Source: Candidatus Wolfebacteria bacterium RIFOXYD12_FULL_48_21
GTDB lineage: Bacteria > Patescibacteriota > Minisyncoccia > UBA6257 > UBA9933
Direction of reading: 5' to 3'
Assembly: GCA_001793945.1 (NCBI GenBank)
Contig: MGIW01000005.1
Span: 1-54,981 of the forward strand
Length of the DNA: 54,981 nucleotides
The position numbers and the translations under genes were made by a program. Below, in pieces: positions 1-54,981 of this stretch (positions are counted from its first letter, which is position 1; every line of letters begins with the position of its first letter). The notes under the pieces were generated by a model, which was given only the letters and a program-made list of their open reading frames with translations, ran no database searches and was not told the DNA's origin.

Positions 1-1
1 C

Positions 2-94
2 AACGATCTACTCCACTGCGGATTGCAGGGCAAAAGCCCGAACGAATTCATTAACGAATTCCGACATGCAAAACCGCCAAATGTCCTTGCCTAA
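2..94 (+). pseudogene. C-terminal tail of a DDE/integrase-core-like transposase (cut by window edge)
   Basis: Open frame NDLLHCGLQGKSPNEFINEFRHAKPPNVLA*, resembling the HxGLxGKTPxE tail of integrase-core transposases. Confidence 0.4.
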
Positions 95-758
95 AACATA
101 CGCTGAGCGCATCCTTTTTCTGGAGCGGAACGAGGAGCGTCAGGCGCGTGGTACGCTCCACGAGCGTCCCCATTGCGCTCGCATGATCCTTCCCGACAAT
201 GAGATCACCTTCCCAATGCCCGGGAACGGTGCGGTCCGCAACTTCGACAGGACGCTCGGAAATACTGATGATATCTTGTATCCGCTGGCGCTTTGCATGG
301 GCATATTTGCGCGGTTGGCGGAGCTTCCGTTCCTGACGGAGATTGCGCATCAATTCAGTCTTCAATTCACCACGCGGAAGGCAATACAAGTGTTGATAGA
401 TGGTTTCGTGTGAAATGCGCATCGTCTTGTCTTGAGGATACGCGAGGACAAGCCGCTTTGCAATTTCTTCCGGAGACCATTGGCGGCGCAATCCGGTATA
501 GACATACTGTTTGAGATGTACATGCGTGTCCAACTTCTTCGGTCTGCGTCCTTGCGCGCGCAATTCTTTTGCGCGCTGCTGCGCGGTTTCCGCGCGGTAG
601 CAGCGGACATATTTCACGCGAGCATGGACTTCTCGGGAAACTGTACTCGTCGGGCGACCGATCCTGCGAGCGATGGACGCGAATGATTCATCCGTCCACG
701 CCCCGCGGCTGATTTCTTCGCGCTCAAAGGATGTAAGGCGCGTGTATGATGTTTGCAT
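51..758 (-). mobile_element. IS30-family transposase, C-terminally truncated
   Basis: N-terminal HTH (SFEREEISR...SIARRIGRPTSTVSREV), SPEEIAKRL, SHETIYQHLY and GHWEGDLIVGK motifs; catalytic C-terminus missing. Confidence 0.85.
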
Positions 759-855
759 ATGGTGACAGTATATCCGATGCTGCCATTGCGCTGATATATT
801 GAACTCAAGGGTTCAGATGTATGTCATAAGTGAAAAATCCTGTATAATACCCGTA

Positions 856-1917
856 ATGATCTCGCAGAAACTGATCAAGGAAATAATAGAAGAGGCGGTG
901 CACGCACCATCGGGGGATAATTCCCAGCCGTGGCGGTTTGAGGTGCGTGGAAACGAGATCGATATTTATAATCTTGTCGGCAGAGATGCTACTTTGTTTA
1001 ATTTCAAAAACAGGGGAGATTTTTTGGCGCATGGTGCGTTAATTGAAAACATTGCTATCGCAGCGGCGCATTTTGGATATAAGGCGGAAATGGTGTTGTT
1101 CCCTGAGGTGGGGAGAAATGATCATACTGCGACGGTCCGCTTAGAAAAGGCAGTAGAGAAAAAAGAAACAGGCCTATTTAAGGCGATTCGCGAACGGGCA
1201 ACCAATCGAAAAATATATCAATCATATGTATTGACCGAGGAAGAAAAGGAGTATATCGAAGGAATGAAAGGCGAAGGAGGCGCGGAGATACGACTGGTAG
1301 ATAATCGCGAAGATGTGAACAAGCTGGCGACCATCGTCAGCTTGAACGAGCGGCTGTTATTGGAAAACAAGCATATTCATGATTTCTTGTTCTCGATCAT
1401 CCGCTGGACCGATGAGGAAGAGAAAGGAAAACCGGGCATGCATGTAAAAACGCTCGAACTCGCACCGCCGCAGCGATTTGCATTTAGGCGGTTTAAGAGT
1501 TGGAAATTTGTTGAATGCGCAAACAGGATCGGCGCCTCGAAATTCATCGCGAAAGAAAATGCAAAGGTATATGCGTCGTCGTCCGCGATTGGAGCCATTA
1601 TTATGGAGAGTGATGCACCGAAAGATTTCATGCAAGCGGGAAGACTGTTGGAACATATGTGGTTGACGCTCACAAACAGGGGATTGAGCTTGCAGCCGGT
1701 AACCGCAGTGGCGTATCTTGCGCAAAGGATCAAAGCGGGGGATGTAAGCGAATTATCCGCCGAGCATCAGGAGCTGATCAAGAGGGCAGATAAAGAAACA
1801 AGGGAAATTTTAGGAATCGGCGATAAAACGATCGCAATGGTATTTCGCATCGGCAAGGCAGATAAGCCAAGTGGGCGTGCATTTAAATTGGGCCCTGATA
1901 TACGGTGGAGTGTGTGA
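856..1917 (+). CDS. Nitroreductase-like (Acg-type) protein
   Basis: EAVHAPSGDNSQPWRFEV N-terminus and two-half nitroreductase-like layout; TATAAT 7 nt upstream of ATG. Confidence 0.65.
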   Translation: MISQKLIKEIIEEAVHAPSGDNSQPWRFEVRGNEIDIYNLVGRDATLFNFKNRGDFLAHGALIENIAIAAAHFGYKAEMVLFPEVGRNDHTATVRLEKAVEKKETGLFKAIRERATNRKIYQSYVLTEEEKEYIEGMKGEGGAEIRLVDNREDVNKLATIVSLNERLLLENKHIHDFLFSIIRWTDEEEKGKPGMHVKTLELAPPQRFAFRRFKSWKFVECANRIGASKFIAKENAKVYASSSAIGAIIMESDAPKDFMQAGRLLEHMWLTLTNRGLSLQPVTAVAYLAQRIKAGDVSELSAEHQELIKRADKETREILGIGDKTIAMVFRIGKADKPSGRAFKLGPDIRWSV

Positions 1918-1931
1918 GAAAAACTAACAGT

Positions 1932-2843
1932 ATGGAAATTAAAAGAGCGCAAAAAATAGAGGAGATAATCGCAGAGCTTAAAAAGTTGAAAACCGACCTA
2001 AACGGCTATGCGGTAGAAAAGAATATTGAATTTTTTGAAGCGATCAAATCGCCTATGCGATATATCGGGTGGTTATTATTTTCGGCTAACAAGATAGACA
2101 AGGAACAAATATTAGAGTTGAGCGATTTCCCCAAGGAAGAATGGGAAGAAGATCTGCACAAAAATTTGATCAAGATGGAGCGAAAAAAAATTCCAGGAAT
2201 GATAGAGCCGCTTAAAAAGAAATTAGTGCAGATCATTAATGATAAAAATCCGCGGTTGGTAGTCAATTTAGGAGCAGGCGCAATGGAACTGGAAAGACAA
2301 ATAATAGAAGTATTGCTAAAAAAAGGATCAGCTAAAAATGTAACATTTGTTGCAATAGATAAATCTATCATAGCAAAAAGACTTGCGGTAGAAAATCTTG
2401 CGCAATTTAAAGAAGATATAGAGCTCGAGGAAGTAGGCCGCGTAACCAAAGATAGGCTCCTCGAAAATAATAAAAAAAATATACGGGTAATATTGTGCAG
2501 TAACGATATCTTTGAGCTGGATAAGGAATTTGGAGAAGGATTTTTTGATGTAGTATGTTTTGCGAAGTTCAAGCATCATTTGCAAGATGTGCAAAAGAAA
2601 CGGCTAGATACAATTATTGCGATTATAGGAAAATATATAGTCGAATTTGACGATTATCGGAGCTGGTGGCTACTTATCCCACAATCAATTGCCACATGGG
2701 GATATCCGGTACTTATGAATGGCGCAGTATTCTCGAGGCTAAGGGACTATACAAAAAAGGAGTTAAGAGGCAGGAGCGTGGCTGGTAATCGTCTCTCATT
2801 TTTTAAGAATGGCTCATATATGATCGAAAGCATAAAACCATAA
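1932..2843 (+). CDS. Putative class I SAM-dependent methyltransferase
   Basis: PRLVVNLGAGAMELERQ motif I-like, VTFVAIDKS, GFFDVVCFAKFKHH. Confidence 0.45.
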   Translation: MEIKRAQKIEEIIAELKKLKTDLNGYAVEKNIEFFEAIKSPMRYIGWLLFSANKIDKEQILELSDFPKEEWEEDLHKNLIKMERKKIPGMIEPLKKKLVQIINDKNPRLVVNLGAGAMELERQIIEVLLKKGSAKNVTFVAIDKSIIAKRLAVENLAQFKEDIELEEVGRVTKDRLLENNKKNIRVILCSNDIFELDKEFGEGFFDVVCFAKFKHHLQDVQKKRLDTIIAIIGKYIVEFDDYRSWWLLIPQSIATWGYPVLMNGAVFSRLRDYTKKELRGRSVAGNRLSFFKNGSYMIESIKP

Positions 2844-2848
2844 AGATA

Positions 2849-4495
2849 ATGAATATTTTAGGGAACTTCAATCTTTTGTCGGTAGGAATTATAGTCGCCT
2901 GTATTGTGATTTTAGGCTGGGTAATCTTTTTTAGCAATAGAAAAAGTATTACCAACAGAACATTTCTTGGCCTCTCAATGGCTGCGGCGCTATGGAGCGT
3001 ATTTAATTATGTATCGTTTCAGTTAACGGATGCGAAATGGATATTGTGGGCACTACGGGCGCAGATGTTCTTTGCAGTTTGGTATGCATACTTTATTTTT
3101 CAGCTTTTTTATGTATTTCCGGAAGATGTTAAGGAATTTACGAGAGAATATAAAATATTTCTATTTCCAGCCTTATTGGTTGTATCAGCCGCAACATTAA
3201 CGGAGTTCGTCTTCGTGGGAGTTGAGGGGGTAAATATAGGCGGAGGGGCATCGGGAGTGGCACTTGATTGGGGGGTGGGACTATTCGGCACATTTATTGG
3301 ATTTTTGCTTATAGTCGGGGTGGCGATGTTTATAAGAAAAACAAGGAGTGCCTCAGAAGAAGAAAGTCAAAAATTCCGCTACATTCTTGCCGGACTCTTT
3401 ACGACATTCTTATTGCACATAGTTTTTAATTTTATATTGCCCGCTCTTTTGGATATGCCACAGTTTGTTCAATATGGCGCCATGTTTGTATTTCCACTCA
3501 TATTCTTTACATTCTATGCGATTATTAAGCACAATCTACTGAATATAAAGGTTGTTGCTACGGAGATTTTCATACTATTGCTTTCGCTGGTGTCTTTTGT
3601 TGAAGTGGTTATTGCAAAAAATACAACGGAAATAGCTTTTAGGACCGTTATATTCTTCGCAATATTGGCAATCGGTATACTTGTTATCCGCAGCGTCCGC
3701 CGCGAAGTCGAGCAAAAAGAAAAACTGCAAAAACTATCAGAAGACCTCGAGGCGGTAAACGAAGAATTAAAGAAGACGGAAAAACTGAAGGCGGAGTTCT
3801 TCTCGTTTGCCGCGCATCAGGTTAAATCGCCTATGGCGGTCATCAAGGGTTATGCCACATTGATCGGTGACGGCACATTGGCGGGTGTACCACAGGACAA
3901 GATCGTGGAGATCGCAAAAAAGATCGGCGCTGCGGCAAGCCGCACGCTTGCCATGGTAAACAACCTGCTCGACATGCGAAAGATCGAGGAGGGAAGAATG
4001 GTCTATTCGTTCGAAGAGCTGAATGTGGTCCCGCCGATCCGCACTATTGTTGCCGATCTGGAAACATTGGCAAAGGACAAAGGTCTTGCGTTGACCTTTG
4101 AGGCATCGCAGGAAGAGATAGTGCTGAACATGGATATTCAGAAGTTCACGCAGGTCATTCAGAACCTTATAGACAATGCGGTCAAATATACCGAAGCCGG
4201 ATGGGTTAAGGTAAGCGTGAGCTTGAATGACGGCAAAGTGCTGTTTGCGGTTTCCGATTCGGGCAGGGGCATTTCAAAAGACTTTGCTGCGAATATGTTT
4301 ACCCAATTCGCGCGTGATCCGGCCTTGGCTCAGGATACCAAAGGCACCGGCCTCGGCCTCTTCATCGCCAAACAGATTGTGGAAGCCCATGGCGGCAAAA
4401 TCTGGGCATCCTCCGAAGGCGAAGGAGCAGGGAGCACCTTCTCGGTGGAAATCCCGCAAGATAATAAGGCGGTTACGGAGAAGATGGGGAGTTGA
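2849..4495 (+). CDS. Membrane sensor histidine kinase (N-terminal multi-TM, HisKA + HATPase_c)
   Basis: FFSFAAHQVKSPMAVIKGYA H-box; NLIDNAVKYT N-box; [29 protein letters not shown]-boxes. Confidence 0.92.
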   Translation: MNILGNFNLLSVGIIVACIVILGWVIFFSNRKSITNRTFLGLSMAAALWSVFNYVSFQLTDAKWILWALRAQMFFAVWYAYFIFQLFYVFPEDVKEFTREYKIFLFPALLVVSAATLTEFVFVGVEGVNIGGGASGVALDWGVGLFGTFIGFLLIVGVAMFIRKTRSASEEESQKFRYILAGLFTTFLLHIVFNFILPALLDMPQFVQYGAMFVFPLIFFTFYAIIKHNLLNIKVVATEIFILLLSLVSFVEVVIAKNTTEIAFRTVIFFAILAIGILVIRSVRREVEQKEKLQKLSEDLEAVNEELKKTEKLKAEFFSFAAHQVKSPMAVIKGYATLIGDGTLAGVPQDKIVEIAKKIGAAASRTLAMVNNLLDMRKIEEGRMVYSFEELNVVPPIRTIVADLETLAKDKGLALTFEASQEEIVLNMDIQKFTQVIQNLIDNAVKYTEAGWVKVSVSLNDGKVLFAVSDSGRGISKDFAANMFTQFARDPALAQDTKGTGLGLFIAKQIVEAHGGKIWASSEGEGAGSTFSVEIPQDNKAVTEKMGS

Positions 4496-4541
4496 GGATC
4501 TTTCATATATGCAGAAGAAGTCTAAATACGATATAAGAATA

Positions 4542-4582
4542 AAGCAAAACAACGCAAAAAATATTTTTGCGTTGTTTTGCTT
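4542..4582 (+). terminator. Hairpin terminator downstream of the histidine kinase
   Basis: AAGCAAAACAACGCAAAAA-ATA-TTTTTGCGTTGTTTTGCTT, 19-bp perfect arms. Confidence 0.75.
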
Positions 4583-4625
4583 GCTAAACGCCATAGGCTA
4601 TGATGATGAGAATAATGATAAGGGG

Positions 4626-5324
4626 ATGTCTCCGTTGAGAAAAAAGATACGAAAGCAACTCTTAATAATAGACTGGAAGGCGAAGTACCCGGAGTGCAAA
4701 GACTTATTAAGTAAGTATCACCCGGGATGGATTTTGTTTGACATGTTAAAGAAGGGATCGATTGCGAAGCAAACAAGGATTCAAAAAATACTTGAGGAAT
4801 GCGGGCGTGATCCATTGATAAAAAAACTGTGGAACCAGTATGGAGCTACGCAGGAAAAAGAGGGGAAAGAAATATTGGCGATTTTTAAAAAAGAAGCCCA
4901 GCTGTTTATGGATTTTGTAGGGTCTGCGCCTAAAAATATCCATACGCTGACAGTAATTGCGAATCCATTAGATGCATACTGGCGCGGATACGGACTTGAG
5001 GTAAAAGGAGTAGGCTATATAGTAGTTGGCCCCGGTAACAAGCAAGAAAAAAGAAATGTGATACGGCACGAATTGATTCACATTCTTGCGCCAAAAATCA
5101 CAATTCCTCAGGGGCTGCTTATATATTCCAAAAATAGTGCATTGGCGAAAATGGGTTACGGCACGAAAAGTATTCTCAATAGGGAATATGTCGTTCGTGC
5201 ATTGCAGATCGCATATGAAACAGAAGTATTGAAAAAAGATTTTGAACAAGCACTACTGGAAGAATCAGAATTTCCCAAAATCAAAGAAGCAGTTGAATTC
5301 GTAAAAGGGAAGATAATCGGATAA
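4626..5324 (+). CDS. Putative HExxH zinc metallopeptidase-like protein
   Basis: RHELIHIL motif; start set after the upstream hairpin, longer ORF starts possible. Confidence 0.5.
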   Translation: MSPLRKKIRKQLLIIDWKAKYPECKDLLSKYHPGWILFDMLKKGSIAKQTRIQKILEECGRDPLIKKLWNQYGATQEKEGKEILAIFKKEAQLFMDFVGSAPKNIHTLTVIANPLDAYWRGYGLEVKGVGYIVVGPGNKQEKRNVIRHELIHILAPKITIPQGLLIYSKNSALAKMGYGTKSILNREYVVRALQIAYETEVLKKDFEQALLEESEFPKIKEAVEFVKGKIIG

Positions 5325-5461
5325 TAGGGTCACTACGGAGAAGATAGGGTATAGTCCCAAGCATATCGGAAAACCGCCATATGTCCTTGTGCATTTGTAT
5401 AATGTATGTTATTTAATAGTTAGGATTTAAACTTCAAAACTTAATATCAGGAGGGGTAAAA

Positions 5462-6472
5462 ATGGAAAAGACGATACTCATTCTCACTCATTCGCAGGAC
5501 GATTGTGCAAAACTTGTCATTGATCAGCTTTCTTCAAAAGGAGCAGATCTTGTCAGGTTCAATACCAATGAATTCCATAGCAAGGTAAAGGCCGTAATGC
5601 ACCTTAGCGGACGCGGAGATTTTCAGGGAAGATACGAATTTCCTGATAGTGTGCTGCCTTTTAGCCAAGTCGGCGTGGTGTGGAACAGAAGAATTCACGA
5701 ACCTGAACTGGATTATGATTTAGGGAATCCGGAGCTTCAGGCATGGATGGCTGACGAAGCAGAGATGGCTATGAACATCTCTTTTACCATGTTTACATGC
5801 CCCGTGATCAATCCATGGGAAATCAACGAGAGATTGAAGTTCAACAAGATGATTCAAATGCAAAGAGCCGCTTCTCTGGGGTTAGAAGTTCCGCTTTCTT
5901 GCATAACGAATAATCTCTCAGAAATCAAGGAATTTTGGAGAGAGGCAGAGGAAGAAGTTATCTTCAAGAAAATTAGAAAAGGCCTGTTCAGATTCAGTAA
6001 CGGGGAAACTCTGTTATTGCATACCAGTAAGATCCCAAGAGAGATGATGACGGAAGAAAATTTGGCAAGAATGAGATTTAGTCCGATGTTTTTACAGGAG
6101 CATATACCGAAGCGCTTTGATGTACGGTCTGTCGTGGTAGACGAGAAAGTATTTTCAGTGACGATAGACTCGCAGGGAGTGGAAGAAGGAAAGACGGATT
6201 ACAGAACAGCTGCCGTCATGGGAAAGCTCAAAGAGATGCCTCACAAAGAAATAGATCTGGGAGAGGATGTTAATAAAAAGCTCGTAGCTTTCTCAAAAAG
6301 TTTTGAGCTGACATTTAGCGTCATTGACATGGTTATAACCCCGGATGGAAGAATCGTATTCTTAGAGGATAATCCGAATGGACAATGGGCATGGCTCGAG
6401 CATATGACGGGCGCACCTATTTCTGAAGCATTTGCGGATACGCTTATAGAATTTTCCCAGAGATCTTCTTGA
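5462..6472 (+). CDS. ATP-grasp ligase of the graspetide (MvdC/MvdD-like) type
   Basis: VWNRRI, KFNKMIQMQRAASLGLEVP, FKKIRKGLF, HIPKRFDVRSVVVDEKVFSVTIDSQ...TDYR, FLEDNPNGQW; SD aggagg upstream. Confidence 0.85.
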   Translation: MEKTILILTHSQDDCAKLVIDQLSSKGADLVRFNTNEFHSKVKAVMHLSGRGDFQGRYEFPDSVLPFSQVGVVWNRRIHEPELDYDLGNPELQAWMADEAEMAMNISFTMFTCPVINPWEINERLKFNKMIQMQRAASLGLEVPLSCITNNLSEIKEFWREAEEEVIFKKIRKGLFRFSNGETLLLHTSKIPREMMTEENLARMRFSPMFLQEHIPKRFDVRSVVVDEKVFSVTIDSQGVEEGKTDYRTAAVMGKLKEMPHKEIDLGEDVNKKLVAFSKSFELTFSVIDMVITPDGRIVFLEDNPNGQWAWLEHMTGAPISEAFADTLIEFSQRSS

Positions 6473-6533
6473 CGCCAGATCATCCGAGGATTAAACTACT
6501 ATTAGTACGATAAAATAAGAGGAGGTGATAAGT

Positions 6534-6674
6534 ATGGAATTAGTAGAGCAGCAGTCGGAAAGGCCGTTTTTCCTGGATTTCGCATTCAGGCTCCCGGCGG
6601 GAGTTGAAATCGAAACCTCGAAGCAGTCGAAAGACTGCACAAGCTGGGGCGAGGCAAGTTGCGATGATGATTAG
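6534..6674 (+). CDS. Graspetide precursor peptide (46 aa), absent from ORF track
   Basis: MELVEQQSERPFFLDFAFRLPAGVEIETSKQSKDCTSWGEASCDDD; PFFLDF resembles the microviridin leader motif PFFARFL; SD agaggaggtgat; directly follows ATP-grasp. Confidence 0.8.
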   Translation: MELVEQQSERPFFLDFAFRLPAGVEIETSKQSKDCTSWGEASCDDD

Positions 6675-6700
6675 GTAACCCATCGGGGGATACCTGACAA

Positions 6701-6727
6701 GGGGCATCAATTGGTGCCCCTTTTTTT
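6701..6727 (+). terminator. Rho-independent terminator after the graspetide operon
   Basis: GGGGCATCAATTGGTGCCCC followed by T7. Confidence 0.85.
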
Positions 6728-7552
6728 AAAGAAGTCCTCAAAGATGTCTTTTGTGCAAAAGACATGATTTAGTCCTATAACTCCGAAGACGCTTTTATTT
6801 TTTTTCAGCAAGGATAGGATATTCTTTGACAAGAAATAATCTCTGCCTAAATTAATATCGGTTCCGACTTTATTTAATACAGTCCTTGTGGAAAATGGAT
6901 TCTGTAATTTGAAAATATATCTGGAATCTAAATCGAAATCAGTCAATTGCTCGGGGTTTTCCGGCAGAACCGATTTTCCTGTTACATTCATTAAATTATT
7001 GGAGATTATTCCAAATGCGCTGCCCATTTTTGTAAGGTGCAATTTTTCATCAATGGAATGTATAAGAGATTTGATACTTGCTATTGTTTTTTCATCAAAT
7101 TTGTTCCCCATCTTGATCCTACTATTTAAGTTATTTAAAAGAATCCACGAGGCAACATTCACCTCACTGTTTCTTTTTGTGGCAAATTTTAATAATTGAT
7201 CCCATGATGGTTCGATCTCGTATATTTTAATTTTATTTTTTTGACTCATATAAAAAACAAAACCAGTTTCGCCATATTTCTTGACCAGTTCGTCCTTGGA
7301 TGAAACATTAGGGGTATGCCCTTCAATGATAATGGCGACATTACGGTTATTTTGCAAAAAATAGTTGAAGTGTTTTTCTATATCCTTAAACTGTTTGTTT
7401 CGGATATTTTTGGAATGTTTACAGCCGTAAAGAAAAAGCTCTTGCTCTTTATTTTTTAAATTCAAAATAAAAGGACTTTTTGGCTCAGCCTTTGGATATT
7501 GAGCTAAGGACAGTATCCTTTCCTCTGCATTTTTAAGCGGGATTTCTTTCAT
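6707..7552 (-). CDS. Hypothetical protein, weak TraB/Tiki/ChaN-clan resemblance
   Basis: LFLYGCKHSKN, VAIIIEGHTP and C-terminal VFGVIGLNHVF motifs resemble TraB-like GTxH/vGxgH; tentative. Confidence 0.35.
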   Translation of the reverse strand: MKEIPLKNAEERILSLAQYPKAEPKSPFILNLKNKEQELFLYGCKHSKNIRNKQFKDIEKHFNYFLQNNRNVAIIIEGHTPNVSSKDELVKKYGETGFVFYMSQKNKIKIYEIEPSWDQLLKFATKRNSEVNVASWILLNNLNSRIKMGNKFDEKTIASIKSLIHSIDEKLHLTKMGSAFGIISNNLMNVTGKSVLPENPEQLTDFDLDSRYIFKLQNPFSTRTVLNKVGTDINLGRDYFLSKNILSLLKKNKSVFGVIGLNHVFCTKDIFEDFFKKRGTN

Positions 7553-7694
7553 GCGACCTTATTGATAGCAAATTAGATTTAGATAGTATCAAGTATAAGG
7601 CAGGTATATGACATGAGCAATACGCCTGTACTGGAACACTCTGTCACCGCCTTTTTTGCACATCCTTCAAGCGATTCAATAAAGATGATGAGGG

Positions 7695-7848
7695 AGGCAC
7701 CGGCCTCGGCCTCTTCATCGCCAAACAGATCGTGGAAGCCCATGGCGGCAAAATCTGGGCATCCTCCAAAGGAGAAGGCGCAGGTAGCACCTTCTCGGTG
7801 GAAATCCCTTTGGACAACAAGGCGGTTACGGAAAAGATGGGGAGTTGA
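7695..7848 (+). pseudogene. Histidine-kinase 3'-end remnant (copy B)
   Basis: Near-identical to 4347-4495 up to AAGATGGGGAGTTGA. Confidence 0.95.
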
Positions 7849-7945
7849 GGGGGGTTTGACAAAACTATTACTACAATGGCATACTTTTATTAGTAACTTT
7901 GTAGTGGGCGTCATTTGTTATTAACCTCAGCAAAGGAGTAGCGTC
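7849..7945 (+). promoter_or_regulatory. Duplicated promoter/leader (copy 1)
   Basis: TTTGACAAAACTATTACTACAATGGCATACTTTTATTAG...CAAAGGAGTAGCGTC; nearly identical to 12074-12170. Confidence 0.75.
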
Positions 7946-8137
7946 ATGGGATGGTGGAAAACTGGCAATGAGCACGAAACAAAAGGTGATGACAAGTATC
8001 GCGAGACGCTTGGACCGACTCATACGGATACCCATCATGTTAACGATGCGGGTAAGCGGGATAGCCCTCACAGTGAGGATCTTAAAGTTTCCGGGGCCAA
8101 GTATGAGTCGTCGATGACTGACATCCACAAGAAGTAA
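7946..8137 (+). CDS. Small hydrophilic protein (63 aa), unknown function
   Basis: MGWWKTGNEHETKGDD...; SD caaaggag; duplicated leader. Confidence 0.6.
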   Translation: MGWWKTGNEHETKGDDKYRETLGPTHTDTHHVNDAGKRDSPHSEDLKVSGAKYESSMTDIHKK

Positions 8138-8180
8138 ACCTCCAAAGACCCGAGCATGTCCGAAAACTGCTCAAAATTTT

Positions 8181-8456
8181 ATGAATATCAAGCGTAGTTA
8201 CGAGAAAGTAAAAAATGGGGCGCCTGAATTTGGGTGGGATGAGAAAGATCTAAATGAGGCGATAAAGATAGCAGAAGGGCTAAAAAGATCCGATCTTATT
8301 ATATTTTGGCTGCAACAAGAGGCAAAAGAATCGGAGGCGTCATTTGATAATTGGTTTAAAGATCTGCAGCTTTTTTCAAAACAGGAAATTATAGATATCA
8401 TACATGAATTAGGCCCGAAAGTAGGGCAGGAATTTATTGATAAGTTTAAGAAGTGA
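8181..8456 (+). CDS. Hypothetical protein (91 aa)
   Basis: Intact ORF followed by a terminator. Confidence 0.55.
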   Translation: MNIKRSYEKVKNGAPEFGWDEKDLNEAIKIAEGLKRSDLIIFWLQQEAKESEASFDNWFKDLQLFSKQEIIDIIHELGPKVGQEFIDKFKK

Positions 8457-8460
8457 GAAA

Positions 8461-8486
8461 GAGAATCTTCTAAGGTTCTCTTTTTT
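8461..8486 (+). terminator. Rho-independent terminator
   Basis: GAGAATCTTCTAAGGTTCTCTTTTTT. Confidence 0.8.
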
Positions 8487-8494
8487 GGAATAAA

Positions 8495-8638
8495 CTCGGC
8501 CTCTTCATCGCCAAACAGATTGTGGAAGCCCATGGCGGCAAAATCTGGGCATCCTCCGAAGGCGAAGGAGCAGGTAGCGCCTTCTCGGTGGAAATCCCTT
8601 TGGACAACAAGGCGGTTACGGAAAAGATGGGGAGTTGA
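8495..8638 (+). pseudogene. Histidine-kinase 3'-end remnant (copy C)
   Basis: CTCGGCCTCTTCATCGCC...AAGATGGGGAGTTGA. Confidence 0.95.
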
Positions 8639-8731
8639 GCGAACCGCAGAGAAATTTGACAAAAATATAGATATATCTGATGATTTAATCAGAAATTTTT
8701 AAAAATCAACAATAGGATAAGGAGAAGGGTC

Positions 8732-10036
8732 ATGAGAGATAAGAGATATTTTGTGTTAGGAGCGGCCTCCTTTCTTGTAAGCGGAGCAACCCGCGGGGCA
8801 ATCTATGATACAGACAAAGGGTCGGTATTTTCACTAAGCGAGGATGGAAAGATCATCGTCCAAAAGCTGGACCAAGGGAAGTCCATATCGGAAATCTGCA
8901 AAGAAGAGGGAGTATCTAAGAAAGAGCTCCAAAACTTTTTGCAAAAAATTGTCGACTTGGGCCTGGGTGAATTCGCTCAAGAATTCCGAGTGCGGGAAAA
9001 GGTGGAAATTCCATCAATACGGGATACTCTTTCCTTCGTGCATTGCGAAATAACCGAGCGATGCAATTTTACCTGCGTGCATTGCTATAACAGTGCATCG
9101 TTGTGCAAAAAGGGGAAAGAGCTGAAAACGGCGGAATGGGTTCGCATATTACAGGAGGCATACGGGAAAGGATGCAGAAGGATGCAGCTCGTAGGGGGAG
9201 AGCCATTTTGCAAGAGAAAAACTCTTTTTGAAGTGGCCGGAGAAGCGCGACGCATGGGGTACGAGGGTGTTGAGATTTTCTCAAACTGTTCATTATTGAC
9301 CGCGAGAGACATCGCCAGCATCAAAGATCTGAAAATATCGATGGCGTCGTCATTCTACAGCAGTAACGAGAAAATACATAACGCAATCACGCAAAAAGAA
9401 GGGAGCTGGCAAAAGGCGATTGAAAATTTCGCGAAGATTGTCGAGCAACAGATCCCGCTTCGCGTAGGGTTGATAATCAGCCGGGCAAATGAGGCAACGG
9501 TCGAAGAGACAAAGGCATTTCTGAAAGAGCAATTCGGCATTGAGCATATCAGAAGTGACTATGTAAGGCCGGCAGGAAGGGGATGTGCGAGCGACCTCAT
9601 CTCAGACTCAATGATCAGTGCCCAGGCAGTTACCTCACCGAGTTTTGCAAAGACAGATCTGTCTACATTTGCAAAAAGAAGGTGTGGACATAACTGTTTC
9701 ATGGACAAGATCTGCATTTCGCCCACGGGAGATGTTCACCCTTGCGTAATGGAGCGGGATGTATCATACGGCAATGTACGGAGGGCATCTCTGGAAGAAA
9801 TCCTTGCATCGCCGACTGCGCTTCAGTATCGCAGGATGAGCAAGGATGTTATCGAGGCATGTAGTGAATGCGAATATCGCTATTGTTGCTTTGACTGCAG
9901 GGTTAAGGCAAGAAACGGTAGTGATAACATAACTGCAAAGCCTTGGTGGTGCATGTATGACCCATTAAAAGGTGAGTGGAAAATGTCTAAGAAAGGAGGT
10001 GATGAGGGGAGTATCGAGGCAAGAGGCGAGTGTTAA
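8732..10036 (+). CDS. Radical SAM/SPASM peptide maturase with PqqD-like N-terminal region
   Basis: CNFTCVHCYN (CxxxCxxC); C-terminal CGHNCFMDKICISPTGDVHPC...CSECEYRYCCFDCR SPASM cysteines; SD aaggagaagg. Confidence 0.9.
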   Translation: MRDKRYFVLGAASFLVSGATRGAIYDTDKGSVFSLSEDGKIIVQKLDQGKSISEICKEEGVSKKELQNFLQKIVDLGLGEFAQEFRVREKVEIPSIRDTLSFVHCEITERCNFTCVHCYNSASLCKKGKELKTAEWVRILQEAYGKGCRRMQLVGGEPFCKRKTLFEVAGEARRMGYEGVEIFSNCSLLTARDIASIKDLKISMASSFYSSNEKIHNAITQKEGSWQKAIENFAKIVEQQIPLRVGLIISRANEATVEETKAFLKEQFGIEHIRSDYVRPAGRGCASDLISDSMISAQAVTSPSFAKTDLSTFAKRRCGHNCFMDKICISPTGDVHPCVMERDVSYGNVRRASLEEILASPTALQYRRMSKDVIEACSECEYRYCCFDCRVKARNGSDNITAKPWWCMYDPLKGEWKMSKKGGDEGSIEARGEC

Positions 10037-10065
10037 GTAAAATTCTAACTGAGAAGGAAAAAGTC

Positions 10066-10206
10066 ATGAAGAACAAGAAGCTGAAGCTCGAGATCAAAGA
10101 GGTGACTCGCGGTGGGCTTGTCGGAGCAAGCCAATGTCCGGTCATGGGGTGCACGCCCAATGATCCAACACAAGGATGCCCCCCTGATCCATGTAATCCG
10201 CGGTAA
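10066..10206 (+). CDS. Cys-rich RiPP precursor (46 aa), absent from ORF track
   Basis: MKNKKLKLEIKEVTRGGLVGASQCPVMGCTPNDPTQGCPPDPCNPR; SD gagaagga; directly after rSAM maturase. Confidence 0.75.
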   Translation: MKNKKLKLEIKEVTRGGLVGASQCPVMGCTPNDPTQGCPPDPCNPR

Positions 10207-10231
10207 TCATGAGTAAAAGTTCATGTAGTAA

Positions 10232-10257
10232 AAAGGGATCGCTTACGCGATCCCTTT
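10232..10257. terminator. Bidirectional hairpin overlapping the end of the minus-strand gene
   Basis: AAAGGGATCGC-TTAC-GCGATCCCTTT; same hairpin at 11094. Confidence 0.7.
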
Positions 10258-11049
10258 CTTTATGATATATTTTTCCAATTCGAATATGTTCTTTGCCTTT
10301 AATTTCCCCGCAAGATAATCTTGCCAAATGGGAAGAATTTTTTGTACGAGTTCTTTGATATACGCATGTCCGTCTATTGTAAGGTAATCACCTTCGCCAT
10401 TCAATCGGATGCGTAGCTCATTATCAGTCATGAGCTCGATCAATGAATGCATAGTCTTATCAGTCTTTTGCTGCTTCTTGGTAAGAATATGCATCAATTC
10501 ATGGGCTAAATATACGACCGTGTAGTTGGGCCAATCTTCCGAATGGCCCCATCGTAGAGCATTATTTTCGGAATACGCTTGGCCACCACCAGTCTTTGGG
10601 TGGTTGATGAAAACTTTGACAGTCTTAGCCGGGAGAGTAATCCCTGCGACCTTAGTAATGAATTGAAATATTTCAACCTCCTTTGCATTCCACCGTTTCT
10701 TCGTTAAAAGGAGATAATTGCTAGTCTCCTTATGTAATCGCTTAAATTCATCCGACTCCTCGATTTCTTGATAAATGGAGTCTACTTTCTTTAATGCATC
10801 GCTAAGCACATTTTTAAAAGGGATACCATTTAAAGCTGACTGGCGAGATAGATCTTCAAGCGCCCATACTGTATGACTTGCCTTAATATAGGGGTTTACG
10901 AAGTAATAAGCTGGATCGTTTTTATACTTACTCCAAAGCCTTTTTTCTAGTCTTTTCCATGCAGGAAAGGGAATTCGTTGATAGGCATTATAATTTTTTA
11001 TTGTGGCAGAAATGAGTTGAGTTTTGTCGACAATAAATTGAAGTTTCAT
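10243..11049 (-). CDS. HExxH metallopeptidase-like protein, paralog 1
   Basis: VVYLAHELMHILTKKQQ; C-terminus KAKNIFELEKYIIKKGIA shared with paralog 2. Confidence 0.6.
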   Translation of the reverse strand: MKLQFIVDKTQLISATIKNYNAYQRIPFPAWKRLEKRLWSKYKNDPAYYFVNPYIKASHTVWALEDLSRQSALNGIPFKNVLSDALKKVDSIYQEIEESDEFKRLHKETSNYLLLTKKRWNAKEVEIFQFITKVAGITLPAKTVKVFINHPKTGGGQAYSENNALRWGHSEDWPNYTVVYLAHELMHILTKKQQKTDKTMHSLIELMTDNELRIRLNGEGDYLTIDGHAYIKELVQKILPIWQDYLAGKLKAKNIFELEKYIIKKGIA

Positions 11050-11093
11050 AAAATCAGTATATCATGAATAATTTTAGCAAGAAACAACCCCAT

Positions 11094-11119
11094 AAAGGGA
11101 TCGCTTACGCGATCCCTTT
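11094..11119. terminator. Hairpin terminator, second copy
   Basis: AAAGGGATCGC-TTAC-GCGATCCCTTT. Confidence 0.7.
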
Positions 11120-11926
11120 CTTTATAATATACTTTTCCAATTCAAATATGTTCTTTGCCTTTAGTTTTCCCGCAAGATAGTTTTGCCAAATCGGGAGAAT
11201 TTTTTGTTCAAGCTCTTGCAGATCTTTATGTCCGACTAATTGGCCGTTTTCTGTAAAATATTCTCCCTTGCCGTTAAGCCGGATACGCAGCTCATTGTCG
11301 GTCATAAGTTCGATGAGTGCATGCATAACGGCGTAATCTTTTTGCGTATGCCATGTAAGAATATGCATTAATTCATGACAAAGATAAACAGTATGATAAT
11401 TTTTCCAATCTTCCTCATGACCCCAAAGAATTGCATTATGGGTGATAAGCGCCCTTCCGTTGGCAAGCTTCGGATGAGTAATAAAGACTGTAATGGTTTT
11501 GTTAGGAAGAGTGATGCCGGTAACTTCTTGAATAAATGACAGGGTGAATTTTTTGTTCAGATCCCATTGCTTGCTTACTTGTAGGAGGTGTTGTTCGGTC
11601 TCTTTGCGCAGCTGCTTGAATTCTTTTGACCGTCGGATGTCATCGTAGATTCTTTCCATGTCAGAAACAATCTTGCAAAAAGTAGAGTTAAAAGACTTAC
11701 CGGGGAAGGCGGATGCAATAAGTAGCTCCTCAGCTGCCCAAGAGATATGCTCATTATTCGAGAAATTTAGGAAGTAATAGGCGGGGGTATCTCGATATTT
11801 TTTATGAATCCTATCTACAAGTGGAGTCCATAGTAAAAAAAGATTGAAGTTAGCGGGTTTCGAATGGTATCGTTTACTTGCGAAATGGATAAGATATCTA
11901 TCGTCAATCTTGAACTGCAGTTTCAT
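11105..11926 (-). CDS. HExxH metallopeptidase-like protein, paralog 2
   Basis: TVYLCHELMHILTWHTQ; tandem paralog of 10243-11049. Confidence 0.6.
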   Translation of the reverse strand: MKLQFKIDDRYLIHFASKRYHSKPANFNLFLLWTPLVDRIHKKYRDTPAYYFLNFSNNEHISWAAEELLIASAFPGKSFNSTFCKIVSDMERIYDDIRRSKEFKQLRKETEQHLLQVSKQWDLNKKFTLSFIQEVTGITLPNKTITVFITHPKLANGRALITHNAILWGHEEDWKNYHTVYLCHELMHILTWHTQKDYAVMHALIELMTDNELRIRLNGKGEYFTENGQLVGHKDLQELEQKILPIWQNYLAGKLKAKNIFELEKYIIKKGIA

Positions 11927-12008
11927 AAAGCAAGTATATCACTATTATTATGTGTAAGGAATAATAATATATTTAAAACTTATCAATCTTTCCCCCTACC
12001 CATTTAAA

Positions 12009-12073
12009 GCAGCACCTTCTCGGTGGAGATTCCTTTGGACAATAAAGCGGTTACGGAGAAGATGGGGAGTTGA
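12009..12073 (+). pseudogene. Histidine-kinase 3'-end remnant (copy D)
   Basis: AGCAGCACCTTCTCGGTGGAGATTCC...AAGATGGGGAGTTGA. Confidence 0.92.
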
Positions 12074-12170
12074 GGTGGGTTTGACAAAACTATTACTACA
12101 ATGGCATACTTTTATTAGTAACTTTGTAGTGGGCGTCACTTGTTATTAACCTCAACAAAGGAGTAGCGTC
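12074..12170 (+). promoter_or_regulatory. Duplicated promoter/leader (copy 2)
   Basis: Nearly identical to 7849-7945 with the same stop-to-ATG distance. Confidence 0.75.
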
Positions 12171-12245
12171 ATGGCAGAGCAGAGTGACCCGGTGGAAGGA
12201 ACCGTTATGGATGACAACGGTGAATTCCCGATGAACGGGGGCTGA
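12171..12245 (+). CDS. Small peptide (24 aa), possible RiPP/signal peptide precursor
   Basis: MAEQSDPVEGTVMDDNGEFPMNGG; SD caaaggag; terminator follows. Confidence 0.5.
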   Translation: MAEQSDPVEGTVMDDNGEFPMNGG

Positions 12246-12272
12246 TCGACCAAGCCTCGTTTCATGTGTGCA

Positions 12273-12302
12273 GGGTGCGGATCTTGGTTCGCACCCTTTT
12301 TA
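12273..12302 (+). terminator. Rho-independent terminator
   Basis: GGGTGCGGATCTTGGTTCGCACCCTTTTTAT. Confidence 0.8.
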
Positions 12303-12349
12303 TTCTATGGCAATAGTGTTGGTACGGTGCGTAAAAGAAATATACTCAT

Positions 12350-13594
12350 ATGAAAATATACAAAGAATCAAAATTGGACAATGGGATGGCAATCCTTACG
12401 AGCGAGGATTCGAACGCTGATGTTGTTACGATTTCAGTATGGCTCCGGGCTGGTTCGCGATATGAGCAAAAGGAAGAACGCGGTTACGCACATATATTGG
12501 AGCACATGCTTTTAAAGGGGACGAAGAAACATCGGTCCATTTTTGATTTAAATGTAATTATGGATCGCGCAGGAGCGATGTCGAATGCGGCGACGAATAT
12601 GGAAATGGTGCGCGTGCACATCGAAGTTATAAAAGATCGACTCGAAGACATGTTTGAACTTGTTGCGGATATTGTGCGAAATCCGTTGATAGATGAGGGG
12701 GTTTTAGAAAATGAAAAGAAGGTTATTATACAGGAATATGATCGTTCATATGATAATCCGGCAAGCAGGCTGTGGATCGAATCGAGCAAGCGTATATTTG
12801 AGGGACACCCATTGTCTCAGGATGCGCTTGGGGATAAGGAAAGTATTCGTGCGGCAACGGCAGACCGATTAAAGAAATATCACAAACGCATATTCATACC
12901 GCAACGCATGGCGGTAGTTGTTACTGGCGGCGCAAGCCACGAAAAAATAGCCGAACTGGCGAGAATCCATTTTGGCGATATGGCGGCACACACCGGGGTA
13001 GAAGTGGATAATTTTAGTAATCCGATACCGCGGCGCGGGTTTGCATTCGAAAAGGTGTCTACGACGCAGACGCAGTTAAATTTTAACTTTTTAAGCGCTG
13101 TTACGAACGCAAGAGAGTCAGCGGCAATGGATATTTACGCAAATTTTCTTGGCTATAAGCACACCTCGTTGTTATATCAGATCCTTCGGCATGAACTTGG
13201 ATTGGTATATAATGTAGGGGTTTCCCATGCGCAATATTCCGATGCAGGGTTGTTTTACATTGCAACATCTACCACAAATCCGCAAGATGCGATTCCAGTG
13301 ATTATCGATCGTGTTATTAATGCCAAAAAATATTTTACAGAAGAGCTATTCAATGCTTACAAAGAACAGCTGATAAATATCGTAACAAGAAAAACAAGTG
13401 CTTCTTCGGATGGGATTGGATATATAGGGGATTCGTGGTTGCATTTCGGAAAGCTTATTGCGCCGGATGAATGGAAAAATATTATCAGAGGGATAGCGTA
13501 CGACGAAATTATCGAAATGATAGAGCGACTGGTCACAAAAGACAACCTATTTGTTATGGCCGTAGGAGAAAAGGAATTTCAAATCGATTTTTGA
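12350..13594 (+). CDS. M16-family (insulinase/processing-peptidase-like) zinc protease
   Basis: HILEHMLLKGTKKH (HxxEH) with downstream glutamate region; M16 N- and C-domain layout. Confidence 0.9.
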   Translation: MKIYKESKLDNGMAILTSEDSNADVVTISVWLRAGSRYEQKEERGYAHILEHMLLKGTKKHRSIFDLNVIMDRAGAMSNAATNMEMVRVHIEVIKDRLEDMFELVADIVRNPLIDEGVLENEKKVIIQEYDRSYDNPASRLWIESSKRIFEGHPLSQDALGDKESIRAATADRLKKYHKRIFIPQRMAVVVTGGASHEKIAELARIHFGDMAAHTGVEVDNFSNPIPRRGFAFEKVSTTQTQLNFNFLSAVTNARESAAMDIYANFLGYKHTSLLYQILRHELGLVYNVGVSHAQYSDAGLFYIATSTTNPQDAIPVIIDRVINAKKYFTEELFNAYKEQLINIVTRKTSASSDGIGYIGDSWLHFGKLIAPDEWKNIIRGIAYDEIIEMIERLVTKDNLFVMAVGEKEFQIDF

Positions 13595-13601
13595 TTTCCA
13601 A

Positions 13602-13665
13602 CAGTACCTTCTCGGTGGAGATTTCGCAGGATAACAAGGCGGTTACGGAGAAGATGGGGAGTTGA
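13602..13665 (+). pseudogene. Histidine-kinase 3'-end remnant (copy E)
   Basis: AGTACCTTCTCGGTGGAGATTTCGCAGGATAACAAGGCGGTTACGGAGAAGATGGGGAGTTGA. Confidence 0.92.
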
Positions 13666-13734
13666 TTTGGGATATGCAGATCTTTGGAAAATAGAAGAGG
13701 AAGATTTTGGGATTGGTATGTTATACTTATGTAT

Positions 13735-14082
13735 ATGAGTGATGTAAGATTTCAGTTAAAAACGGCAAGAGAAGAAATTGAGCTAATACTGTCTGATAAA
13801 GGCGAGTTTAAAATAGTTAGTCAATATCTTGAGCCACTTATCACGGGAGCTATTCGAAATAAGAAATTTGGATTCACTGAAGATATTAAAAAACGTCTTA
13901 ATGGAGAAATAATTAGCGATATCCCTGTCGCCATAGAAAGATTTACTTCGAGTAAAAATTCAAACAAAGAAGGCATAAGGTTCTCGGCTTATTTCACATG
14001 GTATATTGGAGAGCGCATTAACGCAGAGCTAAAGAAGCGTAGCGTGTGGGAAAAAATAAGAGCCGCATTGCGCGGCTCCTGA
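13735..14082 (+). CDS. Hypothetical protein; faint sigma-region-2-like segment (RFSAYFTWYIGERINAEL)
   Basis: TATACT 7 nt before ATG; sigma-like resemblance is weak. Confidence 0.4.
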   Translation: MSDVRFQLKTAREEIELILSDKGEFKIVSQYLEPLITGAIRNKKFGFTEDIKKRLNGEIISDIPVAIERFTSSKNSNKEGIRFSAYFTWYIGERINAELKKRSVWEKIRAALRGS

Positions 14083-14114
14083 TACAGGGAGTGGATCTGT
14101 GGCATATTGCCGTG

Positions 14115-14309
14115 TTAGTCTTTTCCGAAGACGGCTTTGAAGATCGAGTAGAGGATCGACCCGTTCTCAGAATCACTAACCTTCCTCTCGTTTCGAGATT
14201 CAAGCTCTCCACTTGCGGCTGCGTCGTCTCTGGCACTATGCCATGCCCGTGCGGTTTCTTTTCCCGATGATCCAGTATCCTTAGCAGCGTCCTTCTCGGT
14301 ATAGCCCAT
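14115..14309 (-). CDS. Small hydrophilic protein (64 aa)
   Basis: MGYTEKDAAKDTGSSGKETARAWHSARDD...; SD acaggaggt on the minus strand. Confidence 0.6.
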   Translation of the reverse strand: MGYTEKDAAKDTGSSGKETARAWHSARDDAAASGELESRNERKVSDSENGSILYSIFKAVFGKD

Positions 14310-14446
14310 AAGTCTTAACCTCCTGTGTGATAAGTTATGCCCTGCGTTCTGACACGATTATTACACACACAAGGGCGGTGTCAAGGGGGGGTAGTATATA
14401 AGTGGATTTAGAGAGACATTACATACTATTTATAGACACAGGTGAT

Positions 14447-14534
14447 ATCCTCCGAAGGCGAAGGAGCAGGAAGCACCTTCTCGGTGGAGATTTCGTAGAA
14501 CAACAAAGCGGCCACGGAGAAGATGGGGAGTTGA
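14447..14534 (+). pseudogene. Histidine-kinase 3'-end remnant (copy F), in-frame TAG
   Basis: ATCCTCCGAAGGCGAAGGAGCAGGAAGCACC...GATTTCGTAG...AAGATGGGGAGTTGA. Confidence 0.92.
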
Positions 14535-14583
14535 GGGGGGGGAAAAAGAGTTTCGTCCGCGATTGTGGTATAATAACTGAATT

Positions 14584-16389
14584 ATGGAGCAAAAAGAGGC
14601 AAAACTATCATTTGTGCAGTTTCTTGGCGTGCTAAGGTGGTTGATCGCATACAATGTAAGATTGGCGCCAGTGGCGGCGATCCTCGATTTCTTGTCGGCA
14701 ATTTTTTCGGCGCTACAGCCGTTGGTCAACGCCTATATTTTTGCGCGGTTGTTGGACAAGATCATAGACATCGTCGCTACCGGAGCGGATCCGAAAGACA
14801 TCATCCCGATGCTCGGCATTCTGCTTGCATACAATCTGTTGACCTCTGCGGTCAGCCATGGAAATTCGTATCTGTCGAATGTCATGAACAATGCCACATG
14901 GTTCAAGTCGCCGCAGGTGCTCTATCGGCACATACATTCTTTGGGTATTCAAACACTGGAAAATCCCGAAGTAGTGAACAAGGTACAGCGCTCGCGTGAG
15001 GTGCTGGGGATGCTATACGGCGATTTTGACCGGGTAACCACCTTTTTTGCACGGGTCATAACATTGATCGTGACGACGGTCGTAGTGGTAAAGATCATGC
15101 CGATTGTGGCGGCGGTCATTTTTGTTTCGATGCTCCCGGGGCTGGCTTCGAACAGGTACTATATGCGGCAAAGCTGGAAGCTCTATCGCGATGAAACGGA
15201 GCGCAAGCGAAAGGCGGGCACCGTTTTTAATTCATTGATCGAAACATCGAACCTGCAGGAGATCGTTATAACATCCGCGTATGATTATCTAAATACTATT
15301 TATAGTAAGTTTGCCAATCGGTACTCAAAAGCCGATCTGGCGATCATGCGAGGCTGGCGTTTGTTCGGATTTTTATTCGGATCGATAACGGTGACCGCGA
15401 GCATATTTGGTTACTTTACCATTCTAAAAAATCTGTTCAAAGGGCTGATATCCGTGGGCGATGTTACATTTCAAATGCGGTCGTTGGATATTTTTGTCAG
15501 CAATTTGGGAATGGTGGCGGGCACATATGTATCGCTCTATGAGCGGTGCATGCGAATCAAAGAGGTAAAGGAAGTGTTCGATATGAAGCCCGTAGTATCC
15601 GACGGGGATGTAATACTGGAAGCATCGGAGCAGGCTCCTGTCATTGCGCTAAAAAATGTAAGTTTCAAATATCCGAGTTCCGATCGGTATGTCATTAATG
15701 GTCTTGACCTTGAGATAAAACCCGGGGAGCGCATAGCGATCGTAGGGGAAAACGGCGCGGGCAAGACGACACTCGTAAAATTATTAAGCAGGTTTTATAA
15801 GGTAAACAAGGGCGGCATTTATTTGGATGGGAAAAACATAAATAATATAAAAATAGACAGCTGGTATAAAAACCTCGGGGTATTGTTTCAGGATTACAAT
15901 ACATATTCCTCGCTGACGCTGAAGGAAAATATTTGGCTGGGAAATTCGCAAGCAGAGCTGGATGAAACGAAAATGGAATTGGCGGCAAACAAGGCGAATG
16001 TCAATTCGTTCCTTGCGGACTATAAGAAGGGGTACGATCAGGTGTTGAGCGAGAAGTTCAAAGGGGGAACCCGGCCAAGCACGGGGCAGTGGCAGAAAAT
16101 AGCGATCGCAAGGTTTTTCTACCGCAATTCCCCGGTCGTGATATTCGACGAGCCGACCGCATCGATCGATGCGGTTTCAGAAGCGGAGATATTCGGGCAG
16201 ATATACGAATTTTTCAAAAACAAGACGGTGATCATCATATCGCACCGGTTTTCGACGGTGCGCAATGCGGACAAGATATATGTACTGGCCGACGGAGCTA
16301 TTGCCGAAAGCGGAAATCATAAAGAACTCATGAAATTGAAAGGCAAATACCATAAGGCATTTACCATCCAGGCAGAGGGGTATAAGTAA
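14584..16389 (+). CDS. ABC transporter, fused permease/ATPase (exporter type)
   Basis: GENGAGKTT Walker A; VVIFDEPTASIDA Walker B; N-terminal TM domain. Confidence 0.92.
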   Translation: MEQKEAKLSFVQFLGVLRWLIAYNVRLAPVAAILDFLSAIFSALQPLVNAYIFARLLDKIIDIVATGADPKDIIPMLGILLAYNLLTSAVSHGNSYLSNVMNNATWFKSPQVLYRHIHSLGIQTLENPEVVNKVQRSREVLGMLYGDFDRVTTFFARVITLIVTTVVVVKIMPIVAAVIFVSMLPGLASNRYYMRQSWKLYRDETERKRKAGTVFNSLIETSNLQEIVITSAYDYLNTIYSKFANRYSKADLAIMRGWRLFGFLFGSITVTASIFGYFTILKNLFKGLISVGDVTFQMRSLDIFVSNLGMVAGTYVSLYERCMRIKEVKEVFDMKPVVSDGDVILEASEQAPVIALKNVSFKYPSSDRYVINGLDLEIKPGERIAIVGENGAGKTTLVKLLSRFYKVNKGGIYLDGKNINNIKIDSWYKNLGVLFQDYNTYSSLTLKENIWLGNSQAELDETKMELAANKANVNSFLADYKKGYDQVLSEKFKGGTRPSTGQWQKIAIARFFYRNSPVVIFDEPTASIDAVSEAEIFGQIYEFFKNKTVIIISHRFSTVRNADKIYVLADGAIAESGNHKELMKLKGKYHKAFTIQAEGYK

Positions 16390-16643
16390 AATAACTAATA
16401 ACTAATGACTAATAACAAAAGAAACTATACGGAATAGCTGGATTGCAGATTGTGAGTCCTCGGTCAATTGTGGGCCCTATCCCGTAATGCGATTTCGTTA
16501 TAGGTTATAGGTCCTTGGTCATTAGTTAATTGGCGCTTGCAAAAAGACCGCAAAATGGTATAGTGAGGGACATACAAATCCCGTATTTGATGCAAGGGAC
16601 GCACCGGAACTCGGGTATTCATCGATATAATCAATTATTTACT

Positions 16644-17282
16644 ATGGAATTAAAAGCGGAAAAAAGGGTAATATTGGGCAGCAAGGTGCATGCACTTCGC
16701 ACGCAGGGGTTGATTCCCGCGGAATTGTACGGAAATGGCAAGGAAAACGAGCACTTGACCGTCAATGCAAAGGAATTCGCAAAGGTGCTTAAGGAAGCAG
16801 GCGAAAGCACGGTCATCACGATAGTTGTGGGCAAGGAAAAGACTCCTGCATTGATCCACGATGTGAACATCGATCCGATCTCGGATGCGGTCATGCATGT
16901 TGATTTTTACGCCGTAAACATGAACGAAGAAATAGAAGCGGGAGTCGCGATAGAATTCATTGGCGAAGCTCCGGCGGTAAAGGCGGAGGGAGGCGTATTG
17001 GTAAAGTCCATGCACGAGATCGAAGTGCGCGCGTTGCCGGCAAACTTGCCGCACAACATCGAAGTCGACCTAAGCAAGCTGGTCAATATCCATGACAGCA
17101 TCCATGTAAAGGACCTTGTAGTGAAGGCCGGCGTGAAGCTGCTTGCCGATGAAGACGCGGTCGTTGTAACGGTCGTCGAACAGGCAATCGAAGAAGAAGT
17201 GGTCGCCCCGGTCAGCGTCGCAGATGTGAAGGTAGAGGGAGAAGAAAAGAAAAAGACGGAAGCGACTGAAAAAGAGTCCTGA
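16644..17282 (+). CDS. rplY: 50S ribosomal protein L25/Ctc
   Basis: MELKAEKRVILGSKVHALRTQGLIPAELYG. Confidence 0.9.
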   Translation: MELKAEKRVILGSKVHALRTQGLIPAELYGNGKENEHLTVNAKEFAKVLKEAGESTVITIVVGKEKTPALIHDVNIDPISDAVMHVDFYAVNMNEEIEAGVAIEFIGEAPAVKAEGGVLVKSMHEIEVRALPANLPHNIEVDLSKLVNIHDSIHVKDLVVKAGVKLLADEDAVVVTVVEQAIEEEVVAPVSVADVKVEGEEKKKTEATEKES

Positions 17283-17389
17283 GCTTGTCGAAGGTTCACC
17301 GCAGGAAACCCTGAGCGAAGTCGAAGGGAAAGCGACAAATAACAAAAAGCCCCGCAAGGGGCTTTTTGTTATATATATGGAGCATATTT

Positions 17390-17515
17390 GTCATTCCGAG
17401 CCCGTTCGACAAGCTCAGGATAAACTCCGCAGTACTCTGCGGAGCCGAGGAATCTGCAGTATTCCAGATCCCTCGATTACTCCATCGGCTGACGGATTCA
17501 CTCGGGATGACAATG
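17390..17515. repeat. Interspersed palindromic repeat cluster
   Basis: TCATTCCGAGCCCGTTCGACAAGCTCAGGATAAACTCCGCAGTACTCTGCGG...; recurs at 27.9 kb and elsewhere. Confidence 0.85.
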
Positions 17516-17570
17516 CGACGCATAAATCTGTCTTTAAATTTGCCTTAATTTATGCTACTCTAAATATGTT

Positions 17571-19019
17571 ATGAGGCGGAAAATCCTTATTGATATCAAA
17601 CGAAAAAAGCAATCGTTCTACCGGGTATTGCCACAGGTAAACCTTGCGTATACGCGAACCATTCGGATCCCGCTCAAGGGGATTTCGAGCGTGTTTTTGG
17701 TATTCTTTTTCATTGCATCGTTCGTGTTTAACTTTGTTGCAGCGCCTACGAGCGGCGATGTGTATGCGGCGGTAGACAGCGCGGAAACGCGCAAGCAGCT
17801 TGAATCAGAATTGGCGCAGCTGGAGCGGGAAATGGCCGATTACGAAAAACAGATTGCGGACTATAAGAAAAAGGGCAACACACTGCAGTCCGAAATCAAC
17901 CGCATGAACGCGCAGGTGTCAAAGCTTAATACGCAGATCAAGGCGATCATGGTCACTTTGCAAAAGGTAAACCGCGAGATCGATTCGACCACGACCCAAA
18001 TTGGTGTAACGGAAACGAGCATAGAAAAAAAGCGCAGGATCATCGGAGAAATGGTGCAAGAGATCTACCGCAATGAAAATCAGGGTATTTTTTTGACGCT
18101 GCTTTCCAATAATGACCTTTCAAATTTCTTTACCGATTTGAACAACCTGGCAAGCATCAGCGACCAACTCCGCTTCAATCTTGGCGAGTTGATTGGGCTC
18201 AAGACTGATCTTTCAGACCAAAAGGAAGCACTCGCATTGCAGAAAATGGATATCGAAACATTGCGTGCCTATCAGGAAGAGCAGCGCAAGGAGATCAATA
18301 GGACAAAACAGGAAAAGGACAGTTTGTTGCAGGTAACCAAAGGAAAGGAATCGGAATATCAAAAGGTGCTGGTGGAAAAGCAAAAGACCGCGGCGCAGAT
18401 CCGGAGCCGATTGTTCGATGTGGTCGGTGGAGGGCAGCTGCAGTTTGGCGATGCATACAAGCTTGCAAAGACGGCAGAAAGCGCGACCGGTGTGCGTGCG
18501 GCGTTGATTCTTGCGGTACTGAACAAGGAGTCGGCCCTCGGGCAAAATGTTGGCAAGTGCCGCTATGATGTAAATCCGTATTATCCGGATAGGGCGAGCA
18601 ACCCGACGACCATGAAGCCAAATACGGATATGCCACACTTCTTCGCGATCACTAAGAAGTTGAATTTGAATCCGGAGACCACCTTGGTGTCGTGCCCTAT
18701 TCCAAAAGACGGGGCCTATGGAGGTGCTATGGGTTACGCGCAGTTTATGCCGTCTACCTGGGTCGGTTTTGAAAAACAGATTGCTTCATTGACCGGGCAC
18801 AATCCGCCCAGCCCGTGGAATGCACAAGACGCATTTATGGCGACCGCGCTGTATTTGAAAGGAGCCGGAGCGGCAAATGCATCGTTGTATCAAGAAAAGG
18901 TAGCGGCGGCAAAATATTATGCCGGTGGGAACTGGTCGCGCCACCTCTCGGGTTACGGAGCAAAGGTGCTCGACATGGCCGCCGCATTTGAGCAAGACAT
19001 CGCAACATTGAATTCGTAA
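17571..19019 (+). CDS. Coiled-coil (EnvC/PcsB-like) protein with C-terminal lytic transglycosylase-like domain
   Basis: Long coiled coil; NKESALGQNVG and GAMGYAQFMPSTW. Confidence 0.8.
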   Translation: MRRKILIDIKRKKQSFYRVLPQVNLAYTRTIRIPLKGISSVFLVFFFIASFVFNFVAAPTSGDVYAAVDSAETRKQLESELAQLEREMADYEKQIADYKKKGNTLQSEINRMNAQVSKLNTQIKAIMVTLQKVNREIDSTTTQIGVTETSIEKKRRIIGEMVQEIYRNENQGIFLTLLSNNDLSNFFTDLNNLASISDQLRFNLGELIGLKTDLSDQKEALALQKMDIETLRAYQEEQRKEINRTKQEKDSLLQVTKGKESEYQKVLVEKQKTAAQIRSRLFDVVGGGQLQFGDAYKLAKTAESATGVRAALILAVLNKESALGQNVGKCRYDVNPYYPDRASNPTTMKPNTDMPHFFAITKKLNLNPETTLVSCPIPKDGAYGGAMGYAQFMPSTWVGFEKQIASLTGHNPPSPWNAQDAFMATALYLKGAGAANASLYQEKVAAAKYYAGGNWSRHLSGYGAKVLDMAAAFEQDIATLNS

Positions 19020-19097
19020 TGCATAAGAGATTAGAGGTTGGAGATATGAGGTAAGACAAAAAATCCGCCGGCCCTATGGGCTGGCGGATTTTTGTAG

Positions 19098-19190
19098 CTG
19101 TCATCCCGAGTGCATCCGCCAGCCGGCGGAGGAACCGAGGGATCTGAGTTTGTATTGTCATCCCGTGCCCCGACACGGGATGACACCCCT
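19098..19190. repeat. Interspersed palindromic repeats
   Basis: CATCCGCCAGCCGGCGGAGG; GTCATCCCGTGCCCCGACACGGGATGACA. Confidence 0.8.
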
Positions 19191-19201
19191 CCCGCTTATT
19201 T

Positions 19202-19948
19202 TTACCTCTTATCTTGTTTCTCGTATTCCCTAAACGCATCCACAATCGGTTGAAACCCGCCTTCCAAAACTTTTTCAATATTGTGCCACTTCTTGCCGAT
19301 GCGGTGGTCGGTGATGCGGTCATCGGGGAAGTTATAGGTGCGGATCTTTTCACTGCGATCGCCAGTGCCTATTACGGTGCGCAATGCGCCAAGCTTTGCC
19401 ATTTCTTCCTGCTGTTTGATGTCGTAGAGTTTTGCGCGCAACATGCTCATGGCCGTTTCGCGGTTTCCGAATTGCGATCGGCCCGATTGGGATGAAACGA
19501 CAATGCCACTTGGTTTATGTACGATGCGAACGGCGGTTTCCACTTTGTTTACATTTTGTCCGCCCGGGCCGGAGGATCGGAAGAAGGAAACATCGAGATC
19601 GCCATCCTTTATTTCGACTTCGGTCGGCTTTACCTCGGGCATCACCAGAACGGATATGGTCGAAGTATGTATGCGGCCTTGGCGCTCCGTCTTGGGTACG
19701 CGCTGTACGCGATGCACGCCAGACTCCTGTTTTAGATCATTGTATGCGCCGGCCCCTTCGACCGTGGCGACGAACGATTTGTAGCCGTCGAATGTTTCGG
19801 CATTGAAGTCTTCAACATTGAACTTCCATCCGCGGATGGTGGCATATTTTTGATACATGCGCGCCAGCTCGCCTGCAAAAATAGCCGCTTCGTCTCCGCC
19901 AGCCCCTGCCCGTATTTCAAGAATGATCTTTTGGATTTCACCTTGCAT
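19202..19948 (-). CDS. prfA: Peptide chain release factor 1, lacking N-terminal domain 1
   Basis: IRAGAGGDEAAIFAGELARMY, HRVQRVPKTERQGRIHTS, SSGPGGQNVNK, RTYNFPDDRITDHR. Confidence 0.88.
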   Translation of the reverse strand: MQGEIQKIILEIRAGAGGDEAAIFAGELARMYQKYATIRGWKFNVEDFNAETFDGYKSFVATVEGAGAYNDLKQESGVHRVQRVPKTERQGRIHTSTISVLVMPEVKPTEVEIKDGDLDVSFFRSSGPGGQNVNKVETAVRIVHKPSGIVVSSQSGRSQFGNRETAMSMLRAKLYDIKQQEEMAKLGALRTVIGTGDRSEKIRTYNFPDDRITDHRIGKKWHNIEKVLEGGFQPIVDAFREYEKQDKR

Positions 19949-19966
19949 ATATATATATATATATAT
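19947..19966. repeat. (AT)10 microsatellite abutting the prfA start codon
   Basis: CATATATATATATATATATATCCC. Confidence 0.9.
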
Positions 19967-20060
19967 CCCTATAATTGAAAAAAGGTCAAATATGACTAAA
20001 TATATTGTCATTCCCGCGGAGGCGGGAATCCAGTACAAATAATAATAAAAAAATAAACCC

Positions 20061-20519
20061 ATGGAAGGAGCACCAAAACACCAGCCATCACCAGAAGAAA
20101 TGAAAAAGGCGGAAGAATCGATGACGGAGGAGCAAAAGGGAATGACGGATGAGAGGACTTTTGATCGGTGGAAACCAAAAGGTGAATTCATAAAAGAGAC
20201 CTATAAAGAAGATAAAACAGGGCGCGCTTCGTCTTTGGGAGGTCGCGTGGAAGATTACGAAGCGTTGGACATCAAAGAGCTTGAAGTGCCGCTTTATCCG
20301 TTGCATGGAGACAGAATGAGAATTAAAATTTTGCCGGATGGGCGGACTTTAGAGAATAGAGGAGATCTTATAAAATACGGGAGCAAGAGTGATGCCTCTG
20401 AGTTAAGAGAGCTTGTATCAAGAGACCTTGAGTCGAAAAAAGCTGAGTATGAAAGGTTGGGGAAAGATATTCAACTTCTCGAAAAGGCAAAAGAAGCATT
20501 AGACAAAAAAACCGCTTAA
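20061..20519 (+). CDS. Hypothetical protein
   Basis: Intact ORF ending in a terminator hairpin. Confidence 0.6.
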   Translation: MEGAPKHQPSPEEMKKAEESMTEEQKGMTDERTFDRWKPKGEFIKETYKEDKTGRASSLGGRVEDYEALDIKELEVPLYPLHGDRMRIKILPDGRTLENRGDLIKYGSKSDASELRELVSRDLESKKAEYERLGKDIQLLEKAKEALDKKTA

Positions 20520-20530
20520 GCGGTTTTTTT
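20505..20530 (+). terminator. Terminator AAAAAAACCGCTTAAGCGGTTTTTTT
   Basis: Perfect stem with T tract. Confidence 0.85.
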
Positions 20531-20669
20531 GACCTGCAATGTAATGTCTTGCGATGACGATAATGTAACGACATCCGACATCGTTACATAGCGACATTTG
20601 CATACATCTGTTGAAATGTTATCATTTCACTATGAACCGTGAAGCAATCATCGCAAAATCTGCCGACCT

Positions 20670-21071
20670 ATGCCTAACTTAACAAAACAAGAAATCAAGA
20701 AGGCTGTTATATATTGGCAAACCGTGGCAAAGCACGATTATGAAACAATGGCAGGCTTGTTCAAAATAAAACGGTATTCTGACTGCTTGTTCTACGGGCA
20801 TCTTGTATTGGAGAAGACACTCAAGGCCTTGGTAGTAAAAAATACGGGTGCGCATCCGAAGCCGATTCATAATTTGTCAGTTTTAGCGCAAGATGCGTGT
20901 ATCGAGCTGTCAAAAGAAGACAGGGAATTCCTGGCAGAAGTGAACAAGTTCAATATTCACGCGCGATATCCCGATTACAAATTGGCATTTTATAAGTTGT
21001 GCGATCTGGATTATACGAAACCGAGAATTGAAAAGATAAAGGCACTATCTAAACAGTTATGGCAAATGTAA
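20670..21071 (+). CDS. HEPN-domain protein
   Basis: DYETMAGLFKIKRYSDCLFYGHLVLEKTLKALVV...FNIHARYPDYK. Confidence 0.85.
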   Translation: MPNLTKQEIKKAVIYWQTVAKHDYETMAGLFKIKRYSDCLFYGHLVLEKTLKALVVKNTGAHPKPIHNLSVLAQDACIELSKEDREFLAEVNKFNIHARYPDYKLAFYKLCDLDYTKPRIEKIKALSKQLWQM

Positions 21072-21379
21072 AAACATTTAATGAAATAAAGGATACGGTC
21101 ATCAGATATAAATCGCTTTTGGAAAGTGATAATTTTCCGGTGGAGAAAATGATCATTTTTGGGTCCTCCGCAAAAGGCACCGCTAAGGAATATAGCGATA
21201 TAGATGTGTGTGTAGTATCGGATAAATTCGCTCGAAATAAAGATAAGCATGAAACATATCTCTGGAAAAAGGCGATGGAAGTCGATGCGCGCATAGAGCC
21301 GGTCGCGTACGCACCAAAGGATTTTATCAATGCCGATCCGTTGGCGTATGAGATAAAGAAGCTTGGCGTGGTTGTATAA
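21059..21379 (+). CDS. MNT-type nucleotidyltransferase
   Basis: FGSSAKGTAKEYSDIDVCVV; overlaps the HEPN gene. Confidence 0.88.
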   Translation: MANVKTFNEIKDTVIRYKSLLESDNFPVEKMIIFGSSAKGTAKEYSDIDVCVVSDKFARNKDKHETYLWKKAMEVDARIEPVAYAPKDFINADPLAYEIKKLGVVV

Positions 21380-21399
21380 GATGCTACACAAAGCAATCC

Positions 21400-21735
21400 A
21401 TGTCTAAGCGTGATGCAAAATTGTATATAGAGGGCATCAAGAATGCGATCGAAAAGATTGCGCGATATACGGACGAGATGTCATTTGGCGATTTCGCGAA
21501 CGATGAAAAGACATTTGATGCAGTTATCTGGAATGTCATCGTCATCGGAGAGGCTATTACAAATATCCCCGAAGATATCAAGGGAGAATACCCTGGTGCG
21601 CCATTGAATGAAATGGTTAATATGCACAATAAGATGATACATGAGTATTTCGAAGCAAATGATAATACCGTGTGGGAGGCGATCAAAAAGGATATCCCGA
21701 AATTAAAAGAACAGATAGAAAAGATAGTGTTATGA
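21400..21735 (+). CDS. HepT-like (DUF86) protein with altered catalytic motif
   Basis: DAVIWNVIVIGEAITNIPEDI...MHNKMIHEYFEAN. Confidence 0.75.
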   Translation: MSKRDAKLYIEGIKNAIEKIARYTDEMSFGDFANDEKTFDAVIWNVIVIGEAITNIPEDIKGEYPGAPLNEMVNMHNKMIHEYFEANDNTVWEAIKKDIPKLKEQIEKIVL

Positions 21736-22040
21736 TCAAAAAATTCGCATGGCGGTTTTTTGATAAGGAAAAGTTGATATTCAACATCCGCACAGTATTA
21801 TATAGATATATGACCTACCGGTTTACATCCATTATTAATAAAGAGGGCAATATCTATGTCGCCAAGTGCGCCGAATTGGGTGTGGTCAGCCAGGGGAAGA
21901 GTATCGAAATAGCCAATAAGAACCTCAAAGAGGCAGTCGGATTATATCTCGAAGATAATCCAAAAGGGAAGAAAAAGATTTTTGGAAAGCGGGAAGGAGA
22001 TAAACCAGAGTCAAAAAAACCGCTTAAGCGGTTTTTTTGA
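21732..22040 (+). CDS. HicB-like (UPF0150) protein
   Basis: YRFTSIINKEGNIYVAKCAELGVVSQGKSIEIANKNLKEAVGLYLED; ATGA overlap with previous gene. Confidence 0.6.
   Translation: MIKKFAWRFFDKEKLIFNIRTVLYRYMTYRFTSIINKEGNIYVAKCAELGVVSQGKSIEIANKNLKEAVGLYLEDNPKGKKKIFGKREGDKPESKKPLKRFF
22014..22039 (+). terminator. Terminator AAAAAAACCGCTTAAGCGGTTTTTTT
   Basis: Same hairpin as 20505-20530. Confidence 0.8.
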
Positions 22041-22142
22041 CTCTGAAATCCGAGAGTGCGAGCATGTGAAAATGGTGGATCAAATGGACGATAAAAATTT
22101 CCTCAGAAACTGCGGTGTCTGAGCGGCGAACAGGAGGCGACG

Positions 22143-22222
22143 ACTTGGCGTTGCTAGCCCAGTAGGGCGTGCAACGTGCCCGAGTGTCGGAGCCGATAGG
22201 TATTCTACGGCTCCGACCAAGT
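22143..22222. other. Putative structured element E1 (multi-stem)
   Basis: ACTTGG/CCAAGT outer stem; CGTTGC/GCAACG; GCCC-AGTA-GGGC; GTCGGAGCCG/CGGCTCCGAC. Confidence 0.5.
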
Positions 22223-22282
22223 AGTTTCGTAAGAAATTTTAGAGTCCATTCCGCCATTTTTATTCGCTCGCGATTTTTGCCC

Positions 22283-22367
22283 TTGGCGTTGCTAACGATC
22301 CGCCAGTCAGCGGAGAGTGTGCAACGGGCCGGGCTGTCGGATTCGATTCTTCTTACGCGAAACCGAC
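22283..22367. other. Putative structured element E2, diverged copy of E1
   Basis: CTTGGCGTTGC.../GCAACG; TCCGC-CAGTCA-GCGGA; GTCGGATTCG/CGAAACCGAC. Confidence 0.5.
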
Positions 22368-22457
22368 GGCTCCACTTTTTATAAAAAAAGTGGAAGAAGA
22401 TGAGTTTGGCGCTTGCCGGAAAGTATATAGGAGAAGCCTATAAAAAACAAAAAAGGC

Positions 22458-22709
22458 TTATTCAGCCTTTTTGTTTTTGGAAACGCGGACCTTCTTGACC
22501 GGTGCCACTTTGGCGACGGCGCGAGCCTTGAACTTCTCGACGCGTCCTGCAGTGTCCATAACCTTTGCTTTTCCGGTGTAAAACGGGTGGCAGTTATAGC
22601 AGATATCGACATCAAACTTGTTTTGGGTCGATCCAACGGTGGTCTTGTTGCCGCATACGCAGCTCACTTCCGCGACCATATTGTATTTTGGGTGGATTTT
22701 AGCCTTCAT
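22458..22709 (-). CDS. rpmE: 50S ribosomal protein L31
   Basis: [21 protein letters not shown]...[26 protein letters not shown]. Confidence 0.93.
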
Positions 22710-22854
22710 AATAGTGATAGCACCATCAGGTGCGATACAAGGAATACTATAGGGTTTTGGTTATTTCGTCAATATGCCCGCGGGTGGTGTACTTATTTGT
22801 GGGTCATGTGGTATACTAAGGACATTAATACATTAACACAATAATAACCACAGC

Positions 22855-25335
22855 ATGAAACCAAGCAACATACTGCGGCGCGTATCGATCATGATGCTGG
22901 CGCTGGCAATGGCGGGAAGTGTGCCGTTATCGGCGCTGGCACAAGAAGCGCAAACGCGAGAAAGTTTGCCGTGTTTTGATTTCTATCCATATATGGCGCT
23001 CAAGGTAAAGGCGTCGCTGGCAAAAGATACATATGTGCCGGGAGAATCGGCGCAGCTTGCGCTTGATGTGTATAATGATCACTCAAAAACATCGGTCATG
23101 AACGCAAAGGCATTGTTGCAGGTCCGTAAATATACGCCCGGTTCGACCGAGACCGTTTTGTTGCAGGAAGTGGACCTTGGCGGGGGATTGAGCTACCCGC
23201 ACGGACAGAACAGCACGAACAATTTTACATTTGTGGTGCCTGTATGGTTGCCGAACGGGCTGTATCAGGGTTCGATCGCAATAACGGAAAACGGTTACAA
23301 CATAGCGGGGCTGCCGTTCACGCAAGACAATGTTGGTGCAACTTTTGCGTTTCAAGTAAATGATGGCGGAAATAAAAACGCGGATATCGCATTTATAAAA
23401 GAATCTCAGGCGACCATTAACGGGGAAAGTGCAAGTTCGTTTAGACCGCCGCTTGTCATAACGGAACAGGAGCTGCCGGCAAAGATCATAGTACCGGTGG
23501 TCAATCCGAATGCAAAGCAAATAACTGGGGTTATGACTGCTGAATTGTTCAATTGGGATGAAACGCGAAACAAACTCGCGCAGGATACAAAACAGATGGT
23601 AGTAAATGCGAACGGCAAATCTTCGTTTGAGTTTGCGACGCCTGCGACGCTACAACCGGGTACATATATGGCGCGCATGCGATATGAAGCAAACGGGCAA
23701 AGCGCCATAGCAAAGATCCGATTCTCGGTGCCGGGCATAACGCCGGATGTGTTTTATAGCGGTATCGTTGAGGTTGATGGTGTACAACAGATCGTATCAT
23801 GTGTAGGAAACAATGCACCGGTTTCGGCGGATCCGACCATTGCCGCTACATTGCCGGAAGGGAAGGTGGTCGTTTCGGTGATAGATCCGCAATCCGGCGA
23901 AGTGCTTGCGACAGGCGAGCAAACGGGGGCCATATATCCGGCCCGGACTCCGAAGCTGTATCGTAGCGCGGTGACCGAAGATATGCCGGCGATGATCACG
24001 CTCAAAACGGATGTGTACGACGCGGCGGGTAATTTGTTGATGAGCAAACAGATAACGACGACAAATCCGAAAGCGGCCGAAGAAAAAGGAAATGGTGGCA
24101 TGTTGAATTGGTACACGATCATCGCGATCATCGTTATCGTAGGGGGCGGTATCGCCGGAGCGGCATGGTATTGGAGTAAGAAAAAGGCGGCACTGCCAAC
24201 GGCAATGATCGTACTCTTTGCGATCGCATCGGCGACAGTGCTGGCGGTAACACAGTGGGAGCCGAAAAGCGACATTGCGAACGCACAATCGTTTGCGGAT
24301 GTACCGTCGGCAAGCGCAGTTGTGTTTAACGATGGCGCATGGATGGTTACCGGAAGTTTTAGTGTCGATTACATTGCTCCGTCTGAGGTAAAAGGAGGAG
24401 ATGTGTTTACGGTAACAAAAATAAATCAAGGCGAGGTAACCGAGGCATTTCTTAATAATGCGGATCCACCGTTGGAGTACGGCAGAAATGCGGCATCCAT
24501 AACCTACAGAAGTGGATTGGGGAGAGACAGAAGTTTTACATTTCCGTACGCCGATACATGGGCCAGCGATAACAATGGCGTAATCGCATGTGTTACGGTC
24601 GATGAAAATACGGCGCGATGTACGGTTGATGTAAATAAAAGCGCAAACTTTGGGCAGGGGGCTCCGGTACAACTTGCGCTGCGACGGGATGTGGAAGGGG
24701 TGGAAGCGTTGAACCGAACCAAGACAATCACGGTAAAATCTGTAAAACCCATCGTCGATCTGCGGATAAATGGCAGCGCCGCGCCTATAGCGCTTGAAGT
24801 GCCAAACACTGCCGCAACATTGTCGTGGACGATAGAAAATCCCGCAAGTTCATGTCAATTGACTGGCAGTCTGAATCAAGCGGCATCGCATAACGCAAAT
24901 AATTCCTTGTCGTTGGGAACATTGACGCGCGGAACTGTGGCGCCAGGAAGCGGCAAGACATATTCATATACTATGTCATGTACGAGTCCACAGGGTCTCG
25001 TGTCCGATCCGAAAACAGTATCGGCGACCGTGTGGGAGTATCCGAAATGTTCCGCATTTTCGATCGATCCGTCTATGATAACATTGCCGGATTCCGCGAC
25101 CGCATCGTGGTTATGCAACTATGTGAATCGGTGCGAGATCACAAACAACAAAGATGCGTCTATCGTAGGGTTGACCGTGACCGGGAAGCAATCGTCCGGC
25201 GAAGCCGAGTTGCGTCCGACGGCAAGCACGCAATATACGATGACCTGTAATGGATTGGATGGAACGACAACATCGTCTGTCAGCGTGCAGATAGAAGGAG
25301 AAGACGGAAGAAGAATCCGCGAGGACCTTCCCTGA
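22855..25335 (+). CDS. Large secreted/membrane-anchored surface protein
   Basis: Signal-peptide-like N-terminus, beta-rich repeats, internal TM segments (NWYTIIAIIVIVGGGIAGAAWYW). Confidence 0.65.
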   Translation: MKPSNILRRVSIMMLALAMAGSVPLSALAQEAQTRESLPCFDFYPYMALKVKASLAKDTYVPGESAQLALDVYNDHSKTSVMNAKALLQVRKYTPGSTETVLLQEVDLGGGLSYPHGQNSTNNFTFVVPVWLPNGLYQGSIAITENGYNIAGLPFTQDNVGATFAFQVNDGGNKNADIAFIKESQATINGESASSFRPPLVITEQELPAKIIVPVVNPNAKQITGVMTAELFNWDETRNKLAQDTKQMVVNANGKSSFEFATPATLQPGTYMARMRYEANGQSAIAKIRFSVPGITPDVFYSGIVEVDGVQQIVSCVGNNAPVSADPTIAATLPEGKVVVSVIDPQSGEVLATGEQTGAIYPARTPKLYRSAVTEDMPAMITLKTDVYDAAGNLLMSKQITTTNPKAAEEKGNGGMLNWYTIIAIIVIVGGGIAGAAWYWSKKKAALPTAMIVLFAIASATVLAVTQWEPKSDIANAQSFADVPSASAVVFNDGAWMVTGSFSVDYIAPSEVKGGDVFTVTKINQGEVTEAFLNNADPPLEYGRNAASITYRSGLGRDRSFTFPYADTWASDNNGVIACVTVDENTARCTVDVNKSANFGQGAPVQLALRRDVEGVEALNRTKTITVKSVKPIVDLRINGSAAPIALEVPNTAATLSWTIENPASSCQLTGSLNQAASHNANNSLSLGTLTRGTVAPGSGKTYSYTMSCTSPQGLVSDPKTVSATVWEYPKCSAFSIDPSMITLPDSATASWLCNYVNRCEITNNKDASIVGLTVTGKQSSGEAELRPTASTQYTMTCNGLDGTTTSSVSVQIEGEDGRRIREDLP

Positions 25336-25349
25336 TCTCAGTGATATAA

Positions 25350-25379
25350 AACGCCGGTCTTTGACCGGCGTTTTTATTG
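25350..25379 (+). terminator. Rho-independent terminator
   Basis: AAACGCCGGTCTTTGACCGGCGTTTTTATT. Confidence 0.85.
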
Positions 25380-25493
25380 TAAAAATAGGGTATTTTATAC
25401 AGCTCCCGGCGGGGCGGAAGCGGAAATAACAAATGGGGAAACTGGAGTTTTCTGTGCACTGTGAACCGTTGACCGTGGACGGCCCCAAACCTC

Positions 25494-25521
25494 TTGACAA
25501 GGGGTTAAATCTCTATATAAT
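25494..25521 (+). promoter_or_regulatory. Sigma70-type promoter of the 16S gene
   Basis: TTGACA - 16 nt - TATAAT. Confidence 0.85.
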
Positions 25522-25587
25522 GGCTAATACTGTCTGAGAGAAGTGACCAGCTATTTGTAAACCGAATAACATCGATGTGAGTCGATG

Positions 25588-25620
25588 AAGAAGAACATCC
25601 AAAGTTTTTTTAGTTGTCCA
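25588..25620 (+). other. 5' arm of pre-16S processing stem
   Basis: GAAGAACATCCAAAG...TTTTTTAGTTGTCCA complementary to 27259-27291. Confidence 0.85.
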
Positions 25621-25679
25621 ATGATAAAGGATTAGGAGTTGATTTACGAAAGCAGTTCGATGTTTTCGTGGATCATTTT

Positions 25680-27200
25680 CTATAATGAGGGTTTGATCCT
25701 GGCCCAGGATGAACGCTGGCGGCGTGGATAAGGCATGCAAGTCGAACGAACCCTTCGGGGTTAGTGGCGAACGAGTTAGTAACGCCTTGGTACTTACCGT
25801 ATAGTCAAGAATAACCAGCCGAAAGGTTGGCTAATACTTGATAGTCTCGAAAGAGTAAAGGAGCAATCCGCTATACGATAGGCCTAGGTCCTATCAGCTA
25901 GTTGGTAAGGTAACTGCTTACCAAGGCTACGACGGGTAGGGGGAGTGAGAGCTTGACCCCCAACGACGGCACTGAGACACGGGCCGTACACCTACGGGTG
26001 GCAGCAGTCGAGAATATTCCACAATGGGCGAAAGCCTGATGGAGCGACGCCGCGTGCAGGAAGAAGGCCTTCGGGTTGTAAACTGCTTTTCTAGGAGAAA
26101 AAGTCTGGCCAATTGTGCTCGCTAATTTCGGTTAGTGGGTGCAATTGGCTAGATTGATGGTACCTTAGGAATAAGGGGTTGCTAACTTCGTGCCAGCAGC
26201 AGCGGTAATACGAAGACCCCAAGCGTTATCCGGATTTATTGGGCGTAAAGAGAGAGCAGGAGGTTTGGTGCGTCTGTTGTTAAATCCCACCGCTCAACGG
26301 TGGAACTGCAATGGATACGACCAGACTAGAGGATACTAGAGGTTACTGGAACACACAGTGTAGGGGTGAAATCCGTTGATATTGTGTGGAACACCAAAGG
26401 CGAAGGCATGTAACTGGAGTATTCCTGACTCTGAGTCTCGAAAGCGTGGGGAGCAAAAAGGATTAGATACCCTTGTAGTCCACGCCGTAAATGATGTTCA
26501 CTAGCTATCGGAAGTATCGACCCTTTCGGTGGCGAAGCTAACGCGTTAAGTGAACCGCCTGGGAAGTACGGTCGCAAGACTAAAACTCAAAGGAATAGAC
26601 GGGGACTCGCACAAGCGGTGGATCATGTGGTTTAATTCGATGGTACACGAGGAACCTTACCAGGGCTTGAAATTCTACTGAATGCGGTTGGAAACGATCG
26701 AGGCTTAAGATTTATCTTTGGCAGTAGGACAGGTGCTGCACGGTCGTCGTCAGCTCGTGGCGTGAGCTGTTCCCTTAAGTGGGGTAACGAGCGCAACCCT
26801 CGTCCTGTGTTACAAGTGTCACAGGAGACTGTCCGCTTTAAGCGGAAGGAAGGTGGGGATGACGTCAGATCAGCGTGGCCCTTTGATGCCCTGGGCTACA
26901 CACATGATACAATGGTCAAGACAAAGGGTTGCCAAGCCGTAAGGCGGAGCTAATCTCAAAAACTTGGCCTCAGTTCGGATTGAGGGCTGAAACTCGCCCT
27001 CATGAAGTTGGAATCGCTAGTAATCGTGGATCAGATATGCCACGGTGAATACGTTCTCGAGTCCTGTACTCACCGCCCGTCACACCAAGGGAGCTGGTAG
27101 CGGATAGAGTCTCACCTAGCGTGGGATGAGTTCGAGATCAGTGACAGGGGTGAAGTCGTAACAAGGCACGCGTAGCGGAAGCTGTGCGTAGATTAATTAA
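25680..27200 (+). rRNA. rrs: 16S ribosomal RNA
   Basis: GTTTGATCCTGG...GAACGCTGGCGGC; GTGCCAGCAGCAGCGGTAATAC; ATTAGATACCCTTGTAGTCC; GTCGTAACAAGG. Confidence 0.98.
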
Positions 27201-27258
27201 ATATTTTTAGAGTCGGTTTTTAATGGTTTTGATCGTGGAGCCATAAGTCACGATTCTT

Positions 27259-27291
27259 TGGACGACTAAAAAAGGTTTGGATGTTCTTCAT
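27259..27291 (+). other. 3' arm of pre-16S processing stem
   Basis: TGGACGACTAAAAAAGGTTTGGATGTTCTTC. Confidence 0.85.
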
Positions 27292-27316
27292 TATTATTCG
27301 GTTTGTAGACAGTATT

Positions 27317-27347
27317 AAAAAACAGATGAGTGGTCATCTGTTTTTTA
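27317..27347 (+). terminator. Terminator of the 16S unit
   Basis: AAAAAACAGATGAGTGGTCATCTGTTTTTT. Confidence 0.88.
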
Positions 27348-27377
27348 ATTCGTGGATTTTTATAATTGTTTTTGTAT

Positions 27378-27460
27378 TGTCATTCCGAGTGGAGTGGTAC
27401 TCCACGGAATCGAGGAATCTGCAATGCATTGTCATTCCCGTGAAAACGGGAATCCATTTC
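27378..27460. repeat. Interspersed repeats
   Basis: GTCATTCCGAGTGGAGTGG...; GTCATTCCCGTGAAAACGGGAATCCA. Confidence 0.8.
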
Positions 27461-27495
27461 AATAAAAAAAGCGGCCATTGCTGGCCGCCCGGGGC

Positions 27496-27744
27496 TTACC
27501 ATGGAGCACCGCTTAAGAGGGCTTTGCGGATCATCCTTAAGGTTAGGCGCTCTCCATGGTTTAGATACAGGGCGTTGCCAATGAAGAATAAAATGACGTA
27601 GATCATTATATAGAGTGCAAATACTTCATTGGCTCGGAATGATCCTCTGTCAGAAAGTTGGCACAGGATGCCGACCATAAATACGAGTATGGCCGCGATA
27701 TAACTCGCCGGCCAAACAACATTCTTCAGATAATTGAGTATCAT
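27496..27744 (-). CDS. Small membrane protein (82 aa)
   Basis: Three hydrophobic segments; SD aaaggag on the minus strand. Confidence 0.55.
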   Translation of the reverse strand: MILNYLKNVVWPASYIAAILVFMVGILCQLSDRGSFRANEVFALYIMIYVILFFIGNALYLNHGERLTLRMIRKALLSGAPW

Positions 27745-27889
27745 ATCCCACTCCTTTTAATATTATGCCCGAAGGCTTGGTAAGGTTCCAAACTGTTTAT
27801 AAATATATTATACACCCAATATATATATTTGTCAAGGGACTAAAAAGGGCATAAAACAGGGGATTTTATGCCGCCTCCGGCGGAAAGTT

Positions 27890-28075
27890 GAACTGGATCC
27901 CGGGTCAAGCCCGGGATGACAGCCTATTGCATTGTCATTCCGAGCCCGTTCGACAAGCTCAGGATAAACTCCGCAGTACTCTGCGAAGTCGAGGAATCTG
28001 TAGTAAAAAACGGATCTCTCGTCCGCCCGCTGGCGGATCGGGTGACAATGCGCGAGAATGACAAAAGTTATTCAT
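27890..28075. repeat. Interspersed palindromic repeats
   Basis: GGATCCCGGGTCAAGCCCGGGATGACA; TCATTCCGAGCCCGTTCGACAAGCTCAGGATAAACTCCGCAGTACTCTGCG. Confidence 0.85.
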
Positions 28076-28277
28076 GTCGCAAGTAGCATAATACAAGTAG
28101 TATGTAGCAAGTAGCATGAAACATGTCGCATGTAGTATGTGGCAAGTAGAATGTAGTATGTAGTATGTCCCACATCTCACCCCTCATACCTCACATCTCC
28201 CATCTCCCACCCCATACCCCATGTTGTTGGTTACTCAAAGTATGATATACTATACAAATAGATAGACATTTACCGCT

Positions 28278-28694
28278 ATGCAGAAGATCTTACTCGTTGA
28301 AGACGACCCATTTTTGTCATCATTGCTGAAGAATCGACTCCAAAAGGAGGGTTTTGAGGTTATTCACGCTCGCGATGGCGAAGAAGCACTTACTGCGTTG
28401 CGCACTACGCCGGTTCAACTGGCTCTTTTGGATATCATCTTGCCGAAGCGTTCGGGGTTTGAGGTCATGGAAGAGATCAGAACGGACATGCAGGTAAAGC
28501 TGAGCAATGCCAATCTTTCGATTATTATTATTTCCAACCTCGGACAGCCGGAAGACATGCAGCGGGGGAAGGAACTGGGTGCGATAGAATATTTCGTGAA
28601 GGCAAAAACATCCATCGACGATCTGGTGGGGCGCATAAAAGAATTTGCCGCGGGCGCGACATCTGAAGCGCCGACACCAGCACCTTCTGCATAA
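28278..28694 (+). CDS. Response regulator receiver-domain protein
   Basis: KILLVEDDPFLSSLLKNRLQKEGF; LALLDIILPKRSGFEVM. Confidence 0.93.
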   Translation: MQKILLVEDDPFLSSLLKNRLQKEGFEVIHARDGEEALTALRTTPVQLALLDIILPKRSGFEVMEEIRTDMQVKLSNANLSIIIISNLGQPEDMQRGKELGAIEYFVKAKTSIDDLVGRIKEFAAGATSEAPTPAPSA

Positions 28695-28909
28695 TAGAAC
28701 AAAGCGTTATCCCGTCGCAGGACGGGATTTTTTGTGCCTGTCGTTCGCAAAGGGACTTACATTGATTTTTAAAATCATGTATAATAAAACAATTCAAGGA
28801 AAGGTCGGATGCGCTACTATAAAAAGCGTACATATTGGATCTTAAAGCTAAGCGCGCGATGCAGCGCGCGGTGCAATACATATAAAATATAATAAATAAA
28901 AATAAAAAC

Positions 28910-29461
28910 ATGAATAAATCACAAAAAGGTTTTACATTGCTTGAACTCTTGATCGTTATTGCGATCTTGGCCGTGCTCGCAACGGTTGCGGTACTCGTTA
29001 TCAATCCGGTTGAATATTTGCGTCAGGCGCGCGATAGCCAGCGCGTTGGCGATCTTGCGTCGGTAAAAGGTGCAATTGACCTTTACTTGACCACCGCAAC
29101 TACCCCTGACTTGACTGTCGGCGTTTCCGGCAACGCGGCCCGTTGTATGGTAGGAATCGTGTCTCCGTTTACCTTGGCGTGTACGACAAACGCGACTCGC
29201 ACGGTTGATGGTGCTGGCTGGGTGTTGGTGAACCTTGCATCGCTTTCGGGCGGTTCTCCGTTGGCCACGCTTCCGCAGGATCCGACCAACGACGCTACCC
29301 ATTTCTATGCATATGCCGCGGCTGAATCTACGAATACATATGAGCTGAATGCAAAAATGGAAAGCGTCAAGTTCGGAACCGATCAGGACTTGGATGGAAA
29401 GGATGGTGGAAACCAGGCGACATGGTATGAAATAGGAAACGATCCGGCATTGGATCTCTGA
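28910..29461 (+). CDS. Type IV pilin/pseudopilin
   Basis: MNKSQKGFTLLELLIVIAILAVLA. Confidence 0.93.
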   Translation: MNKSQKGFTLLELLIVIAILAVLATVAVLVINPVEYLRQARDSQRVGDLASVKGAIDLYLTTATTPDLTVGVSGNAARCMVGIVSPFTLACTTNATRTVDGAGWVLVNLASLSGGSPLATLPQDPTNDATHFYAYAAAESTNTYELNAKMESVKFGTDQDLDGKDGGNQATWYEIGNDPALDL

Positions 29462-29559
29462 TATGAACAAAAACACCCGAACTGCGGGTGTTTTTGTTTT
29501 TGGAGGAGGTGGTCTTTTCTGATATAATGATACTAAATCTAATGAATCAGTTCCGAATA

Positions 29560-29660
29560 TGTGTCATCCCCGCGGGTGAGGGCCTGTCCTCGACTCGATC
29601 GGGGACGGGGATCCAGTATTATATAGATTCCTCCGCCAGCTGGCGGACGGGAATGACAAA
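29560..29660. repeat. Interspersed repeats
   Basis: GTCATCCCCGCGGGTGAGGGCCTGTCCTCGACTCGATCGGGGACGGGGATCCAGT; TCCGCCAGCTGGCGGACGGGAATGACA. Confidence 0.85.
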
Positions 29661-29698
29661 AAGGAATGAATTAATTAGTGATGGTATAAAAACACTAT

Positions 29699-31405
29699 AT
29701 GCAGATCCCGGTGCAAAAATTAAAGGAGTTGATCGTAAGCGAAGGATTGATCACTCCGGAGATATTCGATTCGATCGTACAGGAATCGCAACGATTGAAT
29801 CAGAAGGTGGAAGATATTCTTGTTTCGCGCGGAATCATTTCCTCCGATTATTTTTATGCGCTTTTGTCGCGTCATATCGGCATTGAATTGGCGAATCTAA
29901 GTACGATTCCCATCGATGAAGCGGTGCTGGCTTTGGTATCGCTTGACCTGGCAAGGCAAAAAGGAGTCGTTGCATTCAGGCGAGAGGCGGATGGCTCGAT
30001 TGCCGTGGCCATGGAAGATCCGAGCGATCTAAAAACGATCGAGTTTTTGGAGCGGCACTTGAAGGTACGCGTGAAACCGTTTTTGGCGAAATCGGGCGAC
30101 TTGGAAAAGGGGTTCGCTATTTATAACCGCGCCTTGTCGCAGGATTTTAAGCGGACGATCGAAGAAAATATAAAAAAGAGTCTCGAGGTAAAAGGGGATA
30201 AGGTCGAAGATGTGGCGGCGGCATTGCCGATCGTTGCGATCGTCGATAATTTTTTGTCCTATGCGCTGTCGGCCCATGCATCCGATATTCATATAGAAAT
30301 GCTTGAAACCTCTGTGTTGGTCCGGTTCCGTATCGACGGTATTTTGCATGAAGTCACGCGCATCCCAAAAGATGTAGAGTTGCCCATCGTGGCACGCATC
30401 AAGTTGCTTGCCGGGCTGAAAATCGACGAACATTACAAGCCGCAAGACGGTCGCATGCGGTACCGGGTAGGGGATGAAATAACCGATGTTCGTGTTTCCA
30501 TTATGCCGACCTTATATGGCGAAAAAATCGTCATGCGCTTGTTGCCTGCGGGGCAAAAACCGTTGGCGCTCGAAGAAATAGGCATGCTCGACGACATGGT
30601 AAAGATCGTCGAAGAGGCGCTTAAAAAGAGCTTCGGTATGGTGGTTTCGTGCGGTCCGACCGGTTCCGGTAAAACGACCACACTGTATTCCATTTTAAAC
30701 ATGCTTAATAAGCCGGAGGTAAACATGGTTACGGTCGAAGATCCGATCGAATATCACATTCAGTATGTCAATCAAACGCAGATCAACCCCATGGCGGGGG
30801 TAACATTCGCGAGCGCGCTACGCGCATTTCTTCGCCAAGATCCGAACATCATCTTGGTGGGCGAGATCCGCGACGAAGAAACCGCGGAAATATCGGTGCA
30901 CGCGGCACTTACCGGACATATTCTACTGTCTTCACTGCATACGAATGATGCCGCCACAGCTGTGCCGCGCTTGATCGACATGAAGGTGCCGCCGTTTTTG
31001 ATCGCCGCGGTATTGAATTTGATCATCGCCCAACGCTTGGTCCGCAAGATCTGCGTAAGCTGCATTGAATCGTTCGCGCCGACGCCGGATATCTTGGAAA
31101 TATTGAAACACGCACATGAAGAGTTAGGGATAGGCGATGAGCGGCCGATGCCAAAGACATTGTATCGCGGCCGTGGTTGTCCGGTGTGTGGATTTACGGG
31201 GTACAAGGGGCGCATGGGTATTTTTGAAGTATTGGAGATCGATAATGATGTACGAAGCATTGTTGGTTCACCCGAGTTTTCACTCGACGCGTTGATGACA
31301 CTGGCGAAGCAGAAGAATATGGTCACTATGTTCGAAGACGGCGTGCGCAAGGCCGAGTTGGGTATGACGACCATGGAAGAAGTGCTCAGGGTAATACGGG
31401 AATAA
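29699..31405 (+). CDS. pilB: Type IV pilus assembly ATPase PilB/GspE
   Basis: GPTGSGKTTTLYSILNML, VEDPIEYHI, RAFLRQDPNIILVGEIRDEETAEI, tetracysteine region. Confidence 0.95.
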   Translation: MQIPVQKLKELIVSEGLITPEIFDSIVQESQRLNQKVEDILVSRGIISSDYFYALLSRHIGIELANLSTIPIDEAVLALVSLDLARQKGVVAFRREADGSIAVAMEDPSDLKTIEFLERHLKVRVKPFLAKSGDLEKGFAIYNRALSQDFKRTIEENIKKSLEVKGDKVEDVAAALPIVAIVDNFLSYALSAHASDIHIEMLETSVLVRFRIDGILHEVTRIPKDVELPIVARIKLLAGLKIDEHYKPQDGRMRYRVGDEITDVRVSIMPTLYGEKIVMRLLPAGQKPLALEEIGMLDDMVKIVEEALKKSFGMVVSCGPTGSGKTTTLYSILNMLNKPEVNMVTVEDPIEYHIQYVNQTQINPMAGVTFASALRAFLRQDPNIILVGEIRDEETAEISVHAALTGHILLSSLHTNDAATAVPRLIDMKVPPFLIAAVLNLIIAQRLVRKICVSCIESFAPTPDILEILKHAHEELGIGDERPMPKTLYRGRGCPVCGFTGYKGRMGIFEVLEIDNDVRSIVGSPEFSLDALMTLAKQKNMVTMFEDGVRKAELGMTTMEEVLRVIRE

Positions 31406-31449
31406 CTCTGTAATTTCAAATTTGAAATTTAAAATTTTAAATTAAACTG

Positions 31450-32661
31450 ATGAAGTTCACCTACACTGCAATCAAACCGGATGGAAAGATGACATCCGGA
31501 GAGATGGAAGCGCCGGGCGCCGCACAGGTGCTTGAGTTTATTGCATCGCAAGGATTGCGTCCGGTATCGTTAAAAAAAGAAGGGCCTGAGGTGGGAATAG
31601 CGAAAGTGAAGTTTTTCCAAGCGGATATTACGATTGCGGACAAGATATTTTTGACGAAATATCTGGCGCTCATGCTGCGTATCGGAACCGATTTGTTTAA
31701 GGCGATAGACATTTTGATCGCCGATTTCGACAAGCCCGCAGTGCGCGCGTTGTTGTATGAGATTCGGGAAAATCTTGAAAAGGGGCAGCCGTTCCATGTG
31801 GCATTTGAAAAATATCCAAAGCATTTTTCGAGCGTGTTCATCAATCTCGTCAAAGCGGGGGAGCAGTCGGGTACGCTGGAAAAGACATTTGAGCAGTTGA
31901 GCGTAAATCTGCAACGCGAGCAGGCATTGCGGCAGGAAGTGCGTTCTGCATTAACCTACCCGGTCATTTTGGTCGGCGTGGCTTCGCTGGTCGTATTGTT
32001 GCTGGTCAGCTTTGCATTGCCAAAGATAGCCAATCTTTTTACCGATAGCGGGTCCGAGCCGCCGTTGTTTTCGAAGGTCGTGTTTACGATAGGACTGTTC
32101 TTGAATCAATATATTTGGGTCGTACTGTTGCTATTGGTCGGTGGCGTGGTTGGTACATGGGTCTTGATGCAAAATAGCAAGACGGCACAGCGGGTATTCC
32201 AGCACTTCATCCGCCGTATGCCGCTCATTGGGCCATTGCTGAAAAAGATCGCAATCCAGCGGTTTGCACTGACATTTTCCTCGTTGCTTTCTTCCGGCTT
32301 GCCCATACTCGAAGCGCTTGCCATTACGGCCGATGCGGTAGGAGATATGGAATTAAAGGAAGCGCTTACGCGCATATCGCAAGAAGGGATCGCAAAAGGA
32401 CTCACGATAGGAGACGCATTTAAGCGGGAACCCGCCTTTCCAAAGGTGGTGACGAATTTGGTGGCCATATCGGAAAAAAGCGGCAACCTATCGAACATTC
32501 TCGCTACGCTTTCGGAATTTTATGAATCTGAGATCAAGTCGTCGGTAAAGGTGTTGGTTTCGTTTTTGGAGCCGATGTTGCTGGTAGCAATAGGTGTCAT
32601 CGTGGGAGTCATTGCGCTTGCCATTATCGTGCCAGTGTACCAACTGATGGGTAAGTTTTAG
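31450..32661 (+). CDS. pilC: Type IV pilus inner-membrane protein PilC/GspF
   Basis: Two GspF domains (LALMLRIGTDLFKAIDIL; FSSLLSSGLPILEALAI). Confidence 0.93.
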   Translation: MKFTYTAIKPDGKMTSGEMEAPGAAQVLEFIASQGLRPVSLKKEGPEVGIAKVKFFQADITIADKIFLTKYLALMLRIGTDLFKAIDILIADFDKPAVRALLYEIRENLEKGQPFHVAFEKYPKHFSSVFINLVKAGEQSGTLEKTFEQLSVNLQREQALRQEVRSALTYPVILVGVASLVVLLLVSFALPKIANLFTDSGSEPPLFSKVVFTIGLFLNQYIWVVLLLLVGGVVGTWVLMQNSKTAQRVFQHFIRRMPLIGPLLKKIAIQRFALTFSSLLSSGLPILEALAITADAVGDMELKEALTRISQEGIAKGLTIGDAFKREPAFPKVVTNLVAISEKSGNLSNILATLSEFYESEIKSSVKVLVSFLEPMLLVAIGVIVGVIALAIIVPVYQLMGKF

Positions 32662-32789
32662 TATGTAGCAAGTAGCAAGTAGCATGGAGCGTGTAGTATG
32701 TAGTATGTCTCACATCTCATACCTCACATCTCACACCTCGTACCCCCCCCATGTGGCATGAAACATGTAACAAAAACACCGATAGCAAT

Positions 32790-33293
32790 ATGAGTACAGT
32801 TAAAAAAATACAATATAAAAAGGGACTGCATGCATCACCCGGCATGTCGCTGATCGAATTGGTCATTGTCATGGGGATATTTATTGTATTGGTGACTTCG
32901 ATCCGGTTTTTTCCGATAGACTTTTTTTATGCACAAAGCTTGAGTGATGACGCGACCAAAATCGCATTCACATTGCGCGGCACGCGCGATAGGGCAGTGG
33001 CGCAAGATTCAGAAAGCATGTGGGGTGTGCATTTTGTGAATGAGGCGACAGGAACCGATTACTATCAGGTGTTCATGGGCGATACATTCGCATCGGGAGC
33101 GGTGGTCGAGCGGGTCAATCTGAATGAAACGGTGCAATTTACCGCACCGCCGTCGGCATCTTCCACGGATGTGCTGTTTTCAAAATTAAGCGGTTTGCCA
33201 ACGGGATCGGGCTCTCTTATAATTTCATTAATAAGCGACCCGACGAAAACAAAAACAATAACCATTCTTGGAAACGGACAAGTGGATTATTAA
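32790..33293 (+). CDS. Prepilin-like protein (GspH-like)
   Basis: GMSLIELVIVMGIFIVLVTSI. Confidence 0.75.
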   Translation: MSTVKKIQYKKGLHASPGMSLIELVIVMGIFIVLVTSIRFFPIDFFYAQSLSDDATKIAFTLRGTRDRAVAQDSESMWGVHFVNEATGTDYYQVFMGDTFASGAVVERVNLNETVQFTAPPSASSTDVLFSKLSGLPTGSGSLIISLISDPTKTKTITILGNGQVDY

Positions 33294-33305
33294 AAAATAA
33301 ATCGT

Positions 33306-34769
33306 ATGAATAAAAAAAGATCGGGCACGCGAGGTCAATCATTAATAGAGATACTTGTCGCACTGGGAATCGGGGTGATTTTGATCGGGGGGGTAACGGC
33401 ATTGATCTCGGTGAACATGCGGAGTTCGTCGGAGTCAAAAATGAACCAGGCCGCGTCATCGTTGACGCAGGAGGTAATCGACGGAGCAAAGTCAAAGGCG
33501 GAAGCGGATTGGAATGCGTTTTACGGGTTGGCGAAAGGAAGCGCGAATGCCTATTATGTAGCGTCGTCGACCAACGCGATCACGACCGGCAAGGAGCCGA
33601 TTTCGGTAAGCGGCTATGCGTTCAGCAGGTATTTTTATGTTGAAAATGTGCAGAGGACGCAGTGTGGTATCGGTACGCCAACTACGGATGCGGCAACGGC
33701 ATCGTGCAACACCAATTTCCCGTTAAGCTCGGCGGACATTGCCGAAGATCCTTCGACGCAAAAGATCGTAGCGGTCGTCGAATGGGCAGGAGGAAGAAGC
33801 ATAACGCAAGATCAATATGTGGTGCGCACGAAAAATGTGGGCATTCGGCAGACCGATTGGAGCGGAGGAGGGGGGGATAACGGTATATTGACGGCACCCA
33901 ACAATAAATATGCAACGGCATCCAGCGTGGATGTGACGGCAACCCCGGGGGCAATTGAGGTGGTGCTGTCCGGCGGAGATACGGGTACGACGGAAAATAT
34001 AGACGCAACGCATCACTGGGCATGGAATGATGTTATTGGTTGGATCGATTTTGGTTATGCCGCCGGAAATGTCGGTGTGAACGATGTTAAAATGTTCGGA
34101 TATGCGTCGTCGTCGATCGGACTCATCGCGTTTAATTGCGAGACCACGCCAAACGGCAATATCTGCGGCGGAGCTGCAGGCGATTGGAAGGTTGCGAATG
34201 TAAGCGGGTCATTGCAAGGCTGGGCATATAACGATGCGATCGGCTGGATCAGCTTCGATAGTGTTACGGCAGGTTCGCCTATTCCCTACGGAGTTACGAT
34301 TGATGCGGCTACGGGCGAGTTCAGGGGTTGGGCATGGAATGATGTAATCGGCTGGATCAGCATGAATTGCAGCAATGAAAACACCTGCGGAACGGTGGAT
34401 TATAAGGTAAAGACCGGCTGGACTTCGATACCCGATAGTGGCTGGCTTACTTCGCCGATATTTGACCTTGGCGGCAGCGTTGCGGTAAATACGGTTGCGT
34501 GGAAAGGAGCTGCGAACGGCGGAACGGTACGATTTCAGATAGCAGCGTCGGATATCTCGACCGGTCCGTGGACTAATGCGGATTATAAAGGTCCGGATGG
34601 CACATCGGGAACGAACTATGTGACATCGGGCCCCGATGCATCGACGGTGGTAAGTCCCCGCGATTTTTCGGGGGTTCGTTATGTCCGATATAAAGCGATT
34701 ATAGAATCAAATGCCGGTAGTACGGATGGCCCTGAAGTGCAAGACATTATCATGACATACAGTCTATGA
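33306..34769 (+). CDS. Prepilin-type N-terminus with large W-rich repeat domain
   Basis: GQSLIEILVALGIGVILIGG; HHWAWNDVIGWIDF, GWAYNDAIGWISF, GWAWNDVIGWISM. Confidence 0.8.
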   Translation: MNKKRSGTRGQSLIEILVALGIGVILIGGVTALISVNMRSSSESKMNQAASSLTQEVIDGAKSKAEADWNAFYGLAKGSANAYYVASSTNAITTGKEPISVSGYAFSRYFYVENVQRTQCGIGTPTTDAATASCNTNFPLSSADIAEDPSTQKIVAVVEWAGGRSITQDQYVVRTKNVGIRQTDWSGGGGDNGILTAPNNKYATASSVDVTATPGAIEVVLSGGDTGTTENIDATHHWAWNDVIGWIDFGYAAGNVGVNDVKMFGYASSSIGLIAFNCETTPNGNICGGAAGDWKVANVSGSLQGWAYNDAIGWISFDSVTAGSPIPYGVTIDAATGEFRGWAWNDVIGWISMNCSNENTCGTVDYKVKTGWTSIPDSGWLTSPIFDLGGSVAVNTVAWKGAANGGTVRFQIAASDISTGPWTNADYKGPDGTSGTNYVTSGPDASTVVSPRDFSGVRYVRYKAIIESNAGSTDGPEVQDIIMTYSL

Positions 34770-34809
34770 TAATGTGGTATACTAAAATATAAAAAATAAT
34801 TTTATTGGA

Positions 34810-35262
34810 ATGAAGACAATCACGCATATGTCAAAAACAAACAAAGTGTTGGTGGGGCTGGTGGTCGTATTGGCGGTAGCACTGGGCGTCGTATTATATT
34901 GGCAGAAGGTCGGTTTTGAAACACGATACTCGGCGGTATATTTGAATACGGGCGATATCTATTTTGGAAAGTTGTCGCGGTTTCCACGAACGACATTGCG
35001 CGATGTTTGGTTCCTGCAAAAAGAAGGCGAGGGACAGGGAGTTGCATTGTCGAAGTTCGAGAATGCCTTTTGGGGTCCGAAAGATAAAATGGTCATTAAC
35101 GAAGAAAGCATCATTTGGGCGACCGAGCTGACGGAAGATAGCGAAGTGGTGCGGGCGATAAAAAATCCGCAATCGGTAGCGCCTGCGCAGACAGGTACAA
35201 TGCCAACACAATCGGCGATGACGGGTGCTGGATCGCAGACAGGAACAGAAAACACACAATAA
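34810..35262 (+). CDS. Hypothetical membrane protein in pilus locus
   Basis: Single TM VLVGLVVVLAVALGVVLYW; pilus context. Confidence 0.6.
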   Translation: MKTITHMSKTNKVLVGLVVVLAVALGVVLYWQKVGFETRYSAVYLNTGDIYFGKLSRFPRTTLRDVWFLQKEGEGQGVALSKFENAFWGPKDKMVINEESIIWATELTEDSEVVRAIKNPQSVAPAQTGTMPTQSAMTGAGSQTGTENTQ

Positions 35263-35273
35263 GATTTTTAGCA

Positions 35274-35855
35274 ATGATAAAAAAAGAACTTACGCGATTG
35301 AGCGAAATACGAGGCGCGGGAATGTTGCTGCGGAAGGCGTACAGTAGTACATCGACCAAAGCAACGGGGCCCCACAACGAAGTAGTTCGCCGGTCCCGTA
35401 AGTTCTTTAAAGAGGGGATTGTTGCACTCCCACTAATGTTACTCATCAGTGGTATAGTCCTTGAAATGACAATCGCCGCAACGCTGGTGGTTTTCTATGT
35501 ACTACAGAGCAGCGCGGGAACGCGCAATGCGGCTGATGCGTTGGTGGTCGCCCGTTCGGGCGCAAGCGATGCCGCCGTTCAATTGACCCGCAATATGGGT
35601 TTCGACGGTACATATACGGTAGCGTTGGGCACGCAACGAACCGCTCAAATAACTGTGTGCAATCAAGGGAGAAAAATGACGGCATGCAGTGAAGCGGGGG
35701 GGTGTGTTTATACAAACCCAAGCGATGCCGGAAAGGCGGAGGTGACCGCGCTGGGGACGGTTCGGGGGAAAAATAGATGTGTACGGGCGGCCTATGCCGT
35801 CGACGGAGATACGGGCGAGATACGGCTCGAATCTTCGGGTGAAATATCGCTCTAA
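35274..35855 (+). CDS. Putative pilus-associated membrane protein (PilX-like)
   Basis: GIVALPLMLLISGIVLEMTIAATLVVFYVL; pilus context. Confidence 0.5.
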   Translation: MIKKELTRLSEIRGAGMLLRKAYSSTSTKATGPHNEVVRRSRKFFKEGIVALPLMLLISGIVLEMTIAATLVVFYVLQSSAGTRNAADALVVARSGASDAAVQLTRNMGFDGTYTVALGTQRTAQITVCNQGRKMTACSEAGGCVYTNPSDAGKAEVTALGTVRGKNRCVRAAYAVDGDTGEIRLESSGEISL

Positions 35856-35864
35856 TGTGTCGCT

Positions 35865-37370
35865 ATGAATACTACGATCATAAAAAAACTTGCAGATGCC
35901 GTCAATCCTCCGCTACAGATAGGAGGGCTGGAGGTGACGGATTCGTATATACGATTCGTTTCGATCAAGGGAAAGAAGGCCGATTTTGTCTCGGCAAAGT
36001 TGGAGCCGGGGATCATCGAAGATGGCAAGATAAAGGATGGCGTGCGTCTGCTGAAAGTACTGACGGATTTTCATGATCAGATAGCAGGAAAAAAGAAAAA
36101 GGTTTGGGCGATCGCCAGCATTTCAGACGGGAATGTATATACGGAAATGTTTACCTTGCCAAAGGTAAGCGGAAGCGACCTGGTGAGCGCGGCACGGTTG
36201 AACCTGCAGATGATATCGCCGATCGATTTTAACACGGCCAATGCGGATTGGCATTTGGCAGGGGAGCGGGAGGTGAACGGCGTATTGCAAAGCGAGATAT
36301 TGGGCGCGTTTATTTCGCGGCAATTGATCGAAGAGTTTGAACGCATAGCCGATGCAGCGGGGTTTGAAATAGCCGCAGTGGAGTTCCCGATCTTGGCGCT
36401 TGCGCGCTCGATTACGGCGTTGAGCGATCAGTTTGATAAGGGTAAAAATTATCTTGTGTTTCGGCTCGGCAGCGACGGCATCTCATTCGGCTTGGTAAAG
36501 AACGGAGAGCTGTACTTTTTGCATTTTGTCGGATGGAGCGCGGTCTACGGCGCGGAGCGAAAGGCGACGCTTGAATCGCTGAAAAAAATGATCATCGACG
36601 AAGTGCATAAGGTGCTGAGTTTTTACGAAACGCATTGGGAGGGAACGCTGAAGAATTTGTTTTTGGTCACGCCGACATTTGAAAATGAAATACGCGATGC
36701 AATAGCACGCGACTTTCCGAGCCTTACGGTAGAGGTTCCTACGCTGCGGCAATTCAAGAATCTTTCGGTCGGGTGGTTTAGCGTGCTGGGTTCCGCATAC
36801 CGCGGCATCATTCCGCGTGACGAAGATAATATGTTGAGTCTTGCAACTGCCGGAACGGATGATAAATACGAGGCCTATCAAATGACCAATTTTGTTCATT
36901 TGTGGAGAAATATATCCGTGACCGTATTGGCGGCTATGCTGATATTATTGATAGGGCTGGATATGTTTTTGGCGGGCAGTGCAACGACCTTACGGGAGCG
37001 GTTGGCGGGAGGGTCAAGCGATCCGGTGCTTGCCCAGCTAAGCGGGTTGCGGCAGGAGGCGGATAGATTTAATACCATGGTAAATTCGCTCGTGCGTGCG
37101 AAGCAGGAGCGGTTGGTCTGGTCGGGATTTTTCAAGGACATGGATGCGATGGCGGGGGATGCTGTCATGATCAGACGCATTGTGGTGCAGAATAGTACAT
37201 CGCCGGTCACGATCTTCGGCGAAGCGACAACGCAGCCGGCTATAGGAGAATTTGAAAAGACCTTGCAGGCGAATCCGAACATAACGAATGTGCAATTTCA
37301 ACTGGCGAGCGTATCGCAAATAGAGGGGGGGAGATATGCGTTTAGCATGAGCTTCTCTGTCAAAAAATAA
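35865..37370 (+). CDS. pilM: PilM-PilN fusion-like type IV pilus assembly protein
   Basis: PilM/FtsA-like N-part; C-part NFVHLWRNISVTVLAAMLILLIGLDMF plus coiled/PilN-like domain. Confidence 0.75.
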   Translation: MNTTIIKKLADAVNPPLQIGGLEVTDSYIRFVSIKGKKADFVSAKLEPGIIEDGKIKDGVRLLKVLTDFHDQIAGKKKKVWAIASISDGNVYTEMFTLPKVSGSDLVSAARLNLQMISPIDFNTANADWHLAGEREVNGVLQSEILGAFISRQLIEEFERIADAAGFEIAAVEFPILALARSITALSDQFDKGKNYLVFRLGSDGISFGLVKNGELYFLHFVGWSAVYGAERKATLESLKKMIIDEVHKVLSFYETHWEGTLKNLFLVTPTFENEIRDAIARDFPSLTVEVPTLRQFKNLSVGWFSVLGSAYRGIIPRDEDNMLSLATAGTDDKYEAYQMTNFVHLWRNISVTVLAAMLILLIGLDMFLAGSATTLRERLAGGSSDPVLAQLSGLRQEADRFNTMVNSLVRAKQERLVWSGFFKDMDAMAGDAVMIRRIVVQNSTSPVTIFGEATTQPAIGEFEKTLQANPNITNVQFQLASVSQIEGGRYAFSMSFSVKK

Positions 37371-37422
37371 AAAAAGCCGTGCGCCTTGGGCGCACGGTTT
37401 TTGTTTGTGGAAACGATCGACA

Positions 37423-38373
37423 TTAGGTAATGTGGTCGAATTGCCTCAGCGCGACTGCGAGCTTCTTTTGAAGCTCAAGCAGGTCCATTTGAATATCAAT
37501 GGCGCTTGGATCGCGAAGCTCTTGCAAGTCGGCGTGTGTGAGCTCTTTGAGCTCGGCAAATGCTTTGATGACATGCTCGATTTCCTTGACCACATGGTTC
37601 CCTACCAGCTTGGCATGAGTTACATGCCCGCGTCCGCGGGAACCTCGCCGTGGAACGATTCCGAGCCGTTCGGCTTCGCTGCGCAGGAGCCGGGCAACCT
37701 TGTTCGGGTGAATCGGTTTGCCGCCGTTTTTCTTGACGGCATCTTTGATTCGGCTAAGCATCTTTTTCTGGTCATCGTGCTCGAATTTCGCAAGCTGGAA
37801 TGCGACGCCATGGCCAATTTCTTTGCGCATCAGGCACCAATGGATCTCCTCGATGAGATTAAGGAATGTTAAATGGTAGGTTACCTGGCTTGGCGTCATG
37901 CCCAGCTTTTCCCCTGCTTCGGTTTGATTGATGCCGAAGCGCTCCATGAGTTCGTCGAGTGCAAGTGCAATCTCGACGACGGAAAAGCTTTTGCGGCGGA
38001 TGTTCGCCACCGCGCTGGAAAGATAGACCTCATCATCGGTCATGGGTGGTTTGATGTAACAGGAAAGGCCCTCAAGTTTTGCGATCTGCGCGGCCAAATA
38101 CCGACTCCCGCCATCCACGATCAGCGCATGCCGGTTTTCGTCACGGAGCGTGACGGGTATGGGCTGTTCGACATCATTGCGATGTTTGTACGAAAGAGCT
38201 GTGGCTTCCAGTTCGGCCTTATCGAAAAACTTCCTCGGCTGCTTCGGATTGGGCCTGATGAGCCCCATTGGTATCCTTATCGTGGTCCCGACCTCCGCAA
38301 TGATCCTTCCGTTTTTGATTGTTGCCCATGGGGTTTCACTGGGCGGTGCAACGGGCTCAATTTGCTGTTCCAT
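37423..38373 (-). CDS. parB: ParB/Spo0J-family protein
   Basis: IRPNPKQPRKFFDKAELEATA, HALIVDGGSRYLAA, NQTEAGEKLGMTPSQVTYHL; SD tggagg. Confidence 0.85.
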   Translation of the reverse strand: MEQQIEPVAPPSETPWATIKNGRIIAEVGTTIRIPMGLIRPNPKQPRKFFDKAELEATALSYKHRNDVEQPIPVTLRDENRHALIVDGGSRYLAAQIAKLEGLSCYIKPPMTDDEVYLSSAVANIRRKSFSVVEIALALDELMERFGINQTEAGEKLGMTPSQVTYHLTFLNLIEEIHWCLMRKEIGHGVAFQLAKFEHDDQKKMLSRIKDAVKKNGGKPIHPNKVARLLRSEAERLGIVPRRGSRGRGHVTHAKLVGNHVVKEIEHVIKAFAELKELTHADLQELRDPSAIDIQMDLLELQKKLAVALRQFDHIT

Positions 38374-38522
38374 GATCGCCTCCACATATGGGTTAAACTA
38401 TAGTAAAGTTACTAAGACCAAATAACCATAAAAACGGAGAAAATGCAATAAAACAACGGCTACTTTCAGCCCGATTCCCCTTGGCCTAAAACAAAAGCGC
38501 CTTTCGGCGCTTTTGTTTTTTA

Positions 38523-38597
38523 TGGAGCGGGTAAGGGGGATCGAACCCCTGTCCACAGGTTGGAAGCCTGTTATAATAGCCACTATACGATACCCGC
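38523..38597 (-). tRNA. tRNA-Gly(TCC), CCA encoded
   Basis: GCGGGTATCGTATAGTGGCTATTATAACAGGCTTCCAACCTGTGGACAGGGGTTCGATCCCCCTTACCCGCTCCA. Confidence 0.95.
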
Positions 38598-38771
38598 TTC
38601 TTGTAAGTACGCTATACTATACCAAAGACAAAAATGGTTTTCAAGTTGCAGAATGCTCCAAAAGTACCGTACAATGGAATTAAACGACTGATATGTATGG
38701 ATTGCGGATAAGAGGCGTATGAATTTAATTTATACCTTATACCTTATACCTCATACCTCATACCCCTACCC

Positions 38772-40211
38772 ATGTACAAACCGACCATCGGACTGGAGAT
38801 CCACTGTGAACTGAAGACAAAGACCAAGATGTTCTGCGGATGCGCGAACGACCCTGAGGAGCGACATCCAAATGTGAACATTTGCCCTATATGCACCGGT
38901 CACCCGGGCTGTTTGCCGACCATCAACAAGGAGGCGGTCCGCAAGGTGATCAAACTGGGTATGGCGCTGGGGGCTGATATCCCCACGGTATCGAAGTTCG
39001 ACCGAAAGAACTATTTCTACCCCGACCTGCCGAAAGCGTATCAAATATCGCAATACGACCAGCCATTGGTAAACGGAGGTGTGCTCAAGGGCATACGGTT
39101 GGAGCGCGTACATTTGGAAGAAGACACTGCGCGCATTGCGCACTCGAGCCAGCTCGCGGATTATCCGAAGGGTGAAAAGCCGGCGAGTTTGATCGACTAC
39201 AACCGATCGAGTATGCCGCTTATGGAGTTGGTCACTAAGCCGGATGTGACCAGCGGCGAGCAGGCGGTGGCTTTTGCAAAGGAATTGCAATTGATCCTGC
39301 GGTATTTGGATATATCGTCTGCCGACATGGAAAAGGGGCAGATGCGCGTAGAGGCGAATATTTCCGTGAGCAAGGACGAAATATTGGGAACGAAGGTGGA
39401 AGTAAAAAACCTGAACTCGTTCCGCGCGGTAAGCGACTCGATCGATTTTGAGATCAAGCGACAGATTGAACTGCTCGAAAAAGGAGAAAAGGTGGTGCAA
39501 TCGACGCGCGGCTGGGACGAAAAGAAAAAAGAAACGGTATTGCAACGGTTAAAGGAAGAAGCGCATGATTATAGGTATTTTCCGGAGCCCGATCTTCCGC
39601 CGCTCGACTTGGCGCATTTTGACATGGACGGCATCAGAGATGAGATCATCGAATTGCCACAGCAGAAGCGCGAGCGCTTTATGGCAGAATATGGGTTGAA
39701 CGAAGAGCAGGCGAATATTCTCGCGGATAGTATGGAAAGTGCGGATTGGTTCGAGCATGCAGTGAGCGAAGCGAAGGCTTTAAACGAAACCATAAACACG
39801 CAGGCGATCTACAACTATTTCATAAGCGACCTGCGGGGTCTTATGAAAGAAGCAGGTGTAGGGCTGGATGCGATCAAAGTGGATCCGTTCCATTTTGCAA
39901 AGATCATCGCGTTTGTCACAGAGGGCAAGTTGAACAGTAGATTGGCAAAAGATATCTTAAAGGAAATGTTCGACACCGGTTCGGATCCGGAAGAGATCAT
40001 GAAGGCGAAAGGGCTCGACGAAGCACTGTCGGCAGAAGCGATTCAAACTGCGATCGAAGAGATCATTGCGGAAAATCCGAAAGCGCTGGAAGACTACAAA
40101 AAAGGGCAGGTAAATGTTCTGCAGTTTTTAGTCGGAAAGGTCATGGGCAAATTGAAAGGCCGGGCCAATCCGGCGGAGCTGATCGAATTGTTCAAAAAGA
40201 TATTGGGGTAA
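38772..40211 (+). CDS. gatB: Asp/Glu-tRNA(Asn/Gln) amidotransferase subunit B
   Basis: IGLEIHCELKTKTKMFCGC; NICPICTGHPGCLPTIN; MPLMELVTKPD. Confidence 0.97.
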   Translation: MYKPTIGLEIHCELKTKTKMFCGCANDPEERHPNVNICPICTGHPGCLPTINKEAVRKVIKLGMALGADIPTVSKFDRKNYFYPDLPKAYQISQYDQPLVNGGVLKGIRLERVHLEEDTARIAHSSQLADYPKGEKPASLIDYNRSSMPLMELVTKPDVTSGEQAVAFAKELQLILRYLDISSADMEKGQMRVEANISVSKDEILGTKVEVKNLNSFRAVSDSIDFEIKRQIELLEKGEKVVQSTRGWDEKKKETVLQRLKEEAHDYRYFPEPDLPPLDLAHFDMDGIRDEIIELPQQKRERFMAEYGLNEEQANILADSMESADWFEHAVSEAKALNETINTQAIYNYFISDLRGLMKEAGVGLDAIKVDPFHFAKIIAFVTEGKLNSRLAKDILKEMFDTGSDPEEIMKAKGLDEALSAEAIQTAIEEIIAENPKALEDYKKGQVNVLQFLVGKVMGKLKGRANPAELIELFKKILG

Positions 40212-40267
40212 CGAAAAGGAAAAGTGCACGCATGCATAAAAAAGACGCCGAGTTATCGGCGTCTTTT

Positions 40268-41179
40268 TTATGCATCAAGAAATTGTTCAACGAGTTGCAT
40301 TGCTTCGGTTTCATCGGCGACCCAGTAGATGTGCTTGTCGCGTTTGAACCATGTCATTTGTCGCTTGGCATAGCGGATGCTCTCGATGACAAGTTTTTTA
40401 ATCATCGCATCTTTTGCAATGAGTCCGCGCAGGTGTCTGCTGACCCAGCGATATTCAAGACCGAGATCGTCAAGACGATTCCAGCTGACGCCTTGTGCGT
40501 GTAGTCGGGTAACTTCTGCGAACATGCCAGCCTTGATGCGTTTGCGCAGTCGCGTCGTAATGAGTTGGTTCAATGTTTCGCTCGGGCGTGCGATGCCGAT
40601 CGCGAGCGTATCGTACGGTGATGATGTTGCAAGGGGAGGAACGGGGGAGCCGGTTGCGAGCACGATCTCGAGTGCGCGAATCAACCGACGACGATTGTGT
40701 CGGTCGATGATTTGACTGCGCTGCGGATCGAGTTGCGTGAGTTGTTTAAAAAGTGATTCCGTGGATTCGCGTTCGAGTTTTTTTCGGAGCGTCGGCTGTG
40801 GCGGCACCGCGGGAATGATCTGGTCGTGGACGACCGCATCGATGTAGAGTCCCGTGCCACCGCACAAGATCGGAATGGAGTTGCGTTTTATGATGTCGCG
40901 AATGGCGCGCTTTGCGAGGCGTTGATAGCGGGTAACAGTAAAGGTGCGCTTGGGTGATGCGACATCAAGCAAGTGATGCCGCACGCCGCGCATTTCTTTT
41001 TTGGTTATTTTGCCGGAGCCGATATCAAGACCCGTGTAGACCTGTCGTGAATCGGCAGAAATAACCTCGGCGCCAATCGCAAGCTTGCGCTGTTTGATGG
41101 CGCGTGCAATCGCAACGGCAAGGTCTGACTTGCCCGACGAGGTCGGCCCCAATATCACAATTAATTTTGGTTTATTCAT
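40268..41179 (-). CDS. miaA: tRNA dimethylallyltransferase
   Basis: VILGPTSSGKSDLAVAIA, ISADSRQVYTGLDIGSGK, PILCGGTGLYIDA. Confidence 0.96.
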   Translation of the reverse strand: MNKPKLIVILGPTSSGKSDLAVAIARAIKQRKLAIGAEVISADSRQVYTGLDIGSGKITKKEMRGVRHHLLDVASPKRTFTVTRYQRLAKRAIRDIIKRNSIPILCGGTGLYIDAVVHDQIIPAVPPQPTLRKKLERESTESLFKQLTQLDPQRSQIIDRHNRRRLIRALEIVLATGSPVPPLATSSPYDTLAIGIARPSETLNQLITTRLRKRIKAGMFAEVTRLHAQGVSWNRLDDLGLEYRWVSRHLRGLIAKDAMIKKLVIESIRYAKRQMTWFKRDKHIYWVADETEAMQLVEQFLDA

Positions 41180-41231
41180 TGCCGGATGTAGCATGAAGCA
41201 AGTTGCATGTAGCAAGGCGCATGTAGTATGT

Positions 41232-41306
41232 TGTGTCATTCCTGCGAAAGCAGGAATCTTCGTCTACCTACACGAGATCCCGGATCAAGTCCGGGATGAC
41301 TTGCTC
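41232..41306. repeat. Interspersed repeats
   Basis: GTCATTCCTGCGAAAGCAGGAATC; GATCCCGGATCAAGTCCGGGATGAC. Confidence 0.85.
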
Positions 41307-41819
41307 CGCAAGTCACTTATCCACAATTCCATTTGCGCTTACTATAAAGGCACTATATAATAGAAGTATAAAACTTCATAGAGGAAAAAGGGAAGAGGTT
41401 TCACTTGCAGGAGGTATAACGGCGACTTCTGAATGCATCGTTAGTCGTTATTTATATAATGTTTCACATGGATTGATCACCCGTGTCGCTGCGTTATCAG
41501 CTCTTTCAACCTACTTGCCCTACAACAACATAATCGTTAGTCTCACTTCTCTAATTTCTCTTTTTCCTTCCCATCCGTCCTCTCTGACAGTTTTATGTAA
41601 ATAGTGCAGACCATGGAGAACACTTGCCCATGTGACGCACACACCTGGTCGTCCGCCTCTGGCAGATGACAAGCACCTTCGTTTTATAAACCGATTCGTT
41701 CGGTTCACGATAACCCCATCTTCGGATGAGGGTTTTCTTTTTATTCCTGTCATCCTGAACTTGTTTCAGGATCTTATGTGAGAACAGCGAGATTCCGAAA
41801 CAAGTTCGGAATGACAACG

Positions 41820-42584
41820 CTAAGCAATCTTCTTCAAAAAACTATTTCGGTGTAACGGCGTGCGTCCATTTTTTCTGATCGCCGCGATATGCTTTTTTGT
41901 TCCATATCCCGCGTGCCGGTCAAATCCATACACGGGATATTTTTTATGCGCGCGTCGCATGAGCGCGTCGCGATGTTCCTTTGCGATGATTGAAGCAAAC
42001 GAGATGGCGGGAATTGTTTCATCGCCTTTGATGATAGTGGAAATGTTTAGGTCGGTGTATGCGCCGCTGACCGGATTATAAAATCGTGCGGAGTAATTGC
42101 GCTTCGTATTGTTTTTCAAATTTAAAATTTCAAATTTCAAATTGTGCTTTACAAAAAGTCCTCCATCTAAAAATACATCGATGCGTGCGGAGGCGGGGAG
42201 CGCGGTAAGCAGTTTTTCGAGTGCGCGGGTCGCCGCGCGGTTTGCGGCTTGGGTCACATTGATGCGATCGATCACGCGCGGAGTTACGGCCGCGACCGCA
42301 TGGTGGATGCGCGGGTCCGCTTTGATCGCCGTTGCCCATGTGTTGCGTTGCGAAGCGGAAAGTTTTTTCGAATCTCGTAGCACGAGGCCGCGGGTGAGCG
42401 GCTTTGTGCAAGACCCTGATCCGTCAGCTGACGGACGAGGGCGAAGTGGAATATGTTTAGCGATGGAGGCGGGACGCAGCCCCCGCGGAACGGCAACGGC
42501 GCATACGACAACCGGGCCGGCAAGCGGTCCGCGCCCGACCTCGTCGATGCCAATGATATATGAAATTGGGTTGCGGCTACTCAT
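41820..42584 (-). CDS. rnhB: Ribonuclease HII with repeat-derived insertion
   Basis: YIIGIDEVGRGPLAGPVVVCAVAVP, LRDSKKLSASQR; RPSADGSGS insertion. Confidence 0.93.
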   Translation of the reverse strand: MSSRNPISYIIGIDEVGRGPLAGPVVVCAVAVPRGLRPASIAKHIPLRPRPSADGSGSCTKPLTRGLVLRDSKKLSASQRNTWATAIKADPRIHHAVAAVTPRVIDRINVTQAANRAATRALEKLLTALPASARIDVFLDGGLFVKHNLKFEILNLKNNTKRNYSARFYNPVSGAYTDLNISTIIKGDETIPAISFASIIAKEHRDALMRRAHKKYPVYGFDRHAGYGTKKHIAAIRKNGRTPLHRNSFLKKIA

Positions 42585-42671
42585 TACCAATAGCATACGG
42601 AATTGCATGGCGCATAACAACGGGCGGGCGATTCGACGGAGCCTTCTCTTAGATAATGAAGTATGGATATG

Positions 42672-42775
42672 TCATCCCGAGTGTAGTGAAACGGAGCCGA
42701 GGGATCTGTAGTAAAAACACTGCAGATTCCTCGACTACTCCGCCTGCTGTCGGATACGCTCGGAATGACAATAGT
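42672..42775. repeat. Interspersed repeats
   Basis: GTCATCCCGAGTGTAGTGAAACGGAGCCGAGGGATCTG... Confidence 0.8.
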
Positions 42776-42864
42776 CAGGTTTACGGCAAGACAAGAGAGT
42801 TTTGTAATTCAAAGTATCTGAGTATAAATATGTCCATTTGAAAGCCCCCTGTGTTGGTGTTACA

Positions 42865-45042
42865 ATGAAGCCAATGGCGAAAAAGAAGATGAAAAAGGGC
42901 GTTGTGGAAGAAAAAGGGGAACCGAAAAGGAGAGGCAGAAAACCGAAGGATGCTTCGGCCTATGAAGAAGATGGCGGGTCGTTGCTCGATCTGCAATTGC
43001 ACCCGGAAACCAAAAAGAGCATTTGGGCAATCGTCTCGTTTGGCGTTGCGGCTATTTTGTTGTTGGCGAGTTTTCAAAACGCAGGGCCGGCGGGCAATGT
43101 GCTCTATGGCGTTTTTCAAAGTCTGTTCGGCTGGGGATACTATTTGCTGCCATTGGTGCTTGTGGTGATCGGCGGCGTATTTTTGACATCGGAGCGCAGG
43201 AAGATATATGGCATAACATTTTTTGGCGCCGGGCTGTTCGTATTGTCGGGATTGGGATTGATCGATGTGCTGTCGTCGGACAAAGGTGGCTTTGTGGGCA
43301 AGATGGTTGGCTCATTGGAGTTGCTGTTCGGGTACGCGGCTTCTATCTTGGTCATTATGTTGCTGTTGGTAATTTCATTTTTGATCACACTGAATCTGCC
43401 GATCCGGATCAAGCGCGAGGGTAAGGAATGGGTGCTTGAAGAAGCCGAGGAAGAGGAAGGAATAGAAGAAGAGACCGACGCGCTGAAAAATTCCATAAAA
43501 AAGGCGGAGGAAAAGAAAGAGGAAGAAGCCGAGGAAGAAACGGATGTCGCGGTCGAACCGACGATCAAGGAAAAGATAGCCGCCGCCGTGGCCGGCAAGT
43601 TGAAAAAAGGCGAGACATTCAGCACACAGGATGACAAGGACTATGTGTTTCCGCCGATCGATCTGTTGCGATCGTCCGTGGAAAAGCCACAGGCAGGAGA
43701 TTTGCGCGCCAATGCAAATATCATCAAGCGTACGCTGGAGAGTTTTGGCATTATGGTGGAAATGGGGGAGATAAATGTGGGTCCTAAGGTAACGCGCTTC
43801 ACGCTGAAGCCAGCCGAGGGGGTTAAACTGTCGCGCATTACCGCGTTGAATCAAGATCTTGCGCTTGCCCTTGCCGCGCATCCGATTCGCATCGAAGCGC
43901 CTATTCCCGGTAAATCGCTGGTGGGTATCGAAGTGCCAAACAAAGCCGCCGCAGTGGTTCGTTTGGGTAGTCTTATCAATTATCCGGAATTCGCCGAAAG
44001 TGGCCAGTTGAGTTTTGCGGTCGGCCGCGATGTAACGGGTGAGCCGATGTTTGCCAATATCGCAAAGATGCCGCACTTGCTCGTGGCGGGAAGTACCGGA
44101 TCGGGAAAGTCGGTAACGATCCACTCGATCATTCTGTCATTGTTGTATAAAAATTCTCCCAAGACGCTTCGCATGATCATGGTAGATCCGAAGCGGGTTG
44201 AACTTTCGGTTTATTCGGGCATTCCGCATTTGATCGCACCAGTGGTGACCCAGTCGAAGAAATCGATGGGCGTGTTCCGCTGGGCATTGAACGAAATGGA
44301 TCGGCGGTACGAAATATTCGAAAGAGCGGGATCGCGTGACCTCGCAAGCTACAATAAGAAAAACCCGGGCGAAGTATTGCCGTATATTGTGATCATTGTG
44401 GACGAACTCGCGGATCTTATGAGTACCTATGGCAAGGAAGTGGAAGGTTCCATTGTGCGTTTGGCACAAATGGCGCGCGCGACGGGCATTCATTTGATAT
44501 TGTCTACACAGCGTCCGTCCGTGGAAGTCGTTACCGGGTTGATCAAGGCGAACATACCGGCGCGTATCGCGTTGCAGGTGGCGAGCCAAATAGACTCGCG
44601 CACTATTTTGGACATGTCCGGCGCGGAAAAATTGCTCGGCGGCGGAGATATGCTGGTTGCCGCAGGAGATAAGCCAAAGCGCATTCAAGGCGCATTTGTA
44701 TCGGAAGAAGAAATTCAAAAAGTGGCCCAATATATCCGCGATCAAAACAAGGATATCGGGGGCGAAGAAATATCATTTGATGCAAAACCGGCATCAAGTG
44801 AACAAGCCGGAGAAGGCATGTTCGATGCATTTTCAGGGAATGACAGTGAGGATGAATTGCTCGAACAGGCAATCGAGGTAGTGGTACAGGCGGAAAAGGC
44901 ATCGGCATCGCTGCTGCAGCGCAGGTTGAAGGTGGGGTATGCCCGTGCGGCGCGCCTGCTTGATATTATGGAAGAAAAAGGGATTGTTGGCCCGTCGAAG
45001 GGCGCAAATCCTCGGGAAGTATATATAAAGCAAGGAGAATGA
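42865..45042 (+). CDS. ftsK: FtsK/SpoIIIE DNA translocase
   Basis: LLVAGSTGSGKSVTIHSIILSLL, MVDPKRVELSVYSGIPHL, RATGIHLILSTQRPSVEVVTG, C-terminal gamma winged helix. Confidence 0.96.
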   Translation: MKPMAKKKMKKGVVEEKGEPKRRGRKPKDASAYEEDGGSLLDLQLHPETKKSIWAIVSFGVAAILLLASFQNAGPAGNVLYGVFQSLFGWGYYLLPLVLVVIGGVFLTSERRKIYGITFFGAGLFVLSGLGLIDVLSSDKGGFVGKMVGSLELLFGYAASILVIMLLLVISFLITLNLPIRIKREGKEWVLEEAEEEEGIEEETDALKNSIKKAEEKKEEEAEEETDVAVEPTIKEKIAAAVAGKLKKGETFSTQDDKDYVFPPIDLLRSSVEKPQAGDLRANANIIKRTLESFGIMVEMGEINVGPKVTRFTLKPAEGVKLSRITALNQDLALALAAHPIRIEAPIPGKSLVGIEVPNKAAAVVRLGSLINYPEFAESGQLSFAVGRDVTGEPMFANIAKMPHLLVAGSTGSGKSVTIHSIILSLLYKNSPKTLRMIMVDPKRVELSVYSGIPHLIAPVVTQSKKSMGVFRWALNEMDRRYEIFERAGSRDLASYNKKNPGEVLPYIVIIVDELADLMSTYGKEVEGSIVRLAQMARATGIHLILSTQRPSVEVVTGLIKANIPARIALQVASQIDSRTILDMSGAEKLLGGGDMLVAAGDKPKRIQGAFVSEEEIQKVAQYIRDQNKDIGGEEISFDAKPASSEQAGEGMFDAFSGNDSEDELLEQAIEVVVQAEKASASLLQRRLKVGYARAARLLDIMEEKGIVGPSKGANPREVYIKQGE

Positions 45043-45044
45043 TC

Positions 45045-45677
45045 ATGGAAGAACGAACAACGATAAATGAAATATTGGAGGAAGCAATGCGCGAGAAAAA
45101 AATGTCCATTGCGCGCTTGGCGGAACTGACGGATATTCCCGAGCGATATGTAACGCTCTTGGTGGAAGGAGGCCAGCAGGGACTTCCGCCTGCCCCGTAT
45201 GTGCGCGGCTATTTGATCCGCATGGCAACGGCGCTCGGACTTGATGGGCAACAGATCTGGCAGGCGTACATGAAGCAGCAGGAACCGAAAACATCGGGCG
45301 AAGGTGATACGCTTCCTATAAATCGATTTGCGTTCAAGCGTATGAACAAAAAAGGTATTGGCTTGATCGTGCTGGCGATAGTGGTCGTGCTGGTGGCGGG
45401 ATTTTGGATAAAGACAGTCGCCGGCAGAGAGGGGATCGATGTTAAAAATCCGGCGGAAGATAGCGTGGTGGTGTATGACCCGGCCATCGACCTGCGGGGA
45501 AAGGTAAACCCGGGGGAGCGGCTCACGATAAACAACGAAGATATTGCAATAGATCGAAACGGTTATTTCGAAAAGAACTTTTCGCTTGAACCGGGGATAA
45601 ATACCATTGAGTTTAAGGTAAAGCGGTTGCTCGGAAAGGAGGAGACAGTTGTTAAGCAGATTATCTATCCACAATAA
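45045..45677 (+). CDS. RodZ-like HTH membrane protein
   Basis: N-terminal Xre-like HTH, single TM, C-terminal Ig-like domain. Confidence 0.75.
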   Translation: MEERTTINEILEEAMREKKMSIARLAELTDIPERYVTLLVEGGQQGLPPAPYVRGYLIRMATALGLDGQQIWQAYMKQQEPKTSGEGDTLPINRFAFKRMNKKGIGLIVLAIVVVLVAGFWIKTVAGREGIDVKNPAEDSVVVYDPAIDLRGKVNPGERLTINNEDIAIDRNGYFEKNFSLEPGINTIEFKVKRLLGKEETVVKQIIYPQ

Positions 45678-45759
45678 AAATAGAGATACGAGGTTTGATA
45701 TATGAGATAAGGGGGGTAATAACCTCATCTCACATCTCACATCTCTTGTCTCACAACAC

Positions 45760-46815
45760 ATGGCAACAAAAAAAACAAAACAAACCGAGGGTGAAGTGAA
45801 GGACATGGACCAGTTGCTCGAATCAATGCAAAGCAAGTTTGGCGACGGCGCCATTATGAAGCTGAACGATATTAAGCGCGTGCATGTTGATGTGATTCCA
45901 TCGGGTTCGTTTTCGTTGGACATCGCATTGGGTGTAGGCGGGTATCCGAAAGGACGCATCGTCGAGATCTACGGTCCGGAAAGTTCGGGCAAGACGACCT
46001 TGGCACTGCACGCGATAGCCGAGGCGCAGAAAAAGGGTGGCAGAGCCGCATTCATCGATGCCGAGCACGCGCTTGACCCGGATTACGCAGGGAAGTTGGG
46101 CGTAAAGGTAAACGATCTGCTCATATCTCAACCGGACAGCGGCGAAGAAGCGTTGAACATCTTGGAAAGTTTGGTTAGCTCAGGCATTCTCGATATCATC
46201 GTCGTGGATTCTGTCGCAGCGCTTACGCCACGCGCCGAAATAGAAGGCGAAATGGGTGCGCAGTTCATGGGCCTGCAGGCCCGCTTGATGGGGCAAGCGC
46301 TCCGCAAGTTGGTCGCATTGGCTGACCGCAAAAAAGTGCTTATCATATTCATTAACCAGATCCGTGAAAAGATCGGTGTGATGTTCGGCAGTCCGGAAAC
46401 CACGCCGGGCGGGCGTGCGTTAAAGTTCTATTCGTCGGTCCGGCTTGATATTCGCCGCAATGCGCAGATCAAGAAAGGCGAAGATGTAATAGGAAACCGC
46501 GTTACGGTAAAGGTGGTCAAGAACAAGGTTGCTCCTCCGTTCAAGGCGACCGAGTTTGACATCATGTACGGCGAAGGCATTTCCTATGAAGGAGACATTT
46601 TGACTATGGGGTTGAAGCTCGGCACCATAGGGAAAAATGGCAACACCTACAGCTTTGAGGGCGAAAAGCTTGGCGTAGGCGTGGAAGCCGCCCGCGAAGC
46701 GCTGAAGGCAAACAAGAAAATGACCGAGGCGATCCGCAAAGCGACCAACGCCGCCATCGCACAGGCGATGAAAGATAAGGATAAGGAATCGAACGAGACA
46801 AAAAGCAAAGAATAA
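45760..46815 (+). CDS. recA: Recombinase RecA
   Basis: [63 protein letters not shown]. Confidence 0.98.
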
Positions 46816-46879
46816 ACATAAAAACATCCGTCCGCCAACTGGCGGACGGATGTTTTTATGTTCGCATTGGCATATTGCA

Positions 46880-47115
46880 TTCTCGTATTGTCATTCCCGT
46901 GAAAACGGGAATCCAGCATTTTTGCGTTGTCATTCCGAGCCTGTCGAGGAATCTGCAGTAAAACAGATCCCTGCTCCACCGCTAAAGCTATGGCGGCACG
47001 CGGTCGGTTTCACTTTGCTTCGCTGCGTTGCACTCGGGATGACAACCTTCTCGCATTGTAATTTTTCTCGCATTGTCATTCCCGCGCAGGCGGGGATCCA
47101 GTACTGGGTCATTCC
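46880..47115. repeat. Cluster of interspersed palindromic repeats
   Basis: GTCATTCCCGTGAAAACGGGAATCCAG; GTCATTCCCGCGCAGGCGGGGATCCAG. Confidence 0.85.
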
Positions 47116-47154
47116 AGCCTCCGAGCATAAACCCAGTTCTACCAAAGAACGCAC

Positions 47155-47194
47155 TTTGGTGTCCAAGTTGACGATCGTCAATTTGGACACCAAA
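47155..47194. repeat. 40-bp near-perfect palindrome
   Basis: TTTGGTGTCCAAGTTGACGATCGTCAATTTGGACACCAAA. Confidence 0.9.
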
Positions 47195-47272
47195 TGGGTG
47201 TGGGGTGGTGCAACTCAAGGTTGAATTCAAGCTTTTATTGTCGTAAATCGTCGTTCGCGGTATCATTGCACT

Positions 47273-48673
47273 ATGAAGTTCATCGCCGATCTGCACATGC
47301 ATTCCAAATACAGCCGGGCTACCAGTAAAAACATGATACTGGAAGAAATAGACCGAGTGGCGGGCGAAAAGGGTATTACGGTCATCGGCACGGGCGATTG
47401 CACGCACCCCAAATGGTTCAAGGAGCTGACGGAAAAGCTGGAGCAGGCCGAGCCAGGTCTGTTTAAATTGAAAAAGAAACACAAAAGACCGATGTTGTGG
47501 GAAACATTGGCTGATACACGGTTTATTATTTCCGGTGAAATATCGAGCATTTATTCGCGGGGAGGAAAAGTGAGGCGCGTACATAACATCATTTTGTTGC
47601 CATCGCTCGAAAGCGCGAAGCGGTTGAATGTTCTATTAGGCAAGCGGGGCAATATCGTGTCCGACGGTCGACCGATACTGGGTATTGATTCAGAAGAATT
47701 GGCAAAGATCATATTCGACATTGAACCGACTGCGATGATCATACCGGCACATTTGTGGACACCGTGGTTTGGCGTGCTTGGATCGGCATCGGGGTTTGAT
47801 TCGCTCGAGGAATGTTACGGTGCATATGCGGATCGTATCATCGCAGTAGAAACGGGCCTGTCGAGCGATCCGGCAATGAACTGGCGGTTGTCCAAGCTTG
47901 ATGGTGTGGCTATGCTGTCTAACTCGGATTCGCATAGCCCGCAAAAGATAGGCCGCGAAGCGACCATGTTTGATACGGAGCTGTCGTATGAGGGGATAAG
48001 GAACGCAATTAAGAATAGCAGTCCCCGGAATATATCACGGAGAGTTGTCATTCCGGCGGAGGCCGGAATCCAGAGTCTTACTGGTCGAACGACGCATAAA
48101 GAGCTGGACCCCGGTCCCCGATCAAGCCGAGGACAGGCCCTCACCCGCCGGGGTGACACTCAAAAAATTCAAAATAATTGCATCATCGCAACCCTCGAAT
48201 TTTTCCCCGAAGAAGGAAAATACTTTCATGATGGCCATCGCACCTGCGGTATGTCGATGACACCAAAGGAAACGAAAAAGAACAAAGGCATGTGTCCGGT
48301 ATGTGGCAAGCCGGTCACGGTCGGCGTATTAAATCGGGTGGATGCACTTGCCGATACCAAAACTACCGTTACGAGTAAGGGGAATATGCGCACGCAAGGA
48401 GATAGAGTGCCGTTTTATAGCATCATCCAGCTGAATGAGATCATTGCCGATGCATTAAGTGTGGGAGTAAAAACAAAAAAGGTGCAAGCGGCATACGAGC
48501 GGTTGCTCAAAGGCTGTGGCACCGAAATAGACATATTGATGAATGCACCGAAACGCGAATTGCTTGCGCATGCGGACGAACGCATTGTGCGTGGCATTAT
48601 GAATATGCGAGCGGGGGAGGTCGCCGTCATCCCCGGTTATGACGGGGAATATGGTAAGATACATATAAGTTGA
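47273..48673 (+). CDS. PHP-domain endonuclease, EndoQ-like, with repeat-derived insertion
   Basis: FIADLHMHSKYSRATSKNM; HRTCGMSMTPKETKKNKGMCPVCGKPVTVGVLNRVDALAD. Confidence 0.8.
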   Translation: MKFIADLHMHSKYSRATSKNMILEEIDRVAGEKGITVIGTGDCTHPKWFKELTEKLEQAEPGLFKLKKKHKRPMLWETLADTRFIISGEISSIYSRGGKVRRVHNIILLPSLESAKRLNVLLGKRGNIVSDGRPILGIDSEELAKIIFDIEPTAMIIPAHLWTPWFGVLGSASGFDSLEECYGAYADRIIAVETGLSSDPAMNWRLSKLDGVAMLSNSDSHSPQKIGREATMFDTELSYEGIRNAIKNSSPRNISRRVVIPAEAGIQSLTGRTTHKELDPGPRSSRGQALTRRGDTQKIQNNCIIATLEFFPEEGKYFHDGHRTCGMSMTPKETKKNKGMCPVCGKPVTVGVLNRVDALADTKTTVTSKGNMRTQGDRVPFYSIIQLNEIIADALSVGVKTKKVQAAYERLLKGCGTEIDILMNAPKRELLAHADERIVRGIMNMRAGEVAVIPGYDGEYGKIHIS

Positions 48674-48714
48674 AATTTAAAATTAGAAATTTGAAGTAAA
48701 TATCAAAATAAATA

Positions 48715-50124
48715 ATGAAGGACGAGATCGATATGATTCAAATAAAGAACGCCGTTGCAAATAATCTCAAGAATGTGAGCATTGATATTCCGTTAGGGAA
48801 ATTGGTGGCGGTTGTAGGGAAAAGCGGAAGCGGCAAGTCGTCGCTTATATATGATGTGGTGTACAAGGCATCGCAAGGGCACGCCGTGGAAGCGAAAGTG
48901 GGACCGCTGCCGAAGGTATTTGCGGTTGGGCAAAAGGTAAAGCCGACGGGCAAGATGAGTTTGGGAGAGACTAACTTCAAGCGGATGCGCGAAATGGTGG
49001 CGGAGGCAAAGAAAGGCAATCTGCTGATCGTCGACGAACCGTGCGCCGGAATGGCAAAAGAGGACAGGGAGAACATTTTGAAGATACTGAAAGACATTGT
49101 GCGAAAAGGCATATCGGTCATTATGGTAGAACATAGCAAAGATATGATCGTCGGCGCGGATCATGTTATCGAGTTTGGGCCGCATTCGGGGGCAAAAGGA
49201 GGCGAGGTAATCTTTCAAGGTTCGATCGCGCAATTTAAAAAGGCAAAAACGCCTACCGCGCTCTATGCGTTCTCGGATAAGGCGGGGAGCGTTGATTATG
49301 AAAGAAAGCCGAGCGATAGGGCAAAGGCCATGCAAAAGAAATGGCTGACGATCACGGGCATCGATAAGCATGTGATAAAGAACGGCGGAATCAGTTTTCC
49401 GTTGGGTAGTTTGGTGTGCGTTTCCGGGAGCATGGGGACGGGTAAATCGACATTGCTTTCCGTTGTCTACGGCGCCTTGTTTAAAGGAAAGAATGCATGG
49501 AAGATGCGACAAGGATTCAGGTCGATAGAGGGCAAAACGAATGTCAGGCGCTCCTATTTTGTCGACCAATCATTATTGAGCCAAATAGCCACAAGCACGC
49601 CGGCAACCTATGTGGGCATATGGGATAGCATCCGGGATGTATACGCAAAGCTTCCGGAGAGCAAAAAAATGAAATTGCATAAAACACACTTCAGTTTTAA
49701 TGCGAAAATAAATAAAGAAACGGAACAAAGGGTAGGCCGCGCGATATATAAGAGCAAGTCCATTTTTGATGTGCTGAACATGACTATCGATGAAGCTGCG
49801 GGATTGTTCGCCGACATTCCGCTGGTCGTTCGGAAGCTTGGGTTTTTGCAGGAAGTCGGTTTGGGGTATCTGGAGCTGGGCCAGCGTTCAAATACGCTCA
49901 GCGGAGGAGAGGCGCAGCGGGTGCGCTTGGCAAAGATACTGTCAAAAAAACTGGGCGACCGATGCATTTATATTTTGGATGTGCCGTCGCGCGGCTTGCA
50001 CCTGAGCGACCTGCCGACATTGATGAAGGTCTTGCAAAAGATCATCGACAAGAACAACACGGTGCTGATAGCGGAAAACAGGGAAGAGCTGATCAATAAC
50101 TGCGACCATGTTATAAGGCTATGA
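48715..50124 (+). CDS. Compact UvrA-like tandem ABC ATPase
   Basis: VVGKSGSGKSSLIYDVVY, GSMGTGKSTLLSVVYGALF, LGYLELGQRSNTLSGGEAQRVRLAKIL; ~470 aa. Confidence 0.75.
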   Translation: MKDEIDMIQIKNAVANNLKNVSIDIPLGKLVAVVGKSGSGKSSLIYDVVYKASQGHAVEAKVGPLPKVFAVGQKVKPTGKMSLGETNFKRMREMVAEAKKGNLLIVDEPCAGMAKEDRENILKILKDIVRKGISVIMVEHSKDMIVGADHVIEFGPHSGAKGGEVIFQGSIAQFKKAKTPTALYAFSDKAGSVDYERKPSDRAKAMQKKWLTITGIDKHVIKNGGISFPLGSLVCVSGSMGTGKSTLLSVVYGALFKGKNAWKMRQGFRSIEGKTNVRRSYFVDQSLLSQIATSTPATYVGIWDSIRDVYAKLPESKKMKLHKTHFSFNAKINKETEQRVGRAIYKSKSIFDVLNMTIDEAAGLFADIPLVVRKLGFLQEVGLGYLELGQRSNTLSGGEAQRVRLAKILSKKLGDRCIYILDVPSRGLHLSDLPTLMKVLQKIIDKNNTVLIAENREELINNCDHVIRL

Positions 50125-50242
50125 TGGCGAACAGGGGGTATAGGTATGCGGTAGCAGAGGGTGTCATGCGGACTTGACTTTTATTTGACAATTTGGTACA
50201 AATATAGCGTTATATTGAACATTTAAAACCTTGTATAAAAAG

Positions 50243-50294
50243 ATGAGGCGAGTAGTTAGGAGGTTTAAGAAAGCCTTTTGACTACTCGCCTCAT
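50243..50294 (+). promoter_or_regulatory. Long 5'-leader hairpin upstream of DGR target
   Basis: ATGAGGCGAGTAGT / ACTACTCGCCTCAT, 14-bp perfect arms, loop contains AGGAGG. Confidence 0.7.
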
Positions 50295-50353
50295 GAGAGC
50301 CGGGTCCTGCTTAGGCAGGCAAAATCAATTCTTCCGAAAAGGAGATGATGACG

Positions 50354-51262
50354 ATGAATGCATTGATCACATCAAGGGACCCCAATGGCCGGCAGGCAAC
50401 GAGTCTGTTCGAAGCCGCCTACAACAAGGCAAAGCTCGACGACCTTAGAGCGCAGCTGCTCAACGAGAAAGGTGGCGAGCTCCAGGCCGGCATCATCAAG
50501 CTCATCAACGAGCTGACGATGTCCAACCAGTACGCCAGCGAAGAAACGAAGTCCAACTACACCTACCCGTCGGAATACAAGGGGCCCAAACCGATCCAGC
50601 AGCAGATTGTGGCGATTGCCGACATCTTCAAACTTGATCCGGTCCACGCCCTTGAGTTCGCGAAAAATCTTCCCGAACTCAGATCGTTCGTTCCTAAAGA
50701 TGCTTTGGAGTGGACGGGCTGGTTTGCCATTCCCTCGATTGATGCCCTGGCCACCCGGTTTTTCCCGGAGGTCACCGACCCGGCCGAGAAGTACTGCCGT
50801 GCAATCATGCTCATCCACGAGAAGCTCGCCGCAACGAGGTCGTTCTACAACTGCCGCGAAGGGCAGATCGACAAGGAGCACCTGCAGATGCATGTCCGCA
50901 CTGTCGCTGCCATAGAGACCATCCAGGAAGCCCAGAAGGGCGATATCATGGTGATTGCCGCCCAGCTCGGTATGCGCCATCGTGGCCGCAGTGGCCGCAG
51001 AGCTCGTGAAGTCTTCTCGGCCAACGAGTTCGGCCTCAGTTCGCTGATGGTCGGCTCTATCGCCCTGGCTCATCCGGAACGGTTCGTTCGCAGCGAAGAG
51101 CTTGATATCGACTGCGCCGGAGACGAATGGTCCTCCGGGGGTGATGGCCAGTTCGGCAGGGCTCCGCTCTTCTTCTTCAGCGACGGGCTCGGGTTCGACG
51201 CGGTCGATCTCGACTACTTCCGCGACCTCTTTGGCTCTGGCTCCGCCTTTCTCTCGCAGTAA
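50354..51262 (+). CDS. DGR target protein, C-terminal variable region
   Basis: SD aaaggag; C-terminus GDGQFGRAPLFFFSDGLGFDAVDLDYFRDLFGSGSAFLSQ lies in VR. Confidence 0.88.
   Translation: MNALITSRDPNGRQATSLFEAAYNKAKLDDLRAQLLNEKGGELQAGIIKLINELTMSNQYASEETKSNYTYPSEYKGPKPIQQQIVAIADIFKLDPVHALEFAKNLPELRSFVPKDALEWTGWFAIPSIDALATRFFPEVTDPAEKYCRAIMLIHEKLAATRSFYNCREGQIDKEHLQMHVRTVAAIETIQEAQKGDIMVIAAQLGMRHRGRSGRRAREVFSANEFGLSSLMVGSIALAHPERFVRSEELDIDCAGDEWSSGGDGQFGRAPLFFFSDGLGFDAVDLDYFRDLFGSGSAFLSQ
51134..51260 (+). repeat. DGR variable repeat (VR)
   Basis: Aligned without gaps to 51664-51790 (+530); 20 differences, all at adenines in the template copy. Confidence 0.95.
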
Positions 51263-51291
51263 CTTTGCATTTTGTGCGCTTGAACTTTTTG

Positions 51292-51309
51292 ATCCGTCAG
51301 CTGACGGAT
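51292..51309. repeat. Perfect palindrome just downstream of VR
   Basis: ATCCGTCAGCTGACGGAT. Confidence 0.85.
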
Positions 51310-51337
51310 TGATCCTTGAGTTCGGCGCAACATACAG

Positions 51338-51368
51338 GCCATCCGCGTTCCGCGTGGGTGGCCTTTTT
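51338..51368 (+). terminator. Terminator after DGR target gene
   Basis: GGCCATCCGCGTTCCGCGTGGGTGGCCTTTTTTT. Confidence 0.8.
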
Positions 51369-51663
51369 TTGATTTTGAAAAAATTTTATGTATACTCAAA
51401 TTCAGATGGGGTTAATGGACGGCAGTTTACGGATTGCCGGCACCGCGTCCGCTCTTCAATAAAAACAACCGGAGTTCTCTTGATTACGGTTAAGGGGAGT
51501 GCGTTGCATTGGAGGGATACTGCTTGCTTTAGTCTGGCGCGGATGTTTTGTCTCAAAACTGTGCCGCCGATAAAATTCAGGATAAAAAGAATATAGCCCG
51601 ATGTCCTTAAAAATATCAGAAGTAAATCTTGATATCCGGTGATGCTGATGGGCGAAAGCAATA

Positions 51664-51790
51664 TCCGAGGGTGATGGCCAGTTCGACAAGGCTCCGATCT
51701 TCAACTTCAACGACAAGCTCAAGTTCGACGCGAACGATCTCGACAACTTCAACGACAACTATGGCTCTGGCTCCGCCTTTCTCTCGAAGT
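51664..51790 (+). repeat. DGR template repeat (TR)
   Basis: TCCGAGGGTGATGGCCAGTTCGACAAGGCTCCGATCTTCAACTTCAACGACAAGCTCAAG...; AAC/AAG-rich in the VR frame. Confidence 0.95.
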
Positions 51791-51806
51791 CACTCTTCAA
51801 TGCTAT

Positions 51807-51837
51807 AACAATACCCGCTATATTAGCGGGTATTGTT
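51807..51837. terminator. Bidirectional terminator between TR and avd
   Basis: AACAATACCCGCTATATTAGCGGGTATTGTT. Confidence 0.85.
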
Positions 51838-51847
51838 GAAAAATAGA

Positions 51848-52201
51848 TCACTGGCTGTCTTTTATGGATTTTATCCATCCGCCGAGCATTCTGCCTATCT
51901 CATCAATGTGTTCCTGAAGGAGGATATATTTTTTGGTATCGATCGCCTTGATATCTTTGGCAAGACGGACGAATATTCTGAACATGTTTATTTCCGTGCT
52001 CGCCTTCTCAAGAAAAGGCAGCTTCTGCTGTTTAGGGACTTGTCCGCCGATCATGATATGTTCCATGATATCCAAAAGCATGTTTTCGCATTTTTGCCAC
52101 AAGGCGTAACGGTCTTGTTTTGGAACAGTCTGCCGGATGGCGTAAAAGGTTTTGTATAGCTCATAGGTTTTTTTGAAGATGGGGATGTCGAGATCGTTCA
52201 T
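51848..52201 (-). CDS. avd: DGR accessory protein Avd-like (four-helix bundle)
   Basis: FKKTYELYKTFYAIRQTVPKQDRYALWQKCENMLLDIMEHI...RIFVRLAKDIKAIDTKKYILLQEHIDEIGRMLGGWIKS. Confidence 0.88.
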   Translation of the reverse strand: MNDLDIPIFKKTYELYKTFYAIRQTVPKQDRYALWQKCENMLLDIMEHIMIGGQVPKQQKLPFLEKASTEINMFRIFVRLAKDIKAIDTKKYILLQEHIDEIGRMLGGWIKSIKDSQ

Positions 52202-52218
52202 GGTTGTAGTTGGTTATT

Positions 52219-53338
<1,120 letters not shown>

Positions 53339-53396
53339 AATAGGGGTACATAGTATTTTCCTTGTCCCATACCTCATTTCCCCTTATACTCTTGGT

Positions 53397-53966
53397 ATGG
53401 TTATTCCATTTTTCTACTTATTTGTATTTTTATTTGCGGCAATCATTCACGAGGTCGCGCATGGCGCAATGGCGTATAAGTTGGGCGATCCGACCGCAAA
53501 GGACGCGGGGCGTTTGACATTGAATCCGATACGGCACATCGATCCGGTCGGGTCCATATTGCTGCCAGTAATGCTCTACCTGTTTCAGAGTCCGATCCTG
53601 TTCGGCTGGGCGAAGCCGGTGCCGTTCAACCCGATGTTCTTGAAAAACCCGAAGCGCGATGGCGGACTGATTGCGCTGGCAGGGCCGGTAAGTAACTTTG
53701 CGGTAGCGGCGGTCTTTTATGCCATTACGACGGGAATGTCGGTTTTTGGCGTGATCATACCAAACTTGCCGACATTTTTATCCATTATCATCTTTGTGAA
53801 TGTATGGCTTGGCATCATTAACCTTGTCCCATTGCCGCCACTCGATGGTTCAAAGGTATTGTTCATGCTGTTGCCGAAAAAATGGCACGGCGTCGAGCTG
53901 TTTTTGGAAAAAAATGGGCCGATATTGCTGATGATTCTTATTCTCATGCTCTTGTTTGTCTTCTGA
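53397..53966 (+). CDS. Site-2 protease (M50) family membrane peptidase
   Basis: AAIIHEVAHGAMAYKLGD; NLVPLPPLDGSKV. Confidence 0.92.
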   Translation: MVIPFFYLFVFLFAAIIHEVAHGAMAYKLGDPTAKDAGRLTLNPIRHIDPVGSILLPVMLYLFQSPILFGWAKPVPFNPMFLKNPKRDGGLIALAGPVSNFAVAAVFYAITTGMSVFGVIIPNLPTFLSIIIFVNVWLGIINLVPLPPLDGSKVLFMLLPKKWHGVELFLEKNGPILLMILILMLLFVF

Positions 53967-53982
53967 GCGAGGCTATGTCATT

Positions 53983-54052
53983 CCGAGTGAATCCGTCAGC
54001 CGACGGAGAAATCGAGGAATCTGCAGATCCCTCGGCAAGCTCGGGATGACAA
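53983..54052. repeat. Interspersed repeat
   Basis: GTCATTCCGAGTGAATCCGTCAGCCGACGGAGAAATCGAGGAATCTGCAG... Confidence 0.8.
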
Positions 54053-54152
54053 TATATGAATAACATGGGCTTCCAAGCTGTCAAATGTGCCTCGTGAGGC
54101 GCATTTGTTTTTTAGGGGGGCTTTTGATAAAATCAGGGTAACGCATTACGGT

Positions 54153-54611
54153 ATGACCAACAGAGTGACAGTGCAAAGCATCGATAAGAAGTTTGAGGCG
54201 CTCAGGCGTCCGGTACAACAAAAAGTACTGGCCATTCTTGCGGCCCTTAAAAAAGAAAATGTTTCGATAGATGTATTGTTGTTGGGAAACAGACAGATGC
54301 GCACATTGAACAGGCTTTATCGGGGAAAAGATTCTTCGACAAATGTATTGAGTTTTGAGGAGCCGAAACAATTCGTGTATCCGAAGGAAGAAATACGCAG
54401 AAAAGGGGAGATCTATTTGAACCCGGAAATGTCGAGCGATTGGTGGACGAAGCGGAATAAAAAGAAATCAGCTGAATTTTTGGGAATCGATTTTCTTTTG
54501 GTCCATGGCGTGTTGCACTTGTTTGGATTCGATCACATTGTTGGCACCGACGCCGTAAAAATGGAACGGAAAGAAACGGCGATCATGAAATTATTAGAAA
54601 TTAAGAATTAG
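54153..54611 (+). CDS. ybeY: Endoribonuclease YbeY
   Basis: LNRLYRGKDSSTNVLSFEEPK; LLVHGVLHLFGFDH. Confidence 0.92.
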   Translation: MTNRVTVQSIDKKFEALRRPVQQKVLAILAALKKENVSIDVLLLGNRQMRTLNRLYRGKDSSTNVLSFEEPKQFVYPKEEIRRKGEIYLNPEMSSDWWTKRNKKKSAEFLGIDFLLVHGVLHLFGFDHIVGTDAVKMERKETAIMKLLEIKN

Positions 54612-54636
54612 AAATTAGAAATTTTTATCACCCCTC

Positions 54637-54981
54637 ATGTTTATCACTGCACTTGATCTTGGAACGGCGGAAATAAAATTGGCGGTCGCGGAAGTCGGTA
54701 AAGACGGTAAATTGTCGATCCTCGAAATGGTAAAGGTGCCGTCCGGGGGAGTGAACAAAGGAGAGGTGACCGATGTGGAAGCGGCAACGGCCGCACTTGA
54801 AGCGGCATTCGATGAAATAGCGGGCATCGATAAGTCCGTGTTGGATAATCTGTTTGTGAACATTAACGGCAGGCGCGTTGTGGTAAGCGGTTCGCGTGGC
54901 ATCGCGGCCGTTTCACGCGGAACAAATGAAATAGGGCAGGAAGACATGGATCGCGCCATTGCAGGAGCGGAAGCTATTAAG
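54637..54981 (+). CDS. ftsA: Cell division protein FtsA (partial, runs off window)
   Basis: MFITALDLGTAEIKLAVAEV; INGRRVVVSGSRGIAAVSRGTNEIGQEDMDRAI. Confidence 0.88.
   Translation, partial: MFITALDLGTAEIKLAVAEVGKDGKLSILEMVKVPSGGVNKGEVTDVEAATAALEAAFDEIAGIDKSVLDNLFVNINGRRVVVSGSRGIAAVSRGTNEIGQEDMDRAIAGAEAIK

Follow-up and report, generated by a model that had tools for sequence, protein, structure and literature searches.

The window, meaning the whole 54,981-nt stretch that was analysed, makes up the opening 55 kb of contig 5 in the 0.88-Mb, six-contig genome of an uncultured Candidatus Wolfebacteria bacterium. An earlier note on this DNA had proposed that a radical SAM/SPASM gene is directly followed by a small four-Cys ORF, and both ORFs lie at the coordinates given there. 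The enzyme ORF (8732-10036) is separated by 29 nt from a 46-aa ORF (10066-10206) that carries four Cys in its C-terminal half. Downstream of the peptide ORF lie a strong terminator and then two convergent genes for HExxH metallopeptidase-like proteins. All four genes are open in the window, and ribosome-binding sites precede those of the enzyme and the peptide. The closest named relative in our searches was Candidatus Wolfebacteria RIFOXYB1_FULL_54_12, with an enzyme identity of 93%. The gene pair and its immediate surroundings comprise the following features:

8656..8684, plus strand: weak sigma-70-like promoter candidate, TTGACA-17-GATGAT, 10/12 in a consensus scan for which chance expects equally many sites
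8732..10036, plus strand: radical SAM/SPASM peptide maturase, 434 aa, assigned from PF04055 and PF13186 matches above cut-offs, a structural model and homologues
8732..8977, plus strand: N-terminal PqqD-like recognition element, residues 1-82, assigned by predicted fold, with the Pfam PqqD match below cut-off
9062..9085, plus strand: CX3CX2C radical SAM cluster motif, residues 111-118, with C111, C115 and C118 invariant in 43 homologues
9695..9952, plus strand: SPASM region with seven Cys (C322, C338, C377, C380, C386, C389 and C407), compared in 43 sequences
10066..10206, plus strand: precursor peptide, 46 aa, MKNKKLKLEIKEVTRGGLVGASQCPVMGCTPNDPTQGCPPDPCNPR, with ATG at 10066 and stop at 10204-10206, its position and pattern conserved in homologous loci
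10093..10107, plus strand: leader motif IKEVT (family consensus hhx[LV]T), a motif found in many of the precursors
10135..10203, plus strand: presumed core CPVMGCTPNDPTQGCPPDPCNPR, with three of four Cys in Cys-x-Pro
10232..10257, no strand assigned: intrinsic terminator between the peptide gene and the convergent HExxH gene, with an 11-bp stem

The enzyme belongs to the radical SAM superfamily, its CX3CX2C motif lying within a radical SAM domain that matches PF04055 at 66.6 bits (cut-off 29.5). The SPASM family PF13186 was matched at 42.5 (cut-off 21.5), and this match together with the seven conserved Cys identifies a SPASM-domain peptide maturase. Six of these Cys are invariant and C407 is present in at least 90% of the 43 sequences; they are expected to hold auxiliary Fe-S clusters, probably two in number. 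The earlier note had described a PqqD-like N-terminus and a Cys-rich SPASM tail. The tail was borne out above the Pfam cut-off, and the PqqD match was sub-threshold (17.7 against a cut-off of 23.4), with a predicted fold that fits. An AlphaFold2 model built from 43 homologues (mean pLDDT 92) places strands at residues 6-9, 13-17, 22-26 and 31-35, then helices at 37-47, 52-59 and 63-75. Residues 1-82 are thus predicted to follow the strand and helix order of a RiPP recognition element, with the barrel and the SPASM tail after it. The nearest solved structures were SkfB and CteB, which gave the best Foldseek and profile matches, and then SuiB, anSMEcpe, TigE and PqqE; EpeE was also among the fold neighbours. 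A role in anti-phage defence was rejected, the radical SAM core showing only the weak viperin-type similarity of any such enzyme.

The ATG at 10066 was taken as the start of the peptide, with AAGGA about 9 nt ahead of it. A longer GTG start at 10030 (58 aa) was set aside, as the ATG has the better ribosome-binding site and gives the same leader start as in the congener G003. Only C29, C38 and C43 of the four Cys stand in Cys-x-Pro, the first Cys reading CPV. The window peptide and that of G003 have almost the same leader and different cores (CPVMGCTPNDPTQGCPPDPCNPR versus CGPQTCTPADPDQCQPTHGW). The G003 precursor (minus strand, about 1322-1465 of locus L002, leader start at G003:C3:157262-157291) contains an in-frame TAG between leader and core, for which decay, an assembly error and readthrough are alternative explanations. 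The radical SAM and HExxH genes of G003 are intact.

Homologues were gathered using the enzyme sequence alone, and the peptide finding is therefore not circular. They came from 6 of 101 related genomes, from 79 loci at one genome per species, from 5 of 383 genomes of the class and from 11 of 380 genomes of the phylum. The loci sampled at one genome per species were only partly full-length, and the tested set consisted of 46 distinct full-length loci. We scored a locus as positive when a small ORF on the strand of the enzyme gene, containing two or more Cys-x-Pro units, lay no more than 500 nt from that gene. Such an ORF was present in 36 of the 46 enzyme loci compared to 2 of 28 control loci built around other radical SAM genes, and one of these two control positives, L068, resembles a true signal-peptide-bearing relative. 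No antisense Cys-x-Pro small ORFs were found near the enzyme gene. Up to 500 nt from the enzyme gene, Cys-x-Pro small ORFs had a density of 0.92 per kb, compared to 0.017 per kb farther out in the same loci, so that the pairing exceeds chance. Ten of the 46 loci were missed by the strict rule, three of them with a recognisable peptide: G003 (stop codon), L003 (a single Cys-x-Pro) and L023 (885 nt away). The Cys-x-Pro rule had been framed on the first loci, and the eight loci new in the phylum sample served as an independent test, in which six had the peptide. The pair recurs across many bacterial phyla. The earlier note would have been contradicted by a precursor that is not conserved beside orthologous enzyme genes, and both samples show the opposite. 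The literal core that it had put forward, CPxxGCTPxDPTxGCPPDPCxP, is not the conserved feature; the repeated Cys-x-Pro unit is conserved instead.

In 49 precursors, Pro occupied position +2 of 254 out of 291 Cys, a figure inflated by the picking of most peptides for at least two Cys-x-Pro units; the six independent peptides gave 39 of 43. Shuffling of the same peptides over 2000 rounds yielded a mean of 44 such Cys (sd 5.8, maximum 62). The residue at +1 is free, leaving Pro at +2 as the sole near-invariant neighbour; Asp at +3 is enriched (58/290) and not general. A loose hhx[LV]T pattern was found in 36 of the 49 leaders, usually 5-17 residues before the first Cys-x-Pro, as IELVT, IKEVT or ILEVT in Patescibacteria and as FECLT, YECLT or FKCLT in Bacillota and relatives, and this motif may be the recognition sequence. 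It was not convincing in the upstream-type precursors of L005, L006, L044, L049 and L088, or in the signal-peptide type of L017 and L045. In most Patescibacteria the precursor gene comes after the enzyme gene. The order is reversed in Bacillota-type loci and in the branch of L005, L006, L044, L049 and L088, a clade in the tree. In Planctomycetota and Acidobacteria the N-terminus of the precursor is signal-peptide-like and takes the place of the hhx[LV]T leader. In L045, L017 and L068, loci of Planctomycetota, Acidobacteria and Deltaproteobacteria, Cys-x-Pro peptides start with a twin-arginine-like or other signal sequence.

A small precursor gene beside the enzyme, a conserved leader and a variable core are the marks of a RiPP, and on the available tests the system qualifies as a radical SAM/SPASM RiPP. 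None of the eight family peptides scanned had a match among the Pfam and NCBIfam models. The proposal of the earlier note, a radical-SAM RiPP with a core of no recognised class, therefore agrees with a precursor type that is conserved across phyla and has no such match in the precursors scanned. Neither the HExxH partner genes nor the RiPP island that surrounds the pair figured in that note.

Comparison with known systems placed the enzyme near, and outside, the named families; every score on a known NCBIfam radical SAM maturase family was far below cut-off. The sporulation killing factor sactisynthase SkfB (6EFN) is the best PDB fold and profile match and shares the PqqD-like N-terminus, the radical SAM domain and the SPASM-type tail. 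The window enzyme nevertheless scores 61.7 on its model TIGR04403 against a cut-off of 300, and the AlbA and StsB models gave 44.5 against 850 and 93.4 against 625. To our knowledge, SkfA has no Cys-x-Pro repeat. CteB and the other SCIFF ranthipeptide maturases (5WGG) resemble the enzyme over the full-length fold, with recognition domain and SPASM, and have a Cys-rich substrate. The SCIFF substrate pattern and leader differ from those of the Cys-x-Pro precursors, and the SCIFF model was not among the best 25 NCBIfam matches of the enzyme. PapB, which makes CX3D/E cross-links, offers a further parallel in its repeated short Cys motifs, with some Asp/Glu at +3 in Bacillota-type precursors (PMC9413430). 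In contrast, the Blautia homologue scores 65.9 on the PapB family (cut-off 340), and the constant residue of the Cys-x-Pro precursors is Pro at +2, not Asp at +4. The CPR graspetides are RiPPs from the same bacterial group, and the window has an MvdC/MvdD-like ATP-grasp gene nearby; they use another enzyme class, and radical SAM/Cys-x-Pro cassettes are not described in the consulted passages of PMC8939145. The system appears to work like those of sactipeptides and ranthipeptides, and we file it under neither. Both classes are defined by their thioether, which joins Cys S to C-alpha in sactipeptides and to C-beta or C-gamma in ranthipeptides, and the scores for the named subfamilies are below cut-off.

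We then considered the proteins that may process the peptide. The candidates in the window are:

10243..11049, minus strand: HExxH metallopeptidase-like protein, 268 aa, with HELMH; family A3 in Patescibacteria loci; no Pfam match
11105..11926, minus strand: second HExxH metallopeptidase-like protein, 273 aa; tandem paralogue, 54% identical; model pLDDT 92
12350..13594, plus strand: M16 zinc peptidase (PF00675, PF05193), a member of the same genomic island

Of 23 Patescibacteria loci, 21 have a homologue of the HExxH protein, or a member of a second HExxH family (ATIVHEFGHIYW), next to the enzyme gene. In L004 the HExxH gene is present, its frame broken by a TGA at the position of a conserved Trp; the genome concerned seems to use TGA as a sense codon. 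No HExxH gene was found in 24 loci of other phyla, save one chance-like match 2.1 kb away, and because of this absence outside Patescibacteria it is not the universal protease. Neither window HExxH protein had a Pfam family at E 0.01, and searches with three relatives returned nothing meaningful. The model of the second HExxH protein (pLDDT 92) weakly resembles zinc peptidases of the gluzincin-type M1 and M4 families (best Z 8.1, Foldseek E 0.34); nearly all its top structural rows are zinc peptidases, with Z at most 8.1, and the lanthipeptide leader peptidase EryP is among the weak matches. Leader removal in RiPPs is carried out by metalloproteases of several families, including M1, M16 and M61 (PMC10885120). 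The HExxH protein may thus be a processing protease, and the island M16 peptidase is a possible second one. In L119 (30-2766), the gene directly ahead of a homologous radical SAM gene is M16-peptidase-like, echoing the M16 gene of the window.

The gene pair is part of a genomic island. In the congeners G001 and G002, the histidine kinase gene is directly followed by the L25 ribosomal protein gene, representing the empty site. In the window, the kinase (2849-4495) and L25 genes are 12 kb apart with gene modules in between, each ending in a 63-156-bp copy of the kinase gene 3' end. Further features of the island are:

4342-4501, 7695-7850, 8495-8640, 12002-12079, 13594-13671 and 14447-14540: kinase 3' end and five further copies, between modules
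about 4515-5324: HELIH protein beside the ATP-grasp gene
5462-6472: MvdC/MvdD-like ATP-grasp gene
6531-6674: candidate graspetide precursor ...RPFFLDFAFRLPAGVEIETSKQSKDCTSWGEASCDDD, which fits the Phhx(1,2)h leader motif of PMC8939145
14584..16389, plus strand: ABC exporter (PF00005/PF00664), common to the sister genome G003 by synteny

This arrangement looks like repeated insertion of modules at the end of a gene. The island showed no recombinase gene; one tyrosine recombinase lies elsewhere in the genome (G000). In G003 the island is shorter, with the ATP-grasp and ABC genes inside it and the radical SAM cassette elsewhere, between response-regulator and ligase-like genes; two genomes of the same genus therefore carry the cassette at different sites. 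A grasp-with-spasm assignment through the nearby ATP-grasp gene was rejected (TIGR04193 95.1 versus 175), the ATP-grasp gene being in a separate module with its own candidate precursor. The stem-loop of the 10232-10257 terminator recurs in identical form at 11094-11119. It forms part of an 86%-identical 3' end of the tandem HExxH genes (10232-10376 and 11094-11238), despite a protein identity of 54%, which is another hint of exchange at gene ends.

The gene pairing, motif statistics and domain content observed here point to a radical-SAM RiPP cassette whose Cys-x-Pro repeats are probably thioether-cross-linked and whose product is probably freed by a metallopeptidase. We place the probability of this reading at roughly two in three, and we infer the following course of leader binding, chemistry, cleavage and export. 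The N-terminal PqqD-like domain would bind the leader in the IKEVT region, and the radical SAM centre would abstract hydrogen from a carbon of residues within or next to each Cys-x-Pro unit. A bond between the Cys sulfur and this carbon would then close several small thioether rings, pre-organised by the Pro turn. The adjacent HExxH metallopeptidase, with or without the island M16 peptidase, would remove the leader, and the island ABC transporter may act as the peptide exporter for the product.

That the small ORF is spurious and the enzyme acts on another molecule is hardly credible: the ORF is short and has no database match, but the positional conservation and the motif statistics strongly disfavour this explanation. 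A weightier objection concerns the bond itself. The same RiPP pair may make no thioethers, the enzyme altering another position, for instance Pro, or a C-C, C-O or epimerised centre, while the Cys form disulfides or bind metal through the Cys-x-Pro scaffold. The Pro at +2 is almost as constant as the Cys, no one residue type could serve as a general acceptor, and the fold neighbours SuiB, TigE, PqqE and EpeE make no thioethers. For sactipeptides a neutral ketoimine route has been discussed (PMC8326336), and a Pro acceptor would lack the amide N-H for it. However, the best fold and profile matches are thioether synthases, and several closely spaced Cys per peptide are typical of thioether RiPPs, so that we hold this alternative to be somewhat unlikely.

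It could further be argued that the pair is real and decaying in the genus, with the precursor or the system no longer produced. The stop codon in the G003 precursor would fit, as would the absence of the system from two of four congeners sampled and the one Cys of the window peptide outside the Cys-x-Pro pattern. We judge this very improbable, given that none of the four genes is broken in the window, that the enzyme and peptide ORFs have ribosome-binding sites ahead of them and a terminator is present, and that the enzyme is 93% identical to that of G003 and has no stop. We retain the thioether-cross-linked RiPP cassette as the preferred reading. Its most far-reaching form would be a phylum-spanning RiPP class in which every Cys is linked to the Pro two residues on, or to the residue after that Pro. 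The peptides would carry tiny Cys-x-Pro thioether rings in chains, an HExxH protease specific to Patescibacteria would mature them, and the secreted product would act in episymbiont-host contact. This is a speculation that we consider distinctly unlikely as a whole.

A search of open-licence papers for radical-SAM RiPPs in Patescibacteria, Parcubacteria or Wolfebacteria, or for the Cys-x-Pro motif, returned nothing relevant. With Pfam, NCBIfam and the open-licence papers searched covering neither the scanned precursors nor the HExxH partner, this is probably an undescribed family of enzyme-modified peptides. The Cys-x-Pro precursor motif and the enzyme clade are missing from genome-mining models and occur in many phyla, including genomes below 1 Mb; in such small-genome bacteria, graspetides are the only RiPPs that we found described (PMC8939145). 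The motif allows a possibly new cross-link to be tested at once, and the novelty would be greater if a Cys-Pro linkage proved new. The lineage-specific HExxH metallopeptidase may represent a new leader-peptidase family. Should the Cys-x-Pro peptides be produced and secreted, they would be candidates for action on hosts or rivals.

Two other observations were made along the way. The Patescibacteria MAG behind locus L029 (380-4100, 6474-7280 and 7498-9928) appears to read TGA as sense: a TGA stands at a conserved Trp of its HExxH protein, and a 1,200-codon frame is open only under this reading. In the same locus a second radical SAM gene adjoins a Cys-rich CxSDC-type peptide and another HExxH-type protein. 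In the window, a reverse transcriptase gene (52210-53338) changes frame at a perfect (GA)n repeat of 71 bp (52772-52842) and is thereby split in two. Because RVT_1 positions 8-100 and 108-204 flank this repeat in the two frames, the split suggests a slippage-switched, phase-variable gene.

Follow-up and report, generated by a model that had tools for sequence, protein, structure and literature searches.

Why does a dinucleotide microsatellite, (GA)35, interrupt the reverse transcriptase (RT) gene of a DGR whose repeats bear the marks of adenine mutagenesis, and could such a cassette still diversify its target? The question is raised by a locus in the window, which is the whole stretch of DNA that was analysed (54,981 nucleotides of contig MGIW01000005.1 from Candidatus Wolfebacteria bacterium RIFOXYD12_FULL_48_21). 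The preliminary description had read this locus as a DGR from two repeats that align without gaps, differ only at template adenines and share an A-free 3' stretch:

51134 to 51260, forward strand: variable repeat (VR), by alignment to the TR
51664 to 51790, forward strand: template repeat (TR), by alignment to the VR
51233 to 51256, forward strand: A-free 24-bp block GGCTCTGGCTCCGCCTTTCTCTCG, IMH-type 3' end in its VR copy, identical in the TR

Recomputing the alignment gave the same result, a gap-free match at an offset of 530 with 20 mismatches in 127 bp, each of them an A in the TR. The VR carries G at 10 of these positions, T at 6 and C at 4. Because the TR has 31 adenines among its 127 positions, the chance that 20 of 20 mismatches would all fall on them is P = 8e-16. 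In the frame of the VR, 11 TR adenines occupy codon position 1, 20 occupy position 2 and none position 3, and those mutated are divided between position 1 (9) and position 2 (11). The shared A-free stretch was also found as described, with the TR copy of the 24-bp block at 51763-51786; VR and TR diverge 3' of 51260, beyond this block, which we regard as a putative IMH-type element. The VR ends at 51260, two bases short of the end of the target stop codon (51262). When the whole genome was searched with the TR, only the TR itself and the VR at 51134-51260 were returned, and no further VR/TR-like pair differing at a single template base was found within 44001-54981.

The cassette is ordered as target with VR (forward strand), TR, a strong hairpin, avd (reverse strand) and RT (forward strand):

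50345 to 51262, forward strand: DGR target (variable protein) of 305 aa with the VR at its C-terminus, an open reading frame with homologues in relatives
51807 to 51837, forward strand: perfect 14-bp hairpin (AACAATACCCGCTA-TAT-TAGCGGGTATTGTT) between the TR and the end of avd, from sequence
51848 to 52201, reverse strand: avd (accessory variability determinant), 117 aa, without a repeat tract in this copy, by NCBIfam and Pfam
52219 to 52771, forward strand: upstream half of the DGR reverse transcriptase, from ATG 52219 through palm motif A (CDIKKFF), RVT_1
52772 to 52841, forward strand: (GA)35 microsatellite, a perfect repeat in the RT loop that separates motif A from motif B
52844 to 53338, forward strand: downstream half of the DGR reverse transcriptase, with GIPIGNLTSQ (motif B) and catalytic YTDDF, RVT_1

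With a target, a TR and head-to-head avd and RT genes, the locus is a bona fide DGR, and the A-only VR/TR differences, the avd gene and an RT family nearest to the DGR RT 8ub7 all uphold the original reading. Two further points on which the preliminary description had let that reading depend were found in its favor: VR/TR pairs in relatives differ at A only (the same-genus genome G003 has its own pair, with 18 mismatches in 92 bp, all at A), and a homologous RT is present. One part of the reading must be corrected, in that the RT is not an intact open reading frame; (GA)35 shifts its halves into different frames.

The avd gene matched NCBIfam NF033474 DivGenRetAVD with 88.3 bits against a cut-off of 80, and Pfam bAvd at 3.9e-19. 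It is divergent from the RT gene, which differs from the avd-TR-brt operon of the Bordetella phage BPP-1 DGR (PMC12875486). The head-to-head arrangement was seen here and in all loci with a detected avd in the survey described below, except L032, the sole surveyed cassette with avd on the RT strand; L032 has no repeat tract. The hairpin at 51807-51837 is likely the 3' end of the TR RNA. A similar strong hairpin lies 10-20 nt 3' of the TR, before a convergent avd, in most of the patescibacterial GA-tract loci examined, and it is absent in the DPANN loci checked, where the RT begins directly after the TR. No Rfam family was found within 50000-53400.

Homologues of the target were found in 17 of 151 relatives, and in their alignment the body is conserved and the C-terminus (hyper)variable. 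The C-type-lectin fold expected of this protein was not confirmed: the target had no match in Pfam or NCBIfam or among PDB sequences, and an AlphaFold2 model of middling pLDDT (73.7) returned no PDB fold match from Foldseek at E<=0.001. A C-type-lectin or Ig-like target domain is not essential to a DGR, because nanoarchaeal DGRs have orphan genes as targets (PMC4372165). Perhaps the target serves in ligand binding.

RVT_1 was matched by each half of the RT. The frame of the upstream half ends at a stop at 52920. The tract itself lies ahead of motif B and of the YTDD active site; the halves would join in frame at a repeat number n of 0 mod 3. In the 878,700-base genome, (GA)35 is the sole (GA)6+ tract. 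The same RT site holds (GA)17 in G003 and (GA)11 in a Harrisonbacteria genome (G105/L061), both out of frame, and these first three alleles seen (n = 35, 17 and 11) have an identical residue, 2 mod 3. Between this genome and G003, whose RT alleles are both out of frame with n = 35 vs 17, the dN/dS of the RT was 0.107 for the part upstream of the tract and 0.086 for the part downstream; further RT pairs gave similarly low values where dS was unsaturated. With dN/dS near 0.1 on both sides and the tract site kept in 60 further loci, the frame break is not decay, and these sequence comparisons point to an RT gene under selection despite out-of-frame alleles.

The place of the tract in the protein was examined in an in-frame relative, L095 (n = 13). 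Its RT had as its best PDB sequence match 8ub7 (5.7e-50), the RT of the BPP-1 DGR (PDB 8ub7-8ubf), and its model, with a mean pLDDT of 89.4, also had 8ub7 as its best fold match (TM 0.89). The extra residues of the L095 RT map between chain positions 172 and 175 of 8ub7, where the BPP-1 enzyme (bRT) has almost no loop. The sole segment of the model below a pLDDT of 50, residues 184-194, adjoins the Arg-Glu stretch beginning at 198. Because the repeat adjoins only this low-confidence loop, the model suggests that the tract site tolerates changes in length when in frame.

We consider it probable that this DGR diversifies the C-terminus of its target and that production of full-length RT is switched by slipped-strand mispairing at (GA)n. 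RT and Avd would copy the TR RNA, making errors at its adenines, and the resulting cDNA would take the place of the VR. Slipped-strand mispairing would change n of the tract in the RT surface loop; at n = 0 mod 3 a full RT with an (Arg-Glu) loop would be made and the DGR would be ON, and at any other n translation would run out of frame before motif B and YTDD, turning the DGR OFF. The assembled allele, n = 35, would be an OFF allele, and earlier ON periods would have produced the A-only VR.

Then, we asked how far the tract extends beyond this genome. A scan of 85,488 genomes for (GA)6+ followed within 30 nt by a GIPIGN-type motif found 60 further loci with a GA tract at the same RT site, with n = 6-26, or 6-35 when this locus is included; these lengths are taken from assemblies, in which slight miscounts are possible, of homopolymers above all. 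All loci with informative titles belong to Patescibacteria/CPR or DPANN archaea, and those with uninformative titles fall among CPR or DPANN rows in the RT tree. Palm motif A lies upstream of the tract in 59 of the 61 loci and YxDD downstream in 60, the remaining one ending at a contig end. The tract is in frame in 11 loci, at +1 in 24 and at +2 in 26. The range of n and the presence of all three frames are differences between species, with one genome for each species. A de novo search recovered A-only TR/VR pairs from about 38 of the 61 loci, including 32 of the 50 that are out of frame, and in the pairs recovered the TR lies 3' of the VR on the RT strand. Among 389 genomes taken as a phylum sample, an RT match was present in 120 and the GA pattern in 14. 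We also considered that the GA tract is a neutral feature of the genome; this was rejected, since this genome has no second (GA)6+ tract and the 430,592 bp of the GA-tract loci hold no other dinucleotide tract of 6 or more units. Arrays of 7-bp units are present elsewhere in the window (28073-28168, 32659-32708, 38730-38764, 42114-42143 and 45726-45745), and arrays of a similar kind were seen at several other patescibacterial loci.

The scan was limited to one repeat unit at one site. We therefore also collected 58 RT loci by RT homology alone (order and phylum samples, best matches) and scanned them for any repeat, a survey that is biased to the clade of this RT because its loci are the best matches to it. 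Exactly one tract was found in 38 of the 58 loci, none in 20 and two in no locus, so that about a third of the cassettes lack a tract at the thresholds used. Only one of 80 viral RT loci taken as a control had a tract (Fisher p = 4e-18 for 38/58 vs 1/80). In the RT loop, the tracts were (GA)n, (CT)16 in L133, and G10 in L009 and in L188, the last of which was added because of its truncated-looking RT. At the junction of avd and RT, they were C9-12, (GA)23 and 4-mer and 5-mer arrays in the first avd codons, between the start codon and the Avd domain. Among the avd tracts, 22 could be read, of which 5 were in frame with a start and 17 were out, the start codons being inferred. Cassette tracts have units of 1, 2, 4 or 5 nt and never of 3 or 6. 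RT and avd tracts combined were in frame in 17 of 89 cases, below one third (p = 0.005, assuming independent tracts and correct assemblies), which suggests that OFF is the commoner state.

A tree of 100 RTs requires 4 changes from one tract site to the other and 12 events in which a tract is gained or lost. Deep branches of both CPR and DPANN carry GA tracts, and relatives differ in unit type. Tracts at the avd site were seen in Patescibacteria; the DPANN examples are all of the RT-loop type, in a group where RT-loop GA tracts alone were sought. Two loci had further peculiarities. In L021, a 10-base N gap lies beside the poly-C tract of avd, as if the assembler had failed there, and the RT of L067 has an extra stretch (FFLCHSERVLESRNLPFHAGDSSAMLGMTEM) directly after motif A that resembles a translated intergenic repeat.

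The single viral-collection RT locus with a tract, L211 (IMG/VR contig 3300025669_000701), has G11 at the avd position. Its RT groups with patescibacterial avd-type rows in the tree, and for this reason the contig may represent a provirus or wrongly assigned host DNA. A (GA)7 version of the scan pattern had 0 matches in 2.9 million viral contigs. A phage-borne origin was rejected on these grounds: no GA-tract RT in the 2.9 million viral contigs, and one tract (G11) in the 80 viral RT loci.

Taken across these groups, Patescibacteria and DPANN would carry a single frame-shifting repeat in a cassette, placed in the loop of the RT or, for Patescibacteria, within the first avd codons, which would make hypermutation a stochastic, reversible contingency trait. 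We think it likely that hypermutation is gated in this way, by a single contingency tract in a cassette (located in the palm loop of the RT, or at the 5' end of avd in Patescibacteria) that is reversible, selected across two domains and mostly OFF. The proposal builds on the anatomy of the cassettes, the conserved position of the tract, the purifying selection and the mixed frames. Switching by strand slippage would take place within populations and species, and OFF alleles would presumably make no active RT.

The main rival to phase variation is recoding, in which RNA polymerase or the ribosome slips on (GA)n or on a homopolymer, so that some in-frame RT or Avd is made constantly at a low level from any allele and the tract sets dosage instead of acting as a switch. 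GA tracts are free of stop codons in every frame and a slip of 2 nt permits re-pairing, and slippage in transcription or translation on GA could yield some RT from any allele. The agreement of the first three alleles in their residue mod 3 also fits recoding, as does the purifying selection that persists downstream of the tract in spite of out-of-frame assembled alleles. Against this, all three frames occur in the 61 loci, so that no single shift is conserved; the depletion of in-frame alleles suggests that the frame of the DNA matters; and there is turnover of both units (C, GA, CT, 4-mer, 5-mer) and sites (RT, avd) that retains only units which shift the frame. We thus regard recoding as unlikely. 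Its strictest form, a single conserved programmed frameshift, had been considered when n = 35, 17 and 11 were all found to be 2 mod 3, and it was rejected as a general rule by the presence of all frames in the 61 loci.

Much less probable is that the RT is a decayed pseudogene beside a relic VR/TR difference, or that another RT acts in trans. The assembled RT frame is broken, and the genome does contain a second DGR (L194, at C6:104000-112000 of this genome, G000) with A-only VR/TR differences (14 mismatches in 135 bp) and an intact RT of 352 aa. But dN/dS is about 0.1 on either side of the break, the break falls exactly at the repeat, and the catalytic motifs are intact in relatives from two domains. 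In the second DGR, a C9 tract puts avd out of frame, and as assembled, one DGR of this genome is without an in-frame RT and the other without an in-frame avd; trans-complementation in mixtures of ON and OFF is possible. Other G9 tracts of the genome are at C3:156395-156412, C3:158037, C3:164567 (which appears intergenic), C5:97461 and C6:227862.

An artefact of assembly or sequencing at a low-complexity tract is very improbable. Nearly all the loci come from metagenome assemblies and L021 has its N gap at the tract, but the tract recurs in one codon region in 60 loci that come from many projects, a typical read is longer than a tract of 6-15 units, and no GA tract occurs elsewhere in these loci or in this genome, even if exact unit counts may be off. 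Hardly credible, too, is a two-part RT whose halves are translated as separate polypeptides and then assemble, for which the split does fall between motifs A and B, but inspection of G003 showed no apparent ATG, GTG or TTG ahead of, and in frame with, the downstream half, the tract is inside one compact domain of the model, and about a fifth of the tracts are in frame.

Known contingency loci control mostly surface structures and methyltransferases. If slippage at the tract is the switch, the genes switched here differ from these in that they run a targeted hypermutator, and the hosts, Patescibacteria and DPANN archaea, differ as well. In other respects the cassettes resemble the contingency loci of Haemophilus, Neisseria and Campylobacter, which likewise have a hypermutable frame-shifting tract in coding sequence, mixed frames among relatives and turnover of unit type (PMC6321876, PMC2651432); a long perfect frame-shifting repeat lies in coding sequence here too, far above background.

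DGRs in CPR and DPANN were already known (PMC8144416, PMC4372165), and one DGR clade is described as restricted to Patescibacteria by Roux 2021 (PMC8144416; DGR clade 2). The cassettes described here are like those reported from CPR/Patescibacteria and DPANN in their A-only VR/TR differences, RT, avd and hosts (PMC8144416, PMC4372165). In the literature searched, outside of which lies Paul et al. 2017, we found neither repeat tracts nor frame breaks described for RT or avd, and no phase variation of these genes. A split frame in RT or avd may have caused many DGRs of Patescibacteria and DPANN to be scored as broken or overlooked in annotation.

How the activity of DGRs is regulated in nature is an open question (PMC12875486), and a slippage switch, if true, would supply an answer in a large, uncultured group of microbes. 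It would couple two known devices of evolvability, a random on/off switch timing a directed mutator. A population that is mostly OFF with rare ON cells would then retain good receptor variants, yet explore new ones.
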